The notes beneath the pieces are model-generated. The model ran no database searches and had not been told where the DNA came from. It saw only the letters and a program-made list of their open reading frames with translations. This document shows positions 1 through 64,000 of a stretch of 64,000 nucleotides of DNA, in pieces. The stretch spans positions 1 to 64,000 of the forward strand of contig NZ_LMSS01000004.1 in NCBI RefSeq assembly GCF_001429605.1. Direction: 5' to 3'. Source of the stretch: Phycicoccus sp. Soil802 (GTDB lineage Bacteria; Actinomycetota; Actinomycetes; Actinomycetales; Dermatophilaceae). How positions within the stretch are numbered: position 1 is the stretch's first letter; every line of letters starts with the position of its first letter. The translations under genes and the position numbers were made by a program.

Positions 1-123
1 TGCCAGCATGGATCCACGATGCCAGCATGGATCCACGAGTACAACCACCACCGACCCCACACCGCCTGCGGGAACAAGCCACCCATCACCCGCTTGACCA
101 ACCTCTCCGGTCAGTACACCTAG
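1..123 (+). pseudogene. C-terminal remnant of IS481-type transposase
   Basis: The frame ending at the TAG at 121-123 reads WIHEYNHHRPHTACGNKPP and finishes LSGQYT. This is the conserved C-terminal tail of DDE integrase-type transposases of the IS481/IS3 group, where the YNHxRPHxAxGxxPP motif follows the catalytic domain. Only about 35 residues are visible. A perfect 19-bp tandem duplication (1-19 and 20-38) lies at the start of the preserved part. Because 19 is not a multiple of three, the frame is broken upstream. No terminal inverted repeat was recognised between 124 and 290. The rest of the gene, if present, lies left of the window. Confidence 0.75.
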
Positions 124-290
124 CTCAGCGGAGATGGTCGCTCCGGCGACCCCGTACGTGGACTAGCGCGTGCGGTGGGCGCGCCTGCGGTCCCCTGGAA
201 CGTTGCGTCATTCGGGTCGCCGACTGGGTCACATGGCGCGTGGTAGCGGCCGATCACAGCCAGGGTGGACATGCTGGTGACACCGCGGGG

Positions 291-3200
291 TCAGCGAGTT
301 GGGTTGCAGGCTTTTGTCTGGGGCCGGGTGGTTGAGATCTGGTGCCACTCGGCTGCGGTGAGGTCACGTCCGGTGATGGAGCAGGCAGCGGCTATCCAGT
401 CAGCGGGGTCGAGGGTCCACAGGAGGGCGGATGCGTTGTCGCCTTGTGTGAGCAGGTGGGTGGCGTCGACGGGGGTTGCGGCTCGTTGGGCGGGGGCCTT
501 GAGGTGGGTGCCAGCTGGTGAATCGCTGGTCAGGTTCCAGATGATGACGTCGTCGGATGCGGTCGTGATCAGGGTGCGGGAGTCGGTTGCGAACGCGATG
601 GAGCCGATCTGTCCGTGGTGATTCCCGAGTCGCCCGGTGATTTCGGTCCAGGTGGACGTTTGCCAGAGACGTATGTGGCCGTCCAGCAGACCCGCCGCGA
701 CGAGTCGTCCGTCGGGCGAGAAGGCGAGCCCGCCGGGCGGCCCGGGGGCCCGCGCGAGCTCGTGGATGTGGCCCTTGTTGGCCAGGTCGAGGATGAGTAG
801 GTCGCCGGCGAACGTGTTGACGGCCATGAAGCGACCGTCCGGGCTGAACGCTGATACCCCGAACGACTCCTTCAGCCCGGTCGCATAGCGGCGCGGTAGA
901 GGTTTGAGCGTGTTGGTGTCCCAGAAGACGACGTCTCCGGAGTCCGATGGCCCGGCGATCTGTGTTCCGTCGGGTGTGAGCCTGCCACCACCGACAGTCT
1001 TGGTCTGTGCCTGGGCGATCGTCCTGCCGCCCCGGTCATAGACGCGCCAAGTGCTGGATGACTGGATACCTGTGACGGCCTTTGAGCTTTGGACCAGGAC
1101 GCGGTTTCTGTCTGCGTCGGTGCTGGCAGAGTCGATGCTTTCTCCCGGCAGGAAGGTGGGGGTGCACGTAAGCTGACTGACTCCACACCAGACCCAGGCG
1201 TCGGTCTGGATGGTGTCGTCGGGGCCGCTGGGGTGCTCGTTGGCGAAGCTCACTACCCCGAGCAGCGGGCTTCCCGGGGGGGAGGTCCGGAAGTCGGCCC
1301 GTTGGTGTGAAAAGCCTTTGGGCGCCGCAGGCAGGACCAGCGGTTTGGCTAGCGGGTTGGTGCGGGTCAGGCTCCACCGGATCAGTGAGCCCTCGGAGCC
1401 GGCGCTGATCAGGTTGGCGCTGTCTCGGGTGAAGGCCAGATCGTTGACCGGGGCACCGTGACCGGTGAACTCGGCCGAGAGCTGCAGTGGTCGTGTAGTC
1501 CAGAGGCGAATAGTGCCGTCGTCTCCGGCGACGGCGAGCCGCTGACCGTCCGGTGAGAAGCTGAGGGCGTTGGTTCGCACGGCGGTGGATGCGCGCTCCT
1601 CCCTGGTTTGCAGCGTTGTACCGTCCAACAGCCTGAGGCTTCCTGACGCGTCTGCTGTGGCGACCGTTGTGCCATCGGGGCTGACAGCGACCGCGAGCTC
1701 CCCGACCCCGTTGGTCACCTGAGAGCCTTCGAGATCCTTCAGGACGGCTGTTCCGTCCGCTCGTAGCAGCGCGGATCCGTCGCCAGCATCGACTGCGACC
1801 ACCCCTGAGTTCAGTACCGTCACCGCTCGCGGCCCGTCCAGGCGGATCCCCGTGAGCAAGGTTGCGACCAGTCGGTGAGTCTTGACGTCCCACGTGCTCA
1901 CCGACCATCCGCCCCCTTCGCCGTCCTCACTCCCCGTCCGGAAGCCAGCAACGACGAGCCGCCCTCCGTCCTTGGTAAAGGCAAGGTGGCCGTTGATCCA
2001 GTTCTCGACGGGAAGCACGTCCGGGCTGGCAGTGGGGCGCTGCATGTCAAAGACCCGAGCTCCGCGCTCGCCGATGACGGCAAGATGCAGGCTGTCTGGG
2101 CTGAAGGCCATGTCCGAAGATTCAGGTACGACCAGCGTGGTAATCCGTCGGTTGAGGCTTTGATCGAACAGTGTGACGCCGTCCGTCGTTGCGGTGGCGA
2201 CGAGCTGCCCGTTGGGGCTGACCGCGACGTTGCCGAGCCCCTTGTCGGAGACCGTGACGACGCGGGTCAAGGCCTCGTCCTGACGCAGCAGCGTGAACAG
2301 CGCGGCCCGGGTGTCGGCGTTGTCCTCGAGCCGTTGGGCCTGGGCGGCCATCAAGAGCGCCCGGTCGGCCTGGGGTTCGAGGAGCGCGGCGGCTGCCAGT
2401 CGGCGCGCGTCGGCATGGACGGCCGCGGCGCTTGCGGCGGCCCGCGCGGTCGTCGCTTTGTTGCGCTGGTCGGTCGCGACCACGGCGGTCCCAGCGGTGA
2501 CGGCCACCACGGCCGCGAGCGCGGCAACGAGTGTGCGCAGGCGGCGAAGTGACCGGCGCTGCTTGCCGGCCTCGGCGGTCGCGGCGGCGACCCCGGCGCT
2601 GACGAACTCGCGTTCCAGCGGAGTCAGGTCGCGGTCATGGGTGGTGGCGAACTCTTCAGCCAGGGCAAGGCGTGGTCCTCGATACAGGTCGCCGGGGCTC
2701 CGACCTGTCGCGTCCCACTCGACCGCAGTGGGGCCGAGATGACGAAGGATCGCGCGGCCCTCGAGGTCTTCGTCCAACCATCCACGCAACCTTGCCCACT
2801 CGGTGAGCAGGGCTTCGTGGGAGACCTCCACCGTGTCCCGGTCGACCACCACGAGTCGTCGCGCCGTCAGGGCGTCCAGGACGTGGCGGCCGATGGCGTC
2901 CTGCTCGGGGGCGAGCTCGGTGATGGCGGCGCGGCGTCGGACGTACCCGACGTCCGTGTCCGCTTCGGCCAGGCGCAGCAGCATCCGGCGCGCGGCAGCT
3001 CGCCCGTCGTCGGTCAGGCTCTCGTACGTGTCTTCGGCCAGGTTGTTGATTGCGGCGCGTACTCCGCCGGCCTCCTGGTAGGCTTGGTGGGTGAGCTTGT
3101 CGCCTGAGCGCCGCTCCCACAGAGCGCGCAGTGCTGTGGACAAGAGGGGAAGGATCCCTGGTGCGTCCCCGGCGTCGGTAAGGATCCGGTTGACCAGACC

Positions 3201-5276
3201 GGGCTCGAGGCGCAGGCCGCACGCGACGGCGGGCTGCTCGACCACTTGGCGCAGTTCCGCCTCGTGCATTGGCGAGACATGCGACGTCGCCTCCACCAGC
3301 CGCGGGCCGACGAGACCCCAGGTGGCGCACCGGTCGAGGAAGTCTGTGCGCAGGGTGGAGATGACGCGCACATTCGGGTTGCGGACCAGGGTGTCCAGGC
3401 AGCGTCCCAGCTCTGTGGGCGATGGGTCGCCGATGGCTGTGAAGACCTCCTCGAGCTGATCTAGGAGAAGCAGCAGGGGCTGGCCGGCATCAGCCTCGGC
3501 AAGGATCTCATCGAGCTGGCCCGGACTCACTGCGCTGGGAACCAGGGGATGGACCGTCCAGCGGTCACTGTCCGGAAGCGCGCCAGCAGCCAGGCAGGGC
3601 AGCACGCCGGCCATGACCACGGACGACTTCCCCGAGCCTGAGGGGCCAGCGACCAGGACGACTCTGTGTGCGACGAGCTCGGCGAGGAGCTGCCCGACGA
3701 GCGCTTCGCGGCCGAAGAAGATTGCCTGTTCGTGTGCCGTGTAGGGGCGCATGCCCACGTACGGCGGTCGTTCGAGTCGCGGTCCGCTTCGGGCCACCGT
3801 TGACCGGGTGCGTTGAGCGTGTGCCACCTCGGACAACGTGTCGACCAGGTCGTCCTGGGCTCGGCTGAGCGCCGCCATGGGCGCCGAGAACCCCGCTGCG
3901 GCCTCATGGGCGCGGCCCTTGGCCCGGCCCACCGCCCATTCGCTGGCCAGCTCGTGGATCCGTCGGGGCCACCGATCGTGCAGACTCCCCACGAAGGCGC
4001 GAATGTCGGCTTCCGAGGCGTCCGGGTCGTACAGGCGACATACCGTGAGCGACTCGGGCACGGTGAGCTCATCCAGTCGACGTTCCTGCACAGGACCTGC
4101 GTGCGCTGACGCGAGCACCACACGCACGGGCATCGCGGCCTCGCTCGCGTCATACAGCATCACTAGGAGCGTGCGCGGTCTCACGCGCCCCACCAGAGAA
4201 GCCAGCTCGGGTGCGGCCGCCCCGGTGAGCCGCTCGACGTCATCTGCGACGAGCAGTGATGGCACCTCGTCCACACCCGTCAGCGACAGAACCTCGGTGC
4301 CACTCGCATACGAGGTGCGCACGTTCCGGGCTCGGGCGATCCGTGACAACTCCGCAGCCAAGCGTGTCTTTCCGGAGCCTTCCGGCCCCTCCAGGACGAA
4401 CACCTCGCTCGGCCCCGCCTCTGCGCGGACTAACGATGCCAGCAGCGCGGACAACTCCGCCTCACGCCCAACGAACCGTGGCCCGGGCACGCTGAGCTCA
4501 GCCGGCAGCGGGGGGAGCTCCACGGCGTGGCCGAGCGCAAGAGTCGAGTCGTGATCCAGAACCGCATGGTGCAGGCCCTGCAGTTCCGGCCCAGGTTCCA
4601 CACCGAGCTCATCGCGCAGGGTGTTGCGTGCGGCGCGGAAGGACGACAGGGCGTCGGCCTGTCGACCCAGTGCGTACTGGGCTCGCATCAGTTGAGCCCA
4701 GACGTGTTCCCGGAGCGGATGGACCTTGGTGAAACTAAGCAATTCGGGCAGGAGCTCGGCGTGTCTCCCGCAGGCCAGCTGCGCGTCGAACCACGCCTCT
4801 GATGCGTTTAGTCGCAGCTCCTCCAAGCGACTGATCTCCAGCCCCAAGGCCTCGGTGTCGGCCACGTCCTCGTAGGGAGAGCCGCGCCACAACCCCAGCG
4901 CCGCAGAGAGATGTTCCGACGCAAGCGCGGGATCACCATCATCGAGCTCTTGGCGGCCCGAGGAGATCAGCGAAACGAACTCATCCACGTCGATTCGCGT
5001 TGACCCGGGCACGAGTCGGTACGCCTGCCCCTCGGTCTGGATCAGATCCCGACCGAGCGCCTTCCGGAGCTGGGAGACGTACACCTGGAGCACATTTGCG
5101 GCGGTCGCCGGAATATCGTCGCCCCAGACGCCATCCACGAGCTGGTCCCTGGTCAGGGCATGTCCAGCGTTCGCCAACAAGAGCGCCAATACAGCTCGTT
5201 GCCGTTGACCACCCAGCGGCAGCGGACGACCGTCGTCCGCGATGGCGCTCAGACCACCGAACACACGAACTTCCAT
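291..5276 (-). CDS. SARP/BTAD regulator with nSTAND NTPase and WD40 repeats
   Basis: A 1661-residue multidomain signalling protein. Residues 1-95 form an OmpR-type winged helix as in SARP regulators, and about 97-245 a BTAD domain. A first P-loop NTPase has GPEGSGKT at 297-304. A second NTPase of the nSTAND type follows, with GPSGSGKS at 544-551 and Walker B LLLLLDQLEE at 601-610. One hydrophobic segment near 911-931 precedes a C-terminal WD40 propeller (about 980-1640, repeats such as LAFSPDGRLVAAG). Proteins of this design are thought to sense a ligand or partner through the propeller and change NTPase state. The internal transmembrane segment is odd for a DNA-binding regulator and suggests membrane-tethered regulation. 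It lies in an island, so a defence or conflict role is possible but unproven. The ATG start at 5276 fits the winged-helix N terminus. Confidence 0.9.
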   Translation of the reverse strand: MEVRVFGGLSAIADDGRPLPLGGQRQRAVLALLLANAGHALTRDQLVDGVWGDDIPATAANVLQVYVSQLRKALGRDLIQTEGQAYRLVPGSTRIDVDEFVSLISSGRQELDDGDPALASEHLSAALGLWRGSPYEDVADTEALGLEISRLEELRLNASEAWFDAQLACGRHAELLPELLSFTKVHPLREHVWAQLMRAQYALGRQADALSSFRAARNTLRDELGVEPGPELQGLHHAVLDHDSTLALGHAVELPPLPAELSVPGPRFVGREAELSALLASLVRAEAGPSEVFVLEGPEGSGKTRLAAELSRIARARNVRTSYASGTEVLSLTGVDEVPSLLVADDVERLTGAAAPELASLVGRVRPRTLLVMLYDASEAAMPVRVVLASAHAGPVQERRLDELTVPESLTVCRLYDPDASEADIRAFVGSLHDRWPRRIHELASEWAVGRAKGRAHEAAAGFSAPMAALSRAQDDLVDTLSEVAHAQRTRSTVARSGPRLERPPYVGMRPYTAHEQAIFFGREALVGQLLAELVAHRVVLVAGPSGSGKSSVVMAGVLPCLAAGALPDSDRWTVHPLVPSAVSPGQLDEILAEADAGQPLLLLLDQLEEVFTAIGDPSPTELGRCLDTLVRNPNVRVISTLRTDFLDRCATWGLVGPRLVEATSHVSPMHEAELRQVVEQPAVACGLRLEPGLVNRILTDAGDAPGILPLLSTALRALWERRSGDKLTHQAYQEAGGVRAAINNLAEDTYESLTDDGRAAARRMLLRLAEADTDVGYVRRRAAITELAPEQDAIGRHVLDALTARRLVVVDRDTVEVSHEALLTEWARLRGWLDEDLEGRAILRHLGPTAVEWDATGRSPGDLYRGPRLALAEEFATTHDRDLTPLEREFVSAGVAAATAEAGKQRRSLRRLRTLVAALAAVVAVTAGTAVVATDQRNKATTARAAASAAAVHADARRLAAAALLEPQADRALLMAAQAQRLEDNADTRAALFTLLRQDEALTRVVTVSDKGLGNVAVSPNGQLVATATTDGVTLFDQSLNRRITTLVVPESSDMAFSPDSLHLAVIGERGARVFDMQRPTASPDVLPVENWINGHLAFTKDGGRLVVAGFRTGSEDGEGGGWSVSTWDVKTHRLVATLLTGIRLDGPRAVTVLNSGVVAVDAGDGSALLRADGTAVLKDLEGSQVTNGVGELAVAVSPDGTTVATADASGSLRLLDGTTLQTREERASTAVRTNALSFSPDGQRLAVAGDDGTIRLWTTRPLQLSAEFTGHGAPVNDLAFTRDSANLISAGSEGSLIRWSLTRTNPLAKPLVLPAAPKGFSHQRADFRTSPPGSPLLGVVSFANEHPSGPDDTIQTDAWVWCGVSQLTCTPTFLPGESIDSASTDADRNRVLVQSSKAVTGIQSSSTWRVYDRGGRTIAQAQTKTVGGGRLTPDGTQIAGPSDSGDVVFWDTNTLKPLPRRYATGLKESFGVSAFSPDGRFMAVNTFAGDLLILDLANKGHIHELARAPGPPGGLAFSPDGRLVAAGLLDGHIRLWQTSTWTEITGRLGNHHGQIGSIAFATDSRTLITTASDDVIIWNLTSDSPAGTHLKAPAQRAATPVDATHLLTQGDNASALLWTLDPADWIAAACSITGRDLTAAEWHQISTTRPQTKACNPTR

Positions 5277-5407
5277 GGACGTTCCAGCGCTGTTGTGGTC
5301 GCCTGACGCAGTCAGTCTACGAGGCGACAGGTTGCCTCACTTCCGTCAAACGGCCTGCTACGGCTGCTTTAGCCAGTGCGCGGAACGGTCGGTGTGGGTT
5401 GTGGGCG

Positions 5408-5828
5408 GGCCCGTTGTCACCGTGTGTAAGCACGTGCGTGGCGTCCAACGCTATTGCCCGTTGGGCCGGGTGTTGAGGTGTGTGCCGGCGGGGGAACGGT
5501 TCGTGAGATCCCAGATGATGACGTCGTCGGAAGCAGCCGTGACTAAGCTGCCGGAGTCCGGGCCGAAGGCGACGGAGTAAATCTGTCCGTGGTGTGCTCC
5601 CACCCGCCCAGAGAGTTCGGTCCAGGTGGACGTCTGCCAGAGGCGTATGTGGCCGTCTAGCAGTCCGGCCGCGACGAGCTGTCCGTCGGGCGAGAACGCG
5701 AGCCCTCCTGGCGAGCGGGGAGCACGGGCGAACTTTCGACGCAGGGCGAGAAGGAACGCGAAGCGTGCCTTCGTCGATGGTGGGGCCGGGACCGCGTACA
5801 GCGGCCGGTCGTACGGCGCTGCGCTCAT
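5408..5828 (-). pseudogene. Truncated duplicate of WD40 C-terminal blades
   Basis: The open stretch 5451-5828 encodes 125 residues. After an unrelated 30-residue start it reads GGLAFSPDGQLVAAGLLDGH, then a DVIIW blade, nearly identical to the C-terminal blades of the upstream STAND gene. DNA similarity to about 434-760 continues past the stop to about 5413. There the matching residues (DATHVLTHGDN versus DATHLLTQGDN) appear in another frame, so a frameshift created the stop. The copy lacks all regulatory and NTPase domains and is best read as the residue of a second paralogue or a recombination by-product. A short expressed WD40 fragment cannot be excluded. Confidence 0.75.
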
Positions 5829-6130
5829 GGTGCTGTTCCCTCTTTCAGTTGCCGTTTCGGTGGACGGGTGGTCGCCTGTGAACGGCTTGCCTTACATGTC
5901 ACCGTCAGACAGTTCATTCGATCGCGCACGTTGGGTCAACGAGACGATGGTGGCAAGCCCAAAGTGTCACCGGACCGGCCGCAGGCGAAGCTCTGCACGG
6001 CATCCCGATAGCGCCTTCCGGTCCCTGCTCGTCTTAGCACGCACGACTTCAGCGGTCCTTCAGCGCGGTCTTGCACCGTTGAGGCGTGAGGTCCTGCGGT
6101 AGCCATTCGACTGCGAAAGAGGAATCGACA
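5829..6130. other. Intergenic region, island
   Basis: About 300 bases between the WD40 remnant and the secreted protein gene. No open frame with recognisable protein features was seen. It should contain the promoter of the gene starting at 6131, whose ribosome site (AGAGGA) lies just before the ATG; no clear -35/-10 pair was recognised. Confidence 0.5.
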
Positions 6131-6826
6131 ATGAACACCGACACAGATTTCAAGACTCAGGGGAGGACCCTCGGGCGCAAGAGGCGCGTCATCGGTGGCC
6201 GCTGCGTGGTTGCGGCTGGGGCGTGTCTGGCGGCCTTGGTGGCCCTGCTTGGGATGTCCGCAGCCCCGGCCAGCGCGACGCCGATCAACACTGGGTGGGG
6301 CGTTGTGTACGCAGACCTGACCTGCCCCTCCAGCGCGGCGGGCTCCTCGGTCCGGCTGGATATGCCCGTCGTCGACTTCCAGTACGCCCGGGTGACTCAG
6401 GACGGAATTCGGGACTGGGCGAAGTTCGACTGGTGGGTGAACAAGGGCGCTGGGTGGTATTACGACGGCAGCACTCACGCCTTCTATAACGACGACTACT
6501 ACGTGGGAAACCCATTGTCGAACTACTGGCATGACGGTGTGACCGGCGCTTACATCAACAAGTCCATTATCCGCCCCTACCCGGCCGGGACGAGGGTCGC
6601 CGCGAGACTGTGGTTCGCTTCTGGGGCAGACATGGCCAGAACCTACGACTGGACGTGGTGGACATGGGCGCACACCAACGGGTCGCTCGGCTCGTACTGG
6701 TGGGACTGGAACTGCATGATGCCGGCGTACACCACCACCAATGTCGGCGGGAGCTGCCCATCCGGTATGTATGGGTGCCCAGCATCAGCTATCCCGGCAG
6801 CTCGCATATTCAGCCGGGAGGGCTAA
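6131..6826 (+). CDS. Secreted aromatic-rich protein of unknown function
   Basis: 231 residues. The N terminus has a basic stretch (GRKRRV) and a hydrophobic core ending in APASAT, a typical Sec signal peptide cleaved near residue 50. The mature part is rich in Trp and Tyr (FDWWVNKGAGWYYDG, YDWTWWTWAH, YWWDWNC) and has four Cys, three near the C terminus (NCMMPAY, GSCPSGMYGC), which may form disulfides outside the cell. I do not recognise the family. The ATG at 6131 has an AGAGGA ribosome site 6-7 bases upstream. The gene stands alone in the island between a WD40 remnant and a strong terminator. Confidence 0.75.
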   Translation: MNTDTDFKTQGRTLGRKRRVIGGRCVVAAGACLAALVALLGMSAAPASATPINTGWGVVYADLTCPSSAAGSSVRLDMPVVDFQYARVTQDGIRDWAKFDWWVNKGAGWYYDGSTHAFYNDDYYVGNPLSNYWHDGVTGAYINKSIIRPYPAGTRVAARLWFASGADMARTYDWTWWTWAHTNGSLGSYWWDWNCMMPAYTTTNVGGSCPSGMYGCPASAIPAARIFSREG

Positions 6827-6854
6827 AGGGGAGCATGCTCGCGTGGGACGTCGA

Positions 6855-6889
6855 GCGGCCCCGTCCTTTCGAGGGGAGGACGGGGCCGC
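6855..6889 (+). terminator. Hairpin terminator after secreted protein gene
   Basis: A perfect 12-bp inverted repeat (GCGGCCCCGTCC and its complement) with an 11-base loop starts 28 bases after the stop codon. There is no U-tract, as is usual for actinobacterial terminators. Confidence 0.8.
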
Positions 6890-7558
6890 TGCCGTGATCG
6901 TCGTGCGCAGCGCGAGTTGCTCCCCTTCGGGTCTTCGAGTCAATTGGTCGCCCGGCGCCCAAACCTGGCCCTTCCCGTCTGAGCCGGCAGCAGCCTTGAG
7001 TGCGATCACGGCGCAGTGCCAGGTCGGCCCGGTGCGACAGCGACCGCGCAGACTGGACTCGGGCCACCGCGGCGACCGACCCCGGGGCACTGGCTCACCA
7101 CGGTCAGCCGCCCGTTCTCGAGCAGACGGGCAGGATGCACAGGCCGCGGCCAGGATGTCTAGTGCCGCGGGCCGAACCGCACACCGTCAGATCCTAAGTC
7201 GGACGCTTGATCCGCAAGGCTGCTATGGCAACTCCGCCGGGGGTCGGCCAGACGCCGTCAGCAGGTCGAACAGCTGCCGGGCCGGTCTGACGGAGGTATC
7301 GCTCCGGTGCTGGCATCCACACGTTCGAGACATGCAGCATCTTGAGCGCAACGGAGACCCTGAACGACGTGTTGTACCGGTGCGCGGGTACTCCGAGCAG
7401 GCCAATGACCAGACGTGTCTTCCAGGCGGGGAGGTGTAGCCAAATGTGTAACCGGGAGGTGGCGGGACGGCCTGATACGCCGTGCGACGACCGGGACGCG
7501 CAGGGGAGACTCCGTGCGGCAGGAGTTGGTGCGGGACGTGTGAGACGTGGGCAGGGCT
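6890..7558. other. Non-coding or decayed island DNA
   Basis: About 670 bases between the terminator and the tRNA fragment. Several overlapping open frames exist on both strands. None has a plausible ribosome site together with a recognisable domain, signal peptide or codon bias matching its neighbours. It may contain decayed gene fragments and the element-side half of the attachment site. Confidence 0.5.
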
Positions 7559-7605
7559 GGCTCATAACCCGGAGGTCGCAGGTTCAAATCCTGCCCCCGC
7601 TACCA
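7559..7605 (+). other. attR-like site: 3' fragment of tRNA-Met (CAT)
   Basis: The sequence starts in the anticodon loop (CTCATAA, anticodon CAT). It continues through the 3' anticodon stem (CCCGG), the variable loop, a complete T-arm (GCAGG-TTCAAAT-CCTGC), the acceptor 3' strand CCCCGCT and ACCA. The 32 bases upstream do not form a D-arm or a matching acceptor strand: the expected complement of CCCCGCT is absent and two of the five anticodon-stem pairs fail. CCC after the loop suits the GGG:CCC stem of initiator tRNA-fMet, though elongator Met is not excluded. A half tRNA that keeps a native terminator is the hallmark of the distal attachment site of a tRNA-integrated element. Confidence 0.8.
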
Positions 7606-7617
7606 ACGCGTCACACA

Positions 7618-7650
7618 CAGAAGGCCCGGACCACTGGTCCGGGCCTTCTG
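7618..7650 (+). terminator. Native terminator of the tRNA-Met locus
   Basis: A perfect 15-bp stem (CAGAAGGCCCGGACC and complement) with a 3-base loop starts 13 bases after the CCA of the tRNA fragment. It would have terminated the intact tRNA before integration. Confidence 0.85.
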
Positions 7651-7701
7651 CTGTCGCGTCCATGGCGCTGGGCGCTGGCCTGGCCTGCCGCTTCCCGCGA
7701 G

Positions 7702-8704
7702 CTAACCGAGCAGGCGTTCCTCGAGGAAGGCTGCGATCGCCCATGCCCCGTCGGTGGTGTTCGACAGGACGGTCCACGTGGCGCCGGTGGACGGGTCGTG
7801 GACGCTGCGGAACCCGACCCCCGCGTCACAGCCGTCGAGGAAGACCACGTCCCGCTCCCGGTGGATCCAGAAGCCCAAGCCGTAGCGACGGCCCTCCGTC
7901 GGCACGTCGCTCCGTGGTCGCACCATCTCGTGCACCCAAGGCATGGGGACGATCCGCCCTGCGAACAGTCTGGTCCAGAAGCGGTCGAGGTCCTCGGCGG
8001 TCGTGTACATGCCGCCGTCGCCGCTGCCGAGGACGGGCAGGTGCAACACGTTCGTGCGCAGCCCGTCGGGGCCCAGGTAACCGCGGGCGACGCCCGCTGG
8101 GAGCTCGTCACCGCGCAGGTATGCCGTGGTCCATGGCAGCGGGGCCACACACCTTCTCCGCCACAAGGGTGGGGAAGGGCGTGCCGGTGACGCGCTCGGC
8201 CAGGAGCGCGAGCACGACGTAGCCGCTGTTGTTGTAGGAGAACCGCTCGCCCGGTGCGAACTTCGTGGGATATCCCTCGAGCGCGCTGACGTAGGACTCG
8301 GTCGTCGCAAGCTGGTGGACGGGCACCGGCATGACGTAGTCGGTGGGATCGAAGTCGGCCTCTTCGTCGAGGTAGTCCCCGATGCCGGATCGGTGCGCGA
8401 GCAGGTGCTCGACGGTGACCCGATCGTCGATCTCCGGCAGGCTGTCGCCAAGGAGCGACCGCGCAGTGGTGCTCAGCGAGAGCCGACCCTCGTCGACCAG
8501 GGCCACGACGGTGAGTGCCGTGAAGGCCTTGCAGCCGCTGGCGGTCCCGAACTGCGTGGTCAGCGTGTTGGCCGCTCGGAAGGCTCGTTCTGCGAGACCG
8601 AAGGCTTGGGCCACCTCGGTCTGGCCGCCGCGGTCGACGCGGACCACACCCGAGAAGCCCTCGTCCTCAGCGCGTCGGGCGAGGGCGTCCCCGAGCGACT
8701 CCAT
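7702..8704 (-). pseudogene. Frameshifted serine hydrolase (beta-lactamase-like)
   Basis: The N-terminal frame (about 198 residues) has SGCK (SxxK nucleophile/lysine pair), a YNN motif in FSYNNSGYV, and HRSG, as in class C beta-lactamase/D-Ala-D-Ala-peptidase relatives. It ends MDHGIPAR-stop. The adjacent frame continues with TAYLRGDELP through GGMYTTAEDLDRFW to the family's usual C terminus. Removing one C near 8126-8131 would restore the expected MDTAYLRGDE. So a single-base insertion splits an otherwise normal gene of about 333 residues; either a recent mutation or a sequence error. ATG 8704 is preceded in frame by a GTG at 8707. Confidence 0.85.
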
Positions 8705-8729
8705 CACCCGAAGGTACTGGAGCCTTCGG

Positions 8730-9083
8730 TCACCTCGGCTTGGCGTAGGCCGCGACGCCCGTGTCGACCAGGACGCACGGCTCGTCGCCGACCGTCCAGG
8801 CGTCGTGTCCGGGGTCGATGTCCACGACGTCGCCCGGGCCGACCTCCAGCTCGCTGCCGTCGTCGAACCGGACCGTCATCTGCCCGGACAGGCAGAGGCC
8901 GGTGTGGTGCGTCTGGCAGGAGTCGGTGCCTGCGATCGGCTTGACGTCGTCGGACCAGCGCCAGCCCGGCTCGAACACGCCGCGGCCGAGCGTGAAACCG
9001 CCGAGCGTGACCACATCCATGTGGCCGTGGTCCTTGAAGGGCCGGCGCTCGTGCGGAGCTTCGATGTTCTGCTTGTCGGTCAT
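8730..9083 (-). CDS. Cupin-domain protein
   Basis: 117 residues with a single conserved-barrel cupin: CQTHHTGLCLSGQMTVRFDDG is followed by LEVGPGDVVDIDPGHDAW. The histidine pair and the later GHDAW region could hold a metal, but catalytic residues cannot be assigned. The start ATG at 9083 has a GGAGG ribosome site seven bases upstream. It sits 25 bases from the start of the broken hydrolase, on the same strand, so the two were probably one transcript. The substrate is unknown. Confidence 0.8.
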   Translation of the reverse strand: MTDKQNIEAPHERRPFKDHGHMDVVTLGGFTLGRGVFEPGWRWSDDVKPIAGTDSCQTHHTGLCLSGQMTVRFDDGSELEVGPGDVVDIDPGHDAWTVGDEPCVLVDTGVAAYAKPR

Positions 9084-9139
9084 GGTGACCTCCGGATGGT
9101 CGTGCGGTGGGGTGGGAGAGCAGGGCCGGGCGACAGGCG

Positions 9140-9436
9140 TCAGCCGATCGTGGCCCGGAAGGCGATCCCCTCGCCGGCGATGCCGGCCGACTCCTCGATG
9201 GGGAGGATGGGTTTGGCCGTGAACCGCAGCCAGGGGGTGAACGCGCTCACCGCCCGTGCCAGGGTCGCGGCGCTGTCCACCTCGATGAGGGCGACACCGC
9301 CGTCCCCGTCGGCGAAGCCGTAGAACGCCTGGAAGTCGGCGCCGGGTGGCGGCTTCCAGCCCTGGAACACCGCCAAGGCGCGGGCGCCGCCTGCTTCGCT
9401 GGCATCGGCCCACTCCCACACGACGTGCATCAACAT
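9140..9436 (-). CDS. DUF3303-like small protein
   Basis: 98 residues starting MLMHVVWEWAD, with GGVALIEVDSAATLARAVSAF and LRFTAKPILPIEES. This pattern matches the small ferredoxin-like-fold DUF3303 proteins, which have no established function. The start at 9436 has GGAGG nine bases upstream. It precedes the cupin gene by 56 bases on the same strand and could share its transcript. The assignment to DUF3303 is from pattern memory only. Confidence 0.65.
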   Translation of the reverse strand: MLMHVVWEWADASEAGGARALAVFQGWKPPPGADFQAFYGFADGDGGVALIEVDSAATLARAVSAFTPWLRFTAKPILPIEESAGIAGEGIAFRATIG

Positions 9437-9613
9437 GATCCGCAACCTCCAGTCCGGGTCGGATCCGGGTGACGCCGGGGTGACGTCCCCCGTTGCAGAC
9501 GCCGCGGCCCCTGCCACAGCTGACGTCGCTCTCAGGGTCGTCCCGACCACCCGAGGAAGCCACCGGCAAAAGAGTGAGGGCCCACAGCCCGGCCCCAGCC
9601 CTGGCGTCGCTGG

Positions 9614-10726
9614 CTACTGGCCGGTGACCCACTCGGCGTAGAAGAGCCCCAGACCGGAGACCACGCAGATGCCGGCGATGATCCAGAACCGGATGACGAT
9701 GGTGATCTCGGCCCACCCGATCATCTCGAAGTGGTGGTGGATGGGGGCGATCCGGAAGACCCGCTTCCCGGTCAGCTTGAAGCTGGCGACCTGGATGACG
9801 ACCGACATGGTGATCATCACGAACAGGCCCCCGAGGATGACCAGCAGCAGCTCGGTGCGGGTCAGGATCGCCATACCCGCCAGGGCGGCGCCGAGGGACA
9901 GCGACCCCGTGTCGCCCATGATGATGCTGGCGGGGGAGGCGTTCCACCACAGGAACCCGAAGCAGGCTCCGGCGATGGCGCAGGCGACCACGGCGAGGTC
10001 GAGCCCGTCCCGCACGTCGTAGCAGCCGGGGCCGGGGGCGATGGCGCAGGCTTGGTTGTACTGCCACAGGGCAATGCCGCTGTAGGCGCCGAAGACCATG
10101 ACCGACGCACCGGTGGCCAGTCCGTCGAGCCCGTCGGTGATGTTGACGCCGTTCGAGGCGCCGCTGATCAACACGTTGGCCCACAGGATGAACAGGACCA
10201 GCCCGAGCGCCGGACCAGCCACCGCGAGGTCGACGGGGGTGTCCCGGATGAACGAGATCGCGGTGGACGCCGAGGCGTGCCCGGAGCCGTCGGTCACGAG
10301 CAGGGCGAGGACGGCGAAGGCCACGGTCACGAGGGTCTGGCCGAGGAGCTTCTGCTTCGACGTGAGCCCGAGGCTGCGCGCCTTCGAGATCTTCGTGTAG
10401 TCGTCGAGGAAGCCGACCAGCCCCATCCCGACCAGCAGGAAGAGCACGAGCAGCGCGCTGAGGGAGAGTCGACCCGGCGCGACCGCGATGGCGCCACTGG
10501 AGCTCACCGCGACGAGGACCAGGTGGGAGACGAAGTAGCCGACCACGGTGGCGCCGATGATCACCGCGCCGCCCATCGTGGGTTTTCCCCGCTTGTAGTG
10601 GTGCTGGGTGAGGTCGTCCCGGATGAACTGGCCGTACTGACGCCGGACCAGGAACCGGGTGAAGAACGGGGTGCCGAGCAGCGCCACAGCCATCGAGATC
10701 CCGCCGGCGAGCAGGACGTTGACCAT
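9614..10726 (-). CDS. mraY: MraY-type phospho-MurNAc-pentapeptide transferase
   Basis: 370 residues, about ten membrane helices. MraY transfers phospho-MurNAc-pentapeptide to undecaprenyl phosphate to make lipid I. The diagnostic motifs are all intact: FLDDYTK (adjacent Asp pair), NITDGLDGLA, MGDTGSLSLG and APIHHHFE. GGIS near the N terminus and an ending in EWVTGQ fit full family length. The start ATG 10726 follows a GAAGGGA ribosome site. It is not in a division/cell-wall cluster: neighbours are a DUF3303 protein and a NERD-like protein. That suggests a second, stand-alone paralogue, as mraY normally sits between murF and murD. Confidence 0.92.
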   Translation of the reverse strand: MVNVLLAGGISMAVALLGTPFFTRFLVRRQYGQFIRDDLTQHHYKRGKPTMGGAVIIGATVVGYFVSHLVLVAVSSSGAIAVAPGRLSLSALLVLFLLVGMGLVGFLDDYTKISKARSLGLTSKQKLLGQTLVTVAFAVLALLVTDGSGHASASTAISFIRDTPVDLAVAGPALGLVLFILWANVLISGASNGVNITDGLDGLATGASVMVFGAYSGIALWQYNQACAIAPGPGCYDVRDGLDLAVVACAIAGACFGFLWWNASPASIIMGDTGSLSLGAALAGMAILTRTELLLVILGGLFVMITMSVVIQVASFKLTGKRVFRIAPIHHHFEMIGWAEITIVIRFWIIAGICVVSGLGLFYAEWVTGQ

Positions 10727-10975
10727 CAGCTTCCCTTCGTGTGCCACCGGCCAACCGGGACCCGCCGTCCGAGCGGTCCTGCCGGATGGGGCAACCCGCG
10801 ACGCGCCCCCGCTGCGCCGGCTGCCCTGCTGGTCCTCAAACCTAGGCGACGGCGCGAAGGCCGACCGCCTCGACGCGCCGATGCCGACTCGCGCCCGACG
10901 TGTTGCCACCAGTGCCTCACCGAGGCCGGGAAGACAGGGCTCCGTGAGGGCCTGGTGGCAGGAAGTCGGAAGGGG

Positions 10976-12196
10976 TCAGGCGGGCAGACGCTCGGCCAGG
11001 TACTCCGCCAGGGTCTCGAGGTGGTCCCCTTCGAGGGCGCCTTCACTGCGGACCAACGCCGGGAGACCGGTCTTGCCGGTGACCTGGACGCCGTCGACCT
11101 CGAGGTCGGCATCGGTCGGCACAGCGGCGTCGACGAAGCACATGACACCGACCACCGGCACCGCGGACAGCCCGACCTCGTCGAGCAGCGCGCGCACGAT
11201 CTCGACCCGCCCCTGCGTCGCGGTCACGGTCGACGTCATGGGGCGACCGCCGACGAGCAGCTCACGGGCCACCGGAGCCGGCTCGTCGGCGGGACGCACC
11301 TCCACAGAGGCGTTCTTGGCGCGCACGACGTCGATGACGTAGACGCCACCAGCCCCCACAGCGAGGTGCGCGATGCGGCCGCGCCGACCCGGCATGTGCC
11401 GGTCGTGCAGCGACAGGACGCCGGCGTCGGCCGCGGCGTCCAGGATGGCCCGGGTGGCGCCGTCGGGGGTGCCGGTCACGCCGGGGTCCCGACCGCGGGA
11501 GGCGCGCAGCGCCAGCAGCCCGGCGGGCAGGAAGGTGCGGCGTCGGTGCGACGGGCCGACGATCGCGACGGCCTCGTGCGACACGGCGATGACGGAGGGC
11601 GCGGGCTCAGGAGCCTCGGCCGCGGCGGCGTCCACGGGAGGAGCCGGGGCGACGGGAGCGGTCTCCACCGGAGCACTGGGAGGAGTCTCTGCCGCCGGAG
11701 CGGGGGGAGGGGTCTCTGCCACCGGGGCAGCCGGCGCAGCTGGCACTGGTGTGGGAACGGGGGACTCGACCTCCGCTGCGCGAAGAGCGTCCTCCTCGAC
11801 CGGTGACGGCGGGGCGAACTGCACGACCACCGGCGGCACCGCTGGCTCGACGCGACCCGGACCCACGGGGGCAGCGGGCGGCAGGTCGACGGTGATGCCG
11901 GCCGAACGCTGCCACGCGGGCAGCTTGCTCGGCGTGGACGGCCCCCAGTCCGGGGGGATGACGACGGAGACAGGCTCGGGCAGCGGCACGGACAGGTCCG
12001 CGTCCTGGCCCGGGGCCGGCGCCTCGTAGTAGACGCTCAGGATGTCCTCGTCAGGAGCCGTGGAGAACGCAGCCACGCACGAGAGGCACACCACCAGGCC
12101 CGACCGACGCGTCGAGCCCGCGCGCTCGCCGGCCGCGACGACCTGTCCGCATGCGCACACACCAGCCTCCTTCAGCCGGACGACCACTGGGACCAT
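10976..12196 (-). CDS. Zinc-ribbon and NERD-like domain protein
   Basis: 406 residues in three parts. The N terminus has CACG and CLSC spaced like a small zinc ribbon (residues about 13-42). A long Pro/Ala/Glu-rich low-complexity linker follows (about 120-235). The C-terminal half resembles nuclease-related (NERD) domains: a GRRGRIAHLAVGAGGVYVID segment followed by RAKNASVEV. In NERD proteins this region carries Asp and Lys of a restriction-like core; here ID and RAKN may be equivalents, but I cannot verify activity. ATG 12196 is chosen because it opens directly into the Cys motif. Function unknown, perhaps nucleic-acid binding or cleavage. Confidence 0.7.
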   Translation of the reverse strand: MVPVVVRLKEAGVCACGQVVAAGERAGSTRRSGLVVCLSCVAAFSTAPDEDILSVYYEAPAPGQDADLSVPLPEPVSVVIPPDWGPSTPSKLPAWQRSAGITVDLPPAAPVGPGRVEPAVPPVVVQFAPPSPVEEDALRAAEVESPVPTPVPAAPAAPVAETPPPAPAAETPPSAPVETAPVAPAPPVDAAAAEAPEPAPSVIAVSHEAVAIVGPSHRRRTFLPAGLLALRASRGRDPGVTGTPDGATRAILDAAADAGVLSLHDRHMPGRRGRIAHLAVGAGGVYVIDVVRAKNASVEVRPADEPAPVARELLVGGRPMTSTVTATQGRVEIVRALLDEVGLSAVPVVGVMCFVDAAVPTDADLEVDGVQVTGKTGLPALVRSEGALEGDHLETLAEYLAERLPA

Positions 12197-12440
12197 GCCC
12201 CCCACCCCCTCGGTTTGGGTTCTGGATCGCCAATATGGCCCCGAACGGGCGGCGCTGCGGGCGAAACGGTGCCAAGGGGGCAGATTTGTCCATCCCTCGG
12301 TATACGTTCGGTGGAGTCGGGTAAGGACTCCCCCAGTTCGGCTGCGAGATCCGGGTCGCCAGCGTAAAATCACGCGACGTCCGCGCGGGGGACGCCACAG
12401 AGCCGTTCCAAACTCACAGAGTCCTTCGAAACACCGGTCC

Positions 12441-12459
12441 GTCCGGCACGACGCCGGAC
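12441..12459 (-). terminator. Hairpin after CDF exporter gene
   Basis: GTCCGGC and its complement separated by ACGAC, lying 8 bases beyond the stop codon of the metal exporter gene on the minus strand. Confidence 0.6.
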
Positions 12460-12466
12460 CGCACTG

Positions 12467-13363
12467 CTACCAGGTGACTTCCTTGCACCCGGTGTGCGTG
12501 TCGGGCTCCACCTGGAGGGTGGCGTGCTCGACCCCGAACTGCGAGCGCATCACCTGCATGGCGCGGTCGAGCACCCCGTGGGCGTCGGCGCTCTCGGAGG
12601 TCACCAGGTGGGCGGTGGCGACGTTCATGCCCGAGGTCAGGGTCCACAGGTGCAGGTCGTGGACGTCGATGACCCCGTCGACCCCGGCGAGGGCGCGCGC
12701 CACGGTCTCGGCCTCCATGCCGGCCGGGGCGTGCTGCCCGAGGACACCCAGGACCTCGCGACCCAGCTGCACGGCCCGCACCGCGACGAAGGCAGCGATC
12801 GCCAGCGCGATGGCCGTGTCCCACCAGGCGCTGCCCGTGGCCGCCACCAGCGCCCCGGCAACGATCACACCGACCGATCCCAGGGTGTCGGCCACCACCT
12901 CGAGGTACGCGCCCTTGACGTTGAGCGACTCGGCCGCCCCGCCGCGCAGCAAGCTCAGGCAGGCGACGTTGACGACCAGACCGATGGCCCCGACGACGAG
13001 CATCGCGCCCGTGGCGACGTCGGGGGAGTCGCCGATCCGGCCGAGTGCCTCGACGACGATGTAGCCGGCCACGCCGAGCATGAGCAGGACCGCGAGCCCG
13101 GAGGCGAACACCTCGGCGCGGTAGGAGCCGAACGTGCGGCGCCCGCTGCTGTCGGGCCGCGCCGCGATGCGGGTGGCGACGAGCGCCGCGCCCAGCGCGA
13201 CCACGTCGGCCGCCATGTGGCCCGCATCGCTCAGCAGCGCGAGCGACCCCGACACCAGCCCGGTGACCAGCTCGACGACGAAGAAGCCGGCGACCAGCAC
13301 GAAGGCCGTCCGCAGCCGCCACCGGTGCGTCGCCCCGGGGTGCCCGTGCGCGTGACTGCTCAC
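12467..13363 (-). CDS. Cation diffusion facilitator (metal exporter)
   Basis: 298 residues: six membrane helices and a cytoplasmic C-terminal domain ending in GCKEVTW. The CDF metal site is visible in helix 2 (SDAGHMAADVVAL, HxxxD) and helix 5 (LEVVADTLGSVGV, with Glu where many relatives have His). Proteins of this family export Zn2+, Co2+ or related ions in exchange for protons. A short His-containing N terminus (SHAHGHPGATH) is typical. The GTG at 13363 is chosen because it opens into that motif; its ribosome site is weak. It is divergent from the helicase gene across about 480 bases. Confidence 0.9.
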   Translation of the reverse strand: MSSHAHGHPGATHRWRLRTAFVLVAGFFVVELVTGLVSGSLALLSDAGHMAADVVALGAALVATRIAARPDSSGRRTFGSYRAEVFASGLAVLLMLGVAGYIVVEALGRIGDSPDVATGAMLVVGAIGLVVNVACLSLLRGGAAESLNVKGAYLEVVADTLGSVGVIVAGALVAATGSAWWDTAIALAIAAFVAVRAVQLGREVLGVLGQHAPAGMEAETVARALAGVDGVIDVHDLHLWTLTSGMNVATAHLVTSESADAHGVLDRAMQVMRSQFGVEHATLQVEPDTHTGCKEVTW

Positions 13364-13842
13364 TGGGTCGCGGCCGGAGAGGTGGGCTCGGCTGCGAGGG
13401 GTCCGCTCACGCAGCGCATGCGTCGATCCTATGCCAGCACACGGGACGGCCCGGCCGGCCGCGCGGGGCGGTGCAGGTATGCCGCGTGGTGGCCACGCGG
13501 CATACCCCCGGCTCGCGGCTGCTCGCCCCGCGACCCGGCGTCGGCAGCGCGGCGTTCGCTGCGCAGGCATGCGGCGCGGTACCATCGACGCGTACCGGCT
13601 CCCGGCCGTACCGCACTTCTGGCGCCGACTCGGTTCAGCGCCTGGCGGGCCCCGCGACCGCAGGTCGTCGGTTGCACGCCGTGGGCGCGCCGTCGGGGAC
13701 GGCACGTCGATCCGTCCCAGCACCATGGGACGAGCAAGGAACGGCCTCCAGGCCGTTCCATCCCGGTGTCCACACCGTCACACACGGGGTGGCCCGTCGT
13801 TCGCTCGGCCCGCACGTCGCGGGCATCCTTCAGGAGGAGTAC
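13364..13842. promoter_or_regulatory. Divergent intergenic region with several hairpins
   Basis: About 480 bases separate the CDF gene and the helicase gene. No protein-like frame was seen apart from an upstream extension of the helicase frame that lacks a ribosome site. Three perfect inverted repeats are visible: 13476-13506 (14-bp arms, 3-base loop), 13713-13732 (7-bp arms) and 13738-13759 (9-bp arms, loop TCCA). The last two lie about 85-130 bases before the helicase start, so they would be in its leader if transcription begins further upstream. Confidence 0.6.
13476..13506. repeat. Perfect 14-bp inverted repeat
   Basis: GGTATGCCGCGTGG, spacer TGG, then the exact complement. The arms carry the GGTATGCC sequence that recurs across the window in both orientations. 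It may be a terminator, a protein site or a folded RNA; no U-tract follows. Confidence 0.85.
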
Positions 13843-16116
13843 TTGGCTCAGCGAGGCCAGCGCCAGTCCGGCGGTCAGCGACCCGCGCAGCGCACCCAGC
13901 GCCGCGGGCGTGCGCTCGACAACGAGGGGATCATCCCCGTGCTGGCTCGCGCCGTGCGCGAGGTCGAGACCGACGCCCAGCGCGGTCGGGTCAAGCCCTC
14001 CGGACGCGCCAAGTTCCAGGTCGTCGCGCTCCTCGTGCGCGAGGAGCGCGCCAGGGTCAAGGCCGACACCACCGTCACCGTCGCCGAGCGCGACGGACAG
14101 CTCAAGCGGCTCGATGGCGTCGCGACGATCCTGGCCAAGACCGCCGCCCGCGACACCTCATTGCTGGCCCTGCTGGCCGAGGACGCCGTCGTGAGCGACG
14201 CCGCGGCGACGCTGCGACGCGACATGCTCCGCGCCGCCGGCCTCGAGGCCGAGCCCGAAGAGGTCGAGGAGGAGGCTCCCGAGGGCCTCGCCCCAGCGCC
14301 CGAGCGCCGCGCCGTGCCCCAGTCGGTCGTCGCCCGCCAGCTCGCGAACCCGTTCCTGGCTCCCGACTTCAGTGCCGTCGCCCCCCGCAAGCCCACGACC
14401 GGACGGCTGGCCAGCTGGGAGCTGCTCGGTCCGCTCTTCCGGGCGTTCGAGTACGGCGGCGACTCCTCCTGCATGCCCCTGCCCGAACCCACCAGCGTCC
14501 TGCGCGGCGCCGGTGAGCTGCAGCTGATGCGGCACCAGGGTCAGGTCGTCGCTGCGGCCGCCGCCGGCCACCGCAGCTTCCTGCTCGCCGACGAGCCGGG
14601 TCTCGGCAAGACCGCACAGGCCCTGCTGGCCGCCAGCGCTGCCGACGCCTACCCGCTGCTCGTCGTGGTCCCGAACGTGGTCAAGGCCAACTGGGCCCAC
14701 GAGGCCGAGCTGTGGACTCCGGGCCACCCGGCCACCGTGATCCACGGCAACGGCGACACCATCGACGGGTTCGCCGACATCGTGGTGGTCAACTACGAGG
14801 TCCTCGACCGGCACGTGGGGTGGCTCGGCGACCTCGGCTTCCGCGGCATGGTCGTCGACGAGGCGCACTTCATCAAGAACAAGACGTCGCAGCGCTCGCA
14901 GCACGTCCTGCAGCTGGCCGACCGGATCCGCCAGCGCACCCCCAACCCGCTCCTCATGGCGCTGACGGGCACGCCGCTCATCAACGACATCGAGGACTTC
15001 AAGGCCATCTGGCAGTTCCTCGGCTGGATCGACGACAAGAAGCCGCGGCACGCCCTCATGGCGGCCCTCGAGGAGACCGGCCTGACGCCGGCCGACTCCG
15101 GCTTCTACACCGCGGCTCGCACCAGCGTCATCGAGCAGGGCATCGTCCGGCGGCGCAAGGTCGACGTCGCCGCCGACATCCCGGCCCGTCGCGTGGCCGA
15201 CCTGCCGGTCGAGCTCGACGACGACGCCGGACGGTCCATCCGCGCCGCCGAGCAGGAGCTGGCCCGCCGACTGGTCAAGCGCTACCACGCAGCCGTCGCG
15301 GCCCGCACCGCCGGTCCGGACGTCGAGGGGATCGACCACGACCTCGTGCGTCGGGTCGCGACGTGGGAGCGCGAGGAGGGCAGCAAGGCCAAGTCGGGCG
15401 ACAACGTCTTCACCGTCATGCGTCGCATCGGCCAGGCCAAGGCCGGGCTCGCCGCCGACTACGCGGGCCAGCTCGCCCGCAGCGTCGGCAAGGTCGTCTT
15501 CTTCGCCAAGCACATCGACGTCATGGACGTGGCCGAGGAGACGTTCGCGCGACGTGGCATGAAGTACTCCTCGATCCGCGGCGACCAGACCGCGAAGGTC
15601 CGCAAGGCCAACATCGACGCGTTCATCAACGACCCCGAGGTCGCGGTCGTCGTGTGTTCGCTGACGGCGGCCGGGGTCGGCCTCAACCTCCAGGTCGCGT
15701 CCAACGTCGTGCTCGCCGAGCTGTCCTGGACTGCCGCCGAGCAGACCCAGGCCATCGACCGCGTCCACCGGATCGGTCAGGCCGAGCCGGTCACCGCCTG
15801 GCGGATCATCGCCGCGCAGACCATCGACGCCAAGATCGCCCAGCTGATCGACACCAAGGCTGGGCTGGCGGCCCGGGCGCTGGACGGCTCCGACGAGGAG
15901 GTTGGCTCCTCCGCCGACGTCCAGCTGGAGGCGCTGGTCGCGCTGCTCACCGATGCGCTCACGGAGGAGCTCGGTGCCGCCGACGCCGACGCCGACGCCT
16001 TGGACGCCATCGCCCTGGCGGGCCCGACGACGAAGCCGTCGCAGTCGGCGGCGCCGACCGCCCCCGCCCCGGTGCTCGACCTGTTCTCGACCACCGAGCT
16101 GTCTGCCACCCAGTAG
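13843..16116 (+). CDS. SNF2-family DEAH helicase-like ATPase
   Basis: 757 residues. After about 230 variable residues come the superfamily 2 motifs of SNF2/RapA ATPases: DEPGLGKT (near 250), VVDEAHFIKN (near 337), ALTGTPLIN (near 374), SLTAAGVGLNL, and QAIDRVHRIGQ (near 635). Such proteins translocate on double-stranded DNA and remodel protein-DNA complexes. The start is set at TTG 13843, because AGGAGG lies five bases upstream and the frame further upstream has no ribosome site or conservation. The C terminus is Asp/Ala-rich. No methylase or nuclease partner lies next to it, so a restriction role is not indicated. Confidence 0.9.
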   Translation: MAQRGQRQSGGQRPAQRTQRRGRALDNEGIIPVLARAVREVETDAQRGRVKPSGRAKFQVVALLVREERARVKADTTVTVAERDGQLKRLDGVATILAKTAARDTSLLALLAEDAVVSDAAATLRRDMLRAAGLEAEPEEVEEEAPEGLAPAPERRAVPQSVVARQLANPFLAPDFSAVAPRKPTTGRLASWELLGPLFRAFEYGGDSSCMPLPEPTSVLRGAGELQLMRHQGQVVAAAAAGHRSFLLADEPGLGKTAQALLAASAADAYPLLVVVPNVVKANWAHEAELWTPGHPATVIHGNGDTIDGFADIVVVNYEVLDRHVGWLGDLGFRGMVVDEAHFIKNKTSQRSQHVLQLADRIRQRTPNPLLMALTGTPLINDIEDFKAIWQFLGWIDDKKPRHALMAALEETGLTPADSGFYTAARTSVIEQGIVRRRKVDVAADIPARRVADLPVELDDDAGRSIRAAEQELARRLVKRYHAAVAARTAGPDVEGIDHDLVRRVATWEREEGSKAKSGDNVFTVMRRIGQAKAGLAADYAGQLARSVGKVVFFAKHIDVMDVAEETFARRGMKYSSIRGDQTAKVRKANIDAFINDPEVAVVVCSLTAAGVGLNLQVASNVVLAELSWTAAEQTQAIDRVHRIGQAEPVTAWRIIAAQTIDAKIAQLIDTKAGLAARALDGSDEEVGSSADVQLEALVALLTDALTEELGAADADADALDAIALAGPTTKPSQSAAPTAPAPVLDLFSTTELSATQ

Positions 16117-16145
16117 CCGCCCTCGGCTCGGCCACTCGTCGGGCC

Positions 16146-16631
16146 TCACCCCGGCCAGCGGTTCCGGGTGACCTGCCCGCCGATGACCGACGCGGTCATC
16201 ACCACGGGTCCGTCGCGCAGCTGGTAGAGCTCGTACTCACCCTCGGTCACCGAGGGGTAGACCAGCGAGTGCACGACGCCCGCACCGTCGGGACGGGCCA
16301 CCACCCCCACGTGTGGGTATGCCGCGTGGGCGGGGTCCGCCTCCTGGCCGGCGGTCCCAGCGTGGTCGTGGTCGTGGTGATCGCTGTCGTGGTGGTGGTG
16401 GTGCTCGTGGTGGTCGTCGCCGTCGGTGTGGCGGTGTCCCTGCGTCGTCGGTCCCGCGGCGGTCGCGCCAGCGGCGGTCGCGCCGGCGGCGGTCGCGCCG
16501 GCGGGGCGCAGCTCCACCTCCAGGCCGTCGGTCTCCGGTGGCATGACGACCACGAGGGCCCCCACGTCGCCACCGATGTCGAGCAGCACCGGTCCCTGAC
16601 CGGCATACGGGTTCTCCATCGTTCCGCCCAT
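16146..16631 (-). CDS. His-rich protein of unknown function
   Basis: 161 residues. The N-terminal part (PVLLDIGGDVGALVV) and C-terminal part (GEYELYQLRDGPVV) look folded. Between them lie an Ala/Gly repeat (three GATAA units encoded by a 15-bp DNA repeat) and a strongly His/Asp-rich run (HHEHHHHHDSDHHDHDH) likely to bind metal ions. The ATG at 16631 is preceded by AGGAGG five bases upstream; an inner ATG at 16619 is less well placed. It lies 110 bases beyond the DUF4331 gene on the same strand. No family was recognised; metal storage or sensing is an inference from the His run only. Confidence 0.7.
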   Translation of the reverse strand: MGGTMENPYAGQGPVLLDIGGDVGALVVVMPPETDGLEVELRPAGATAAGATAAGATAAGPTTQGHRHTDGDDHHEHHHHHDSDHHDHDHAGTAGQEADPAHAAYPHVGVVARPDGAGVVHSLVYPSVTEGEYELYQLRDGPVVMTASVIGGQVTRNRWPG

Positions 16632-16741
16632 GGCGGCCTCCTGGCTGTTCGTGTTCCTACTGTTCGCGCTGTGCTCGGGCGGTCACCCGAGGAGGTCGTG
16701 GCGGCGGCCGCTGGTGGACCCGGCCGCCGCCACGACGTGGG

Positions 16742-18121
16742 TCAGGCCGCGGGGGTCCCGGGCAGCGTCTGGTAGCCCCCGGCCGGGTGGCCGAGGTAGG
16801 GGAACGCGTCGAGGTAGGGCGCGTTCGTGTTCGACGTGCCGTCGGTGACCACGCTGGCTGCCCCGTCCGGGGTGAAGCTCGGGTCGACCAGCGGGATGGT
16901 CGCCCCGGCCACGGCCCGCAGCTCGATCGCCACGACGTCGTCGATCAACCGGCGCCCGTTCGGGAACCCGGCGGCGTCACCGGCGACGAGCCCGATCGGG
17001 TTGGGGTTCGCGGTCGGGGGCACCGCGACGTTGAGGCGCAGCAGGTCGGCCTGGGTGCTCCCGGTGTAGTTCTGGAAGCCCGGGACGACCCCCTTGGGGA
17101 TGCCGGTCAGCAGGATCGCGAGCAGGTCGGCCCGGTCCTTCGTGTAGGCGGCCAGGTTCGGGAAGACCCCGGGGTAGAGGACCGGCAGCAGCTTGGCGAG
17201 CTCCGGCCTGGCCACGTAGCGGGCGAAGGCGGAGTCGTCGTGGGGCTGCCGGGCGTTCCAGCGGTCCTTCATGGCCATCGGGGTGATGACCTCGTTGAAC
17301 AGCGGGTTCCCGAGCCGGGACACCTGGCTGAACGGACCCCGCCACGCATAGCGCTCCGAGATGTCGTCCCAGATCCGCGACTTCTGCCGGCTGGCCGTGG
17401 CCCACACGCCGATGACGGACCCGGCGTCCAGCGGGTCGGTCGGCTTGTTGCCCCTGCGGGTCAGGTCCGAGATCGGCACCTGGATGGCGATGCTGTGGAC
17501 GTTGAGCCCCTGGGTGCCGTTGACGCCGACTGCCGCCGCGGACGGGATCAGGTGGAGCATCTGGAACGGGCGGAGGGTGCCCAGGTCGAAGATGCTCCCG
17601 AGGTCCACGTGGAACCCCTCGGCCCGCTGCCCCGCGAACACCTTGCGTCCACCCTGGATCGAGTGGACCGCCTGGCCGGCCAGGGTGGCGTACTTCGGCG
17701 TGCTGCGCGGGCCGATGTTGACCGGCGGGCAGGACAGCCGGCTCGCGAGCAGTCGGGGGTAGTCGCCCCTGGCCACCCGGGTGACCGAGTAGGACTGCGG
17801 ACGGTTCCAGGCCGGATCGGAGATCGAGGTGATGGGCCCGGTGTTGTAGAGGAAGGTGGAGTCGTTGCGGACCTTGGTGCGGAACCGGAACTGGTAGGTC
17901 ACGTCGGCGCGCGCGTCGCCGCGGTTGCTCACGTGGATCTCGTAGAGGACGTCGTCACCGAACTCGTAGAAGTTCGGTCCGCCTTGGGGGTTCTGGAACG
18001 GGATGAAGTTGGCGATCAGCGTGACGGTGTCCGGCTTGTCGGGGCTGACGAACGCGTAGACGTCGGTGTTGTCCGCCACCGGGTCCTTGGAGACCTCCGG
18101 GGCTTCGCGGTGCGAGGACAT
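16742..18121 (-). CDS. DUF4331 protein
   Basis: 459 residues beginning MSSHREAPEVSKDPVADNTD, with VYAFVSPDKPDTVTLIANF and NFYEFGDDVLYEIHVSNRGD. These are the hallmarks of DUF4331, a family usually exported and of unknown function. This copy has no signal peptide of its own. It starts two bases after the stop of a small gene that does have a Tat-type signal (18124-18384), so the two are translationally coupled and may be exported together. The start ATG 18121 sits directly before the conserved SSHREAP motif. Confidence 0.88.
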   Translation of the reverse strand: MSSHREAPEVSKDPVADNTDVYAFVSPDKPDTVTLIANFIPFQNPQGGPNFYEFGDDVLYEIHVSNRGDARADVTYQFRFRTKVRNDSTFLYNTGPITSISDPAWNRPQSYSVTRVARGDYPRLLASRLSCPPVNIGPRSTPKYATLAGQAVHSIQGGRKVFAGQRAEGFHVDLGSIFDLGTLRPFQMLHLIPSAAAVGVNGTQGLNVHSIAIQVPISDLTRRGNKPTDPLDAGSVIGVWATASRQKSRIWDDISERYAWRGPFSQVSRLGNPLFNEVITPMAMKDRWNARQPHDDSAFARYVARPELAKLLPVLYPGVFPNLAAYTKDRADLLAILLTGIPKGVVPGFQNYTGSTQADLLRLNVAVPPTANPNPIGLVAGDAAGFPNGRRLIDDVVAIELRAVAGATIPLVDPSFTPDGAASVVTDGTSNTNAPYLDAFPYLGHPAGGYQTLPGTPAA

Positions 18122-18123
18122 GG

Positions 18124-18384
18124 CTACTTCCTCGCTGCTCGGGTCAGACGACGGACGAGGTCGGCGTCCTGCACGACGACCTCGTCCTCGCCGAACAGGA
18201 TGGCGACGCGGCCGGTGGTCACGTCGTCGATGTAGGCGACGAGGGGCTCGCCGTCCGGTGCGGAGTCATCCGGCCGCTGGCCGGAAGGGGCGGCCAGGGC
18301 CCCCGGTGCAGCCGCGAGGGCCGCGGCGGCGGCAGCGCTCGACCCGGCCGCGGCCAGGAAGACTCGCCGTGAGGTGTTGCTCAT
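18124..18384 (-). CDS. Small Tat-signal protein
   Basis: 86 residues. SRRVFLAAAGSSAAAAAAL is a twin-arginine type signal, cleaved near ALAAPSG. The remaining roughly 50 residues (LVAYIDDVTTGRVAILFGED, then VVVQDADLVRRLTRAARK) have no recognised domain. It is the first gene of a two-gene unit with the DUF4331 gene. A role as export partner or as a surface ligand of the DUF4331 protein is an inference from coupling. Confidence 0.8.
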   Translation of the reverse strand: MSNTSRRVFLAAAGSSAAAAAALAAAPGALAAPSGQRPDDSAPDGEPLVAYIDDVTTGRVAILFGEDEVVVQDADLVRRLTRAARK

Positions 18385-18511
18385 TGCTCACTCCTTGAGA
18401 GTGCGCGGGCAGCGGGATCCCGCGCGGTGGTGGGCATCGCCAGCGCGGAGCACCCAGACTGACGTGACCCACCTCACATTCGGCGCCGTCGAGATCGCCG
18501 GATTGGAGTCC

Positions 18512-19492
18512 TCAGCTGGCGGCGCGGCCCAGCGCGAGGGCGAGGTCGTGGGCCGCGGTGGCCACGGAGTGCCCGAGGGTCACCGCACCCTGCCCGACCT
18601 CGAACTGCGCGCCTCCGCCGACGTGGACCCGCAGCACCGGGTCGGCGGCGCGCAGGGCAGCGACCGTCTCACGGGTGGACAGCACGTCGGTGGGGGTCGG
18701 GGTCCCGATCACCACGGCGGCCGGCCGCTGTTGCTGGACGACGCGGACCCAGTGCTGGGCGGGCAGGTCGGCCCCGAGGTAGAGGACGTCGACGCCGGCC
18801 CTTCGCAGCATCACGCTGAACGCCAGGATCCCGAGCTCGTGCTGGGCGCCGCGCGGCAGACCCACGGCCACCCGGGGTCCGCCGGCACTCGGGGTGACCG
18901 CGTCCAGCTCTATCGCCAGCCGTCGGTGCACGGTCGCACTCACCACGTGCTCGCCGGCGACGTCCACCCGGCCGGCCCGCCACTGTGCCCCGAGCATCTC
19001 CAGGGCGGGCATCAGCCAGACCTCGACGACCTCCTCCAGGGGGCCGGCCGCGAAGGCCGTCGTGATGGCCTCGTCGATCGCCGCCGGGTCGAGCTCGGCG
19101 GCTCCGCGGGCCAGGGCCGTGACGTCCCAGGCGCCGGACGCATCCCGGTCGGCGGCGTCGTCCGTCGCGGGCGCGTGCGCCGTCTCTCCGCTGTCGTCCC
19201 GCTCATCGGTGACGAGGTAGGCATCCCAGGGCGCGTTCTGCGGGTCGCCGTCCGAGGTGACGTCGGAGCGCAGGTGCTCGGCGGCCTGGCTCGGGGACCA
19301 GCCGGCCGCCACGAGAGCGCCCATCGCCCGCAGCAGCTGCAGGCCCTGCTCGTCGTAGAGCCGGTAGCCGCCCTCGGTGCGCACCGGGCGCACGAGTCCG
19401 TAGCGGCGTTCCCAGGCCCGGATCGTGGCGGACGGGACGCCGGTCAGGCGGGCGGCGTGCCCAATCGTGTACACCCCCGCAGGGTCCCACAT
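18512..19492 (-). CDS. litR: MerR-type B12-dependent light regulator (LitR/CarH)
   Basis: 326 residues. Residues 6-75 form a MerR winged helix (YTIGHAARLTGVPSATIRAW). A helical domain and a cobalamin-binding Rossmann domain follow. The features known from CarH/LitR are present: W171-x9-E181-H182, which packs against adenosylcobalamin, and QHELG with H218 as the probable cobalt ligand. In the family, AdoB12-loaded tetramer represses in the dark and light breaks it. ATG 19492 is preferred; ATG 19507 and GTG 19474 are alternatives, and no ribosome site is strong. It is divergent from an acyltransferase and next to fatty-acid modification genes, the usual LitR company. Confidence 0.88.
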   Translation of the reverse strand: MWDPAGVYTIGHAARLTGVPSATIRAWERRYGLVRPVRTEGGYRLYDEQGLQLLRAMGALVAAGWSPSQAAEHLRSDVTSDGDPQNAPWDAYLVTDERDDSGETAHAPATDDAADRDASGAWDVTALARGAAELDPAAIDEAITTAFAAGPLEEVVEVWLMPALEMLGAQWRAGRVDVAGEHVVSATVHRRLAIELDAVTPSAGGPRVAVGLPRGAQHELGILAFSVMLRRAGVDVLYLGADLPAQHWVRVVQQQRPAAVVIGTPTPTDVLSTRETVAALRAADPVLRVHVGGGAQFEVGQGAVTLGHSVATAAHDLALALGRAAS

Positions 19493-19563
19493 CGTTGCGC
19501 AAAGCATGGACAAGTTCGCAGGTGAGGAGCCCAACGGGAGGAGGCGGCTGACAGGATGACGGC
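19493..19563. promoter_or_regulatory. Divergent litR / acyltransferase promoter region
   Basis: Only 71 bases separate the two divergent starts. It contains TTGCGCAAAG followed one helical turn later by TGGACAAGTT (about 19495-19516), two related half-sites in direct orientation with 11-base spacing. CarH operators are built of 11-bp direct repeats (known), so this is a candidate operator; the match is loose. Confidence 0.4.
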
Positions 19564-20751
19564 ATGAGTCGGCACCTCCTGCCCGAGGTCGCGCGGGGCC
19601 GGGTCGTGGGGGTGGACGTGGCCCGTGCCCTGGCTCTCGTGGGCATGATGGCCACGCACATGCTCCCCGGACTCGTGGGCACCCACGTGCCGTGGGCACA
19701 GCAGGTGGCCGGGGGCCGCGCCTCGGCCCTGTTCGCGGTGCTGGCGGGGGTCAGCGTCGCCCTCGTCAGCGGCCGCACCCGGCCGGTGCGCGGACGAGCG
19801 AGGTATGCCGTGTCGACCAGGTTGGTGGTCCGCAGCCTGGTCATCGGTGCGCTGGGCCTGACGCTCGGCCTGGTGCCGACCGGTATCGCCGTGATCCTGG
19901 CCTACTACGCCGTCCTCTTCCTCCTGGGACTGCCCTTCCTGGGATTGCGGGCGCCCGCGCTGGCCCTCCTGGCCGGTGTCTGGGCGGTGGCCGGGCCGGT
20001 CCTCTCCCTGGTGCTGCGGCCGCACCTTCCCGGCCACGAGGTCGGCAGCCCGACGCCCGGGTCCCTGACCTCGCCCCTCCACCTGCTCAACGAGCTGCTG
20101 TTCGTCGGCTACTACCCGGCGGCGGTCTGGCTGGCCTACCTGCTGGCCGGCATGGCGATCGGGCGCGCCGACCTGCTCCGCCGGGGCGTCGACGTGGTGC
20201 TCCTGGTGGGCGGGGTCGGCGTGGCGGTGGCCGGCACGGTGCTCTCACGGGTGCTCCTGTCCCGCGACGACGCCTGGGCCGCCCTCGCTGCGACCTACCC
20301 GGACCAGGGGGTGGGGCAGGACCCGGACCTCTTGGCCGCCACCCTGACCCACGGTCTGCACGGCACGACGCCGACCGGCTCCTGGTGGTGGCTGGCCACG
20401 GTCGCGCCACACTCCGGGTCACCCCTCGACCTGGCCCAGACGATCGGCAGTGCGATGGCGGTGCTCGGGCTGTGCCTGCTGGCCACGCGAGTCCGGCCCC
20501 GGGTCTGGGCCGCGGCCTTCGGCGCCGGGGCGATGACCCTGAGCCTCTACACGCTGCACGTCCTGATGATGGGCGAGGGTTGGTGGCCCGACCTCGAGGC
20601 GCCGGCCAACTACCCCCACCAGGTGCTCATCGTGCTGGGGGTGGGTACCGGCTTCGCCCTAGCGCCGCTCAGGGGGCCCCTCGAGACGCTCGTCGCGCGG
20701 CTGTCCCGGTACGCGGCCGCCCCGTGGACGGACCCGCGCCGAGCACCGTGA
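19564..20751 (+). CDS. Multi-pass membrane acyltransferase-like protein
   Basis: 395 residues with about ten membrane helices. The start GVDVARALALVGMMATHM, with His in the first helix, and RASALFAVLAGVSVAL are typical of DUF1624/DUF418-type and heparan-glucosaminide acetyltransferase-like proteins, which move acyl groups across the membrane. The late helix with LYTLHVLM fits as well. The substrate is unknown. ATG 19564 has AGGA eight bases upstream. Being divergent from litR, it is a likely direct light-induced target and may lead the transcript into the oxidoreductase gene 95 bases downstream. Confidence 0.75.
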   Translation: MSRHLLPEVARGRVVGVDVARALALVGMMATHMLPGLVGTHVPWAQQVAGGRASALFAVLAGVSVALVSGRTRPVRGRARYAVSTRLVVRSLVIGALGLTLGLVPTGIAVILAYYAVLFLLGLPFLGLRAPALALLAGVWAVAGPVLSLVLRPHLPGHEVGSPTPGSLTSPLHLLNELLFVGYYPAAVWLAYLLAGMAIGRADLLRRGVDVVLLVGGVGVAVAGTVLSRVLLSRDDAWAALAATYPDQGVGQDPDLLAATLTHGLHGTTPTGSWWWLATVAPHSGSPLDLAQTIGSAMAVLGLCLLATRVRPRVWAAAFGAGAMTLSLYTLHVLMMGEGWWPDLEAPANYPHQVLIVLGVGTGFALAPLRGPLETLVARLSRYAAAPWTDPRRAP

Positions 20752-20846
20752 CCGCGGACCGCGCCGGACGGCGCCGGTGACCCCAATCCAGCAGGTCTGG
20801 CGTGCCGAACCACTGGCGAACCGTCACTCCGACCGGATGGATCCCC

Positions 20847-22253
20847 ATGTCTGCACCACGCCGCGCCGTCATCGGCAGCGGAGTCGCCGGGCTCACCGCC
20901 GCCCACGTGCTCAGCACCCGCGGTGCCGTCACCCTCTACGAGGCCGACTGCCGCCTCGGCGGCCACGCCGACACCCACGAGGTGACGGTGGACGGCCGGA
21001 CGATCGGCGTCGACACCGGCTTCATCGTGCACAACGACCGGACGTACCCCACCCTCGTCCGCCTCTTCCGTGAGCTCGGCGTGGAGACGCAGGAGTCGGA
21101 CATGAGCATGTCCGTCCGCGACGACGAGGCCGGCCTGGAGTATGCCGGTGCGCGTGCGGCCCGGGGACTCTTCCCGCGGGCGGCCAACCTGACCAACGGC
21201 AGGTACCTGCGGATGCTCACGGAGGTGAAGAAGTTCCACCGGGAGGCCAAGGCGGTCCTCGCCCGACAGGCCACCGACACCGACCGTGACGAGACCCTCG
21301 GCTCGTTCGCCGGGCGCTGCGGTTTCAGCCCCTACTTCACCCGCCATTTCCTCGAGCCGGTGGTCGCAGCAGTCTGGTCCTGCGACCCGTCCGTGTCGCT
21401 GCACTACCCGGCCCGCTACCTGTTCGAGTTCCTCGACCACCACGGCATGCTCACGGTCTTCGGCTCGCCCACCTGGCGCACCGTGACCGGCGGCTCCCAG
21501 CGCTACGTGGAGGCACTCGCGGCAGGGATTGCCGACATCAGGTTGTCGACTCCCGTGCGCTCGGTCGTCGAGACCGCCGACGGTGTCGTGGTGACCGACG
21601 TCGACGGCGTCGAGGATGTCTTCGACTCGGTCGTCATCGCCGCACACCCGCACCAGGCCTTGGCCATGCTCGCCGAGCCGACCCGGGCGCAGCACGACGT
21701 GCTGAGCGCGATCACCTACTCCAGCAACGTCGCCCAGCTGCACACCGACGAGTCGGTCTTGCCCGCGGCATCGGGCGCGCGGGCCTCGTGGAACTACTGG
21801 CGGCGGGCGGAGGGTGACGGCACCGGCGTGCTGGTCACCTACGACCTGACCCGGCTCCAGCGGCTCGACGTGACCGACCGTCGCTTCCTCGTCACCCTGA
21901 ACGGCGTGGACTGCGTGGACCAGGGCCTCGTCATCGACACGATGCGCTACGAGCACCCCCTCTACACCCCGGAATCCGTTGCAGCCCAACGACGACTGCC
22001 CGAGATCAACACCGCCCGCATCGCGTTCGCGGGCGCCTACCACGGGTGGGGCTTCCACGAGGACGGGGCGCGGTCCGGTGCGGTCGCCGCCGAGGCGCTC
22101 GGGGTGCCGTGGGTCGAGGACGAGCCCACTGCACCTGCCGGTCGCCACCGCGCCGACGTGGCCCTGAGCGCCCACGAGGACGTGTCGGTCGATGACACGA
22201 CGGGTCTCGTCGCCGCGGCCGAGGGCGACCTCGAGGAGGTGGGCGCCCGGTGA
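20847..22253 (+). CDS. FAD-dependent amine-oxidase-type oxidoreductase
   Basis: 468 residues. The N terminus RRAVIGSGVAGLTAAHVLS is a dinucleotide-binding fold, followed by VTLYEADCRLGGHADTHEV and DTGFIVHNDRTYPTL. The C-terminal part has IAFAGAYHGWGFHEDG. This is the NAD(P)/FAD oxidoreductase that repeatedly accompanies DUF1365 and cyclopropane-synthase genes. It is thought to desaturate or oxidise modified acyl chains. ATG 20847 opens directly into the FAD motif; an in-frame GTG at 20802 would add 15 residues. The stop overlaps the GTG of the next gene (GTGA). Confidence 0.88.
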   Translation: MSAPRRAVIGSGVAGLTAAHVLSTRGAVTLYEADCRLGGHADTHEVTVDGRTIGVDTGFIVHNDRTYPTLVRLFRELGVETQESDMSMSVRDDEAGLEYAGARAARGLFPRAANLTNGRYLRMLTEVKKFHREAKAVLARQATDTDRDETLGSFAGRCGFSPYFTRHFLEPVVAAVWSCDPSVSLHYPARYLFEFLDHHGMLTVFGSPTWRTVTGGSQRYVEALAAGIADIRLSTPVRSVVETADGVVVTDVDGVEDVFDSVVIAAHPHQALAMLAEPTRAQHDVLSAITYSSNVAQLHTDESVLPAASGARASWNYWRRAEGDGTGVLVTYDLTRLQRLDVTDRRFLVTLNGVDCVDQGLVIDTMRYEHPLYTPESVAAQRRLPEINTARIAFAGAYHGWGFHEDGARSGAVAAEALGVPWVEDEPTAPAGRHRADVALSAHEDVSVDDTTGLVAAAEGDLEEVGAR

Positions 22254-22981
22254 AGGCACCCGCCGCCACGCGCATCTACGCCACCTCGATCGTGCACGCC
22301 CGCACGACCCCGCTGCGCCACAGCTTCAGGCACCGCAGCCACACCTGGCTGGTGGACCTCGACGAGCTGCCCCGGCTGGGGCTGCTGGGTCCACTCGCGA
22401 GCTTCGAGTCCCGGGACCACCTCGGGTCGCCGGACCACACGCTGCGCGAGAACCTCGACACCTTCCTCGCCACCGAGGGGATCGACCTGGAGGGCGGCCG
22501 GATCCTCATGCTGGCCATGCCACGCGTGGCCGGGACCGTCTTCAACCCCATCAGCGTCTACTGGTGCCACACGCCGGACGGGCGGTTGGCCTGCAACGTG
22601 GTCGAGGTCCACAACACCTACGGCGACCGGCACGCCTACCTCGTCCACGCGGACGACAAGGGCCACGCCGAGGTCGACAAGGCCCTCTACGTCTCACCGT
22701 TCAACGATGTCTCCGGTCGCTACCGGCTGACCATCCCGACCCCGGGCGAGACCGTGCAGGTGCAGGTGGTCCTCGACCGCCCCGACCAGGCGCCCTTCGT
22801 GGCCGGCCTGCGCGGACGCGCCCTGCCCGTTCGCGCCACGACGGTGCTGCGCCTCGCCGTCACCCAGCCCCTCGAACCCCTGGCCGTCGCCGCGCGGATC
22901 CGCTGGCACGGCATCCGCCTGTGGTTGCGCCGCCTGCCGGTCCAGCCGCGCCCTTCCCACCACCAGGAGGCAGTCCAGTGA
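22250..22981 (+). CDS. DUF1365 protein
   Basis: 243 residues. Typical DUF1365 features: RIYATSIVHARTTPLRHSF at the start, FNPISVYWCH in the middle, YVSPFNDVSGRY and a C-terminal LRLAVTQPLEPL. The biochemical role is unknown, but the family is almost always linked to fatty-acid methyl-modification genes and LitR. GTG 22250 has GAGGAGG ten bases upstream and overlaps the preceding stop. The stop in turn overlaps the GTG of the methyltransferase, so the genes are translationally coupled. Confidence 0.9.
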   Translation: MKAPAATRIYATSIVHARTTPLRHSFRHRSHTWLVDLDELPRLGLLGPLASFESRDHLGSPDHTLRENLDTFLATEGIDLEGGRILMLAMPRVAGTVFNPISVYWCHTPDGRLACNVVEVHNTYGDRHAYLVHADDKGHAEVDKALYVSPFNDVSGRYRLTIPTPGETVQVQVVLDRPDQAPFVAGLRGRALPVRATTVLRLAVTQPLEPLAVAARIRWHGIRLWLRRLPVQPRPSHHQEAVQ

Positions 22982-24312
22982 CCACCGCCACCGCCGGCCT
23001 GTCCACGCGGCCCGCCATCGACGCCAGCCGCTGGCCCGACCTCACCGCACCTCGCGCCAAGGCGCGCCGGGCCGTCGAAGGCGCCGTCGCCCGCAAGATC
23101 TTCCTCTCCGTCGCACGACGGCTGCCCGTGCGCGTCCAGCTCGGGCGTGACGCGATCGTCGGGGGCGCCGCCACCGACCCCACCGCGCCCCTGATGGTCA
23201 TCGAGCGGCCCGAGAGCTTCTTCGCCGCGCTCGGCGCCGGTGGGCTGATCGGCTTCGGTGAGTCCTACATGACCGGCGACTGGAACGCCGACGACCTCGG
23301 CGGGCTCCTCGAGGTCTTTGCCGCCCAGATGGGGACGCTGATCCCGGAGCCCCTGCAGAAGCTCCGCGCCTTCTACGTCGCTCGGGCCCCGCACACCGAG
23401 AAGAACACGACGACCAACACCCGCACCAACATCGCGCGCCACTACGACCTGTCCAACGACATGTTCGCGACCTTCCTCGACGGCACCCTGAGCTACTCCT
23501 CGGCCCTCTTCGACGGGGCAGAGGACTCCGGCCGGGCCGTGGCCGGTGAGGTGGTGACGACCAGCGTGCCGACCACCGTCCCCACGTGGGACCAGCTGGC
23601 GGACGCGCAACGGCAGAAGATCGACCGGATGCTCGACTCCGCCGGCGTACGTGACGGCAGCCGCGTCCTCGAGATCGGCACCGGTTGGGGCGAGCTGGCC
23701 ATCCGCGCTGCGTCGCGCGGTGCCCGGGTGCTGTCGGTGACCCTGTCCAGCGAGCAGCAGGCCCTGGCCCGCGACCGCATCGCCCTCGCCGGCCACGCCG
23801 ACTCCGTGGACGTCGAGCTGCTCGACTACCGGCTGGTCGAGGGCGAGTTCGACGCGGTCGTCTCGGTCGAGATGATCGAGGCCGTCGGCCACGAGTTCTG
23901 GGGCGAGTACTTCCGCACGATCGACAGCGTCCTGGCCCCGGGCGGCAAGGTCGCCATCCAGGCGATCACCATGCCGCACGACCGCATGCAGGCCACGAAG
24001 TACACCTACACGTGGATCAACAAGTACATCTTCCCCGGTGGCTTCCTGCCCTCGACCGAGGCCATCATCGATGTCAGCGGCGAGGAGACCAGCCTCCACG
24101 TCAGCGAGCGGCTCTCGTTCGGGCAGCACTACGCCGAGACCCTTCGACTCTGGGACGAGCGCTTCCTCGCCTCCCTCGACCGGGTGCACGCGCTCGGGTT
24201 CGACGAGGTCTTCGACCGGATGTGGCACTTCTACCTCGAGTACTCACGAGCCGGTTTCCGCTCGGGCTACCTCGACGTCCAGCAGCTCGTGCTCGAGAGG
24301 AAGGCAGCCTGA
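22978..24312 (+). CDS. Cyclopropane-synthase-like methyltransferase 1
   Basis: 444 residues. The N-terminal region has FFAALGAGGLIGFGESYMTG, as in Cfa enzymes. The conserved ARHYDLSNDMFATFLDGTLSYS and the SAM-binding VLEIGTGWGELAIRAA follow. Cfa-type enzymes add a methylene or methyl group from SAM across an acyl double bond in membrane phospholipids. GTG 22978 is preceded by AGGAGG with seven bases spacing and lies inside the previous stop region. A second, more diverged copy follows immediately, so the two probably act on different substrates or steps. Confidence 0.88.
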   Translation: MTTATAGLSTRPAIDASRWPDLTAPRAKARRAVEGAVARKIFLSVARRLPVRVQLGRDAIVGGAATDPTAPLMVIERPESFFAALGAGGLIGFGESYMTGDWNADDLGGLLEVFAAQMGTLIPEPLQKLRAFYVARAPHTEKNTTTNTRTNIARHYDLSNDMFATFLDGTLSYSSALFDGAEDSGRAVAGEVVTTSVPTTVPTWDQLADAQRQKIDRMLDSAGVRDGSRVLEIGTGWGELAIRAASRGARVLSVTLSSEQQALARDRIALAGHADSVDVELLDYRLVEGEFDAVVSVEMIEAVGHEFWGEYFRTIDSVLAPGGKVAIQAITMPHDRMQATKYTYTWINKYIFPGGFLPSTEAIIDVSGEETSLHVSERLSFGQHYAETLRLWDERFLASLDRVHALGFDEVFDRMWHFYLEYSRAGFRSGYLDVQQLVLERKAA

Positions 24313-25625
24313 TGACCACCCTCGAGTGGGTCGAGTCCCCAACCGTGACAGGGCGATCCGGCGTCGCGCGCGAGATCGCGAAGGCGCTGGCCCCGTTCGT
24401 CGGCGGTGAGCTGCCGGTGCGACTCACGGCCTGGGACGGCAGCGAGGCCGGACCTGCTGACGCCCCCCACGTCGTCCTCCGATCGCCGCGCGCGCTGCGC
24501 CGGCTGCTGCGCCACCCGGGCGAGCTCGGGGCCGCGCAGGCCTACGTCACCGGTGAGCTCGACGTCGAGGGTGACCTCGACGAGGCGCTGACGCACGTCC
24601 GGGCGGTGGCCCACGAGCGCCAGCTCACCGGCCTACGTCCCACCCCTGCCGCCATCGCGGCGCTGCTCAAGGTCGCCCGCGGTGCGGGCGCCATCGGACT
24701 TCCCCTGCCCGCGCCGGCCAGCCAGGCCGCGCTGAGCGGACGGTTGCACAGCCTGGGTCGCGACCGTCAGGCGATCCACCACCACTACGACCTGTCCAAC
24801 GACTTCTACAGCCTGATCCTCGACCCCCACCTGGCCTACTCGTGCGGCTACTGGCGGTCCGAGGACGAGGGCTACACCGTCGAGGACGCCCAGCGCGACA
24901 AGCTCGAGCTCGTCGGCCACAAGCTCGGGCTGGGCTCGGGAGCGCGGCTGCTCGACGTGGGCTGTGGCTGGGGTTCGATGAGCCTGTATGCCGCGGAGCA
25001 CTTCGGCGCGCAGGTCGTCGGCGTGACCATCGCCGCGGAGCAGAAGCGCTTCATCGACGCCCGCATCGCCGAGCGAGGTCTGCAGGACCGCGTGGAGATC
25101 CGGCTGCAGGACTACCGCGACGTGCCCGACGGCGACTTCGACGCGGTCGTGTCGCTGGAGATGGGAGAGCACGTGGGCCAACGCAACTACCCGACCTACG
25201 CCAAGGTGCTGCACGACCGGGTGCGCCCGGGTGGCCGCGTCCTCGTGCAGCAGATGTCCCGTCGCGGCCGTCACCCCGGCGGTGGTCCGTTCATCGAGTC
25301 CTTCATCGCTCCCGACATGCACATGCGGCCGGTCGGGGCGACCGTCGACCTCATCGAGGCGTCGGGGCTCGAGGTGCGCGACGTGCACGCCCTGCGCGAG
25401 CACTACGTGCGCACCGTCGCGGCCTGGCACCGCACCTTCGAGGACAACTTCGACCAGGTCGTGGCCCTCGTCGGCGAGGAGGTCGCGCGCGTCTGGCGGC
25501 TCTACCTGGTCGGTGGCGCGATGGCCTTCCGTGACGGCCGGATGGGGGTCGACCAGATCCTGGCCGTCCGCCCCGACCGCGGGCCCGCGGACCTCGAGCC
25601 GGCGCGACCGGCGGACTGGTCCTGA
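24312..25625 (+). CDS. Cyclopropane-synthase-like methyltransferase 2
   Basis: 437 residues. HHHYDLSNDFYSLILDPHLAYSC and LLDVGCGWGSMSLYAAEHFG give the Cfa active-site and SAM-binding regions. SLEMGEHVGQRNYPTYAKVL and VQQMSRRGRHPGGG differ from the first copy and resemble the methyltransferases found next to DUF1295, implicated in branched or furan fatty-acid formation. ATG 24312 overlaps the preceding stop (TGATG), and its own stop overlaps the next start in the same way. Paired with the neighbouring reductase-like gene, it may methylate an acyl chain that is then reduced or rearranged. Confidence 0.87.
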   Translation: MTTLEWVESPTVTGRSGVAREIAKALAPFVGGELPVRLTAWDGSEAGPADAPHVVLRSPRALRRLLRHPGELGAAQAYVTGELDVEGDLDEALTHVRAVAHERQLTGLRPTPAAIAALLKVARGAGAIGLPLPAPASQAALSGRLHSLGRDRQAIHHHYDLSNDFYSLILDPHLAYSCGYWRSEDEGYTVEDAQRDKLELVGHKLGLGSGARLLDVGCGWGSMSLYAAEHFGAQVVGVTIAAEQKRFIDARIAERGLQDRVEIRLQDYRDVPDGDFDAVVSLEMGEHVGQRNYPTYAKVLHDRVRPGGRVLVQQMSRRGRHPGGGPFIESFIAPDMHMRPVGATVDLIEASGLEVRDVHALREHYVRTVAAWHRTFEDNFDQVVALVGEEVARVWRLYLVGGAMAFRDGRMGVDQILAVRPDRGPADLEPARPADWS

Positions 25626-26410
25626 TGTTCGACGGTTCGAACTTCCTTGCGGTCACTGGGTTCTCGCTCCTGGCCATCGTCCTGCTGATGGTCGCCACCG
25701 CCGTGGAGGGGCACCGCCAGGGCAGGGTCAGCGTCGTCGACACCACGTGGGGGCTCGGTTTCGTCGTCGTCGCAGCCGTGGCCGCCCTCGCGGGTGACGG
25801 CGCCGGCTGGCGACGCCTGGCACTGTTCGTCATCGTCGCGGTCTGGGGGCTGCGCCTCGCGTGGCACATGCACCAGCGCAACCGCGGCAAGGGCGAGGAC
25901 CCGCGCTACGCCGCCATGCTCGAGAAGGAGACCGGCAACCCGACCCTGGTCGCCATCCGGAAGGTGTACGGCATCCAGGGGCTCTCCGTGTGGTTCGTGT
26001 CGCTGCCGATCCAGGTCAGCGCCGCGGCGGGCGGGGGAGTGGTGGTGGTCGCTGTGGTGGGCCTGGCCCTGTGGCTGCTCGGCGTCTCCCTCGAGTCGCT
26101 GGGCGACAAGCAGCTCAAGGACTTCAAGGCCGACCCGGCCACCAAGGGCACCGTGATGGACCGTGGGCTGTGGTCCTGGACGCGGCACCCCAACTACTTC
26201 GGCGACTCCTGCGTCTGGTGGGGGACCTGGCTCGTGGCGGCGAGCGCCTGGCCGGGCGTCCTGACCATCCTCTCGCCCGTGGCGATGACCTACTTCCTGG
26301 TGTTCGCCACCGGGGCGAGGCTGCTCGAGAAGCACATGGCGGAGCGCCCCGGCTACGCCGAGTACCAGCAGCGGACGAGCTACTTCCTCCCGCGGCCACC
26401 CCGACGCTGA
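25625..26410 (+). CDS. DUF1295 membrane protein (steroid 5-alpha-reductase fold)
   Basis: 261 residues, about six membrane helices. GLWSWTRHPNYFGDSCVWWG and the C-terminal RPGYAEYQQRTSYFLP are the signature of DUF1295/isoprenylcysteine methyltransferase-like reductases. In the LitR-linked lipid loci this family sits with Cfa-like enzymes, probably as the reductase partner. ATG 25625 overlaps the previous stop codon. It is the last gene of a five-gene coupled run starting at 20847. Confidence 0.88.
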   Translation: MFDGSNFLAVTGFSLLAIVLLMVATAVEGHRQGRVSVVDTTWGLGFVVVAAVAALAGDGAGWRRLALFVIVAVWGLRLAWHMHQRNRGKGEDPRYAAMLEKETGNPTLVAIRKVYGIQGLSVWFVSLPIQVSAAAGGGVVVVAVVGLALWLLGVSLESLGDKQLKDFKADPATKGTVMDRGLWSWTRHPNYFGDSCVWWGTWLVAASAWPGVLTILSPVAMTYFLVFATGARLLEKHMAERPGYAEYQQRTSYFLPRPPRR

Positions 26411-26423
26411 CGGTCTCAGACTG

Positions 26424-26442
26424 GCGCAAACGAGCGCAAACC
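26424..26442. repeat. Direct repeat GCGCAAAC, 10-base step
   Basis: GCGCAAAC occurs at 26424 and 26434, one helical turn apart, between the DUF1295 stop and the sigma-factor start. GCGCAAA also occurs in the litR promoter. It is a candidate operator. Confidence 0.4.
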
Positions 26443-26515
26443 TCGCTCGGACCCGGTACTGTCCTGCCTTGGCGAGCAGGGCGCCACGGACCGGGTGCGA
26501 GTGGAGGTGGAGACC

Positions 26516-27100
26516 GTGGACAGTGCTCTCATGGACGCCGCCGTCGCCCGGGCGAAGGCGGGCGACCGTCCTGCGTTCGGACAGCTCTGGCTCGACCTGT
26601 CGCCCCGAGTGGCCGCGTACCTCCGTTCGCACGGCGTGGCCGACGCCGAGGACGTCACGAGCGAGGTCTTCCTCGCGGTGTTCCGGCACATGGACCGGTT
26701 CTCCGGCGGGGGAGCAGCCTTCCGCGCGCTCGTCTTCACCGTCGCCCACCGCAGGCAGGTGGACTGGCACCGGCAGCGAACCCGCCGCGGGACCTGGCTG
26801 ACGCTCGATGACCTGGGGTCCGAACCAGCTTCCCCCTCGGCCGAGAGCGCGGCCCTCGCGGCCATCGCCGACGAGCAGGTGGTGGCGGCGCTGGGCACCC
26901 TCACCTCCGACCAGCGGTCCGTGCTGGCGCTCCGGGTGGTGGCCGAGCTCAGCCTCGAGGAGACGGCGGCCGTGCTCGGCAAGGACCTCGGCGCCGTGAA
27001 GTCGCTACAGCACCGGGCGCTTGCGCGGCTGCGGAGAAAACTCTCGCCGGACCCGTATCCCCGGGACGCCCTCGCGCGATTGAACGCCCGTCATGCCTGA
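26516..27100 (+). CDS. ECF-type RNA polymerase sigma factor
   Basis: 194 residues from GTG 26516. Region 2 is DRPAFGQLWLDLSPRVAAYL, then DAEDVTSEVFLAVFRHM; region 4 is LTSDQRSVLALRVVAELSLE, then LGKDLGAVKSLQHRALARLR. The GTG at 26516 has GGAGG/GGAG just upstream; in-frame GTGs at 26495, 26501 and 26507 are alternatives. The stop lies inside the next gene (ATGCCTGA, 8-base overlap), a common layout for a sigma factor and its membrane regulator. It follows the LitR lipid operon by about 100 bases with a direct repeat in between, so it may be part of the same response. Confidence 0.85.
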   Translation: MDSALMDAAVARAKAGDRPAFGQLWLDLSPRVAAYLRSHGVADAEDVTSEVFLAVFRHMDRFSGGGAAFRALVFTVAHRRQVDWHRQRTRRGTWLTLDDLGSEPASPSAESAALAAIADEQVVAALGTLTSDQRSVLALRVVAELSLEETAAVLGKDLGAVKSLQHRALARLRRKLSPDPYPRDALARLNARHA

Positions 27101-27857
27101 ACCCGAAGACCTCGCCCCCCGCGGACTGCACGTGCCCGCCAGCGACCCGGCGGCCCCTGCCGTCGAGGCGCTGCGTGCCCTGGCCTCGCAGGGGCCGGTG
27201 GCGGCCAGCGCCGAGCTGGCCGCCTTCCTCGACGAACCCGCAGGTCAGGGTCTGGGCACCACATCCCCCCAGAGGAGCGATCTCGTGACCGTTGTCCGAC
27301 TTCCCATCCGCCGAGCCGGCCGCGTTGCCGTGGCCGTCGGCGCAGCCCTCGCCCTGGCGGCCATCGGCGGCGTCGCCGTGGCCGCGACCGGTGGCGCCCC
27401 CGACCGTGAGCCCGCGCAGGTCCAGCAGGACGACCCGAGCGACACGACCACGTCGACGTCCACCGAGACCGAGACCGAGGCCCCGGAGACCGAGGCCCCC
27501 GAGACCGAGGCCCCCGAGACCGAGGCCCCCGAGACCGAGGACACGTCCGACGACGAGAGCACCGACGAGGACGCCGCGACGCACACGGCGAACCCGGTCG
27601 CCTCGGCCAACCACCACGACGGCAAGGGCAAGGACGACGAGCACGCCGATGTCAACGGCGGAGGCGTGGTCGACCACCACTCCGAGCACTCGACGGCGGC
27701 CCACCAGAGTGGTGACGACGACGAGCAGGGCGAGGACCAGGGCGACGAGCAGGGTGAGGACCACGGCGACGACCAGGGCGAGGACCACGGCAGCGGCCAC
27801 GGCGACGACCAGGGTGACGACGAGGGTGACGACGGCGGGTCGCACGACGACGACTGA
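27093..27857 (+). CDS. Acidic repeat membrane protein, putative sigma-factor regulator
   Basis: 254 residues. An N-terminal domain of about 75 residues (VEALRALASQGPVAASAELA) precedes one membrane helix (VAVAVGAALALAAIGGVAVAA). The outside part is low-complexity: four APETE repeats from a 15-bp DNA repeat, then a His/Asp tail with DQGEDHGDD-like units. No zinc-binding anti-sigma motif (HxxxCxxC) is present. The overlap with the sigma gene and single-span topology suggest a membrane anti-sigma or co-regulator. The acidic His-rich tail could bind metal ions outside the cell; both roles are inferred. Confidence 0.7.
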   Translation: MPEPEDLAPRGLHVPASDPAAPAVEALRALASQGPVAASAELAAFLDEPAGQGLGTTSPQRSDLVTVVRLPIRRAGRVAVAVGAALALAAIGGVAVAATGGAPDREPAQVQQDDPSDTTTSTSTETETEAPETEAPETEAPETEAPETEDTSDDESTDEDAATHTANPVASANHHDGKGKDDEHADVNGGGVVDHHSEHSTAAHQSGDDDEQGEDQGDEQGEDHGDDQGEDHGSGHGDDQGDDEGDDGGSHDDD

Positions 27858-27875
27858 GCCGCACTCCTGACCACG

Positions 27876-27923
27876 CCTGACCGGTGGCTGCCCCTGAGCC
27901 GTCCGGGGTGACCACCGGTCAGG
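27876..27923 (+). terminator. Terminator after the sigma/acidic-protein unit
   Basis: A perfect 12-bp inverted repeat, CCTGACCGGTGG and its complement, with a 24-base spacer that can add an inner CCCC/GGGG pairing. It ends 33 bases before the HIT gene. Confidence 0.7.
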
Positions 27924-27956
27924 CACTGGTGGGCGCGCCCGGGCTAGAGTCCGCTC

Positions 27957-28379
27957 GTGGACTGCCTGTTCTGCCGGATCCTCGACGGCGCGCTGCCGGC
28001 GACCGTGGTGCTCGACGAACCGTTCACCCTGGGCTTCCTCGACACCCGACCGGTGTTCAAGGGGCACGTCCTGCTGGTGCCGAAGATCCACGTCGACACG
28101 CTCGTCGACCTGCCCGCTGAGCTGCTCCCCGTGCTGATGGGGGCGGCCCAGCGGCTGTCCGGCGCCGTGGTCGCGGGTCTCGGCGCGCAGGGCTCGTTCG
28201 TCGCGGTCAACAACGTCGTCTCGCAGTCCGTGCCACACCTCCACGTGCACGTCGTGCCACGCACCAAGGGCGACGGTCTGCGTGGCTTCTTCTGGCCCCG
28301 CACCACCTACGCCTCGGACGACGAGGCGCAGGAGTATGCCGCGCGGCTGGCTGCCGTCCTCCCGCCACCTCCGAGCTGA
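27957..28379 (+). CDS. HIT-family nucleotide hydrolase/transferase
   Basis: 140 residues. CLFCRI at the start and HLHVHVVPR give the histidine-triad motif; the middle His acts as nucleophile on nucleoside phosphates in this family. VFKGHVLLVPKIHVDTLVDL is the conserved central strand. GTG 27957 begins the protein at the conserved MDCLFC region. It precedes the ogt gene by 42 bases on the same strand, and the two may share a transcript. The exact substrate is unknown. Confidence 0.9.
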   Translation: MDCLFCRILDGALPATVVLDEPFTLGFLDTRPVFKGHVLLVPKIHVDTLVDLPAELLPVLMGAAQRLSGAVVAGLGAQGSFVAVNNVVSQSVPHLHVHVVPRTKGDGLRGFFWPRTTYASDDEAQEYAARLAAVLPPPPS

Positions 28380-28421
28380 CCAACCCGGCGCCTGTCACCG
28401 GGGGCTGGCAGGATCGGCTCC

Positions 28422-28934
28422 GTGCGCAGCCACCTCGTCACGCCCTCGCCGCTCGGCGAGCTGACCCTCGTGGCCGAGGACGGCGCCCTGGTGGGGTGTC
28501 TGATGGCCCTGCCCGACCGCGACCCGTCCGACGAGACCCTGGGTGCGGCCGCCGAGCCGGGGTCGGCCGACCAGGTGCTGCGCACTGCCGCGTCCCAGCT
28601 GGCCGAGTACTTCGCGGGGGAGCGCACCGAGTTCGACCTGCCGCTGGCACCCCGCGGCGACGAGTTCCAGCTCAAGGTCTGGGCCCTGCTGCGCGAGATC
28701 CCCTACGGGCAGACGCGCAGCTACGGCCAGCTCGCCCGGGTCCTGGGTGACGTCAACCTCAGCCAGGCGGTCGGGTGGGCCAACGGCCGCAACCCGATCA
28801 GCATCATCGTGCCCTGCCACCGGGTGATCGGGGCTGAGGGCACGTTGGTCGGCTACGCGGGAGGGCTGGACCGCAAGCGGTTCCTGCTCGCGCTGGAGGA
28901 GCCGCCCGCCGACGAGGCGCACCGCCTGTTCTGA
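28422..28934 (+). CDS. ogt: Methylated-DNA-protein cysteine methyltransferase
   Basis: 170 residues. The suicide acceptor is Cys132 in IIVPCHRVIG, followed by GYAGGLDRKRFLL. The N-terminal part has the EYFAGERTEFDLPL pattern, and IPYGQTRSYGQLARVLG is the DNA-binding helix-turn-helix. The enzyme removes alkyl groups from O6-alkylguanine. GTG 28422 is the only good start before the conserved region. It follows the HIT gene closely. Confidence 0.93.
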   Translation: MRSHLVTPSPLGELTLVAEDGALVGCLMALPDRDPSDETLGAAAEPGSADQVLRTAASQLAEYFAGERTEFDLPLAPRGDEFQLKVWALLREIPYGQTRSYGQLARVLGDVNLSQAVGWANGRNPISIIVPCHRVIGAEGTLVGYAGGLDRKRFLLALEEPPADEAHRLF

Positions 28935-29057
28935 CGGCTGACCTGTGACAGGTGTGACCCGTGTCCGTTTGGTGCTCGTCCGTTCGTCCGGCATTGCCTG
29001 GAGTGTGCCTGTCGGTGTGGTCACGACCGGGAGGATCCACGGTGGAAAGGGGGCGCC

Positions 29058-30230
29058 ATGTGGATGCGGAGGCGCCGGGCGGGCGCGGCGGTTCTCGCGG
29101 CTGCAACCGTGCTCCTCAGTGCCTCCACGTCGCCCCCGGCCGGCCGGTCGACCGACGTTCGTGTGCGACCCGCCGCAGACCTCACCACCCCGGCGCTCGT
29201 CGCCGTGCCGGCGCTGTACTCGTTCGACGACCTGGCGCCGGCCGAGGCCGTGGCCCTGGAGCACACCGGACCGCCCACCTCGCTGGTGACCGGCCTGCGC
29301 CAGCCGCCGCCCCGACCCCCGCGCACCGGTGCCCACGGCAGCTCGCCCGCCCCGGGGACGCCCCAGGCCGTCCTGGCGGCCGCCTACCGGAGGGCCGTGG
29401 CCCGGTCACCGCAGAGCTGCCACCTCCGGCCCGAGCACCTCGCCGCCATCGGGCAGGTCGAGTCGGGCTCGATCGGTGGTCGGTCGGTCACGCCGGCGCA
29501 CCGGGTCACGCCCGCGATCTACGGGCCGCTGCTGGATGGCGGGCCGTTCGCGGTGGTGCACGACAGTGACGGCGGCAGCTACGACGGAGACGGCCAGTAC
29601 GACCGGGCGATGGGGCCGCTGCAGTTCCTCCCGGGCACCTGGCGCTGGGCCGGCCGCGATGGCGACGGTGACGGACGCCGCGACCCGCAGAACGTCTTCG
29701 ACGCGGCCCTCGCGACGGCCGGCTACCTCTGCCTCGGCGGGCGAGACCTGTCCAGGACGGGTGACCTGAGGTCGGCGGTGCTGTCCTACAACCAGTCCGG
29801 CGCGTACCACTCGGCGGTGCTGGAGTGGGTCTCGTACTTCCGCCAGCACGGCCTGGCCGCGCTGACCAGCGTGGCGTTCCGGGTCGGGTCGGGTGGCCGG
29901 GCGAGCGCGCTCGGCGAGCCCGAACCCGACGACGACAAGGCGGAGAAGGCGGACCAGGCCACCGAGCACGCCCAGTCGACGCCCACCAAGGCCCCCACGA
30001 AGCAGCCCCCTCCCACCGCGTCAGACCCACCCGACACCCCCACCACGAGCAGCCCGTCGACCACGCCGACGCAGCCTGGTCCGCCACCCACGACGCCCGC
30101 GACGCCGCCCACGACGACACCGATCGACCCCACTCCGGAGCCGACCGTCCCGGCCCCGACCACGACGACACCGCCCCCCGCCTCGTCCACCAGCTCGCCG
30201 CCCGACCCCGAGCCGTCACCCGCCGGCTGA
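29058..30230 (+). CDS. Secreted lytic transglycosylase-like protein
   Basis: 390 residues. A Sec signal (RRRRAGAAVLAAATVLLSAS) is followed by a transglycosylase domain with GQVESGSIGG (catalytic Glu), DRAMGPLQFLPGTWRWAGRD and NVFDAALATAGYLC. This is the MltB/SLT-like cleavage domain that cuts peptidoglycan glycan strands. The C-terminal 90 residues are Pro/Thr-rich, probably spanning the wall. ATG 29058 (or 29064) follows a purine-rich stretch. The promoter should be in the 120 bases upstream. Confidence 0.87.
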   Translation: MWMRRRRAGAAVLAAATVLLSASTSPPAGRSTDVRVRPAADLTTPALVAVPALYSFDDLAPAEAVALEHTGPPTSLVTGLRQPPPRPPRTGAHGSSPAPGTPQAVLAAAYRRAVARSPQSCHLRPEHLAAIGQVESGSIGGRSVTPAHRVTPAIYGPLLDGGPFAVVHDSDGGSYDGDGQYDRAMGPLQFLPGTWRWAGRDGDGDGRRDPQNVFDAALATAGYLCLGGRDLSRTGDLRSAVLSYNQSGAYHSAVLEWVSYFRQHGLAALTSVAFRVGSGGRASALGEPEPDDDKAEKADQATEHAQSTPTKAPTKQPPPTASDPPDTPTTSSPSTTPTQPGPPPTTPATPPTTTPIDPTPEPTVPAPTTTTPPPASSTSSPPDPEPSPAG

Positions 30231-30411
30231 CCAGGGGGTGGGACGGCGACGTGACGCGCGTCGCACTTCGCGCAGGGGGGTGACCGAACGGCATACCAAG
30301 GGGTCTAGCGTCGTTGACGAGAGTGACTGCTGGTCCGCACAGCAGACGTCAGCGAGGACGGCGCCCCGACCAGGGGTGGCCGTCCTTCGCCTTTCACAGG
30401 AGAGTGGTGGA

Positions 30412-31836
30412 ATGACCTCGCAGCAGGTGCCCACAACAACGTCGCGTCACCGGGTCGTCGTCATCGGTTCCGGCTTCGGCGGGCTCTTCGGCACGCAGGC
30501 CCTCAAGCGTGCCGACGTCGACATCACGCTGATCGCCAAGACCACGCACCACCTCTTCCAGCCGCTCCTCTACCAGGTGGCGACCGGCATCCTCTCCGAG
30601 GGCGAGATCGCGCCCGCGACGCGGGAAGTCCTTGCGCGCCAACGCAATGCGCGGGTGCTGCTCGGCAACGTCACGAAGATCGACCTGACCGCGAAGACGG
30701 TGACGTCCCGCGTCCTCGACCGCGACACGGTCACCCCCTACGACACCCTGCTGGTGGCAGCCGGCGCGGGTCAGTCCTACTTCGGCAACGACCACTTCGC
30801 GCAGTTCGCCCCGGGCATGAAGTCCATCGACGACGCCCTCGAGCTGCGCGGCCGGATCTTCGGGTCGTTCGAGTGGGCCGAGCTCGCGAGCACGCCCAAG
30901 GAGATCGAGCGGCTGATGACGTTCGTGGTCGTCGGCGCCGGTCCGACCGGTGTGGAGATGGCCGGCCAGATCGCCGAGCTGTCGCGTCGCACGCTGCGCA
31001 AGGACTTCCGGAACATCGACACCAGCCGCGCCCGCATCGTGCTGCTGGACGCCGCACCCACGGTGCTGGCCGCCTTCGGTGACCAGCTCGGCGCAAAGGC
31101 CGCCAAGCGGCTCGCCGAGATCGGGGTGGAGGTGCAGCTGGGGGCCAAGGTGACCGGCGTCGACGCCACCGGCATCGACGTCGAGGACGCCGACGGCACG
31201 CAACGCCGGATCGAGTCGGTCTGCAAGGTCTGGGCCGCCGGCGTGCAGGCGTCCGAGCTCGGTGCCCAGCTCGCCGAGCAGTCCGGTGCGCAGCTCGACC
31301 GCGCCGGACGCATCGCCGTCAACGACGACCTGACGCTCCCCGGCCACCCCGAGGTCTTCGTCGTCGGTGACATGGCCTCGCTCAAGGGTTACCCGGGCGT
31401 CGCCCAGGTCGCCATCCAGGGTTCGCGGTATGCCGCCGACCAGCTCAAGCGCCGACTCGCAGGCAAGGAGCCCAAGGGTCCGTTCGAGTACCACGACAAG
31501 GGCTCGATGGCCACGATCTCGCGGTTCAGCGCGGTTGCCTCGATCGGCAACCTGCGGTTCACGGGCTTCGTCGCGTGGGTGCTGTGGCTGGCCGTCCACC
31601 TCGTCTACATCATCGGCTTCAAGCACCGCCTGACCACGCTCCTGCACTGGGCCGTCAGCTTCCTCGGTCGCGGTCGCTCGGAGCGCACCGTGACGGAGCA
31701 GCAGGTGTTCGCCCGCACGGCGATCGAGCAGCTCGGCTCGGGCTACGCACCGTCGCTGCCGCGAGTCGCCGCCGACAAGAAGTCTCCGACCCAGTCCGTG
31801 GCACAGGCACGCGAAGAAGGCAGTCGCATCCTCTGA
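30412..31836 (+). CDS. ndh: Type II NADH dehydrogenase
   Basis: 474 residues. Two dinucleotide-binding folds: VVVIGSGFGGLFGTQAL near the N terminus and FVVVGAGPTGVEMAGQIAEL near 180. HLFQPLLYQVATGILSEGEIA and VFVVGDMASLKGYPGVAQVA are typical of NDH-2 enzymes, which pass electrons from NADH to quinone without proton pumping. The C-terminal hydrophobic helix (FVAWVLWLAVHLVYIIGFKH) attaches it to the membrane. ATG 30412 has GGTGGA and AGGAGAG upstream. It stands alone, with a 180-base promoter region before it. Confidence 0.93.
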   Translation: MTSQQVPTTTSRHRVVVIGSGFGGLFGTQALKRADVDITLIAKTTHHLFQPLLYQVATGILSEGEIAPATREVLARQRNARVLLGNVTKIDLTAKTVTSRVLDRDTVTPYDTLLVAAGAGQSYFGNDHFAQFAPGMKSIDDALELRGRIFGSFEWAELASTPKEIERLMTFVVVGAGPTGVEMAGQIAELSRRTLRKDFRNIDTSRARIVLLDAAPTVLAAFGDQLGAKAAKRLAEIGVEVQLGAKVTGVDATGIDVEDADGTQRRIESVCKVWAAGVQASELGAQLAEQSGAQLDRAGRIAVNDDLTLPGHPEVFVVGDMASLKGYPGVAQVAIQGSRYAADQLKRRLAGKEPKGPFEYHDKGSMATISRFSAVASIGNLRFTGFVAWVLWLAVHLVYIIGFKHRLTTLLHWAVSFLGRGRSERTVTEQQVFARTAIEQLGSGYAPSLPRVAADKKSPTQSVAQAREEGSRIL

Positions 31837-31903
31837 GCCGTCTCGACGTGCCCGCTGCGTGAGATGCCACGTGCGCGGCGGGTGACTCGCCTAGGGTGGC
31901 GCC

Positions 31904-33190
31904 ATGCCGCTGGACTACCCGATCCACGAGGCGACGCTGGCCAACGGCCTGCGGGTCGTCGTCTCGCCCGATGCCTCCGTGCCCACCGTCACCGTCAACA
32001 TCTGGGTGAACGTCGGGTCGCGCCACGAGGTCCCGGGGCGCACCGGCTTCGCCCACCTGTTCGAGCACCTGATGTTCCAGGGGTCACGGCACATCGCCAG
32101 CGGTGAGCACTTCACCCGGTTGATGGCCGAAGGCGGGCGCCTCAACGCGACGACCTGGTTCGACCGCACCAACTACTTCGAGACCATCCCCAAGGGTGCC
32201 TACGAGCTCGCCCTCTGGATGGAGGCCGACCGGCACGGGCACCTGCTCGACGCGGTCACGCAGGAGAACCTCGACAACCAGCGGGACGTGGTCAAGGAGG
32301 AGAAGCGCCAGCGCTACGACAACGTCCCCTACGGCACGGCCCTGATCGAGGTGTACGCCGCGGTGTTCCCCGCCGGGCACCCGTACCACCACCCCACGAT
32401 CGGGTCGATGGAGGACCTGGACGCGGCCAGCCTCGCCGACGTGCACGACTTCTTCCGCCGCTACTACGGCCCCAACAACAGCGTGCTCACCCTCGTCGGC
32501 GACATCACCCCGGAGGAGGGGTTCGCCGCGGCAGAGCGCTACTTCGGCCACCTGCTGCCATCGGCGGAGCCGGCCCGGCCCGCAGTGCCGCCCCTGGAGC
32601 CGCTCGCCGACCCGGTGCGGGTGGACCGGCCGGGCCACGTCCCCAACGACCGCCTGCACATCGCCTTCCGGCTCCCGGTCGACAACACCCCTGAGTTCTT
32701 CGCGGCAGGTCTGGCCATCGACGCGCTGGGTGGGCTCTCGACCTCCCGGCTGGTGCAGCGGCTGGTCCGCCGTGAGCAGGTGGCCAACTCCGTGCAGGCG
32801 CACGCGATGGGTTTCGTCGACGGTGTCTCGCTGGGGTTCCTCGTCGTCGACGTCGCCGACGGCCAGGACCCGGAGGCCATCGAGGCAGCCGTGGTGGAGG
32901 AGCTGGAGCGGTTCGTGGTCGAGGGACCCACCGAGGTCGAGATGGAGTCCGCGATGGCCCAGTCCGAGCGCTCGTGGCTGTCGGCGCTGGCAGGGCAGGA
33001 GGAGCGGGCCGACCTGATCAGCCAGCACGTGCTGCTCCACGGTGACGGCCAGTTCGTCAACACCTTCCTCGACCGGATCGGCGAGGTCGGGCCGGACGAC
33101 GTCCGTGCCGCCGCGTCGCGCTGGCTGCGACCCGAGAGCAGGGCCGTCGTCCGGCACCTGTCCGTCCGTGACGAGGAGGCGGTGGCATGA
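31904..33190 (+). CDS. M16 zinc metallopeptidase (catalytic subunit)
   Basis: 428 residues. The inverted zinc motif H51LFEH55 in FAHLFEHLMFQG, with the distal Glu in the region after ENLDNQRDVVKEEKRQR, marks an active M16 (insulinase/pitrilysin/MPP) peptidase. The overall layout of two repeats, the second without zinc motif, is normal. ATG 31904 begins MPLDYPIHEATLANGLRVVV. The stop overlaps the next start (ATGA), coupling it to a non-catalytic partner as in bacterial M16B heterodimers. Substrates are likely short peptides. Confidence 0.92.
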   Translation: MPLDYPIHEATLANGLRVVVSPDASVPTVTVNIWVNVGSRHEVPGRTGFAHLFEHLMFQGSRHIASGEHFTRLMAEGGRLNATTWFDRTNYFETIPKGAYELALWMEADRHGHLLDAVTQENLDNQRDVVKEEKRQRYDNVPYGTALIEVYAAVFPAGHPYHHPTIGSMEDLDAASLADVHDFFRRYYGPNNSVLTLVGDITPEEGFAAAERYFGHLLPSAEPARPAVPPLEPLADPVRVDRPGHVPNDRLHIAFRLPVDNTPEFFAAGLAIDALGGLSTSRLVQRLVRREQVANSVQAHAMGFVDGVSLGFLVVDVADGQDPEAIEAAVVEELERFVVEGPTEVEMESAMAQSERSWLSALAGQEERADLISQHVLLHGDGQFVNTFLDRIGEVGPDDVRAAASRWLRPESRAVVRHLSVRDEEAVA

Positions 33191-34578
33191 GCGACGTGAC
33201 CGAGGTGGTCGACCGCACGCTCGACGACGGCACCCCACCCGAGCCCCCCGTCCAGCCCCCCGGCGCGTGGCGGTTCGCGACGCCTGCGCGGCACACCCTG
33301 TCCAACGGCATCGAGCTGGTGGCCTACGACATCCCGGGGCAGTACGTCATCTCGGTGCGCACCGTGCTGCCGTTCCCGTTGTCCGTCGAGCCCCGCGAGG
33401 TCGAGGGAGTCGCGAGCATCATGGCCAGGCTCCTCGACGAAGGCACTGCCGAGCACTCGCCCGAGGAGTTCGCAGAACTGTTGGAGCGCAAGGGGATTGC
33501 CCTCGGCGCCTCGGTGACCGACGGTGGTCTCGGGGTCGACCTCGACGTCCCGAAACGCCGGCTCGCCGAGGCCCTCGACCTGCTCCGCCAGGCGCTGGCC
33601 GAGCCGGTCTTCCCCGAGCCGGAGGTGGACCGCCACCGCAAGACCCGGCTCGCCCAGATCGAGCAGGAGCGTGCCCTCGCCCCTCAGCGGGCCGCGCAGG
33701 AGTTCATCAACACCTTCTTCGACGGGGCCGACCGGGCCTCCCGACCCACGGCCGGCACCACCGAGAGCATCTCCGCCCTGACCCGACAGCACATCGTCGA
33801 CTTCCACACCGAGCGGGTCGGCCCGACCGGCATGACCGCCGTGGTGGCCGGCGACCTCACCGGCCTCGACGTCGTGACGCTGGCCGAGGACACCCTCGGC
33901 ACCTGGCGCAACGCCAGCCACGTGCCGGCCCCGCCTGCGACGGCGCCCCGGCGCGCCGTCGACGCGGCACGCGTCGTCCTCGTCGACCGACCCGGATCGG
34001 TGCAGAGCGAGCTCCTGGTGGGCTGGGCGGGACCGGACCGGCACACGACGACGGGCTGGGCGGCATACCCGGTCCTGGGTTTCATGGTGGGTGGCTCCCC
34101 GAACGCGCGCGTCGACGCGGTACTGCGCGAGGAGAAGGGCTACACCTACGGGATCCGCTCGGTCTTCCGCCCCCGTCGGGTCGGAGGACTCTTCCTGACG
34201 TCCGGCTCGGTGCGGGCCGACGCGACCGTGGAGTCGGTGCGCCTCCTGCTCGACCTGCTGGCGTCGGGTCGCGAGGGGTTCAGCCCCGAGGAGGTGCGCG
34301 CGGGTGTCGACTTCATCAGCAAGACGGCGCCCGGCCGCTTCGCCACGGCCGACGCGGTCGCCGACGAGGCCGTCCTGATGGCCCTCGACGGCCTCACCAC
34401 CGACTTCACCACCCGGACCCTCGAGGCCATGCGCCGGCTCGACGGCGAGCAGCTCACCGCGGCCTACCGCGAGTGGGTGCAGGGGGAGTGGACCATCGTG
34501 GTGGTCGGCGACGCGAGCTCGTATGCCGATGGCGTGCGTGCCCTGGGCGTCGGCGACGTGAGCGTCGTCCCCGCCTGA
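33187..34578 (+). CDS. M16-family peptidase-like partner subunit
   Basis: 463 residues with the M16 fold (LSNGIELVAYDIPGQYVISV, then VGGSPNARVDAVLREEKGYT). At the position of the zinc motif it reads ARLLDEGT, so HxxEH is missing and it cannot bind catalytic zinc. The R/Y-type helix EKGYTYGI is kept, as in the substrate-binding subunits of M16B pairs. It overlaps the catalytic subunit gene by four bases and should form a dimer with it. Confidence 0.9.
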   Translation: MSDVTEVVDRTLDDGTPPEPPVQPPGAWRFATPARHTLSNGIELVAYDIPGQYVISVRTVLPFPLSVEPREVEGVASIMARLLDEGTAEHSPEEFAELLERKGIALGASVTDGGLGVDLDVPKRRLAEALDLLRQALAEPVFPEPEVDRHRKTRLAQIEQERALAPQRAAQEFINTFFDGADRASRPTAGTTESISALTRQHIVDFHTERVGPTGMTAVVAGDLTGLDVVTLAEDTLGTWRNASHVPAPPATAPRRAVDAARVVLVDRPGSVQSELLVGWAGPDRHTTTGWAAYPVLGFMVGGSPNARVDAVLREEKGYTYGIRSVFRPRRVGGLFLTSGSVRADATVESVRLLLDLLASGREGFSPEEVRAGVDFISKTAPGRFATADAVADEAVLMALDGLTTDFTTRTLEAMRRLDGEQLTAAYREWVQGEWTIVVVGDASSYADGVRALGVGDVSVVPA

Positions 34579-34615
34579 GCGACGGCGGCCCTGCTGGGTG
34601 GTGCGGCGCTGTGCG

Positions 34616-35407
34616 TCAGGCGCGGGCGCCGGTGCCCAGCCGCTCGAGGACCTGGTCGTGCAGCAGGCCGTTGGTGGCCAGCGCGTTGCCACCCCACGGC
34701 CCGTCCTTGCCGGCCAGCGACGTGAACCGACCGCCGGCCTCGGTGACGATGGGGACCAGGGCGGCCATGTCGTAGACGGCGAGGGAGGGCTCGGCGGCGA
34801 TGTCGACCGCGCCCTCGGCGACGAGCATGTAGGACCAGAAGTCACCGAAGGCGCGGCTGCGCCAGCAGTCGTCGGTGAGCTGGAGGAACTCGTCGTGCCG
34901 GTCGACGTCACGCCACCCCTTGATGCTGGAGTAGGAGATGGACGCGTCCGCGATGTCGGAGACGGCCGACACGTGGATCCGCTTCGCAGCCGCGAGGCTG
35001 CGCCCGGACCAGGCGCCCGAGCCGTTGGCGGCCCACCACCGTCGCCCCAGGGCGGGGGCGGCCACCAGCCCGAGCACGGGCATGTCGTTGTCGACCAGTG
35101 AGATCAGCGTCGCCCAGGCCGGGACCCCGCGCACGAAGTTGTGGGTGCCGTCGATGGGGTCGATGACCCAGCGCCTCGGGCCGTGACCGGTGGTCTCGAA
35201 CTCCTCGCCCTCGACGGCGTCGCGCGGTCGGGTCCGCTTGAGCTGCGACCGGACGAGCTCCTCGGCGTCCTTGTCCGCGTCGCTGACCAGGGACAGGTCG
35301 GGCTTGGACTCCACCACGAGGTCGTGCGCCCGGAAGCGGGACATGGTGATCCGCTCGACCGCGTCGGCCAGGACATGGGCAAGGCGCAGGTCGTCGTCGT
35401 AGGGCAC
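34616..35407 (-). CDS. hisN: Inositol-monophosphatase-family enzyme, HisN-like
   Basis: 263 residues. The metal-binding motifs are GEEFE, WVIDPIDGTHNFVRGVP and the C-terminal AEPSLAVYDMAALVPIVTEAG. Actinobacterial histidinol-phosphate phosphatases of this family have the same short form, and the substrate is inferred from that similarity. GTG 35407 gives MPYDDDLRLAHVLAD, the usual N terminus. It converges on the M16 pair. In many actinobacteria hisN follows aroA-rsgA; here those genes lie about 9 kb away. Confidence 0.82.
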   Translation of the reverse strand: MPYDDDLRLAHVLADAVERITMSRFRAHDLVVESKPDLSLVSDADKDAEELVRSQLKRTRPRDAVEGEEFETTGHGPRRWVIDPIDGTHNFVRGVPAWATLISLVDNDMPVLGLVAAPALGRRWWAANGSGAWSGRSLAAAKRIHVSAVSDIADASISYSSIKGWRDVDRHDEFLQLTDDCWRSRAFGDFWSYMLVAEGAVDIAAEPSLAVYDMAALVPIVTEAGGRFTSLAGKDGPWGGNALATNGLLHDQVLERLGTGARA

Positions 35408-35763
35408 CCGGCCACGCTAGCCCGTCGGCGCACCACGGCGGTGGACCCCGGCTTCGACGGCGCCGTCCACGGCGTCGGAGGGGCTTGGGCGACCCGGTCG
35501 GCGGCCGAGGGGCATTCCAAATCAAATAGCACCAAATGGGTACAAAAGGCATCCGCGCCGAAGATCTGCTCTCAAGTCGGCGGCAGGACGATCACGTTTT
35601 TGTCTCGGGTTGGCCCAGAGCGTCGCCTTTACTCCCTGCTTGCCCTTTCATGGGTGCCACAACACGAACGCCCTGTGCGTTACAGGGCTGCGCTCCACTC
35701 GGTGCACAGCCCGGACCGACCGCCCATCAATCTGGGCGGCAGACCCTAAGTAGGAGGACGTCA
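35408..35763 (+). promoter_or_regulatory. Leader/promoter of peptide ABC operon
   Basis: 356 bases, with an A/T-rich patch unusual for this genome (about 35515-35545, CCAAATCAAATAGCACCAAA) that probably holds the promoter. A hairpin (GCCCTGT, loop GCGTT, complement) lies at 35670-35688. The ribosome site AGGAGG is placed seven bases before ATG 35764. No protein frame was recognised. Confidence 0.5.
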
Positions 35764-37425
35764 ATGCGAGGAACTACTCGCACGGTGGCCATGCTTGCTG
35801 GTATCACTTCCGTCGCGCTGCTTGCTGCAGCCTGCGGCGGCGGCGACAGCAGCGATGACACCAGCTCCAGCGCCGCTGGCAAGACCGGCGGGGCTGTCAC
35901 GGTCCGCGGGTGCAACCCCCAGAACCCCCTTGTCCCGGGCAACACGAACGAGACCTGCGGCGGCAACGTGCTCGACGCCATCTCGGCCAAGCTCGTGCAC
36001 TACAACCCCGAGACCGCGGCCCCTGAGAACGACATCGCCGACAAGATCGAGACGCCGGACAACCAGAACTTCACCGTGACCCTGAAGAAGGGCTACAAGT
36101 TCCAGGACGGTACCGAGGTCAAGGCGAAGAACTTCGTCGACGCCTGGAACTGGGTGGCAGCTGGCGAGAACGCCGCGCTGGGTAGCTACTTCTTCGACCC
36201 GATCGAGGGTTACGCGGAAACGCAGTGCACCGGCACCGGTGACGACCCGTGTGCGGGCGCTGGCAAGGCCAAGACCAACAAGCTGTCCGGTCTCGCGGTG
36301 AAGGACGACTACACCTTCACCATCAAGACGAAGGAGAAGGTCTCGAACCTTCCGGTCCGCCTTGGCTACACCGCCTTCGCGCCGGTCCCGGACTCGTTCT
36401 TCAACGACCCGAAGGCCTTCGGTGAGAAGCCGATCGGTGCGGGCCCGTACAAGTTCGACAGCTGGACCAAGAACACCGAGATCAAGATCAGCAAGTTCGC
36501 TGACTACTCGGGCAAGTTCGGCGGCAAGCTCGACAACATCACGTTCAAGATCTACCAGGACGACGACGCGGCCTACAACGACGTCATCGCCAACCAGCTC
36601 GACGTGATCGACACGATCCCGTCCTCGGCCCTGATCGACGACAAGTACAAGACGGACCTCCCGGACCGCAACCTGTCCAAGGCTGTCGGCGTCATCCAGG
36701 CGATCAACTTCCCGCCGGCCAAGACGGACCCGAACTACTCGGACGTCAAGCTCCGTCAGGCGATCTCCATGGCCATCGACCGGCCGACCATCGTCAAGCA
36801 GATCTTCAACGGCACGCGTGAGCCTGCCACCGGTTGGGTCTCCCCGGTCGTCGACGGCTACAAGGCCAACGCCTGTGGCGAGTCCTGTGTCTTCGACCCC
36901 GCCAAGGCCAAGGCCAAGCTCGACGAGGCCGGTGGCTTCAAGGGCGGCAAGATGACGATCTCCTACAACGCCGACGCTTCGCACAAGGCGTGGGTCGAGG
37001 CGACCTGCAACTCGATCAAGACCTCCCTCGGTGTCGACTGTGTCGCCACCCCGGTCGTCGACTTCGCCACGTTCCGTAGCCAGATCACGGAGCGCAAGAT
37101 GAAGGGCATGTTCCGCGCCGGCTGGCAGATGGACTACCCGTCGATCGAGAACTTCCTCGCCCCGCTCTACGGCACCGGTGCCGGGTCGAACGACAGCGAC
37201 TACAGCAGCGCTCAGTTCGACCAGCTCCTCAAGGAGGCCGCGGCTGCCAAGGACGGCGCCGCTGCCAACGCCAAGTACCAGGAGGCCGAGGGCGTTCTCG
37301 CCAGCGACATGGCTTCCATCCCCATGTGGTACTCCACCGCCCAGTTCGGTTGGTCGAACAAGGTCACGAACGTGAAGGTCACTGCGTTCGGCACCATCGA
37401 CTTCTCCGCCCTGGCGCTCAAGTAA
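35764..37425 (+). CDS. Peptide ABC transporter substrate-binding lipoprotein
   Basis: 553 residues. The lipobox LLAAACGG follows a signal peptide, then a Ser/Asp linker. The family 5 solute-binding fold is shown by YKFQDGTEVKAKNFVDAWNW, GAGPYKFDSWTKN and VKLRQAISMAIDRPTIVKQI. Such proteins capture oligopeptides outside the membrane. The Lys-rich composition and codon bias toward C-ending codons suggest high expression. It is first in an operon with two permeases and two ATPases, separated from them by two hairpins. Confidence 0.92.
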   Translation: MRGTTRTVAMLAGITSVALLAAACGGGDSSDDTSSSAAGKTGGAVTVRGCNPQNPLVPGNTNETCGGNVLDAISAKLVHYNPETAAPENDIADKIETPDNQNFTVTLKKGYKFQDGTEVKAKNFVDAWNWVAAGENAALGSYFFDPIEGYAETQCTGTGDDPCAGAGKAKTNKLSGLAVKDDYTFTIKTKEKVSNLPVRLGYTAFAPVPDSFFNDPKAFGEKPIGAGPYKFDSWTKNTEIKISKFADYSGKFGGKLDNITFKIYQDDDAAYNDVIANQLDVIDTIPSSALIDDKYKTDLPDRNLSKAVGVIQAINFPPAKTDPNYSDVKLRQAISMAIDRPTIVKQIFNGTREPATGWVSPVVDGYKANACGESCVFDPAKAKAKLDEAGGFKGGKMTISYNADASHKAWVEATCNSIKTSLGVDCVATPVVDFATFRSQITERKMKGMFRAGWQMDYPSIENFLAPLYGTGAGSNDSDYSSAQFDQLLKEAAAAKDGAAANAKYQEAEGVLASDMASIPMWYSTAQFGWSNKVTNVKVTAFGTIDFSALALK

Positions 37426-37438
37426 GCCCATCCCGGTC

Positions 37439-37459
37439 CCCCCACCCTCCGGGTGGGGG
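37439..37459 (+). terminator. Hairpin 1 after substrate-binding protein gene
   Basis: CCCCCACCC, loop TCC, GGGTGGGGG, starting 14 bases after the stop codon. It may protect the upstream mRNA or cause partial termination. Confidence 0.65.
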
Positions 37460-37474
37460 AACCGAGGCAGCGTC

Positions 37475-37507
37475 GTCGGCCTGCCGGCCCAGTGCCGGCA
37501 GGCCGAC
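37475..37507 (+). terminator. Hairpin 2, partial terminator within the operon
   Basis: A perfect 14-bp stem (GTCGGCCTGCCGGC and complement) with loop CCAGT. Placed between the binding protein and the first permease, it would reduce read-through so that the binding protein is in excess. Confidence 0.75.
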
Positions 37508-37675
37508 GGCCTGTCCGGGGTCAGTCGAGGGGTTACCCCGCCTCCTGACACCCACACCATCCATACGACTATGTTGTGAGATGCACACGGGCGTGCAGGC
37601 ATCGCCCCGTTCACGGCTAGTCCAGCCACGCTCCGGGAACACCCCACCCGGCGGCGTCAGATCAAGGGAGGTGAC

Positions 37676-38602
37676 GTGTACAAGTACATCCTTCGGAGAC
37701 TGCTCCAGATGATCCCGGTGCTGCTTGGGTCCACGTTCATTATCTTTGCCATGGTTTTCGCACTGCCCGGAGACCCCACGGCAGGTATGTGTGGCGAGCG
37801 GCCCTGTGCCCCGGCCTTCGTCGCCAAGTTCCGCCTCGAGCACAACCTCGACGACCCGCTGCCGACGCAGTACGCCAAGTACATGGTCAACGTCGCCCAG
37901 GGCGACCTGGGTACGAACTTCCGCGGCATCAAGGTGGCCGACGAGCTCAAGACCCGCTACCCCACGACCGCGAAGCTCGCCGGTATGGCGATCATCTTCG
38001 AGACGATCATCGGGGTCTTCGCGGGTGTGCTGGCGGGTATCCGCAAGGGCAGGTTCGTCGACAACCTGGTCTTGGTGAGCACCCTCTTCGTCATCGCCAT
38101 CCCGATCTTCGTGATCGGCGCGACGCTCCAGTACTACCTCGGCGTCAGGTGGAAGATCTTCCCGGTGACGGTGTCACCGGAGGCGACGTTCTACGAGCTG
38201 TTGCTGCCGGCCTTCGTGCTGGGCAGCGGCTCGATCGCCTACGTCGCGAGGCTGACCCGCACCAACCTGGTCGAGAACCTGCGTGCGGACTACGTGCGCA
38301 CCGCGGTCGCCAAGGGGCTGACCCGCCGCCGGGCCATCGGCCTGCACACCCTGCGCAACTCCCTGATCCCGGTGGTCACCTTCATCGGCGCCGACTTCGG
38401 CGGCCTCCTCGGTGGCGCGATCGTCACCGAGCGGATCTTCAACATCCAGGGCGTCGGTGGCTACACCTTCAGCAGCCTGCACAACCACGACGGCGTGGCC
38501 GTGGTCGGGACGGTGACGGTCCTCGTGCTCGTCTTCCTGCTCGCCAACCTGCTCGTCGACCTGTTGTACGGCGTGCTCGACCCGAGGATCACCCATGACT
38601 GA
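37676..38602 (+). CDS. Peptide ABC transporter permease (DppB/OppB type)
   Basis: 308 residues with six membrane helices. MYKYILRRLLQMIPVLLGST is the typical first helix. The EAA loop reads DYVRTAVAKGLTRRRAIGLH. It forms the channel with the second permease. GTG 37676 has GGGAGG four bases upstream. The stop overlaps the next start by eight bases. Confidence 0.93.
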   Translation: MYKYILRRLLQMIPVLLGSTFIIFAMVFALPGDPTAGMCGERPCAPAFVAKFRLEHNLDDPLPTQYAKYMVNVAQGDLGTNFRGIKVADELKTRYPTTAKLAGMAIIFETIIGVFAGVLAGIRKGRFVDNLVLVSTLFVIAIPIFVIGATLQYYLGVRWKIFPVTVSPEATFYELLLPAFVLGSGSIAYVARLTRTNLVENLRADYVRTAVAKGLTRRRAIGLHTLRNSLIPVVTFIGADFGGLLGGAIVTERIFNIQGVGGYTFSSLHNHDGVAVVGTVTVLVLVFLLANLLVDLLYGVLDPRITHD

Positions 38603-39524
38603 GGCATCGACCATTGCCGTTGGCGCCGAGACCAGCGCCCCCTCCCAGGGCCAGGACGAGGCTCGTTCGCTGACCTCGGACGCCTGGCGCTCGCTCAAGC
38701 GGAACCCGATCTTCTGGGTCTCCGTCGTGCTCATCGTGGTCTTCGTGCTGATGGCCGCGTGGCCGTCACTGTTCACCAACGTGGACCCCAACGCGGCCGT
38801 GCTCAAGGAGGCACGCCAGCGTCCCAATGGCAATGCGTGGTTCGGGCGCGACATCCAGGGCTACGACATCTACTCACGCACCATCTACGGTGCGCGCGCC
38901 TCGATCCTGGTCGGTGTGTTCGCGTCGATCGTGACGGTGCTCATCGGGGGCGCCATGGGTGTCGCCGCGGGCTACTACGGCGGCTGGCTCGACTCGGTGG
39001 TCTCGCGCATCACGGACATCTTCTTCGCCATCCCCCTGCTGCTCGGCGGCATCCTGCTCATGGCGACGTTCCCGAACACCGTGGACTCGCCCTACCTCGT
39101 CGTGGTCGGCAAGGTCGTCCTCGTCCTGTCGCTGTTCGGCTGGCCGGGCCTGGCCCGGTTGATGCGGTCCAGCGTCCTCCAGGTCAAGCCGAACGACTAC
39201 GTCCAGGCTGCCCGGGCCCTCGGGGCGAGCCCGTGGCGGATCATCCGGGCGCACGTCCTTCCCAACGCGGTGGCCCCGATGATCGTCGTGGCGACCATCA
39301 ACCTGGGTGTGTTCATCTCGGTGGAGGCCACCCTGAGCTTCCTGGGGATCGGGCTCACCCCGCCGGCCGTCTCGTGGGGTGTGGCCATCTCGGATGCCAT
39401 CGTGGCGCTCCGGACCACCCCGCACATCCTGCTGTTCCCCAGCCTCTTCCTGAGCTTGACCGTGCTGGCCTTCATCATGCTCGGCGACGCCGTCCGTGAT
39501 GCCTTCGACCCGAAGTCGCGCTGA
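38595..39524 (+). CDS. Peptide ABC transporter permease (DppC/OppC type)
   Basis: 309 residues. A cytoplasmic N terminus (ARSLTSDAWRSLKRNPIFWV) precedes six helices. GRDIQGYDIYSRTIYGARASI and the EAA loop YVQAARALGASPWRIIRAHV are diagnostic of the DppC half. ATG 38595 lies inside the end of the previous gene, giving translational coupling. Confidence 0.93.
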   Translation: MTEASTIAVGAETSAPSQGQDEARSLTSDAWRSLKRNPIFWVSVVLIVVFVLMAAWPSLFTNVDPNAAVLKEARQRPNGNAWFGRDIQGYDIYSRTIYGARASILVGVFASIVTVLIGGAMGVAAGYYGGWLDSVVSRITDIFFAIPLLLGGILLMATFPNTVDSPYLVVVGKVVLVLSLFGWPGLARLMRSSVLQVKPNDYVQAARALGASPWRIIRAHVLPNAVAPMIVVATINLGVFISVEATLSFLGIGLTPPAVSWGVAISDAIVALRTTPHILLFPSLFLSLTVLAFIMLGDAVRDAFDPKSR

Positions 39525-39538
39525 GCGGAGAGAGATAG

Positions 39539-40585
39539 ATGACAACCTCTGAAACCATGGCTCGGGCGTCTGCGAAGTCCTCGGGTCACACCTATGCGCC
39601 GAAGGACGGCCTGCTGCTCCAGGTGGCGGACCTCCACGTCGAGTTCCACACCCCCGACGGCATCGCCAGGGCGATCAACGGCGTCAACTTCGACCTCTAC
39701 GAGGGTCAGACCCTGGCCATTCTCGGCGAGTCCGGGTCGGGCAAGTCCGTGACCGCCCAGGCGATCATGGGCATCCTCGACATGCCGCCGGCGGTGATCC
39801 CGCACGGCCAGATTCGCTACTGCGGTGAAGACCTGCTCACGATGGATCCCGAGCAGCGTCGCAGGACCCGGGGTCCGGAGATCTCGATGGTCTTCCAGGA
39901 TGCGCTGTCCTCGCTCAACCCGGTGTTCCCGGTGGGCTGGCAGATCGCCGAGATGTTCCGGGTGCACCGTGGCATGAACAAGTCCGACGCCCTCGAGCGT
40001 GCGGTCAAGCTCATGCAGCGCGTGCAGATCCCCGCGGCGAAGGAGCGGGTGAAGGCCTACCCGCACCAGTTCTCCGGCGGTATGCGCCAGCGCATCATGA
40101 TCGCGATGGCGATCGCGCTCGACCCGGCGGTGCTCATCGCCGATGAGCCGACCACCGCCCTGGACGTGACCGTCCAGGCGCAGATCATGGCGCTGCTCCA
40201 GGAGCTCCAGGAGGAGCGCCAGATGGGGCTCATTCTCATCACGCACGACCTCGGTGTGGTCGCCGACGTCGCCGACAAGATCGCGGTGATGTACGCCGGT
40301 CGGATCGTCGAGCGGGCCGACGTCTTCGACCTCTACCGGAAGCCCGCGCACCCCTACACCAAGGGTCTGCTCGAGTCGATCCCGCGTCTTGACCAGAAGG
40401 GGCAGCAGCTGGCCGCCATCGGTGGCCTGCCGCCCAACCTGATGCGGATCCCCAATGGCTGTGCGTTCAACCCGCGCTGCAAGTACGCCCAGGACGTGTG
40501 TCGCGAAGACCGTCCTGCCCTGCTCGAGGTCGTCCCCGGCCGAGAGAGCGCCTGCCACTTCGCCGAGGAGGTCCTCAATGGCTGA
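39539..40585 (+). CDS. Peptide ABC transporter ATPase (DppD/OppD type)
   Basis: 348 residues. Walker A GESGSGKS, signature FSGGMRQRI, Walker [14 protein letters not shown]. The C-terminal region has [11 protein letters not shown] with three or four Cys, the oligopeptide/iron-sulfur region of this family. ATG 39539 has GGAGAGAG upstream. The stop lies within the start of the partner ATPase gene. Confidence 0.93.
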
Positions 40586-41630
40586 GGCCATTCTGACTGC
40601 GACCGATCTGGTCAAGTACTACCCCATCAAGGGCGGTGTCCTGCGTCGCACCGTGGGCAACGTCAAGGCCGTCGACGGCGTCAGCTTCGAGCTCCTCAAG
40701 GGTGAGACGCTGGGCATCGTCGGCGAGTCCGGGTGTGGCAAGTCCACCCTCGGACGCCTGCTGATGCGTCTGGAGGAGCCCACCTCCGGCAGCGTGGTCT
40801 TCGACGGCGTCGACATGTACGCCCAGAAGGGTCGCGCGATGCGCCGCCTGCGTCGCGACATCCAGATCGTGTTCCAGGACCCCTACACCTCGCTCAACCC
40901 TCGCAAGACGGTCGGCGACATCGTGGGGGAGCCCTTCGACATCCACCCCGACGTGGTGCCGAAGAAGGGTCGTCGCAAGGCAGTCCAGGACCTGCTCGAC
41001 CTCGTGGGCCTCAACCCGGAGCACATCAACCGCTACCCCCACCAGTTCTCCGGTGGCCAGCGGCAGCGCATCGGCATCGCCCGCGGCATCGCGCTCAACC
41101 CCAAGGTGCTGATCTGCGACGAGCCGGTCTCCGCGCTCGACGTGTCGGTGCAGGCGCAGGTCGTCAACCTGATGGAGAAGCTGCAGGACGAGCTCGGCCT
41201 GTCCTACATCTTCATCGCGCACGACCTGTCCGTCGTCCGGCACATCTCGGACCGCGTCGGGGTCATGTACCTCGGCAAGATGGCAGAGCTGGGGGAGGAG
41301 GACGAGATCTACGGTCGTCCCACCCACCCCTACACGCAGGCCCTGCTGTCCGCCGTCCCGGTGCCCGACCCGACCCTTCGTGACAAGCGCGAGCAGATCG
41401 TCCTCAAGGGCGACGTGCCCTCGCCGGCGAACCCGCCGTCCGGCTGCCGCTTCCACACCCGGTGCTGGAAGGCGCAGGACAAGTGCAAGACCGACATCCC
41501 GCTGCTCGAGCCGCGCCCTGACGGCGTCGCGGAGCACCTGTCGGCCTGCCACTTCGCCGCTCCGCGCGAGATCATCGAGACGATCGACCTCACCGAGATC
41601 GACCCGAAGGCGCAGACCGCAGGCGCCTGA
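40578..41630 (+). CDS. Peptide ABC transporter ATPase (DppF/OppF type)
   Basis: 350 residues. Walker A GESGCGKS, signature [15 protein letters not shown], Walker [13 protein letters not shown], and the C-terminal [12 protein letters not shown]. It pairs with the preceding ATPase to power the permeases. ATG 40578 has GAGGAGG just upstream and overlaps the previous stop by eight bases. Confidence 0.93.
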
Positions 41631-41649
41631 CCGCCTCGCCGCACGACCA

Positions 41650-41683
41650 CGGTGCCGCCCTCCTGCGCAGGAGGGCGGCACCG
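41650..41683. terminator. Bidirectional terminator after peptide ABC operon
   Basis: A perfect 15-bp stem (CGGTGCCGCCCTCCT and complement) with loop GCGC, between convergent genes. Confidence 0.88.
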
Positions 41684-41698
41684 CGTCGTCCCCCTGGT

Positions 41699-42310
41699 CT
41701 ACGGCCGCCCGGGCAGCCGGCGGTTCAGCGAGAAGATCCGCCCGAGCAGCGGCATCAGCACGATGTTGAGCCCGTGCAGGATCCCGATGATCAGGAGTAT
41801 GCCGCCGAGTCGCCCGAGCTCGAATGTCACCTGCTCCGCGGTGACCTTGCCCGAGATCGAGTTCTGCCAGTCCTTCTGCGGCGCCACGTGCACGCTGAAG
41901 AGGATGTAGGCGGCGAAGATCAGGTAGTACACGATGTCGGTCAGGACGATGTAGCTCTTGCCGGTGAGCGGGTTGTCGTGGAACACGTCGGCGGCATACG
42001 CCCGCCCGAAGCGCTTGATGAACGGGCCCAGCCACAACGCGATGGCCAGCAGGGCGAGGTTGGTACCCACCTCCAGGATCCACCAGGGCATGTGCAGTCC
42101 TTTCCCATCTCTCGGTGTGAGGGTCAGGACGGCTGCCGTCACGGCAGCAGTCCCGACCAGCCAGAGGGCCCCGACCCGGGCCAGGCGGCGCCGTCGGGCG
42201 CGATCGTCGTCGATCGAGGCGACCACGCGGGCGAACAGGTCCGGCGACGGCTCGGCGCGGGTCCCTTCGCTCACGAGGGCCTCGTGCAGGCGTTCCTCGA
42301 GGGTGCTCAT
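41699..42310 (-). CDS. Membrane partner of ECF sigma factor
   Basis: 203 residues. The N-terminal 45 residues (MSTLEERLHEALVSEGTRAE, then DLFARVVASIDDD) are cytoplasmic and look like the short sigma-binding helix of anti-sigma factors. About five hydrophobic helices follow (ARVGALWLVGTAAVTAAVLT; MPWWILEVGTNLALLAIALW; and others). ATG 42310 has GGAGGAG upstream and overlaps the sigma-factor stop (ATGA). Together this suggests a membrane anti-sigma factor without a zinc motif. No domain of known function was recognised in the membrane part. Confidence 0.72.
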   Translation of the reverse strand: MSTLEERLHEALVSEGTRAEPSPDLFARVVASIDDDRARRRRLARVGALWLVGTAAVTAAVLTLTPRDGKGLHMPWWILEVGTNLALLAIALWLGPFIKRFGRAYAADVFHDNPLTGKSYIVLTDIVYYLIFAAYILFSVHVAPQKDWQNSISGKVTAEQVTFELGRLGGILLIIGILHGLNIVLMPLLGRIFSLNRRLPGRP

Positions 42311-42849
42311 TGCTTCTCCTCCAGGGTGGTCGCGAGGGCGCGCATGCCCCGTTGCAGGTGGGTCTTGACCGAGTTGGTGGAGATGCCAAGGGTCGTGGCG
42401 ATGGCCTCGACCTGGAGGTCGAGGTAGTAACGCAGGACGAGGCAGTCGCGTTGCCGGTGCGGCAGCCGGCGCAACGCCTCGACGACCTCCGACCGTGACT
42501 CGCGGGCGGCGGCGGTCTCCTCCGCGGAGGGCTCGTCGAGGACGGCCGGCGGCCGGTGCCGGAGCGAGACGAGACCGCGGCGGTTGTGATCGCGAGCCAG
42601 GTTGATGACGATCGACCGCACGTAGGCAGCGGCCCGCTCGGGGTCGCGGATCCGGTGTGCGCTGCGCGACAGCCGGATGAACGCCTCCTGCACGAGGTCC
42701 TCCGCTGCCGTGCGGTCCTCCACGAAGAACCTCGCGAGCGAGACGAGTCGCGATGCCTCGGCGGCGAAGAGCGCGGCGACGAGGGCGTCGGCAGCAGGGA
42801 CTGCCGACGCCTCCCGTGTGCCACCCTCCAAAACGCCCACAGATTCCAT
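42307..42849 (-). CDS. ECF-type sigma factor, probably autoregulated
   Basis: 180 residues. Region 2: ARFFVEDRTAAEDLVQEAFI, then AYVRSIVINLARDHNRR; region 4: LRRLPHRQRDCLVLRYYLDL, then ATTLGISTNSVKTHLQRG. An in-frame GTG lies upstream at 42918, but a promoter-like TGTCACCC-N16-CGTC at 42887-42860 ends just before ATG 42849. The shorter start and a nearly leaderless mRNA are therefore preferred. The divergent SodC-like gene carries the same promoter pattern. The downstream membrane protein gene is coupled by a four-base overlap. Confidence 0.85.
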   Translation of the reverse strand: MESVGVLEGGTREASAVPAADALVAALFAAEASRLVSLARFFVEDRTAAEDLVQEAFIRLSRSAHRIRDPERAAAYVRSIVINLARDHNRRGLVSLRHRPPAVLDEPSAEETAAARESRSEVVEALRRLPHRQRDCLVLRYYLDLQVEAIATTLGISTNSVKTHLQRGMRALATTLEEKQ

Positions 42850-42857
42850 CACCTCGA

Positions 42858-42887
42858 CAGACGAACGAGCAGAGCCGTTGGGTGACA
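42858..42887 (-). promoter_or_regulatory. Putative ECF promoter of the sigma operon
   Basis: TGTCACCC (42887-42880), 16 bases, CGTCTG (42863-42858). The predicted start of transcription lies within a few bases of ATG 42849. The same -35 and CGTC core occur in the divergent promoter. Confidence 0.6.
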
Positions 42888-42908
42888 ACGAATTTCGGCA
42901 ATTTCTCG

Positions 42909-42937
42909 TGTCACCCACCGCGTCGTGGTGTCGCGTC
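42909..42937 (+). promoter_or_regulatory. Putative ECF promoter of SodC-like gene
   Basis: TGTCACCC (42909-42916), 17 bases, CGTC (42934-42937), 45 bases before ATG 42982. It matches the promoter of the divergent ECF sigma gene, suggesting direct control by that sigma factor. Confidence 0.6.
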
Positions 42938-42981
42938 AGTGAGTTGTCAGCACCACGGCATCACAGGGCAAGGAGAGCACC

Positions 42982-43518
42982 ATGGAACACATCCAGTCAT
43001 CACCTCTTTGGCGGAGGACGGCCACCGCCGCGGCGTGCGCGGCGATCCTCGGCGTGGGCGCCGCAGTCGCCCCTGCGGTCGCGGGGGTGGCGCTCAACTT
43101 CAACAGTGGGTTGAGGGACTTCGCCCCGACCGCCTCCGGACCGTTCGACGGGGCGACCGCCAAGCTGACCCTGGTCGGCACCGACTCGACGCAGGCCGTC
43201 TTCGTCGTGCACGGAGCAGACCCCGCAGTTGCGGGCCGGACGTTCGGCGCCCACCTGCACAACGGTCCCTGCGTCGCGGGCAACGGCGCGGCAGCCCTCG
43301 GCCACTACAACCACTCGACGACGGCACCGCCCACGGTGAACGACCAGACCGAGATCTGGCTCGACGTGACCATCAACGACGGCGGGAACGGGCAGAGCAT
43401 GGCCCGGGTCGAGTGGGCGCCGGCTGCCGGCCCGCGATCCGTGGTGATCCACGCGAACCCGACGGCAGCAGACGGGACCGCGGGGGCGAGGCTCGCGTGC
43501 CTGCCCGTGGAGTGGTGA
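42982..43518 (+). CDS. Secreted SodC-like (Cu/Zn superoxide dismutase fold) protein
   Basis: 178 residues with a Sec signal (TATAAACAAILGVGAAVAPA). FGAHLHNGPCVAG, GHYNHSTT, NDQTEIWLDVT and VVIHANPTAADGTAGARLAC follow the order of the Cu/Zn-SOD motifs: metal-binding HxH, GHxN, late His, and final GARLAC disulfide Cys. The loop between them is short and the usual Zn-ligand Asp region is altered, so activity is uncertain. It is divergent from an ECF sigma factor and shares its promoter type, which suggests a secreted oxidative-stress or metal-handling role. The stop overlaps the next start. Confidence 0.75.
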   Translation: MEHIQSSPLWRRTATAAACAAILGVGAAVAPAVAGVALNFNSGLRDFAPTASGPFDGATAKLTLVGTDSTQAVFVVHGADPAVAGRTFGAHLHNGPCVAGNGAAALGHYNHSTTAPPTVNDQTEIWLDVTINDGGNGQSMARVEWAPAAGPRSVVIHANPTAADGTAGARLACLPVEW

Positions 43519-44114
43519 TGACAGGCTCCCGGCGCGCGGTGCTCCGTGCCGCCCTCATCGGCCTCGGCCTGGGGGTGGCGTGGGGCGCGGCCGCGCGGGT
43601 CTGGATGCGCCTGGTGTCGACGACACCGGAGTTCAGCTGGGCGGGCACGGCGATCATCCTCGGGTTCAGCGGCCTGCTGGGCCTGTTGCTGGGGCTCTCC
43701 TGGCGCGCGCGACATGCCACGGGACGCCGACGGTGGTTCCGGCTGCTGTTCCTGCCGGGCCTGATCCTCTTCGCGGGACAGGGTGCGCCGTTGGCGCCGG
43801 GACTGCTCGTCGCCGGCCCGCTGCTGCGCCGCCCCGGTGTGCTGGCGCGGGCGGGGACGGTCCTGGCCGTGGCCGGCCCGGCGGTGGTGCTGTGGTGGAC
43901 GGAGCGACTCGACGAGGACACCATGCTGTCGGCGCCGACGCGGGTCCAGCTCTGGTTGTTGATCGGGATGCCTGTGCTGTCAACGGCATTGGCCTTCGCC
44001 GGCCACCTGGTGCTGGGTCCGCTGGGGCAGCGCGATCAGTCGGCGTCGCCCGAGCGCGCCCGCAACAGGCGGCGCAGCGACTCCAGGCGTGAGGTGCCGG
44101 CCGGCCCCGCCTGA
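43518..44114 (+). CDS. Multi-span membrane protein of unknown function
   Basis: 198 residues with five or so hydrophobic helices (AVLRAALIGLGLGVAWGAAA; FSWAGTAIILGFSGLLGLLL) and a basic C-terminal tail ([19 protein letters not shown]). ATG 43518 overlaps the stop of the SodC-like gene (TGATG), so it is translated with it and is probably in the same ECF regulon. Its last 79 bases overlap the end of the convergent rsgA gene. No family was recognised. Confidence 0.7.
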   Translation: MTGSRRAVLRAALIGLGLGVAWGAAARVWMRLVSTTPEFSWAGTAIILGFSGLLGLLLGLSWRARHATGRRRWFRLLFLPGLILFAGQGAPLAPGLLVAGPLLRRPGVLARAGTVLAVAGPAVVLWWTERLDEDTMLSAPTRVQLWLLIGMPVLSTALAFAGHLVLGPLGQRDQSASPERARNRRRSDSRREVPAGPA

Positions 44115-45088
44115 CCGGATGCCACCCACGCGTCGAGGGCGCACTCCTCCTCGTCGTGGGTGCATCCGCGCGGGCACTCGGCCGTGCCGGGCTCCAGGTC
44201 GGGGAAGTGCTGGATGATCCGGGCGAGGTCCACGTGGGCCAGGCCGAACGAGCGCACCCCCGGGGTGTCGATCACCCAGCCGCTGCCATCGGGGAGCCGT
44301 AGCGCGACCGCGGAGCTGGAGGTGTGGCGACCGCGACCGGTGAAGTCGTTGACCACCCCGGTCGCCCGGCGGGCGTCGGGGACCAGCCCGTTGACGAGGG
44401 TGGACTTACCGACGCCGGAGTGGCCGATGAAGACGCTGATCCGGTCGACCAGCTGCTCCTGGAGGGCTTCGAGACCCTCGAAGCCGGTCTCCCCGGTGGC
44501 GGTCACGACGCTGCGGACGTTGAGCGGTGCGTAGTTCGCCATGAAGGCGTCGGCGTCGGCCAGGTCTGCCTTGGTGAGCACGAGCAGGGGGTCGAGTCCG
44601 GCGTCGTAGGCGGCCACGAGGCAGCGGTCGATCATGCGTGGTCGCGGCTCGGGGTTGGCCAGCGCCGAGACGATGACGAGCTGGTCGGCGTTTGCGACGA
44701 TGACCCGCTCGACCGGGTCGGTGTCATCCGCGGTGCGACGCAGCACCGAGCGCCGCGGGGTGAGGCGGACGACCCGCGCCAGGCCGTCGGGGTTGCCCGT
44801 CGTGTCACCGACGAGCTCGACGTCGTCGCCGACGACGATGCCCTTGCGTCCCAGCTCGCGGGCCTTCATCGCGGTGACCGTGCGCTCCGGCCACGGCCTG
44901 CCGTCCGGGCGCTTGCCGCCGGCGCCCGCCGCCACCAGCACGGTGTAGCGACCGCGGTCCACGCCGACGACGAACCCGGGCACGGCGTCCTCGTGGGCGG
45001 GGCGGTCCTTGGACCTCGGCCGGGAGCCCCGGCGGCTCGGCCGGATGCGGACGTCGCTCTCGTCGTAGTCCGACGCGCGTCGGCTCAC
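44036..45088 (-). CDS. rsgA: Ribosome small-subunit biogenesis GTPase RsgA
   Basis: 350 residues. An OB-fold N terminus precedes a circularly permuted GTPase: LTKADLAD (G4) comes before [12 protein letters not shown] (G1), then DTPGVR (G3). The C-terminal zinc region is [13 protein letters not shown]. RsgA checks the maturing 30S subunit. GTG 45088 overlaps the aroA stop (GTGA). The aroA-rsgA pairing is common in actinobacteria. Confidence 0.95.
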
Positions 45089-46413
45089 GCCCGGTCACCA
45101 CCGGGGTCCACGAGGCCGTGCCACAGGTCGACGAACTCGGGCAGGGTCTTGGCCACCGTGCCGGGGTCCGCCACGACCAGTCCGGGCGCGCGCAGGCCCA
45201 GGACCGCACCGGCCATGACCATCCGGTGGTCGGCGTAGGTGTGGAACAGCCCACCCGTGAGGGCGCCCGGCACGATGCGGAGGCCGTCGTCGGTCTCGGT
45301 GACGGTCGCGCCGGTGGCGCCGAGCTCGCGGGAGAGGGCGGCCAGCCGGTCGGTCTCGTGTCCCCGGATGTGGGCGACTCCCCGGATCACGCTGGGGGAG
45401 TCGGCGAGCGCCGCAAGTGCAGCCACCACGGGGGTGAGCTCGCTGGCGTCGTGCAGGTCGACGTCGATGCCGCCCACGTCGCCATTGCCCGACACGGTCA
45501 GCCCCTCGCGGGACAGGGACACGTCGGCCCCCATGACGTCGAGGATGTCGCGGATCGCGTCACCGGCCTGCGTGGTGTGCTGGGGCCACCCGGGCACGGT
45601 GACGCGTCCGCCGGTCACGAGCGCCGCGGCGAGGAACGGTGCCGCGTTGGACAGGTCGGGCTCGACCTGCACGTCGAGGCCGTTGATCTCCGACGGCTCG
45701 ACCCGCCAGGTGTTGGCCTCGCCGTCGTCGACGATGGCCCCGGCGTCCCGCAGGGTCTCGATCGTCATCTCGATGTGCGGCTCCGACGGCACCGGTTTGC
45801 CGACGTGGTGGATCGTCACGCCGTTGTCGTAGCGCGGGGCCGCGAGCAGCAGGGCGGACACGAACTGGGACGACGCGGAGGCGTCGAGGGTGACCGTGCC
45901 ACCCGGCATACGGCCCGTGCCGTGGACGGTGAACGGCAACGTGCCGCGCCCCTCGTCCTCGACCGTCGCTCCGAGGACGCGCAGCGCTTCGAGCACCGGG
46001 CCCATCGGCCGCACGCGTGCCTGCACATCGCCGTCGAACGTGACCAGGCCGTCGGCCAGGGCGGCCACCGGAGGCAGGAACCGCATCACGGTGCCGGCCA
46101 GGCCGCAGTCGACGTGCGCGCCCCGGTTGAGCGCCGCCGGCGTGACCACCCAGTCGGGGGCGTGGGCGCCGGGTCCGGTGGCATCGTCCACGCCCGCCCC
46201 GAGGTCACGCAGGGCCTGCGCCATCAGGAGCGTGTCGCGTGACCGCAGCGGCCGCCGCAGCCGGGACGGGCTGTTGGCGAGGGCGGCGAGGACGAGGAAG
46301 CGGTTGGTCAGGGACTTGCTGCCCGGCAGGGCGACCTCGGCGTCGACGGGTCGGGTCGCGGCGGGCGTGGACCAGTCGGCCGGCGCGGCGGGCGATGGGT
46401 CAGGTGAGGGCAT
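45085..46413 (-). CDS. aroA: 3-phosphoshikimate 1-carboxyvinyltransferase
   Basis: 442 residues. [35 protein letters not shown], and the C-terminal [19 protein letters not shown] and [10 protein letters not shown] are EPSP-synthase motifs. The enzyme joins shikimate 3-phosphate and phosphoenolpyruvate in aromatic amino-acid synthesis. The start ATG 46413 overlaps the stop of the upstream DoxX gene by 14 bases. Confidence 0.95.
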
Positions 46414-46939
46414 CGTGCGCCTGGGCTGCCGCCAGCTTGGCCTCGCGACGGGCGGCGTGCGCGGCGTGCTTCGCGTCGCGCCTGGCCTTCTTGGCAGTGC
46501 GCTTCGCGGAGTCGCTGGCGAGCCCGGCGCGATAGGCGAGGCCGGGCCGGCCCTCGGTGTCGACGCTGGCGAGCAGGAGGCCGCCGAGCAGCCCGAGGTT
46601 CTTGAGGAAGCCGATCCGCTGGGTGCGCTTCACGGCCGGGTCGGTCTCGGCCCAGAACGCGTGCCCGACATAGGTGGTCGGCACGAGCGCGCCCGCGAGG
46701 GCCAGGGAGGCCAGGCGCGGCACCCGACCGGTGGCGAGCAGTGCGCCGCCCGCGACCATGGTGGCGCCGTTGGCCCGCACGAGGAGCTCGGGGTCGTTGG
46801 GCAGGCCCAGGGGAGCGAGCCGCTCGGCGAAGGGGGCCACCTTCGGCTTGAGGGCCGAGGGGTGACGGAGCTGCTCGAGGCCCTGGACGACGAAGATCGC
46901 TGCGAGCAGCGGCCGGGCCACGCGGCGGACGAGGGTCAT
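46400..46939 (-). CDS. DoxX-family membrane protein
   Basis: 179 residues. The DoxX pattern is [20 protein letters not shown] followed by [20 protein letters not shown], with four helices; a Lys/Ala/Arg-rich cytoplasmic tail ends the protein ([20 protein letters not shown]). ATG 46939 has AGGAG five bases upstream; the GTG at 46945 would fall inside that site. It probably leads the aroA-rsgA transcript. Function in the family is unclear; some members act in thiosulfate oxidation or redox stress. Confidence 0.85.
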
Positions 46940-47007
46940 GTTCACTCCTGGAGATGCCTTGGGGGGTGCGGTCGGTCGGTTCGCACGTCGCCTCCCTGTC
47001 TACCGTA

Positions 47008-47035
47008 TTGGCCGGTCAGCGTCGCTGCGTACCCT
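47008..47035 (+). promoter_or_regulatory. Putative housekeeping promoter of the HMCES gene
   Basis: TTGGCC (47008-47013), 16 bases, TACCCT (47030-47035), placed seven bases before ATG 47043, which suggests a leaderless transcript. Confidence 0.5.
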
Positions 47036-47042
47036 GTCCACC

Positions 47043-47939
47043 ATGTGCGGCCGATACGCAGCGACAGCAAACCCCGACGAGCTCATCGAGGAGTTCGAGG
47101 TGGAGCAGGACCGCACGGCGGAGCCGACCCGCAGCATCCTCAAGAACCCGCAGTCGCCACCGGCCGGCACACCCGACTACAACCTCGCCCCGAGCAAGCA
47201 GGCGCCCGTCGTCCTGGCCCGCGTGCCGCGCGACACCGCGGAGGGGTATGCCGGTGAGCCGGCGCCCGTGCGCCAGCTGCGGTTGCTGACGTGGGGGCTG
47301 GTCCCCAGCTGGGCCAAGGACGTCAAGATCGGGATGCGGATGATCAACGCCCGCGCGGAGTCCGTCCTGGAGAAGGGGTCGTTCGCCAAGGCGGCGGCCT
47401 CGCGCCGGTGCCTGGTGCCGGCCCAGGGCTGGTACGAGTGGCAGAAGTCGCCGGTCAGCACGGACGCCAAGGGCAACCCGCGCAAGCAGCCGTTCTTCAT
47501 GCACCGGGCCGACGGCGACGTGGTGGCGTTCGCCGGGCTCTACGAGTTCTGGCGGGACCGCGAGATCGCCGACCAGGACGACCCCGAGGCCTGGCTGACC
47601 ACCTTCACGATCATCACCACCGAGGCCGAGCCGGGCCTGGACCGGATCCACGACCGGCAGCCGCTCGTCCTCGAACGCGACGACTGGGCCACCTGGCTGG
47701 ACCCCGCCGTCACCGACCCGGGCGAGGTCGGTCGGCTGCTCGCGTTCGCGTCGCCAGGACGCTTCGAGGCGCACCCCGTCGGGGCGGCGGTCTCGTCCAA
47801 CCGCAGCAACGGCCCCCAGCTCATCGAGCCGGCCGGCCTCGACGAGCTCGACGGCGTCGTCGACCCGATGACCGGCGAGATCATCGGTGCCGCTGCCGCC
47901 GGTGCCGCCGACTCGTCCGGAGGGCCCAACCCCGCATGA
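47043..47939 (+). CDS. YedK/HMCES abasic-site DNA-protein crosslinking protein
   Basis: 298 residues. The catalytic Cys2 in MCGRYA forms a thiazolidine link to abasic sites in single-stranded DNA. WGLVPSWAK, MINARAESV, RRCLVPAQGWYEW and LDRIHDRQPLVL are the conserved HMCES blocks. ATG 47043 must be the start because Cys2 becomes N-terminal. The stop overlaps the next gene by four bases (ATGA). Confidence 0.93.
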   Translation: MCGRYAATANPDELIEEFEVEQDRTAEPTRSILKNPQSPPAGTPDYNLAPSKQAPVVLARVPRDTAEGYAGEPAPVRQLRLLTWGLVPSWAKDVKIGMRMINARAESVLEKGSFAKAAASRRCLVPAQGWYEWQKSPVSTDAKGNPRKQPFFMHRADGDVVAFAGLYEFWRDREIADQDDPEAWLTTFTIITTEAEPGLDRIHDRQPLVLERDDWATWLDPAVTDPGEVGRLLAFASPGRFEAHPVGAAVSSNRSNGPQLIEPAGLDELDGVVDPMTGEIIGAAAAGAADSSGGPNPA

Positions 47940-48571
47940 GCAGCCCACGAGTGGTCGAGGTCGAGACGCCGCTGGGACCCGCGCGGGTGCACCTGGCGAG
48001 ACCGCCACGGGCGCACGGCTCGGTCGTCCTCACCCACGGCGCCGGCGGAAGCATCCGCGCGGGCGACGTGACGGCGGTCGCCACCGGGCTGGTCGAGGCC
48101 GGCTGGGCGGTGGCCCTGGTCGAGCAGGCCTGGGTCGTCGCCGGGCGCAAGCTGCCGCCACCCGCCGCGACCCAGGACCCCGCGTGGCTGCCGGTGGTCG
48201 CCCACCTGACCACGGGACGCGGCGCCCTGCCGAGACCCCTGGTCGTGAGCGGCAAGAGCAACGGGGCGCGGGTCGCGTTCCGCACCGCGCACGAGGTGGG
48301 CGCCGATGCGGCGCTCGCCCTGGCCTTTCCGCTGCACCCGCCCGGGAAGCCCGAGCTCTCGCGAGCGGGGGAGCTGCGTGCACCCGTGCCCCACGGCATA
48401 CCGCTGCACGTCGTGCAGGGCGAGAGCGACGCGTTCGGCACACCCGCCGAGGTGCGTGCCGAGCTGCCGGACCCCTCGTGGGTGACCGGGGTCAAGGGCG
48501 GCCACGGCTTCACCCGGAAGCCGGACGACCTGGTCGCGGCCGCGGTGGCGTTCGTGCGCACCCTCGCCTGA
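47936..48571 (+). CDS. Alpha/beta hydrolase (TEX30/KANL3-like)
   Basis: 211 residues. VVLTHGAGGSIRAGD forms the oxyanion region, LVVSGKSNGARVA the nucleophile elbow (GKSNG), VVQGESDAFG the acid loop, and GGHGF the catalytic His. These small hydrolases resemble dienelactone hydrolases; the substrate is unknown. ATG 47936 overlaps the HMCES stop, so it is translated with the DNA-repair gene. Confidence 0.88.
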   Translation: MSSPRVVEVETPLGPARVHLARPPRAHGSVVLTHGAGGSIRAGDVTAVATGLVEAGWAVALVEQAWVVAGRKLPPPAATQDPAWLPVVAHLTTGRGALPRPLVVSGKSNGARVAFRTAHEVGADAALALAFPLHPPGKPELSRAGELRAPVPHGIPLHVVQGESDAFGTPAEVRAELPDPSWVTGVKGGHGFTRKPDDLVAAAVAFVRTLA

Positions 48572-48620
48572 GGCTGCTCGCCGACCCGCGCGCCGGGGTG
48601 GAGCTCGGTCCAGCCGGTGG

Positions 48621-49163
48621 CTAGAGCGCCCCACCCGCAGCGGCCGGTGCGGAGGCGTCGTTGCCGCCGTCGCCCACGGCCTCACGGGCGAGGTGGTCCT
48701 CGATCTGGAACCAGTCCTCACCGGCTCGCTGCGCGATGGTCAGCAGGGTGTTCATCGCCGCCACCTCCTCGACCTGCTCCTTGAGGAACCACAGCATGAA
48801 CTGCTCACCCAGGACGTCGCCCTCGGTGCGGGCGGCCCGGAACAGCGCCTCGATCTGGGCGGTCACCGACTTCTCCTGCTCCAGCGCCAGCGCGATCGGC
48901 TCGTGCGGCTTGCCGAACTCGTTGCGCACCTCGTCGACGCCGGGGACGGTCAGCGCCCAGTCCCGGTCCAGCATGTACTGGACCATCATCATGGCGTGGT
49001 TCCGCTCCTCGACGCTCTGGAGGTAGAAGTGCGTCGCCAGGCGCGGGAGGTCGTGCCCGTCGAACCACACCGCGATGGCGATGTACTGCTGGCTCGCGGT
49101 GAACTCGTGGCGTACCTGCTCCGTGAGCAGCTGGACGAAGGACGGTTCCGGAGCGCGCGACAT
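48621..49163 (-). CDS. Ferritin
   Basis: 180 residues, four-helix ferritin fold. Iron-binding residues are visible: [20 protein letters not shown] (Glu, first helix), [17 protein letters not shown] (ExxH), [12 protein letters not shown] (ExxxE late). It stores iron as ferric mineral and limits Fenton chemistry. No strong ribosome site precedes ATG 49163; a leaderless transcript is possible. It is divergent from sigR, a fitting neighbour for oxidative stress control. Confidence 0.93.
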
Positions 49164-49182
49164 ACCGGAAACCGTAGCGCGT

Positions 49183-49210
49183 GGGAATGACCACGCCAGG
49201 CGCCCCGTTG
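49183..49210 (+). promoter_or_regulatory. SigR-type promoter of sigR
   Basis: GGGAAT (49183-49188), 18 bases, GTTG (49207-49210). This is the SigR/SigH consensus GGGAAT-N18-GTT, so the gene is probably autoregulated. Transcription would start near 49216, ahead of an AGGAG ribosome site and GTG at 49270. Confidence 0.8.
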
Positions 49211-49389
49211 AACCAAGGGACCGACCGCGACGCGGTCGAACCCATCGATGCACCACCAGGAGCCAGTTCGTGCCCGTCCTGACCGCACCGCCCGAGCGCG
49301 GCGCCGCGCTCACCGCGCCTGTCGCCCTGGGCCTGTCCGCCACGACCGAGAAGCCTGTCGCCGCGACCGCGGGACTAGGCTGGAGGGCA

Positions 49390-50040
49390 ATGACTGAGAC
49401 ACCCGCCACCGACACCATCGTCGACGAGGCCACCCCTGACGCCACGGTCGACGTGGCCAGCGAGACCCCCGCCGAGCGCCAAGGGCGCTTCGAGCGCGAG
49501 GCGATGCCGCTGCTCGACCAGCTCTACTCCGCCGCGCTGCGCACGACGCGCAACCCGGCGGACGCCGAGGACCTGCTGCAGGAGACCTACACCAAGGCCT
49601 TCGCCGCGTTCCACCAGTACCGGCCCGGCACCAACTTCAAGGCGTGGATGTACCGCATCCTCACCAACACCTACATCAACACCTACCGCAAGAAGCAGCG
49701 CGAGCCGCTGCAGTCCGACGCCGCGGAGATCGAGGACTACCAGCTCGCGCGTGCCGAGTCGCACAGCTCGAGCGGCCTGCGGTCGGCCGAGATGGAGGCG
49801 CTGGACCACCTGCCCGACACCGAGGTGAAGCGGGCGCTCCAGGAGCTTCCGGAGGACTTCCGGATGGCGGTCTACCTCGCCGATGTCGAGGGCTTCGCCT
49901 ACAAGGAGATCGCCGAGATCATGGACACCCCCATCGGCACCGTCATGTCGCGGTTGCACCGCGGCCGGCGCCAGCTGAGGGAGCTGTTGACGGAGTATGC
50001 CGCCGAGCGCGGCTTCGTGACCCAGGGAGCGGACTCATGA
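49390..50040 (+). CDS. sigR: Redox-stress ECF sigma factor SigR/SigH
   Basis: 216 residues from ATG 49390 (GGAGG-type site upstream). Region 2: [20 protein letters not shown], then [20 protein letters not shown]; region 4: [20 protein letters not shown], then [20 protein letters not shown]. These are diagnostic of SigR/SigH, which controls thioredoxin, mycothiol and protein-quality genes. An in-frame GTG at 49270, with its own AGGAG seven bases upstream, would give a 40-residue N-terminal extension, as in the unstable SigR' form of Streptomyces. The stop overlaps rsrA (ATGA). Confidence 0.95.
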
Positions 50041-50324
50041 GCTGCGGAGAACAGGGACCGGGAGAGGCTGCGGGGTCGGACTGCTCCGAGGTCCTGCACC
50101 GGGTCTACGAGTACCTCGACGGCGAGATGACGCACGCCGACACGGTCAAGATCAAGCACCACCTCGAGGAGTGCGGCCCCTGCCTGAAGGAGTACGACCT
50201 CGACCACGCGCTCAAGGCGCTGGTGAAGCGCTCCTGCGCCTGCGAGGAGGCCCCGGTCGAGCTGCGCACCTCGATCATGGCCCGGATCACCACCATCAGC
50301 TACCAGATCCAGATCTCGGAGTAG
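50037..50324 (+). CDS. rsrA: Zinc-binding anti-sigma factor RsrA
   Basis: 95 residues. The redox zinc motif HxxxCxxC is H42LEEC46GPC49, with further Cys at positions 3, 16 and in KRSCACEE. Reduced RsrA holds zinc and binds SigR; disulfide formation releases it. ATG 50037 overlaps the sigR stop by four bases, ensuring equal expression. Confidence 0.95.
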
Positions 50325-50373
50325 CTGGCACCCACCGCACGTCACCGGGGGCCGACGCAGGCCATCAGACGCC

Positions 50374-50415
50374 AGACGGGGCGGTCGAATCCAACTGGAT
50401 TCGACCGCCCCGTCT
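50374..50415. terminator. Bidirectional terminator between rsrA and bL37 genes
   Basis: A near-perfect palindrome of 20-base arms (AGACGGGGCGGTCGAATCCA and complement, 2-base centre) between convergent genes. Confidence 0.9.
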
Positions 50416-50433
50416 CGTGCGTCTGGCGCGGGC

Positions 50434-50508
50434 TCAGGCGTTGGGCTTGCGGCCGTGGTTGGCCGCGTTGCCCTTGCGCGAGCGGCGCTTGCGGGCGCGC
50501 TTGCTCAT
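50434..50508 (-). CDS. Ribosomal protein bL37-like miniprotein
   Basis: 24 residues: MSKRARKRRSRKGNAANHGR then KPNA. Extreme basicity and the ANHGRKPN ending match the actinobacterial large-subunit protein bL37. ATG 50508 has GGAG eight bases upstream. The gene is usually found beside the sigH/sigR locus, as here, convergent with rsrA. Confidence 0.88.
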   Translation of the reverse strand: MSKRARKRRSRKGNAANHGRKPNA

Positions 50509-50832
50509 GGGAGTCACTCCGTCAGTGGTGGTGTGGCGCGATGTGCACCGGGTGCACGGCGATTGTCTCACAGGCTCGAGGTGCTGCCGTCCGCGACAGC
50601 CGAAATCGGGATCTCTGCGGCCAAACCCCAACCAAAGGGTCCACGCACGCCTCGAAAAGGTGCGACGGCTTGTTCAAGGTTTGGCAAAGAAGGGGCAAGG
50701 AAAGTCCCAAGGCTACAGGTTGACCGGCATCATAGTCCTGTCCACGCACCGCACCCCTGGCGGCTAGGGACAACTGATGGTCTGAAGTAACCGAACGGAC
50801 GAGTCGGGCATCAGACAGAAGGAGCATCTGCC
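50509..50832. other. Divergent intergenic region, bL37 / small peptide
   Basis: 324 bases without a convincing frame. It contains an A-rich patch (about 50655-50710, with GGCAAAGAAGGGGCAAGGAA) that may hold a promoter or folded leader for the downstream peptide and HD-domain genes. The ribosome site AAGGAG precedes ATG 50833 by eight bases. No riboswitch could be assigned. Confidence 0.5.
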
Positions 50833-50985
50833 ATGAAGGCGATCACCACCATCTTCGAGTCCATCCTCAACAAGGACGACTCGCTCGTCTGGACCCCCGC
50901 CGACGGACCCACCAAGGCGATGGCCGACCGTGGCTGGACCTGGACCGGCCTCGAGGCCAACCGTGGTTGGACCTGGACTGGCTGA
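50833..50985 (+). CDS. 50-residue peptide with duplicated RGWTWTG unit
   Basis: An ATG with AAGGAG eight bases upstream opens a 50-residue frame: MKAITTIFESILNKDDSLVW, then TPADGPTKAMAD, followed by two 11-residue units, DRGWTWTGLEA and NRGWTWTG-stop. The corresponding DNA repeats (50928-50949 and 50961-50982) differ at two bases, both silent, so the repeat is kept at protein level. There is no signal peptide, membrane helix or Cys. The stop is 40 bases before the HD-domain gene on the same strand. I do not recognise a family. A signalling peptide, a modified-peptide precursor or a leader peptide are possible; none is shown. Confidence 0.78.
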   Translation: MKAITTIFESILNKDDSLVWTPADGPTKAMADRGWTWTGLEANRGWTWTG

Positions 50986-51025
50986 GCTCCGCCTCAGCGT
51001 GTGCTCGTGCCGGTAGGTTGACGGC

Positions 51026-52486
51026 ATGAGTCCGTCGTCGTCGAGCCCCTCTTCCGAGGGCGCCGACACGAGTGCGTTGCGCGTTGCCCTGTTCATCGGG
51101 TTCGTGTGGCTCCTGGCGCTGGTCGCCGTTGCCCTGTCGTGGCTCGTGGCGGGCCCGCCGACCAACCTTCCGGCCCTCGTGCTCCTGGTGCTGGTCGCGG
51201 TGGCGGGCTGGCTGGGTCGGGACAACCTCGTCGGGACGCGGATCCGCTTCTCCTTCGTCAGCATCGTCGTCCTTGCCTCGATCGTCATCACCGGCCCCGC
51301 AGGCGCGGCCCTGGTCGGCGGCGGGGCCAACCTCGTGCGGTTCCGCAAGATGCCCCACCGCGCACGGGTGTTCAACACCGGCATGTTCGCCTTCATCGGC
51401 GCGGCCGGGGGGCTGGTCTACCTGGGCGTCGGTGGTCGTGCCGACGTGGCCACCCTGCACTCCGCCTCGACCCTCCTGCTGGAGGTGGGGCTGCCCCTCG
51501 TGGCGGCCGATGTCGCCCAGTGCCTCGTCAACGCCCTGCTCCTCGCGGCCGTCCAGACGATTGCCACCGCCACCCCGTTGCGCACCCAGGTCTGGGGGCT
51601 GCTGGCCACCACCGGGCCCGCCTACATCGGCTACGGCCTGATCGGGTTCCTCTTCGTCGTGCTGTGGATCCCGGCCCAGGTGGGCTGGTTCAGCGCGATC
51701 CTCGTGCTCGCGCCGCTGTTCGTCGCGCGGTGGGCGTTCGCGCAGTACGGCGACGAGCTGCAGGCGCACGAGCGCACGCTGCGGGCCCTGGTGACGGCCG
51801 TCGAGACCAAGGAGCCGCACAACGCCGGCCACAGCGAGCGGGTGGCCCAGCTGAGCGAGTGGATGGCCGAGGCGGCGATGCTGGGCCACAAGGAGATCGA
51901 GGACATCCGCACCGCAGGGATGCTCCACGACGTCGGCAAGGTGGCGATGCCGACCCGGCTGCTGGGGTCGCGCCAGGCCCACACCGACGACGACCTCGCC
52001 ACCATGGCCGGTCACGCGCTGGCCGGCGTCGAGCTGGTCAAGGACGTCGACTTCCTCTCCGGGTCGGTCGACGGGATCGCCCACCACCACGAGCGGTACG
52101 ACGGGCGGGGCTACCCCGACGGGCTCGCAGGCGAGCAGATCCCGCTGGCGGCCCGCCTGATCGCCGTGGCGGACGGCTTCGAGTGCCTCACCTCGGCTCG
52201 GTCCTACCGTCCGGGCCTGCCCGTCGACGCCGCGTTGGCGGTCGTACGTGGCCAGTCCGGCACCCAGTTCGACCCGCAGGTCGTCGAGCTGCTGGCCAAG
52301 GCGCTGTCGCGCCACGAGTGGAGCCTCACCGAGCGCACTCCCGACGAGCTGGCCTCGGCCGGTGTCGCCCTCGACCACGACGAGCCCGAGGTGTCCGACC
52401 ACATCGCCACCACCGAGCGGCTTCGCGCCCTCATCACCGGACGCGCTGCAGCAGGACTGCACCACGCCGGTGGAGAGGTGCGCTGA
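51026..52486 (+). CDS. Membrane HD-GYP-domain phosphohydrolase
   Basis: 486 residues. About seven membrane helices (residues 18-250) are followed by an HD-GYP domain: HNAGHSERVAQLSEWM, GMLHDVGKVAMP, HHHERYDGRGYPDGL and LIAVADGFECLTSARSYR. HD-GYP proteins cleave cyclic dinucleotides, commonly c-di-GMP; all motifs look intact. ATG 51026 starts after a weak purine stretch. The stop overlaps the start of a related gene (TGATG). Confidence 0.88.
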   Translation: MSPSSSSPSSEGADTSALRVALFIGFVWLLALVAVALSWLVAGPPTNLPALVLLVLVAVAGWLGRDNLVGTRIRFSFVSIVVLASIVITGPAGAALVGGGANLVRFRKMPHRARVFNTGMFAFIGAAGGLVYLGVGGRADVATLHSASTLLLEVGLPLVAADVAQCLVNALLLAAVQTIATATPLRTQVWGLLATTGPAYIGYGLIGFLFVVLWIPAQVGWFSAILVLAPLFVARWAFAQYGDELQAHERTLRALVTAVETKEPHNAGHSERVAQLSEWMAEAAMLGHKEIEDIRTAGMLHDVGKVAMPTRLLGSRQAHTDDDLATMAGHALAGVELVKDVDFLSGSVDGIAHHHERYDGRGYPDGLAGEQIPLAARLIAVADGFECLTSARSYRPGLPVDAALAVVRGQSGTQFDPQVVELLAKALSRHEWSLTERTPDELASAGVALDHDEPEVSDHIATTERLRALITGRAAAGLHHAGGEVR

Positions 52487-53787
52487 TGCGCGAGAGGCTT
52501 CGGCGCATCGACCTGAGGGGGGCCATCGGGGTCCTCTGCGGGGCCTGCGTCGTGGTCTCCGTGTGGCTGGCGCGTGACTCGGTCGGCGGCCTGGCCGGCG
52601 ATGTCGGCCTGGAGATGCTGATCTTCCTCGTGGCCATCGCGCTGGGCGAGACGGCGCGGCTGACCATCCTGACCGGCCGCGAGACGGCGCCGATGTCCAC
52701 AGCGGCAGCGCTGGGGCTGTCGTTCACCGCGTTGACAGCACCCGGCGACCAGCAGGTCGACGCCAGCGTCGTGGTGGCCACCATCTCGCTGGGCATGGCC
52801 TGTGGGTTGCTGATCCTGCGCCTCGCCACGGGGTCGGGCCACTGGGGCGGCACGGCGGCCCGTCTGCTCGCAGCAGCCAGTGCGGCGGTGGTCTACCGGT
52901 CGGTCGACTTCAACGGCCACACCCTGATCGTGTGGCAGGAGGAGTGGTCCGACCACCGCTGGCTCGTGGCGGTCCTGATGCTCTCCGTCGGCGCGCTCGC
53001 CATGCTGGTCGACCTCACGCTCGAGGCCGCCGTGCGAGCCGGGCGCGACCACGCCCCGCTGCTCAGGTCGGTGGTCGACGAGGTCCGGTCCAGTGGCGGG
53101 CTGGCCACCGCCCTGGTGTCGTCGGGTGCCCTGATCGCCCTGGCCGAGTTCGCCGTCGGGGTGGCCGCGCTGCCGCTGTTCCTCTTCCCGCTGCTGCTGA
53201 CCTACTTCGCCGTCCAGCGCTACGCCTCGATCCGCACCACGTACCGGCAGACCATCGGGGCCCTCTCCTCGCTGACCGACCGGGCCGGCTACACCCGCAC
53301 GTCGCACGCCCAGCGGGTCGCCGACATCGCCGTGGCCGTCGGCCGTGACATGGGCATGGGCCAGCGCGAGCTCACCGACCTGGAGTATGCCGCGCTGCTG
53401 CACGACCTCGGCCAGGTCGCCCTGCGGGCCCCCATCCCCGAGGGCGCGACCGTGATGGCGGCCCCCGCCGACCAGCAGCGAATCGCCCACGACGGCGCCG
53501 AGATCGTCCGCACCACCGGGGTGCTCGACAACGTCGCAGCCATCCTCGAGTCCCAGACGACTCCCTATCGGCAGGTCCGCGAGTTCGGGCAGGAGCTGCC
53601 GATGTCGAGCCGCATCATCAAGGTCGCCAACGCCTACGACGACCTCTGTGCCCCCAGTGGCAACGACGACCGCGCGATGGAGCGGATCCACCTCGGGCTG
53701 GGCTACGAGTACGACCCCCGGGTGGTCGACTCGCTCACCCGGGTGCTCGAGCGCCGTCGGGGTCGCACGCCCCTGCCGGCCGGCTGA
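52486..53787 (+). CDS. Membrane HD-domain protein with degenerate GYP motif
   Basis: 433 residues with the same layout as the preceding gene: about seven helices then an HD domain (HAQRVADIAVAVGRDM, LLHDLGQVALRAPIPEG). The second half has lost the GYP motif: where the partner has HHERYDGRGYP it reads ILESQTTPYRQVREFG. It is therefore a diverged paralogue that may be inactive, use another substrate, or regulate its neighbour. The ATG 52486 overlaps the previous stop. Confidence 0.82.
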   Translation: MRERLRRIDLRGAIGVLCGACVVVSVWLARDSVGGLAGDVGLEMLIFLVAIALGETARLTILTGRETAPMSTAAALGLSFTALTAPGDQQVDASVVVATISLGMACGLLILRLATGSGHWGGTAARLLAAASAAVVYRSVDFNGHTLIVWQEEWSDHRWLVAVLMLSVGALAMLVDLTLEAAVRAGRDHAPLLRSVVDEVRSSGGLATALVSSGALIALAEFAVGVAALPLFLFPLLLTYFAVQRYASIRTTYRQTIGALSSLTDRAGYTRTSHAQRVADIAVAVGRDMGMGQRELTDLEYAALLHDLGQVALRAPIPEGATVMAAPADQQRIAHDGAEIVRTTGVLDNVAAILESQTTPYRQVREFGQELPMSSRIIKVANAYDDLCAPSGNDDRAMERIHLGLGYEYDPRVVDSLTRVLERRRGRTPLPAG

Positions 53788-53874
53788 CGCGGCCGAGCCG
53801 CAGCGCGGCATACCTGCTCCGCCTCCTGGCGGACCGCACGGCCCACCTGCCGGCGGCGGCCGGACCACGCAGTG

Positions 53875-53907
53875 GGCGGTGCCGGGACCACGTCCCGACA
53901 CCGCCCG
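53875..53907. terminator. Bidirectional terminator between convergent genes
   Basis: GGGCGGTG-C-CGGGAC, loop CAC, GTCCCG-A-CACCGCCC: 14 pairs with one mismatch. Confidence 0.8.
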
Positions 53908-53927
53908 GCCCTGCTGGAGCCGCGTCG

Positions 53928-55604
53928 CTAGGGCGTGCCCGTGGTGAGGTGGGCGTCCATGGCGAGGTTCTTCTCCACGCGGGGGTCGCCCGCGTCGGCG
54001 AAGTAGTCGCCCCGGATCGTCTCGTCGCGACCGGCGTCGACCTTCATCGCCGTCAGCACGAGGGTCAGGACCACGGCCACCACGAGGTTGATGACGAACG
54101 CCGTCATCGCGATGTAGCCCAGGTCGCCGAGCACCGGGATCGGGTCCAAGGACCCTCCGAAGTGCGCGACCTTGCTGCGCGGGTTCGCCACGCCCCACGC
54201 CGCATAGGTGCCGTAGGCCATGCCGGCCGCCCAGCCGGCCAGCAGGGCCCACCGGTGGAACCACCGCGTGTAGAGGCCGAACACGATGGCAGGGAGGGTC
54301 TGCAGGATCCAGATGCCACCCAGGAGCTGGAAGTTGATCGCGTTCTGCTTGTCGAGGGTCAGCACGAAGACCAGGGCGAAGGCCTTGACCAGCAGCGAGA
54401 CCAGCTTGCCGACCTTGGCCTCCTGGGCGTGCGTCGCGTCGGGCTTGAGCCACTCCTTGTAGATGTTGCGGGTGAAGGTGTTGGCCGCCGCGATCGACAT
54501 GATCGCCGCTGGGACCAGCGCCCCGATCGCTACCGCGGCGAAGGCGACGCCGGCGAACCAGCTCGGGAACGAGTCCTCGAACAGCTGGGGGATCACCAGC
54601 TGGGCGTTCGGCTTGCCGTCGAGACCGATCGGCTTGGTGCCCGCCGCGATCGCGACCCAGCCGAGCAGGGCCAGGAGGCCGAGCACGAACGAATAGGCCG
54701 GGAGGATCGAGGCGTTGCGCCGGATCGTGTTGCGGCTCGAGCTCGACAGGGTCGCCGTGATCGAGTGGGGATACATGAACAGCGCGAGCGCGGAGCCGAA
54801 TGCCAGGGTGGCGTAGGCGACGAACTGCTGCTGCGACGGGATGAACGCGCCATTGGGCTTGCCGTCGATCGCGTTGGGGGCCGCCATCTTCTTCTCGGCC
54901 GCACCGAAGATCGCGTCCCAACCGCCGAACTTCGTCGGCAGGTAGATCACGGCGACGATGATGACGAGGTAGATCAGGGCGTCCTTGACGAACGCGATGA
55001 CCGCCGGAGCGCGCAGGCCGCTGGAGTAGGTGTAGGCGGCGAGCAGTGCGAACGCGATGAAGAGCGGGAGGTCGCGAGCCAGCACGCTCTCGCCACCGAT
55101 ACCCGCCACCTCGAGGACGGCCTGGATGCCGACCAGCTGCAGCGCGATGTAGGGCATCGTCGCGAGGATGCCGGTGACGGCCACCGCGAGCGACAGGCCA
55201 CGGGAGCCGTAGCGCCCGCGGACGAAGTCGGCCGGCGTCACGTAGCCGTGCCGGTGGCTGACCGACCACAGGCGGGCCATGAAGATGAAGATGATCGGGT
55301 AGAGCACGATCGTGTAGGGGACCGCGAAGAACCCGGCGACGGCACCGGTCGCGAACATCGCTGCCGGGACCGCGACGAACGTGTACGCGGTGTAGAGGTC
55401 GCCCCCGAGGAGGAACCAGGTCACCCAGGTGCCGAAGCGGCGACCGCCCAGGCCCCACTCGTCGAGCGACTCCATGCTGTCGGCCTTGCGCCACCGGGTG
55501 GCCCAGAAGCCCATCCCGGTCACGAGCGCGAAGAGCAGGATGAGGACGGTCAGGGCGACGCCGTTGACGCTCGAGTCGGTCACGGCGGGTGCGAGCGCGG
55601 TCAT
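53928..55604 (-). CDS. Sodium:solute symporter (monocarboxylate type)
   Basis: 558 residues, about 13 helices. LGGRRFGTWVTWFLLGGDLY, ARLWSVSHRHGYVTPADFVR and RYGSRGLSLAVAVTGILATM are typical of SSS carriers such as MctP/ActP. The DUF3311 partner gene upstream, overlapping by four bases, is the usual companion. Transport of acetate, pyruvate or lactate with Na+ is inferred. ATG 55604 overlaps the DUF3311 stop. Confidence 0.9.
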   Translation of the reverse strand: MTALAPAVTDSSVNGVALTVLILLFALVTGMGFWATRWRKADSMESLDEWGLGGRRFGTWVTWFLLGGDLYTAYTFVAVPAAMFATGAVAGFFAVPYTIVLYPIIFIFMARLWSVSHRHGYVTPADFVRGRYGSRGLSLAVAVTGILATMPYIALQLVGIQAVLEVAGIGGESVLARDLPLFIAFALLAAYTYSSGLRAPAVIAFVKDALIYLVIIVAVIYLPTKFGGWDAIFGAAEKKMAAPNAIDGKPNGAFIPSQQQFVAYATLAFGSALALFMYPHSITATLSSSSRNTIRRNASILPAYSFVLGLLALLGWVAIAAGTKPIGLDGKPNAQLVIPQLFEDSFPSWFAGVAFAAVAIGALVPAAIMSIAAANTFTRNIYKEWLKPDATHAQEAKVGKLVSLLVKAFALVFVLTLDKQNAINFQLLGGIWILQTLPAIVFGLYTRWFHRWALLAGWAAGMAYGTYAAWGVANPRSKVAHFGGSLDPIPVLGDLGYIAMTAFVINLVVAVVLTLVLTAMKVDAGRDETIRGDYFADAGDPRVEKNLAMDAHLTTGTP

Positions 55605-55909
55605 CGGCCGGCCTCCTCGTCGTCGCGGCGGCGGGTCTCAGCGTCGCGGTGGCCCGGCATGGGGCGGTGCGGGCGGGCCCTGAGGACCAGCTTGTAGGCC
55701 GTGAAGGTCAGCGCGGAGCAGAGGAAGACCCAGAGGAACTGGTACCAGATGAAGAAGGGGAACCCCCAGAGCTCGGGGTCCTTGCGCGCGTAGCTGCCGA
55801 CCCAGGCCAGCGCCACCAGTGGGAGGGCGAGCAGGACGCCGGCAATGGCCAGCAGGCCCTTGTTGGCAGGGGGGACTGTGTCGTGATCGACGTCGGTGTC
55901 GATGCTCAC
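55601..55909 (-). CDS. DUF3311 small membrane protein
   Basis: 102 residues with two helices (GLLAIAGVLLALPLVALAWV; FPFFIWYQFLWVFLCSALTF) and a charged C-terminal tail. The pattern PFFIWYQFLW is the DUF3311 signature; members are accessory subunits of SSS symporters. GTG 55909 has GGAGG five bases upstream. The stop overlaps the symporter start (ATGA). Confidence 0.88.
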   Translation of the reverse strand: MSIDTDVDHDTVPPANKGLLAIAGVLLALPLVALAWVGSYARKDPELWGFPFFIWYQFLWVFLCSALTFTAYKLVLRARPHRPMPGHRDAETRRRDDEEAGR

Positions 55910-56116
55910 CGTGACCTCCAATGGAGAGTGGGCGGCTGCGGGAGGGCAGCCAGTGCGTACGATATGCCCGACTCGTCGGTAACTGTGGGAGAAAACAGGG
56001 GTCACTTCAGCACCAACCCGCAGGTGGCGGGCGCGCGGCGGCTCACCGTCGGCTGGCCCCCGGGACGACGAACGCCCGCCCCGCGGTGCGGGACGGGCGA
56101 ACGGCTGGAGCGGGCC

Positions 56117-56515
56117 TCAGGCGGCCTTGGTCTCCTTGAAGATCTTGTCGATCTCGTCGATCTTGGCGAGCAGCTCGTCCGCCTTCGCGGCGTCGAACTC
56201 ACCCTTGGTGCCCGACGCGCCAGCCAGCTTGGTGGCCTGGTTGAACAGCGTGTGCAGGTCCGGGTACTTCTCGAAGTGCGGGGGCTTGAAGTAGTCGGTC
56301 CACAGCACCCACAGGTGGTGCTTGACCAGCTCGGAGCGCTGCTCCTTGATGACGACTGCGCGGGTGCGGAAGTCGGGGTCGTCGTTGTCGGCGACCTTGG
56401 CGATGATCGCCTTGATCGACTCGGCCTCAATGCGCGCCTGGGCGGGGTCGTAGACACCACAGGGCAGGTCGCAGTGGGCGCTGACCTCGGTGGTACGGAA
56501 AATGCGGGAGAGCAT
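56117..56515 (-). CDS. sodN: Nickel superoxide dismutase precursor
   Basis: 132 residues. After a 13-residue leader (MLSRIFRTTEVSA) comes HCDLPCGVYDP, the nickel hook: mature His1 (residue 14), Cys2 and Cys6 bind nickel. The helical remainder (AESIKAIIAKVADNDDPDFR, HLWVLWTDYFKPPHFEKYP) fits the family. The leader is cut by the SodX protease encoded just upstream. ATG 56515 has AAGGGA upstream. Two 16-base direct repeats lie in the leader region. Confidence 0.96.
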   Translation of the reverse strand: MLSRIFRTTEVSAHCDLPCGVYDPAQARIEAESIKAIIAKVADNDDPDFRTRAVVIKEQRSELVKHHLWVLWTDYFKPPHFEKYPDLHTLFNQATKLAGASGTKGEFDAAKADELLAKIDEIDKIFKETKAA

Positions 56516-56540
56516 GCGAATCCCTTCTGCGAGGTGGACC

Positions 56541-56583
56541 TCCGGGCGTAGCAGGAAAATGTGAACTTCCGGGCGTAGCAGGA
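56541..56583. repeat. Two 16-base direct repeats upstream of sodN
   Basis: TCCGGGCGTAGCAGGA occurs perfectly at 56541-56556 and 56568-56583, a step of 27 bases, within 30-70 bases of the sodN start. They could be operator copies or a recent duplication. Confidence 0.8.
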
Positions 56584-56684
56584 GATCAGAAACTTTCACG
56601 TGCGCCTTCGACCCTACAACGCAGGTCAGCGGGCCGCACGGCACCCCCCGGGGCTGCCCGGCATACGGAACGGGTATGCCGCGA

Positions 56685-56722
56685 GAGCGGCTCCCACCCG
56701 TGGCGACGCGGGGGAGCCGCTC
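56685..56722 (-). terminator. Terminator after sodX
   Basis: GAGCGGCTCCC and complement with a 16-base loop, ending three bases beyond the sodX stop codon. A neighbouring GGCATAC...GTATGCC inverted repeat lies at 56660-56680. It separates sodX transcription from sodN. Confidence 0.75.
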
Positions 56723-56724
56723 AC

Positions 56725-57096
56725 TCAGCCGAGGTCGGGTCGACCCCGGCGCGGGCCGGGGATGCGGACCCGGTGGGGGATCCGGAAGAGCACGATCGCG
56801 CGGATCTGCTCGCGAGCCAGCGAGCCGATGCCGTGCGTCCACGAGTCGGCGACACCGAGCGCACTCTGGTTGTCGCTCTCCACCCAGTAGCGCCGCCGGT
56901 CGCTCGGGTCGCGCATCGTGACCCGCTTGATGGCCAGCGGTCGCGGGTTCCCGGAGTCGTCGTCGGGCAGCCGGACGATGGCGAGTCGGCCCAGCCGCGG
57001 TGGTGCGCCGCGCAGGACGAGCATCCGGTCACCGGTGTGGAGGGTGGGCTCCATGGACCGTCCGCGGACGACCACGACGCCGAGCCCCACCGGCAT
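56725..57096 (-). CDS. sodX: Nickel-SOD maturation protease SodX
   Basis: 123 residues of the S24/S26 signal-peptidase-like fold. The Ser/Lys pair is S14 in RGRSMEPTL and K57 in LAIKRVT. It removes the N-terminal leader of SodN so that the nickel-binding His becomes N-terminal. ATG 57096 overlaps the stop of the ABC ATPase gene (TGATG), placing it in the amino-acid transport operon. Confidence 0.92.
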   Translation of the reverse strand: MPVGLGVVVVRGRSMEPTLHTGDRMLVLRGAPPRLGRLAIVRLPDDDSGNPRPLAIKRVTMRDPSDRRRYWVESDNQSALGVADSWTHGIGSLAREQIRAIVLFRIPHRVRIPGPRRGRPDLG

Positions 57097-57983
57097 CAGG
57101 CGGGACCCTCGTCGCCCAGGCCGGCGAGGTGCGCGGCCTCTTCCAGGGCCTTCTCGTGCGCCTCCTCCTCCTGCCGCATCCGCCGGAGGAAGCTGCGGGT
57201 GCGCTCGTGCTGCGGGTTGGAGATCACCTCGCTCGGCGGACCCTGCTCGACGACCACGCCACCGTCCATGAAGACCACGCGGTCGGCCACGTCACGGGCG
57301 AAGCCCATCTCGTGGGTCACCACGATCATGGTCATACCGTCCTGGGCGAGCTGGCGCATCACCCGGAGGACCTCGCCGACGAGCTCGGGGTCGAGCGCCG
57401 AGGTGGGCTCGTCGAAGAGCATCAGCTTGGGCTGCATGGCGAGGGCCCGGGCGATCGCGATGCGCTGCTGCTGACCGCCCGAGAGCTGGGCGGGGTAGGC
57501 GCTGGGCTTGTCCTTGAGCCCCACCTGGTCGAGCAGGGCGAGGGCGCGCTCGCGGACCGCCTTCTTCTTCTCCCCCTTGACCTGGATCGGCGCCTCCATG
57601 ATGTTCTCGAGCGCCGTGAGGTGGGGGAACAGGTTGAACCGCTGGAAGACCATGCCGATCTCACGGCGCTGGGCGGCGATCCGCTTGTCCGTCAGCCGGT
57701 GCAGCGTCCCGCTGCGGTCCTCGTAGCCCATCAGGTCGCCGTCCACCCAGATCCGGCCGCCGTCGATCGACTCGAGCTGGTTGATACAGCGCAGGAAGGT
57801 GGTCTTGCCCGACCCGGACGGGCCGAGCAGGCAGACCACCTCACCGGGGTGGACGTCCATGTCGATGCCCTTGAGCACCTCGTTGCCGTGGAACGCCTTG
57901 GTGACGTTGACGGCGTGGACCAGGGGGTCCCCGGTGCTCTTGCCGGTGTCCGTGCTGGAGCCGGTGCGGGTGTCGGTGCTCAT
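57096..57983 (-). CDS. Amino-acid ABC transporter ATPase
   Basis: 295 residues. Walker A GPSGSGKT, signature [15 protein letters not shown], Walker [15 protein letters not shown], and [16 protein letters not shown], typical of the polar amino-acid uptake (GlnQ) group. The C-terminal tail is Glu/Ala-rich. ATG 57983 overlaps the permease stop (TGATG). Confidence 0.93.
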
Positions 57984-58933
57984 CAGTGACCTGCCGTGAT
58001 CGTGTCGAGCTTGCGCCGGGTGGCCTTGGACGGGGCGCCGAAGCCGCGTCCGTAGTAGCGCTCGAGGTAGTACTGCCCAACCATCAGGATCGAGCACACG
58101 ATGAGGTACCACAAGGTGGCGGCCATGAAGCCGGGCACGATCTGGAAGCTCCGCGAGCCGAAGCCGTAGGCCTGGAAGTAGAGCTCGGTGATGATCGATG
58201 CGGCGATGAACAGCGAGGTGTCCTTGACCATGGCGATCGTCTCGTTGCCGGTCGGGGGCACGATGACGCGCATCGCCTGCGGCAGCACGATCCGCCGCAT
58301 GGTCTTGCCGGGGGGCATGCCGAGGGCGTGCGCCGCCTCGGTCTGGCCCCGGTCCACGGACATGATGCCGGCGCGGGCGATCTCGGCCATGTAGGCGGCC
58401 TCGGAGAGCCCGAGGCCCAGGATGCCGATCCAGATCGAGGACGAGATGTCGTTCCAGCTGAAGCTGAAGAAGGTCAGGTCGTTGCCGAGGCCGAGCGCCT
58501 TGGACAGCTGCTGCCCGAACGGGATGCCGATGTCGATCGGGTTGTAGAGCACCGCGATCGCGCCACCGAGGATGGCCAGCAGGACGTAGCGCGGCATCGC
58601 CCGGAAGAACCAGGTGTAGACGAACGCCACCCCTCGCAGCACCGGGTTGGTCGACAGCCGCATGACGGCCAGCGCGATCCCGAGCACGATGCCGAGGACC
58701 ATCGCACCGATGGTGCCGAAGATGGTCCCCTTCCACAGCCCGTCGATGACCGGCCGCTGCTGCATGATCTCGAACGCGAAGGACCAGTTCCAGTTCGGGT
58801 TGGTGACCACCGAGCTCACCATCATGGCGACGACCACGAGGATCACGGCGATCGCCACCCAGCGCCAGGGGTGCCGGACCGGCCGGGCGTGGATCTTGCC
58901 CGGCCGGTCCGCTGCAGCGGCGGGGGTGGACAT
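57983..58933 (-). CDS. Amino-acid ABC transporter permease
   Basis: 316 residues. An N-terminal extra helix precedes the His/Glu/Gln/Arg-family permease domain: [40 protein letters not shown], and EAA loop [20 protein letters not shown]. It is the single permease of the operon and should form a homodimer. The ATG 58933 overlaps the binding-protein stop. Confidence 0.92.
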
Positions 58934-59847
58934 CAGGGCTGCGGGTTCACAGCGAAGTCGCTGATCGCGCCGCCCTCGGTCTTCCACTTGGTGAGGATCG
59001 ACTTGTACGTGCCGTCGGCCTCGAGCGACTTGAGCGCGTCGGCGATGGCCTGCCCGAAGTCGGTCTGGTCCTTGGGGAGCACGTAGCCGTAGGGCGCCGA
59101 GTCGTACTGCTCACCGAGCAGCTCGAGCTTGCCCTGGGTCGTCGCGACGGCGCTGATGGCCGGCGGCAGGTCGACGAGCATGGCGTCCGCCTTGCCGGTC
59201 AGCACGGCCGACGTCACCTTGGCCTGGTCGGCGTCGACGATCGGCTTGATGGCGGGCTTGCCGGCATCCGTGCAGTCCTTGCTGCGCTTGGGCAGGTCGA
59301 CATCGGCCTGGACGGTGGCCTTCTGGACCGCGATGTTGAGGCCGCACGCGCTGGCCGGGTCGACCTTCTTGGGGTTGCCCTTCTGCGTGACCCACTGGGT
59401 GCCGGCCGTGAAGTAGCTGACCATCGTGGCTTCCTTCTCGCGGTCCGCATTGACCGTGAAGGACGAGACGCCCACGTCGTACTTGCCGCTCTTGACACCC
59501 AGGATGATCTGGTCGAAGCCGGTCGGGACCCACTCGGTCTTGATGCCGAACTTGGCCATCACCGCGTCGAAGAGCTCGACGTCCATCCCGATGACGGTCT
59601 TGCCGTCCGTGTCGAGGTACTCGTTCGGCTGGTAGGTCGCGTCCGTGCCGATGACGATCTTCCCGGCGCTCTTGACCTTGGCGGGCAGCTTGGCCACCAG
59701 GGCCTGGTCGACGGTCGCCTTGGTCGTGGAGCTGCTCGAGCTGCTGGTGTTCGTGGACAGCGAGTCGGATCCACAGGCGGAGAGTGCCAGTCCGGCGGTG
59801 GCCAGCCCCGCGATCAGGAGCGTGGCAGGGCGAAGGCGGTGGGTCAT
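58933..59847 (-). CDS. Amino-acid ABC transporter substrate-binding lipoprotein
   Basis: 304 residues. Lipobox [10 protein letters not shown] follows the signal peptide, then a Ser/Thr linker. [40 protein letters not shown] and [20 protein letters not shown] are family 3 solute-binding motifs. It captures a polar or charged amino acid. ATG 59847 is first in a coupled operon with permease, ATPase and sodX. Confidence 0.92.
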
Positions 59848-60152
59848 GCGGTGAGGTTCCTTCCTCGATGGCGAGTGGCGGGCAGGGGCGCGGCGCCACG
59901 TGGGGGACTGACCGGCATACTGCCACTCCGATGGGGCGACGCGGGTCACACTCGCGTTACGACAGTGGTTTCGCGGTCGCCGTTGTGCCACCATGAACTC
60001 GCGGGTAACCCCCGCACCTTGCGTTTGAGAGGCCACACCCGGCTGTCGTTCGACCGCGCGGCTCGATCCGTGCGCGGTGTGTGCCCCACGCAGTTCTGCT
60101 GTGAGCAACTTCTTCTGTTCGCAGCTCCGACCCCTTTTGAGGTGACTCGTCC
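59848..60152. promoter_or_regulatory. Divergent promoter region, amino-acid ABC / malic enzyme
   Basis: 305 bases with no protein-like frame. It must hold both promoters. GAGGTG lies ten bases before ATG 60153 and a GAGGAAGGAA stretch lies before ATG 59847. A GGCATAC motif lies near 59915. No clear repeat or operator was seen. Confidence 0.5.
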
Positions 60153-61310
<1,158 letters not shown>

Positions 61311-61338
61311 GCCCCGATCGGCAGCCGACCTCGAACCG

Positions 61339-61480
61339 GCCCTTGAGCCGGCTTGGAGCCGGCCGTGGGGCCGGCCGTGGGGCCGGCCGTGGGGCGGGCC
61401 GTGGGGCCGGCCCTGGAGCCAGCCCTGGAGCCAGCCTTGGAGCTAGTCCTGGCCCTGGTCCTGGTCCTGGTCCTGGTCCG
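61339..61480. repeat. 12-bp minisatellite reaching into rmlC
   Basis: About eleven imperfect 12-base units, consensus TGGRGCCGGCCS, run from the malic-enzyme downstream region into the 3' end of rmlC. There the last units degrade into CTGGTC hexamers that encode a [11 protein letters not shown] tail. Copy number may vary between strains. Confidence 0.8.
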
Positions 61481-62072
61481 CGAGCTCGCGGGCCAGGGCC
61501 AGGCAGGCGCCGTAGGAAGGCAGCAGGTTCTCGTCCAGGGCCTGGGCCAGCGACGGCGCCGCTGCGTCCTTGGGCGACAGCAGGGGTTCGAGACCGTCCG
61601 GGAAGACCAGTCCCACCTCGGCGTCGAGCGGGTGGATGCCGTGCTCCCGGCCGGGGTTGTAGGCCGCGGTGCACAGGTACATCGCCGTGGTGTCGTCCTC
61701 GAGCGCCACGAAGGCGTGCCCGAGCCCCTCAGCGAGGTAGACCGCCCGCCGGTCGACCGTGTCGAGCAGGACCGAGTCCCACTGGCCGAAGGTCGGCGAC
61801 CCCACCCGCAGGTCGATGACGAAGTCGAGGAGGGCGCCTGACAGGGCGGTGACGTACTTCGCCTGCGACGGCGGGACGTCGGCGAAGTGGATGCCTCGCA
61901 CGGTCCCGCGCGACGACACCGAGATGTTGGTCTGGACGACCTGGGGGCGGTGCCCGATGACCTCCGCGAGGAGGTCACCGCGGAACGACTCGAGGAACAC
62001 GCCCCGGTCGTCGGGGAACTGGCGCGGGGTGACCTCGAACGCGTCGGCGATCGAGAGGGGGCGGATCTGCAC
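61443..62072 (-). CDS. rmlC: dTDP-4-dehydrorhamnose 3,5-epimerase
   Basis: 209 residues. [36 protein letters not shown] (catalytic His region), [18 protein letters not shown] and [17 protein letters not shown] fit RmlC. The C terminus ends in an Asp-Gln repeat from the minisatellite. GTG 62072 overlaps the rmlA stop (TAGTG). It acts third in dTDP-L-rhamnose synthesis. Confidence 0.93.
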
Positions 62073-62947
62073 TAGCCGGCCCCGGCCTCTTCGAGGAGCC
62101 CGGTCAGGTAGGCGCCGTAGCCGCTCTTGCGCAGCGACGCCGCGAGCTCGGCGAACTGCGTGTCGGTGAGCCAGCCGTTGCGCCAGGCGATCTCCTCGAT
62201 GCACCCGATCTTCTGTCCCTGCCTGGCCTCGACCACGTGCACGAACTGCGCGGCGTCCATCAGCCCCTCGAACGTGCCGGTGTCGAACCACGCGGTGCCG
62301 CGCGGCAGGACGGTGACGGTGAGGTCGCCCCGCTGCAGGTACGCGTCGTTGACACCGGTGATCTCCAGCTCGCCGCGGTCGCTGGGCTCGAGGCCGCGGG
62401 CGATCGCGACGACGTCGTTGTCGTAGAAGTAGAGACCGGGCACCGCGTAGGAGGACTTCGGGTGCTCTGGCTTCTCCTCGATGGAGATGACGCGGCCGTC
62501 CTCGGCGAACTCGACGACGCCGTAGGCGGACGGGTCGGTCACGTGGTAGGCGAAGATCTGGCCCCCGGTGACGTCGGTGTTCGCCGCCAACGAGGTGCCG
62601 AGGCCGGTGCCGTAGAAGATGTTGTCGCCCAGCACGAGGGCCACCGAGTCGTCGCCGATGAAGTCGGCACCGATGATGAAGGCCTGGGCGAGGCCGTCGG
62701 GGCTCGGTTGCACGGCGAAGGTCAGCGCGACACCCCACCGCGACCCGTCACCGAGCAGTCGCTGGAACTGCGCCTGGTCCTCGGGGGTCGTGATGACCAG
62801 CACCTCGCGGATCCCGGCCATCATCAGGGTCGAGAGCGGGTAGTAGATCATCGGCTTGTCGTAGACGGGCATGAGCTGCTTGCTGATGCCGAGCGTGATC
62901 GGGTGCAGCCGCGTGCCTGACCCCCCTGCCAGGATGATGCCCTTCAT
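62072..62947 (-). CDS. rmlA: Glucose-1-phosphate thymidylyltransferase
   Basis: 291 residues. The start [20 protein letters not shown] is the nucleotidyltransferase signature. [33 protein letters not shown] and [20 protein letters not shown] are typical RmlA. It makes dTDP-glucose, the first step to dTDP-rhamnose. ATG 62947 is 65 bases from the divergent rmlB start. Confidence 0.95.
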
Positions 62948-62982
62948 GGGACCCGACCCTAGTGCGAGCAAGCCCGCCGTGA

Positions 62983-64000
<1,018 letters not shown>

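What the first reader, a model, noticed from the sequence alone, without database searches (positions are those of the whole stretch)
18512..26410. Light-responsive (B12) lipid-modification locus
A MerR-B12 regulator with the CarH/LitR signature (W171-x9-E181-H182 and QHELG) is divergent from an acyltransferase. It lies beside a five-gene coupled run: FAD oxidoreductase, DUF1365, two Cfa-like methyltransferases, DUF1295. LitR-linked sets of this kind are known, but without photolyase here and with an acyltransferase added. The locus may make methyl-branched, cyclopropane or furan lipids in response to light or singlet oxygen.
Basis: partly seen in the sequence, partly recalled or inferred. Interest (0 to 1): 0.7.

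Follow-up and report, generated by a model that had tools for sequence, protein, structure and literature searches.

The report
B12 light switch for membrane lipids
A soil actinobacterium appears to use a vitamin-B12 light sensor to turn on a set of membrane-lipid genes, and probably also a DNA-repair gene and a surface-protein gene elsewhere in its genome, so that one sensor runs a small sunlight-protection programme that other bacteria control in a different way.

Summary
Window 18512-19492(-) encodes a MerR-B12 regulator with the whole published light signature (GxxW, EH, GxxH, GxxxP). It is divergent from an HGSNAT-type membrane protein and the overlapping run FAD oxidase-DUF1365-Cfa-Cfa-DUF1295. 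The genome is of the genus of Pedococcus bigeumensis. The set matches the furan-fatty-acid genes (ufaD, ufaO, ufaM types) by family. New here: (i) a candidate LitR operator, an 11-bp direct repeat (CTTNGACAAANNTTNGACA): up to 3 mismatches in 26 of 28 fetched loci with litR and 0 of 12 without; 101 sites against 1 control hit in 186 genomes at up to 1 mismatch. (ii) The three best sites of this genome include one upstream of the unlinked photolyase and one upstream of a secreted fasciclin protein, so LitR probably runs furan lipid, photolyase and fasciclin together, a set known from the Rhodobacter singlet-oxygen regulon. (iii) The operon's lineage is mostly not LitR-linked outside this genus, so LitR control looks recruited. 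The CarH light-state histidine is arginine, as in light-active CtMerR. Light response and product are untested. Weak points: the window's operator has 4 mismatches, weak sites do not exceed control in this genome, and photolyase sites are confined to one clade.

The parts
18512..19492 (-). LitR/CarH-type MerR regulator with adenosyl-B12 light-sensor domain (Arg at the CarH His132 position)
19494..19512 (+). candidate LitR operator, two 11-bp repeats (GTTGCGCAAAGCATGGACA), 1 bp from the litR start codon; weak copy (4 mismatches to the family consensus)
   Evidence: at nearly the same place in 8 of the 9 genus genomes with litR at this locus
19564..20751 (+). HGSNAT_cat (PF07786) membrane protein, possible acyltransferase, first gene divergent from litR
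   Evidence: distribution
20802..22253 (+). FAD amine-oxidase-type oxidoreductase, UfaD-type desaturase candidate (likely start 20847)
   Evidence: function by analogy with PMC7380195
22250..22981 (+). DUF1365 protein, UfaO-type furan-forming oxygenase candidate
   Evidence: PMC7380195
22978..24312 (+). Cfa-like methyltransferase A, UfaM-type candidate (C139 to Ser, H266 to Gln in E. coli CFA numbering, recalled)
24312..25625 (+). Cfa-like methyltransferase B, possible second methylation (FufM role) or second substrate (H266 to Gln)
25625..26410 (+). DUF1295 / steroid-reductase-like membrane protein, last gene of the coupled run
26495..27100 (+). ECF sigma factor 84 bp after the run; possibly the same transcript; found at this place only in G139, G140 and G141 among ten genus relatives

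Best explanation
The regulator is an AdoB12-dependent photoreceptor-repressor. Inferred: in the dark, with AdoB12 bound, it forms a tetramer on the 11-bp direct repeats at 19494-19512 and blocks the divergent promoter(s), so litR and HGSNAT-ufaD-ufaO-ufaM-cfa-DUF1295 are low. Blue to green light cleaves Co-C, the tetramer falls apart and the genes come on. The signal is passed without the CarH bis-His ligand, in the CtMerR way, because His132 is Arg here. The operon converts an 18:1-type phospholipid chain by SAM methylation (Cfa A), FAD desaturation and DUF1365-dependent O2 insertion into a methylated furan fatty acid that scavenges singlet oxygen; Cfa B may add a second methyl. The same LitR probably also controls the unlinked photolyase and a secreted fasciclin protein. 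A Pedococcus relative cannot make cobamides, so a lack of B12 should also derepress the set. Shown: gene content, signature, operator-like repeats and their link with litR, adenosyltransferase gene. Inferred: binding, light response, product.
For: Signature GxxW/EH/GxxH/GxxxP complete (signature from PMC11796333). Operator: up to 3 mismatches anywhere in the locus in 26 of 28 fetched loci with litR and 0 of 12 without; 101 sites against 1 for the reversed control pattern in 186 genomes at up to 1 mismatch; 67 of 124 genomes with a LitR match and 8 of 62 others carry one, and two of those 8 (G183, G184) do have a LitR-like gene beside the site. Its 11-bp phase and TnnACA core fit the CarH operator rule nAnnTnnACAn except at the first A (rule; comparison by hand). 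Photolyase and fasciclin sites in the own genome and in relatives. G142 and G146, which lack LitR at the locus, have no site in it. PduO-type adenosyltransferase on C4. LitR is linked to two separate lineages of the operon. Light-induced UfaM set under class II LitR in Pseudomonas (PMC9758184).
Against: The window's operator copy is weak (4 of 15 fixed bases differ; shuffle p 0.023), and the second copy found 54-58 bp away in six relatives is missing. At up to 3 mismatches the own genome has 8 hits against 11 for the control pattern, so only the best three carry weight; over 11 genus genomes it is 89 against 58, and G142 and G146, without LitR at the locus, have 9 and 10 hits, not fewer than the rest in general. 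The photolyase site is clear in 3 of 10 genus photolyase genes, partial in one and absent in six. No sigma-70-like promoter was found. 13 of 62 genomes with both genes have them more than 10 kb apart or on different contigs. No direct comparison with the characterised Ufa proteins was possible. The consensus was drawn by eye from these same loci, so the 26 of 28 is partly circular; the whole-genome counts are less so.
Confidence: 0.6

Rival explanations
1. LitR works as a corrinoid sensor rather than a light sensor: AdoB12 sets repression and light is incidental, because the CarH light-state histidine is missing and these bacteria may scavenge cobamides.
For: Arg at the His132 position; most of the H132A mutant of CarH stays tetrameric in light (PMC10442372); a Pedococcus isolate needs cobamides (PMC10281107).
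Against: CtMerR also has Arg there and still goes from tetramer to monomer in light (PMC11796333); the rest of the light signature is kept; candidate targets include a light-damage gene (photolyase).
Confidence: 0.15
2. The lipid set makes methyl-branched or cyclopropane fatty acids, not furans.
For: Both Cfa-like proteins keep the CFA glutamate and tyrosine; Cfa B is 41% identical to the Cfa of the separate bfaAB-like pair.
Against: The His of the compared solved CFA synthases is Gln in both; the bfaA partner type (FAD_binding_4) is absent here and present at C1; DUF1365 and the amine-oxidase-type FAD protein match UfaO and UfaD by family.
Confidence: 0.2
3. The run is controlled mainly by the ECF sigma factor just downstream (26495), as SigK does for the mycobacterial counterpart (recalled), and LitR regulates only itself and the HGSNAT gene.
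For: ECF gene 84 bp downstream in the window and at this place in G139, G140, G141; 95 bp between the HGSNAT stop and the likely FAD start leave room for a promoter.
Against: The ECF is not a SigK by NCBIfam (61.8 against a cut-off of 226); it was not found in 5 of the 9 genus loci that have litR and the run; in G139, G145 and G147 litR is directly divergent from the FAD gene with operator sites between.
Confidence: 0.15
4. The photolyase and fasciclin sites are chance matches and the regulon is the local locus only.
For: Hits at up to 3 mismatches do not exceed the control in the own genome and only modestly in the genus (89 against 58).
Against: The fasciclin site recurs in G140, G141 and G144 and, upstream of fasciclin relatives, in two genomes of another genus (G073, G074); fasciclin-like genes also follow sites in G034, G036 and G156 (only the G034 protein checked by Pfam); the photolyase site recurs in G139 and G140.
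Confidence: 0.2

Closest known systems
CarH of Thermus thermophilus (PDB 5c8d, 3whp)
   Same: MerR HTH plus B12 domains, Wx9EH, lower axial His, 11-bp direct-repeat operator
   Different: proposed control of lipid, repair and surface genes instead of carotenoid genes; His132 is Arg; two repeats instead of three
CtMerR (PDB 8jbs, 8jbt; PMC11796333)
   Same: full light signature with Arg at the His132 position
   Different: more distant in sequence (E 1.2e-9 against 2.5e-25 for CarH); its targets are not given in the passages seen
Class II LitR clusters of Pseudomonas (PMC9758184)
   Same: LitR beside photolyase, FAD oxidoreductase and UfaM; light-induced
   Different: class II LitR keeps only one of the two B12 domains and works with LOV proteins; here both B12 domains are present and photolyase is unlinked
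Rhodobacter sphaeroides RpoE-ChrR singlet-oxygen regulon (PMC7074977, PMC7380195)
   Same: UfaM (cfaS), UfaD, UfaO, photolyase and a fasciclin protein in one regulon
   Different: there an ECF sigma factor reads singlet oxygen; here a B12 photoreceptor is the proposed regulator
Mycobacterial SigK regulon (mpt70/mpt83 fasciclins; sigK autoregulated from the Rv0449c promoter; PMC7509140)
   Same: fasciclin proteins, and (recalled) the FAD-DUF1365-Cfa-DUF1295 run next to the sigma gene
   Different: ECF sigma control, signal called unknown

Membership tests
Class I LitR/CarH (AdoB12 photoreceptor) | MerR HTH plus both B12-binding domains | tested here: met
Class I LitR/CarH (AdoB12 photoreceptor) | Wx9EH and lower axial His; full signature GxxW, EH, GxxH, GxxxP | tested here: met
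Class I LitR/CarH (AdoB12 photoreceptor) | upper His (His132) of the T. thermophilus mechanism (not defining: CtMerR lacks it) | tested here: not met
   Arg in the window; no His in any of the 58 rows (which include the window itself and repeats of the same genomes)
NCBIfam CarH equivalog NF052513 | score over the curated cut-off | tested here: not met
   120.5 against 400; a relative, not this equivalog
Class I LitR/CarH (AdoB12 photoreceptor) | operator of tandem 11-bp direct repeats | tested here: inconclusive
   repeats of this phase are clear in relatives but the window copy has two units and is weak (p 0.023); binding not tested
Class I LitR/CarH (AdoB12 photoreceptor) | light-dependent release of DNA | not testable with these tools
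   needs purified protein
Furan fatty acid pathway (UfaM, UfaD, UfaO) | Cfa-like methylase, FAD desaturase-type protein and DUF1365 protein together | tested here: met
   families only:
Furan fatty acid pathway (UfaM, UfaD, UfaO) | sequence relationship with the characterised RSP and RPA proteins | not tested
   those sequences were not obtained
Furan fatty acid pathway (UfaM, UfaD, UfaO) | furan product | not testable with these tools
   needs GC-MS
BfaAB / 10-methylstearate | FAD-binding partner gene overlapping the Cfa gene by 4 bp (FAD_binding_4 type in the pair found at C1) | tested here: not met
   absent here; such a pair lies at G000:C1 (rule from PMC5660069)
Cyclopropane synthase | active-site His of solved CFA synthases (H266 in E. 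coli, recalled) | tested here: not met
   Gln in both proteins
Class II LitR | only one of the two B12 domains kept | tested here: not met
   both present (class rule from PMC9758184)
SigK | NCBIfam SigK score over cut-off for the ECF at 26495 | tested here: not met
   61.8 against 226

The most novel reading that the evidence does not exclude
A B12 photoreceptor that passes the light signal without bis-His ligation has taken over, in this family and at least twice, the core programme against photo-oxidative damage (furan lipid, photolyase, fasciclin surface protein) that other bacteria run from ECF sigma factors. In a cobamide-scavenging host this makes membrane furan synthesis answer to light and to the community's B12 supply together, and it suggests that bacterial fasciclin proteins belong to defence against photo-oxidation.
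Probability: 0.3. Interest if true: 0.72.

Novelty: new variant of a known kind. Interest (0 to 1): 0.55.

Why it matters
If right, a direct photoreceptor and a stress sigma factor are interchangeable controllers of one protection module, which gives a simple testable reason why furan lipids, photolyase and fasciclin proteins travel together. It also gives a B12 photoreceptor with a defined short operator and a lipid read-out in a Gram-positive soil genus, of use for optogenetics and for finding the role of bacterial fasciclin proteins.

Tried and rejected
Rejected: SigK-type control by the ECF at 26495 (below the SigK cut-off; not found in 5 of 9 genus loci with litR). Set aside as probably chance or unrelated: the 2-mismatch site at window 50671(-), conserved in G140 and G141 but upstream of a 24-codon ribosomal-like ORF. 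Tried: promoter and terminator scan, no sigma-70-like promoter or terminator found. Plasmid search with DUF1365: 94 records, all under 60% identity; on a Rhodococcus erythropolis plasmid the listed genes are FAD, DUF1365, Cfa and DUF1295 in that order, with a collinear Cfa B-type match found by tblastn and no LitR listed in the 14.7 kb shown. Literature: the lists returned by searches (capped at 10-20 papers each when more matched) named no paper on a LitR-furan-fasciclin link in actinobacteria; most subscription papers are not held, and two likely ones could not be read. The SigK locus order Rv0449c-Rv0446c-sigK is from recall; only the autoregulated Rv0449c promoter was seen in print.
Full report
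What is there. The window lies in a 4.29-Mb actinobacterial genome (G000, 9 contigs; window = C4:1-64000). The regulator at 18512-19492(-) has MerR and both B12-binding domains and is related by sequence to CarH (E 2.5e-25) and, more weakly, CtMerR (E 1.2e-9). It is 71 bp from a divergent HGSNAT_cat protein (19564-20751), which is followed by FAD amine-oxidase type, DUF1365, two CMAS methyltransferases and DUF1295, overlapping by 4, 4, 1 and 1 bp.

Is the regulator a light sensor? The published signature of light-responsive B12 domains is GxxW, EH, GxxH, GxxxP (PMC11796333, passages). The window protein has all four: GAQW, EH, GAQH, GADLP. CarH His132, the upper ligand of the light state, is Arg here. 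In CarH, H132A mostly blocks light-driven tetramer loss (PMC10442372, passages), but CtMerR has Arg at this position and still goes from tetramer to monomer in light (PMC11796333). None of the 58 rows (window and repeats of the same genomes included) has His at this position, so this looks like a family trait, not a defect of the window gene. The genome has one PduO-type adenosyltransferase match and no CobA/CobO type. A Pedococcus isolate, strain 5OH_020, has no cobamide synthesis genes and grows only with a cobamide (PMC10281107, part 1 of 2 of its text). Whether G000 makes cobamides was not tested.

Operator. The stretches upstream of litR in the window and 28 relatives showed a repeated TTNGACA at 11-bp spacing. 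The consensus drawn from them by eye, CTTNGACAAANNTTNGACA, was scanned with up to 3 mismatches in 40 fetched loci (39 chosen by me from the 119 family genomes with DUF1365, and G123 for its LitR): 26 of 28 loci with litR have a site somewhere in the locus and 0 of 12 without. Misses are G141 (site present with more mismatches) and G178; in G123 the site lies by the photolyase, not by litR. In whole genomes with up to 1 mismatch there are 101 sites against 1 for the reversed control pattern over 186 genomes; 67 of 124 genomes with a LitR match at E 1e-15 and 8 of 62 others have a site (genomes are related, so the p of 3.5e-8 is only a guide). CarH operators are tandem 11-bp repeats nAnnTnnACAn (PMC8156234, passages); the repeats here share the TnnACA core and phase, not the first A (compared by hand). 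A litR-proximal site lies at nearly the same place in 8 of 9 genus genomes with litR at the locus, and six have a second site 54-58 bp away; the window, G139 and G141 have one. The window copy is weak: 4 mismatches, shuffle p 0.023.

Wider regulon. In the own genome the search with up to 3 mismatches gave 8 hits against 11 for the control, so the total is not in excess; the three hits with up to 2 mismatches are the ones of interest. The best (1 mismatch, C6) lies about 107 bp upstream of a secreted fasciclin-domain protein. One (2 mismatches, C7) lies about 88 bp upstream of the only photolyase found. The third is window 50671(-), thought unrelated. Over 11 genus genomes the count is 89 against 58 for the control, and the two without LitR at the locus, G142 and G146, have 9 and 10. 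The fasciclin site recurs in G140, G141 and G144 and, in another genus, in G073 and G074; fasciclin-like genes also follow sites in G034, G036 and G156 (only that of G034 checked by Pfam). The photolyase site is clear in G000, G139 and G140, partial in G141 (p 0.007) and absent in G138, G142, G143, G144, G145 and G147; G146 showed no photolyase. Other genes behind sites in the family: GT4 glycosyltransferases, TspO/DUF2177, a pyridoxamine-oxidase-like protein, an Rce1-like protein and small secreted proteins.

The locus in relatives. 124 of 186 family genomes have a match to LitR at E 1e-15, 119 have DUF1365, 154 a photolyase, 54 an HGSNAT-type relative at E 1e-10. Of 81 genomes with a strong LitR row (E 4.3e-36 or better), 62 also have DUF1365 and 49 of these have it within 10 kb; for the 121 genomes whose LitR rows were listed the numbers are 89 and 69. 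Outside this genus the usual form in the fetched loci is litR divergent from FAD-DUF1365-Cfa, often with photolyase next. Of 80 named loci, 30 carry DUF1365, 24 photolyase, 3 HGSNAT and 55 a site with up to 2 mismatches; the Chloroflexota loci show no DUF1365 in the DNA held. The HGSNAT gene between litR and FAD is found in 6 of 9 genus genomes with litR at the locus and in G142 without it; G139, G145 and G147 have litR directly next to FAD. No photolyase was found in the ten fetched genus loci of 17-18 kb.

Recruitment. A tree of 67 FAD proteins (62 different; quick method, no bootstrap; midpoint root) splits with SH-aLRT 100 into a lineage of 19 rows that holds all 16 five-gene operons (the genus, a Rhodococcus plasmid, G084, G086, G088, G002, G033) and a lineage of 48 three-gene operons; LitR lies near 9 of the 16 five-gene and 45 of the 51 other loci, and LitR linkage needs 8 changes on the tree. 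In the first lineage, outside the genus, 6 of 8 loci are not LitR-linked; the other two, G091 and G093, have a distant LitR (32-34%) downstream. The window FAD protein is 70-71% identical to the litR-less G084 and G086 but 46-54% to the LitR-linked three-gene lineage. I read this as LitR having taken over a second operon lineage in this genus; repeated loss is not excluded.

Product. UfaM, UfaD (FAD) and UfaO (DUF1365) make a methylated furan fatty acid, and FufM, a second methylase, a dimethyl form (PMC7380195, passages). The window holds one FAD protein, one DUF1365 and two Cfa-like proteins. Against solved CFA synthases, Cfa A has Ser for Cys and Gln for His, Cfa B keeps Cys and has Gln for His; Glu and Tyr are kept in both (residue numbers and roles recalled). 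Cfa A and Cfa B are 30% identical; Cfa B is 41% identical to the Cfa of a bfaAB-like pair at C1, which has a FAD_binding_4 partner and the 4-bp overlap described for 10-methylstearate synthesis. That many three-gene relatives show only Cfa A in the run suggests Cfa A is the core methylase.

Compared with what is known. Pseudomonas class II LitR clusters already pair LitR, photolyase and UfaM in a light response (PMC9758184, passages). The R. sphaeroides RpoE regulon holds cfaS (UfaM), phrA, RSP1090/1091 and a fasciclin (RSP1409) (PMC7074977, passages and table). M. kansasii induces fasciclin genes and a phrB-tspO-mmpL locus in light (PMC9861118, passages). SigK controls mpt70 and mpt83 in mycobacteria and its signal is called unknown (PMC7509140, passages). 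So the members are known; the link to a B12-type LitR with a candidate operator, and the joint set in this family, I did not see in the lists of searches. Verdict: a real LitR locus of mostly known anatomy, made more interesting by the operator, the unlinked targets and the apparent recruitment; new variant of a known kind.

Noticed in passing
window 16742-18384 (-): DUF4331 protein and an 86-aa TAT-signal protein downstream of litR on the same strand; DUF4331 was found next to litR only in G139, G140 and G141 among the ten genus relatives. Possibly co-transcribed with litR.
   Followed up: partly
window 26495-27857 (+): ECF sigma gene followed by a protein with one likely membrane span and a His/Asp/Glu-rich tail without Pfam match; the ECF is at this place only in G139, G140 and G141.
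   Followed up: partly
window 50671-50689 (-): 2-mismatch copy of the LitR motif, conserved in G140 and G141, upstream of a 24-codon ORF resembling bL37 (recalled) and near SigR-RsrA-like genes (named by eye).
   Followed up: partly
L288:849-3583 (G000:C1): FAD_binding_4 gene overlapping a Cfa-like gene by 4 bp: probable bfaAB for 10-methylstearate.
   Followed up: yes
L155, L156, L158, L160, L176, L192: LitR-motif sites at the start of genes for a roughly 640-aa protein with a GT4 glycosyltransferase domain (Pfam checked for L155 only), in three genera: an unstudied candidate light-regulated glycosyltransferase.
   Followed up: no
L161, L169, L178, L179: LitR-motif sites upstream of a small secreted protein of about 104 aa (126-127 aa with the starts picked in L161 and L169; no Pfam match for the L179 copy).
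   Followed up: no
L170, L173: Motif site between divergent TspO-like and DUF2177 genes (L170 pair by Pfam; L173 by eye); TspO is light-induced beside photolyase in M. kansasii.
   Followed up: no
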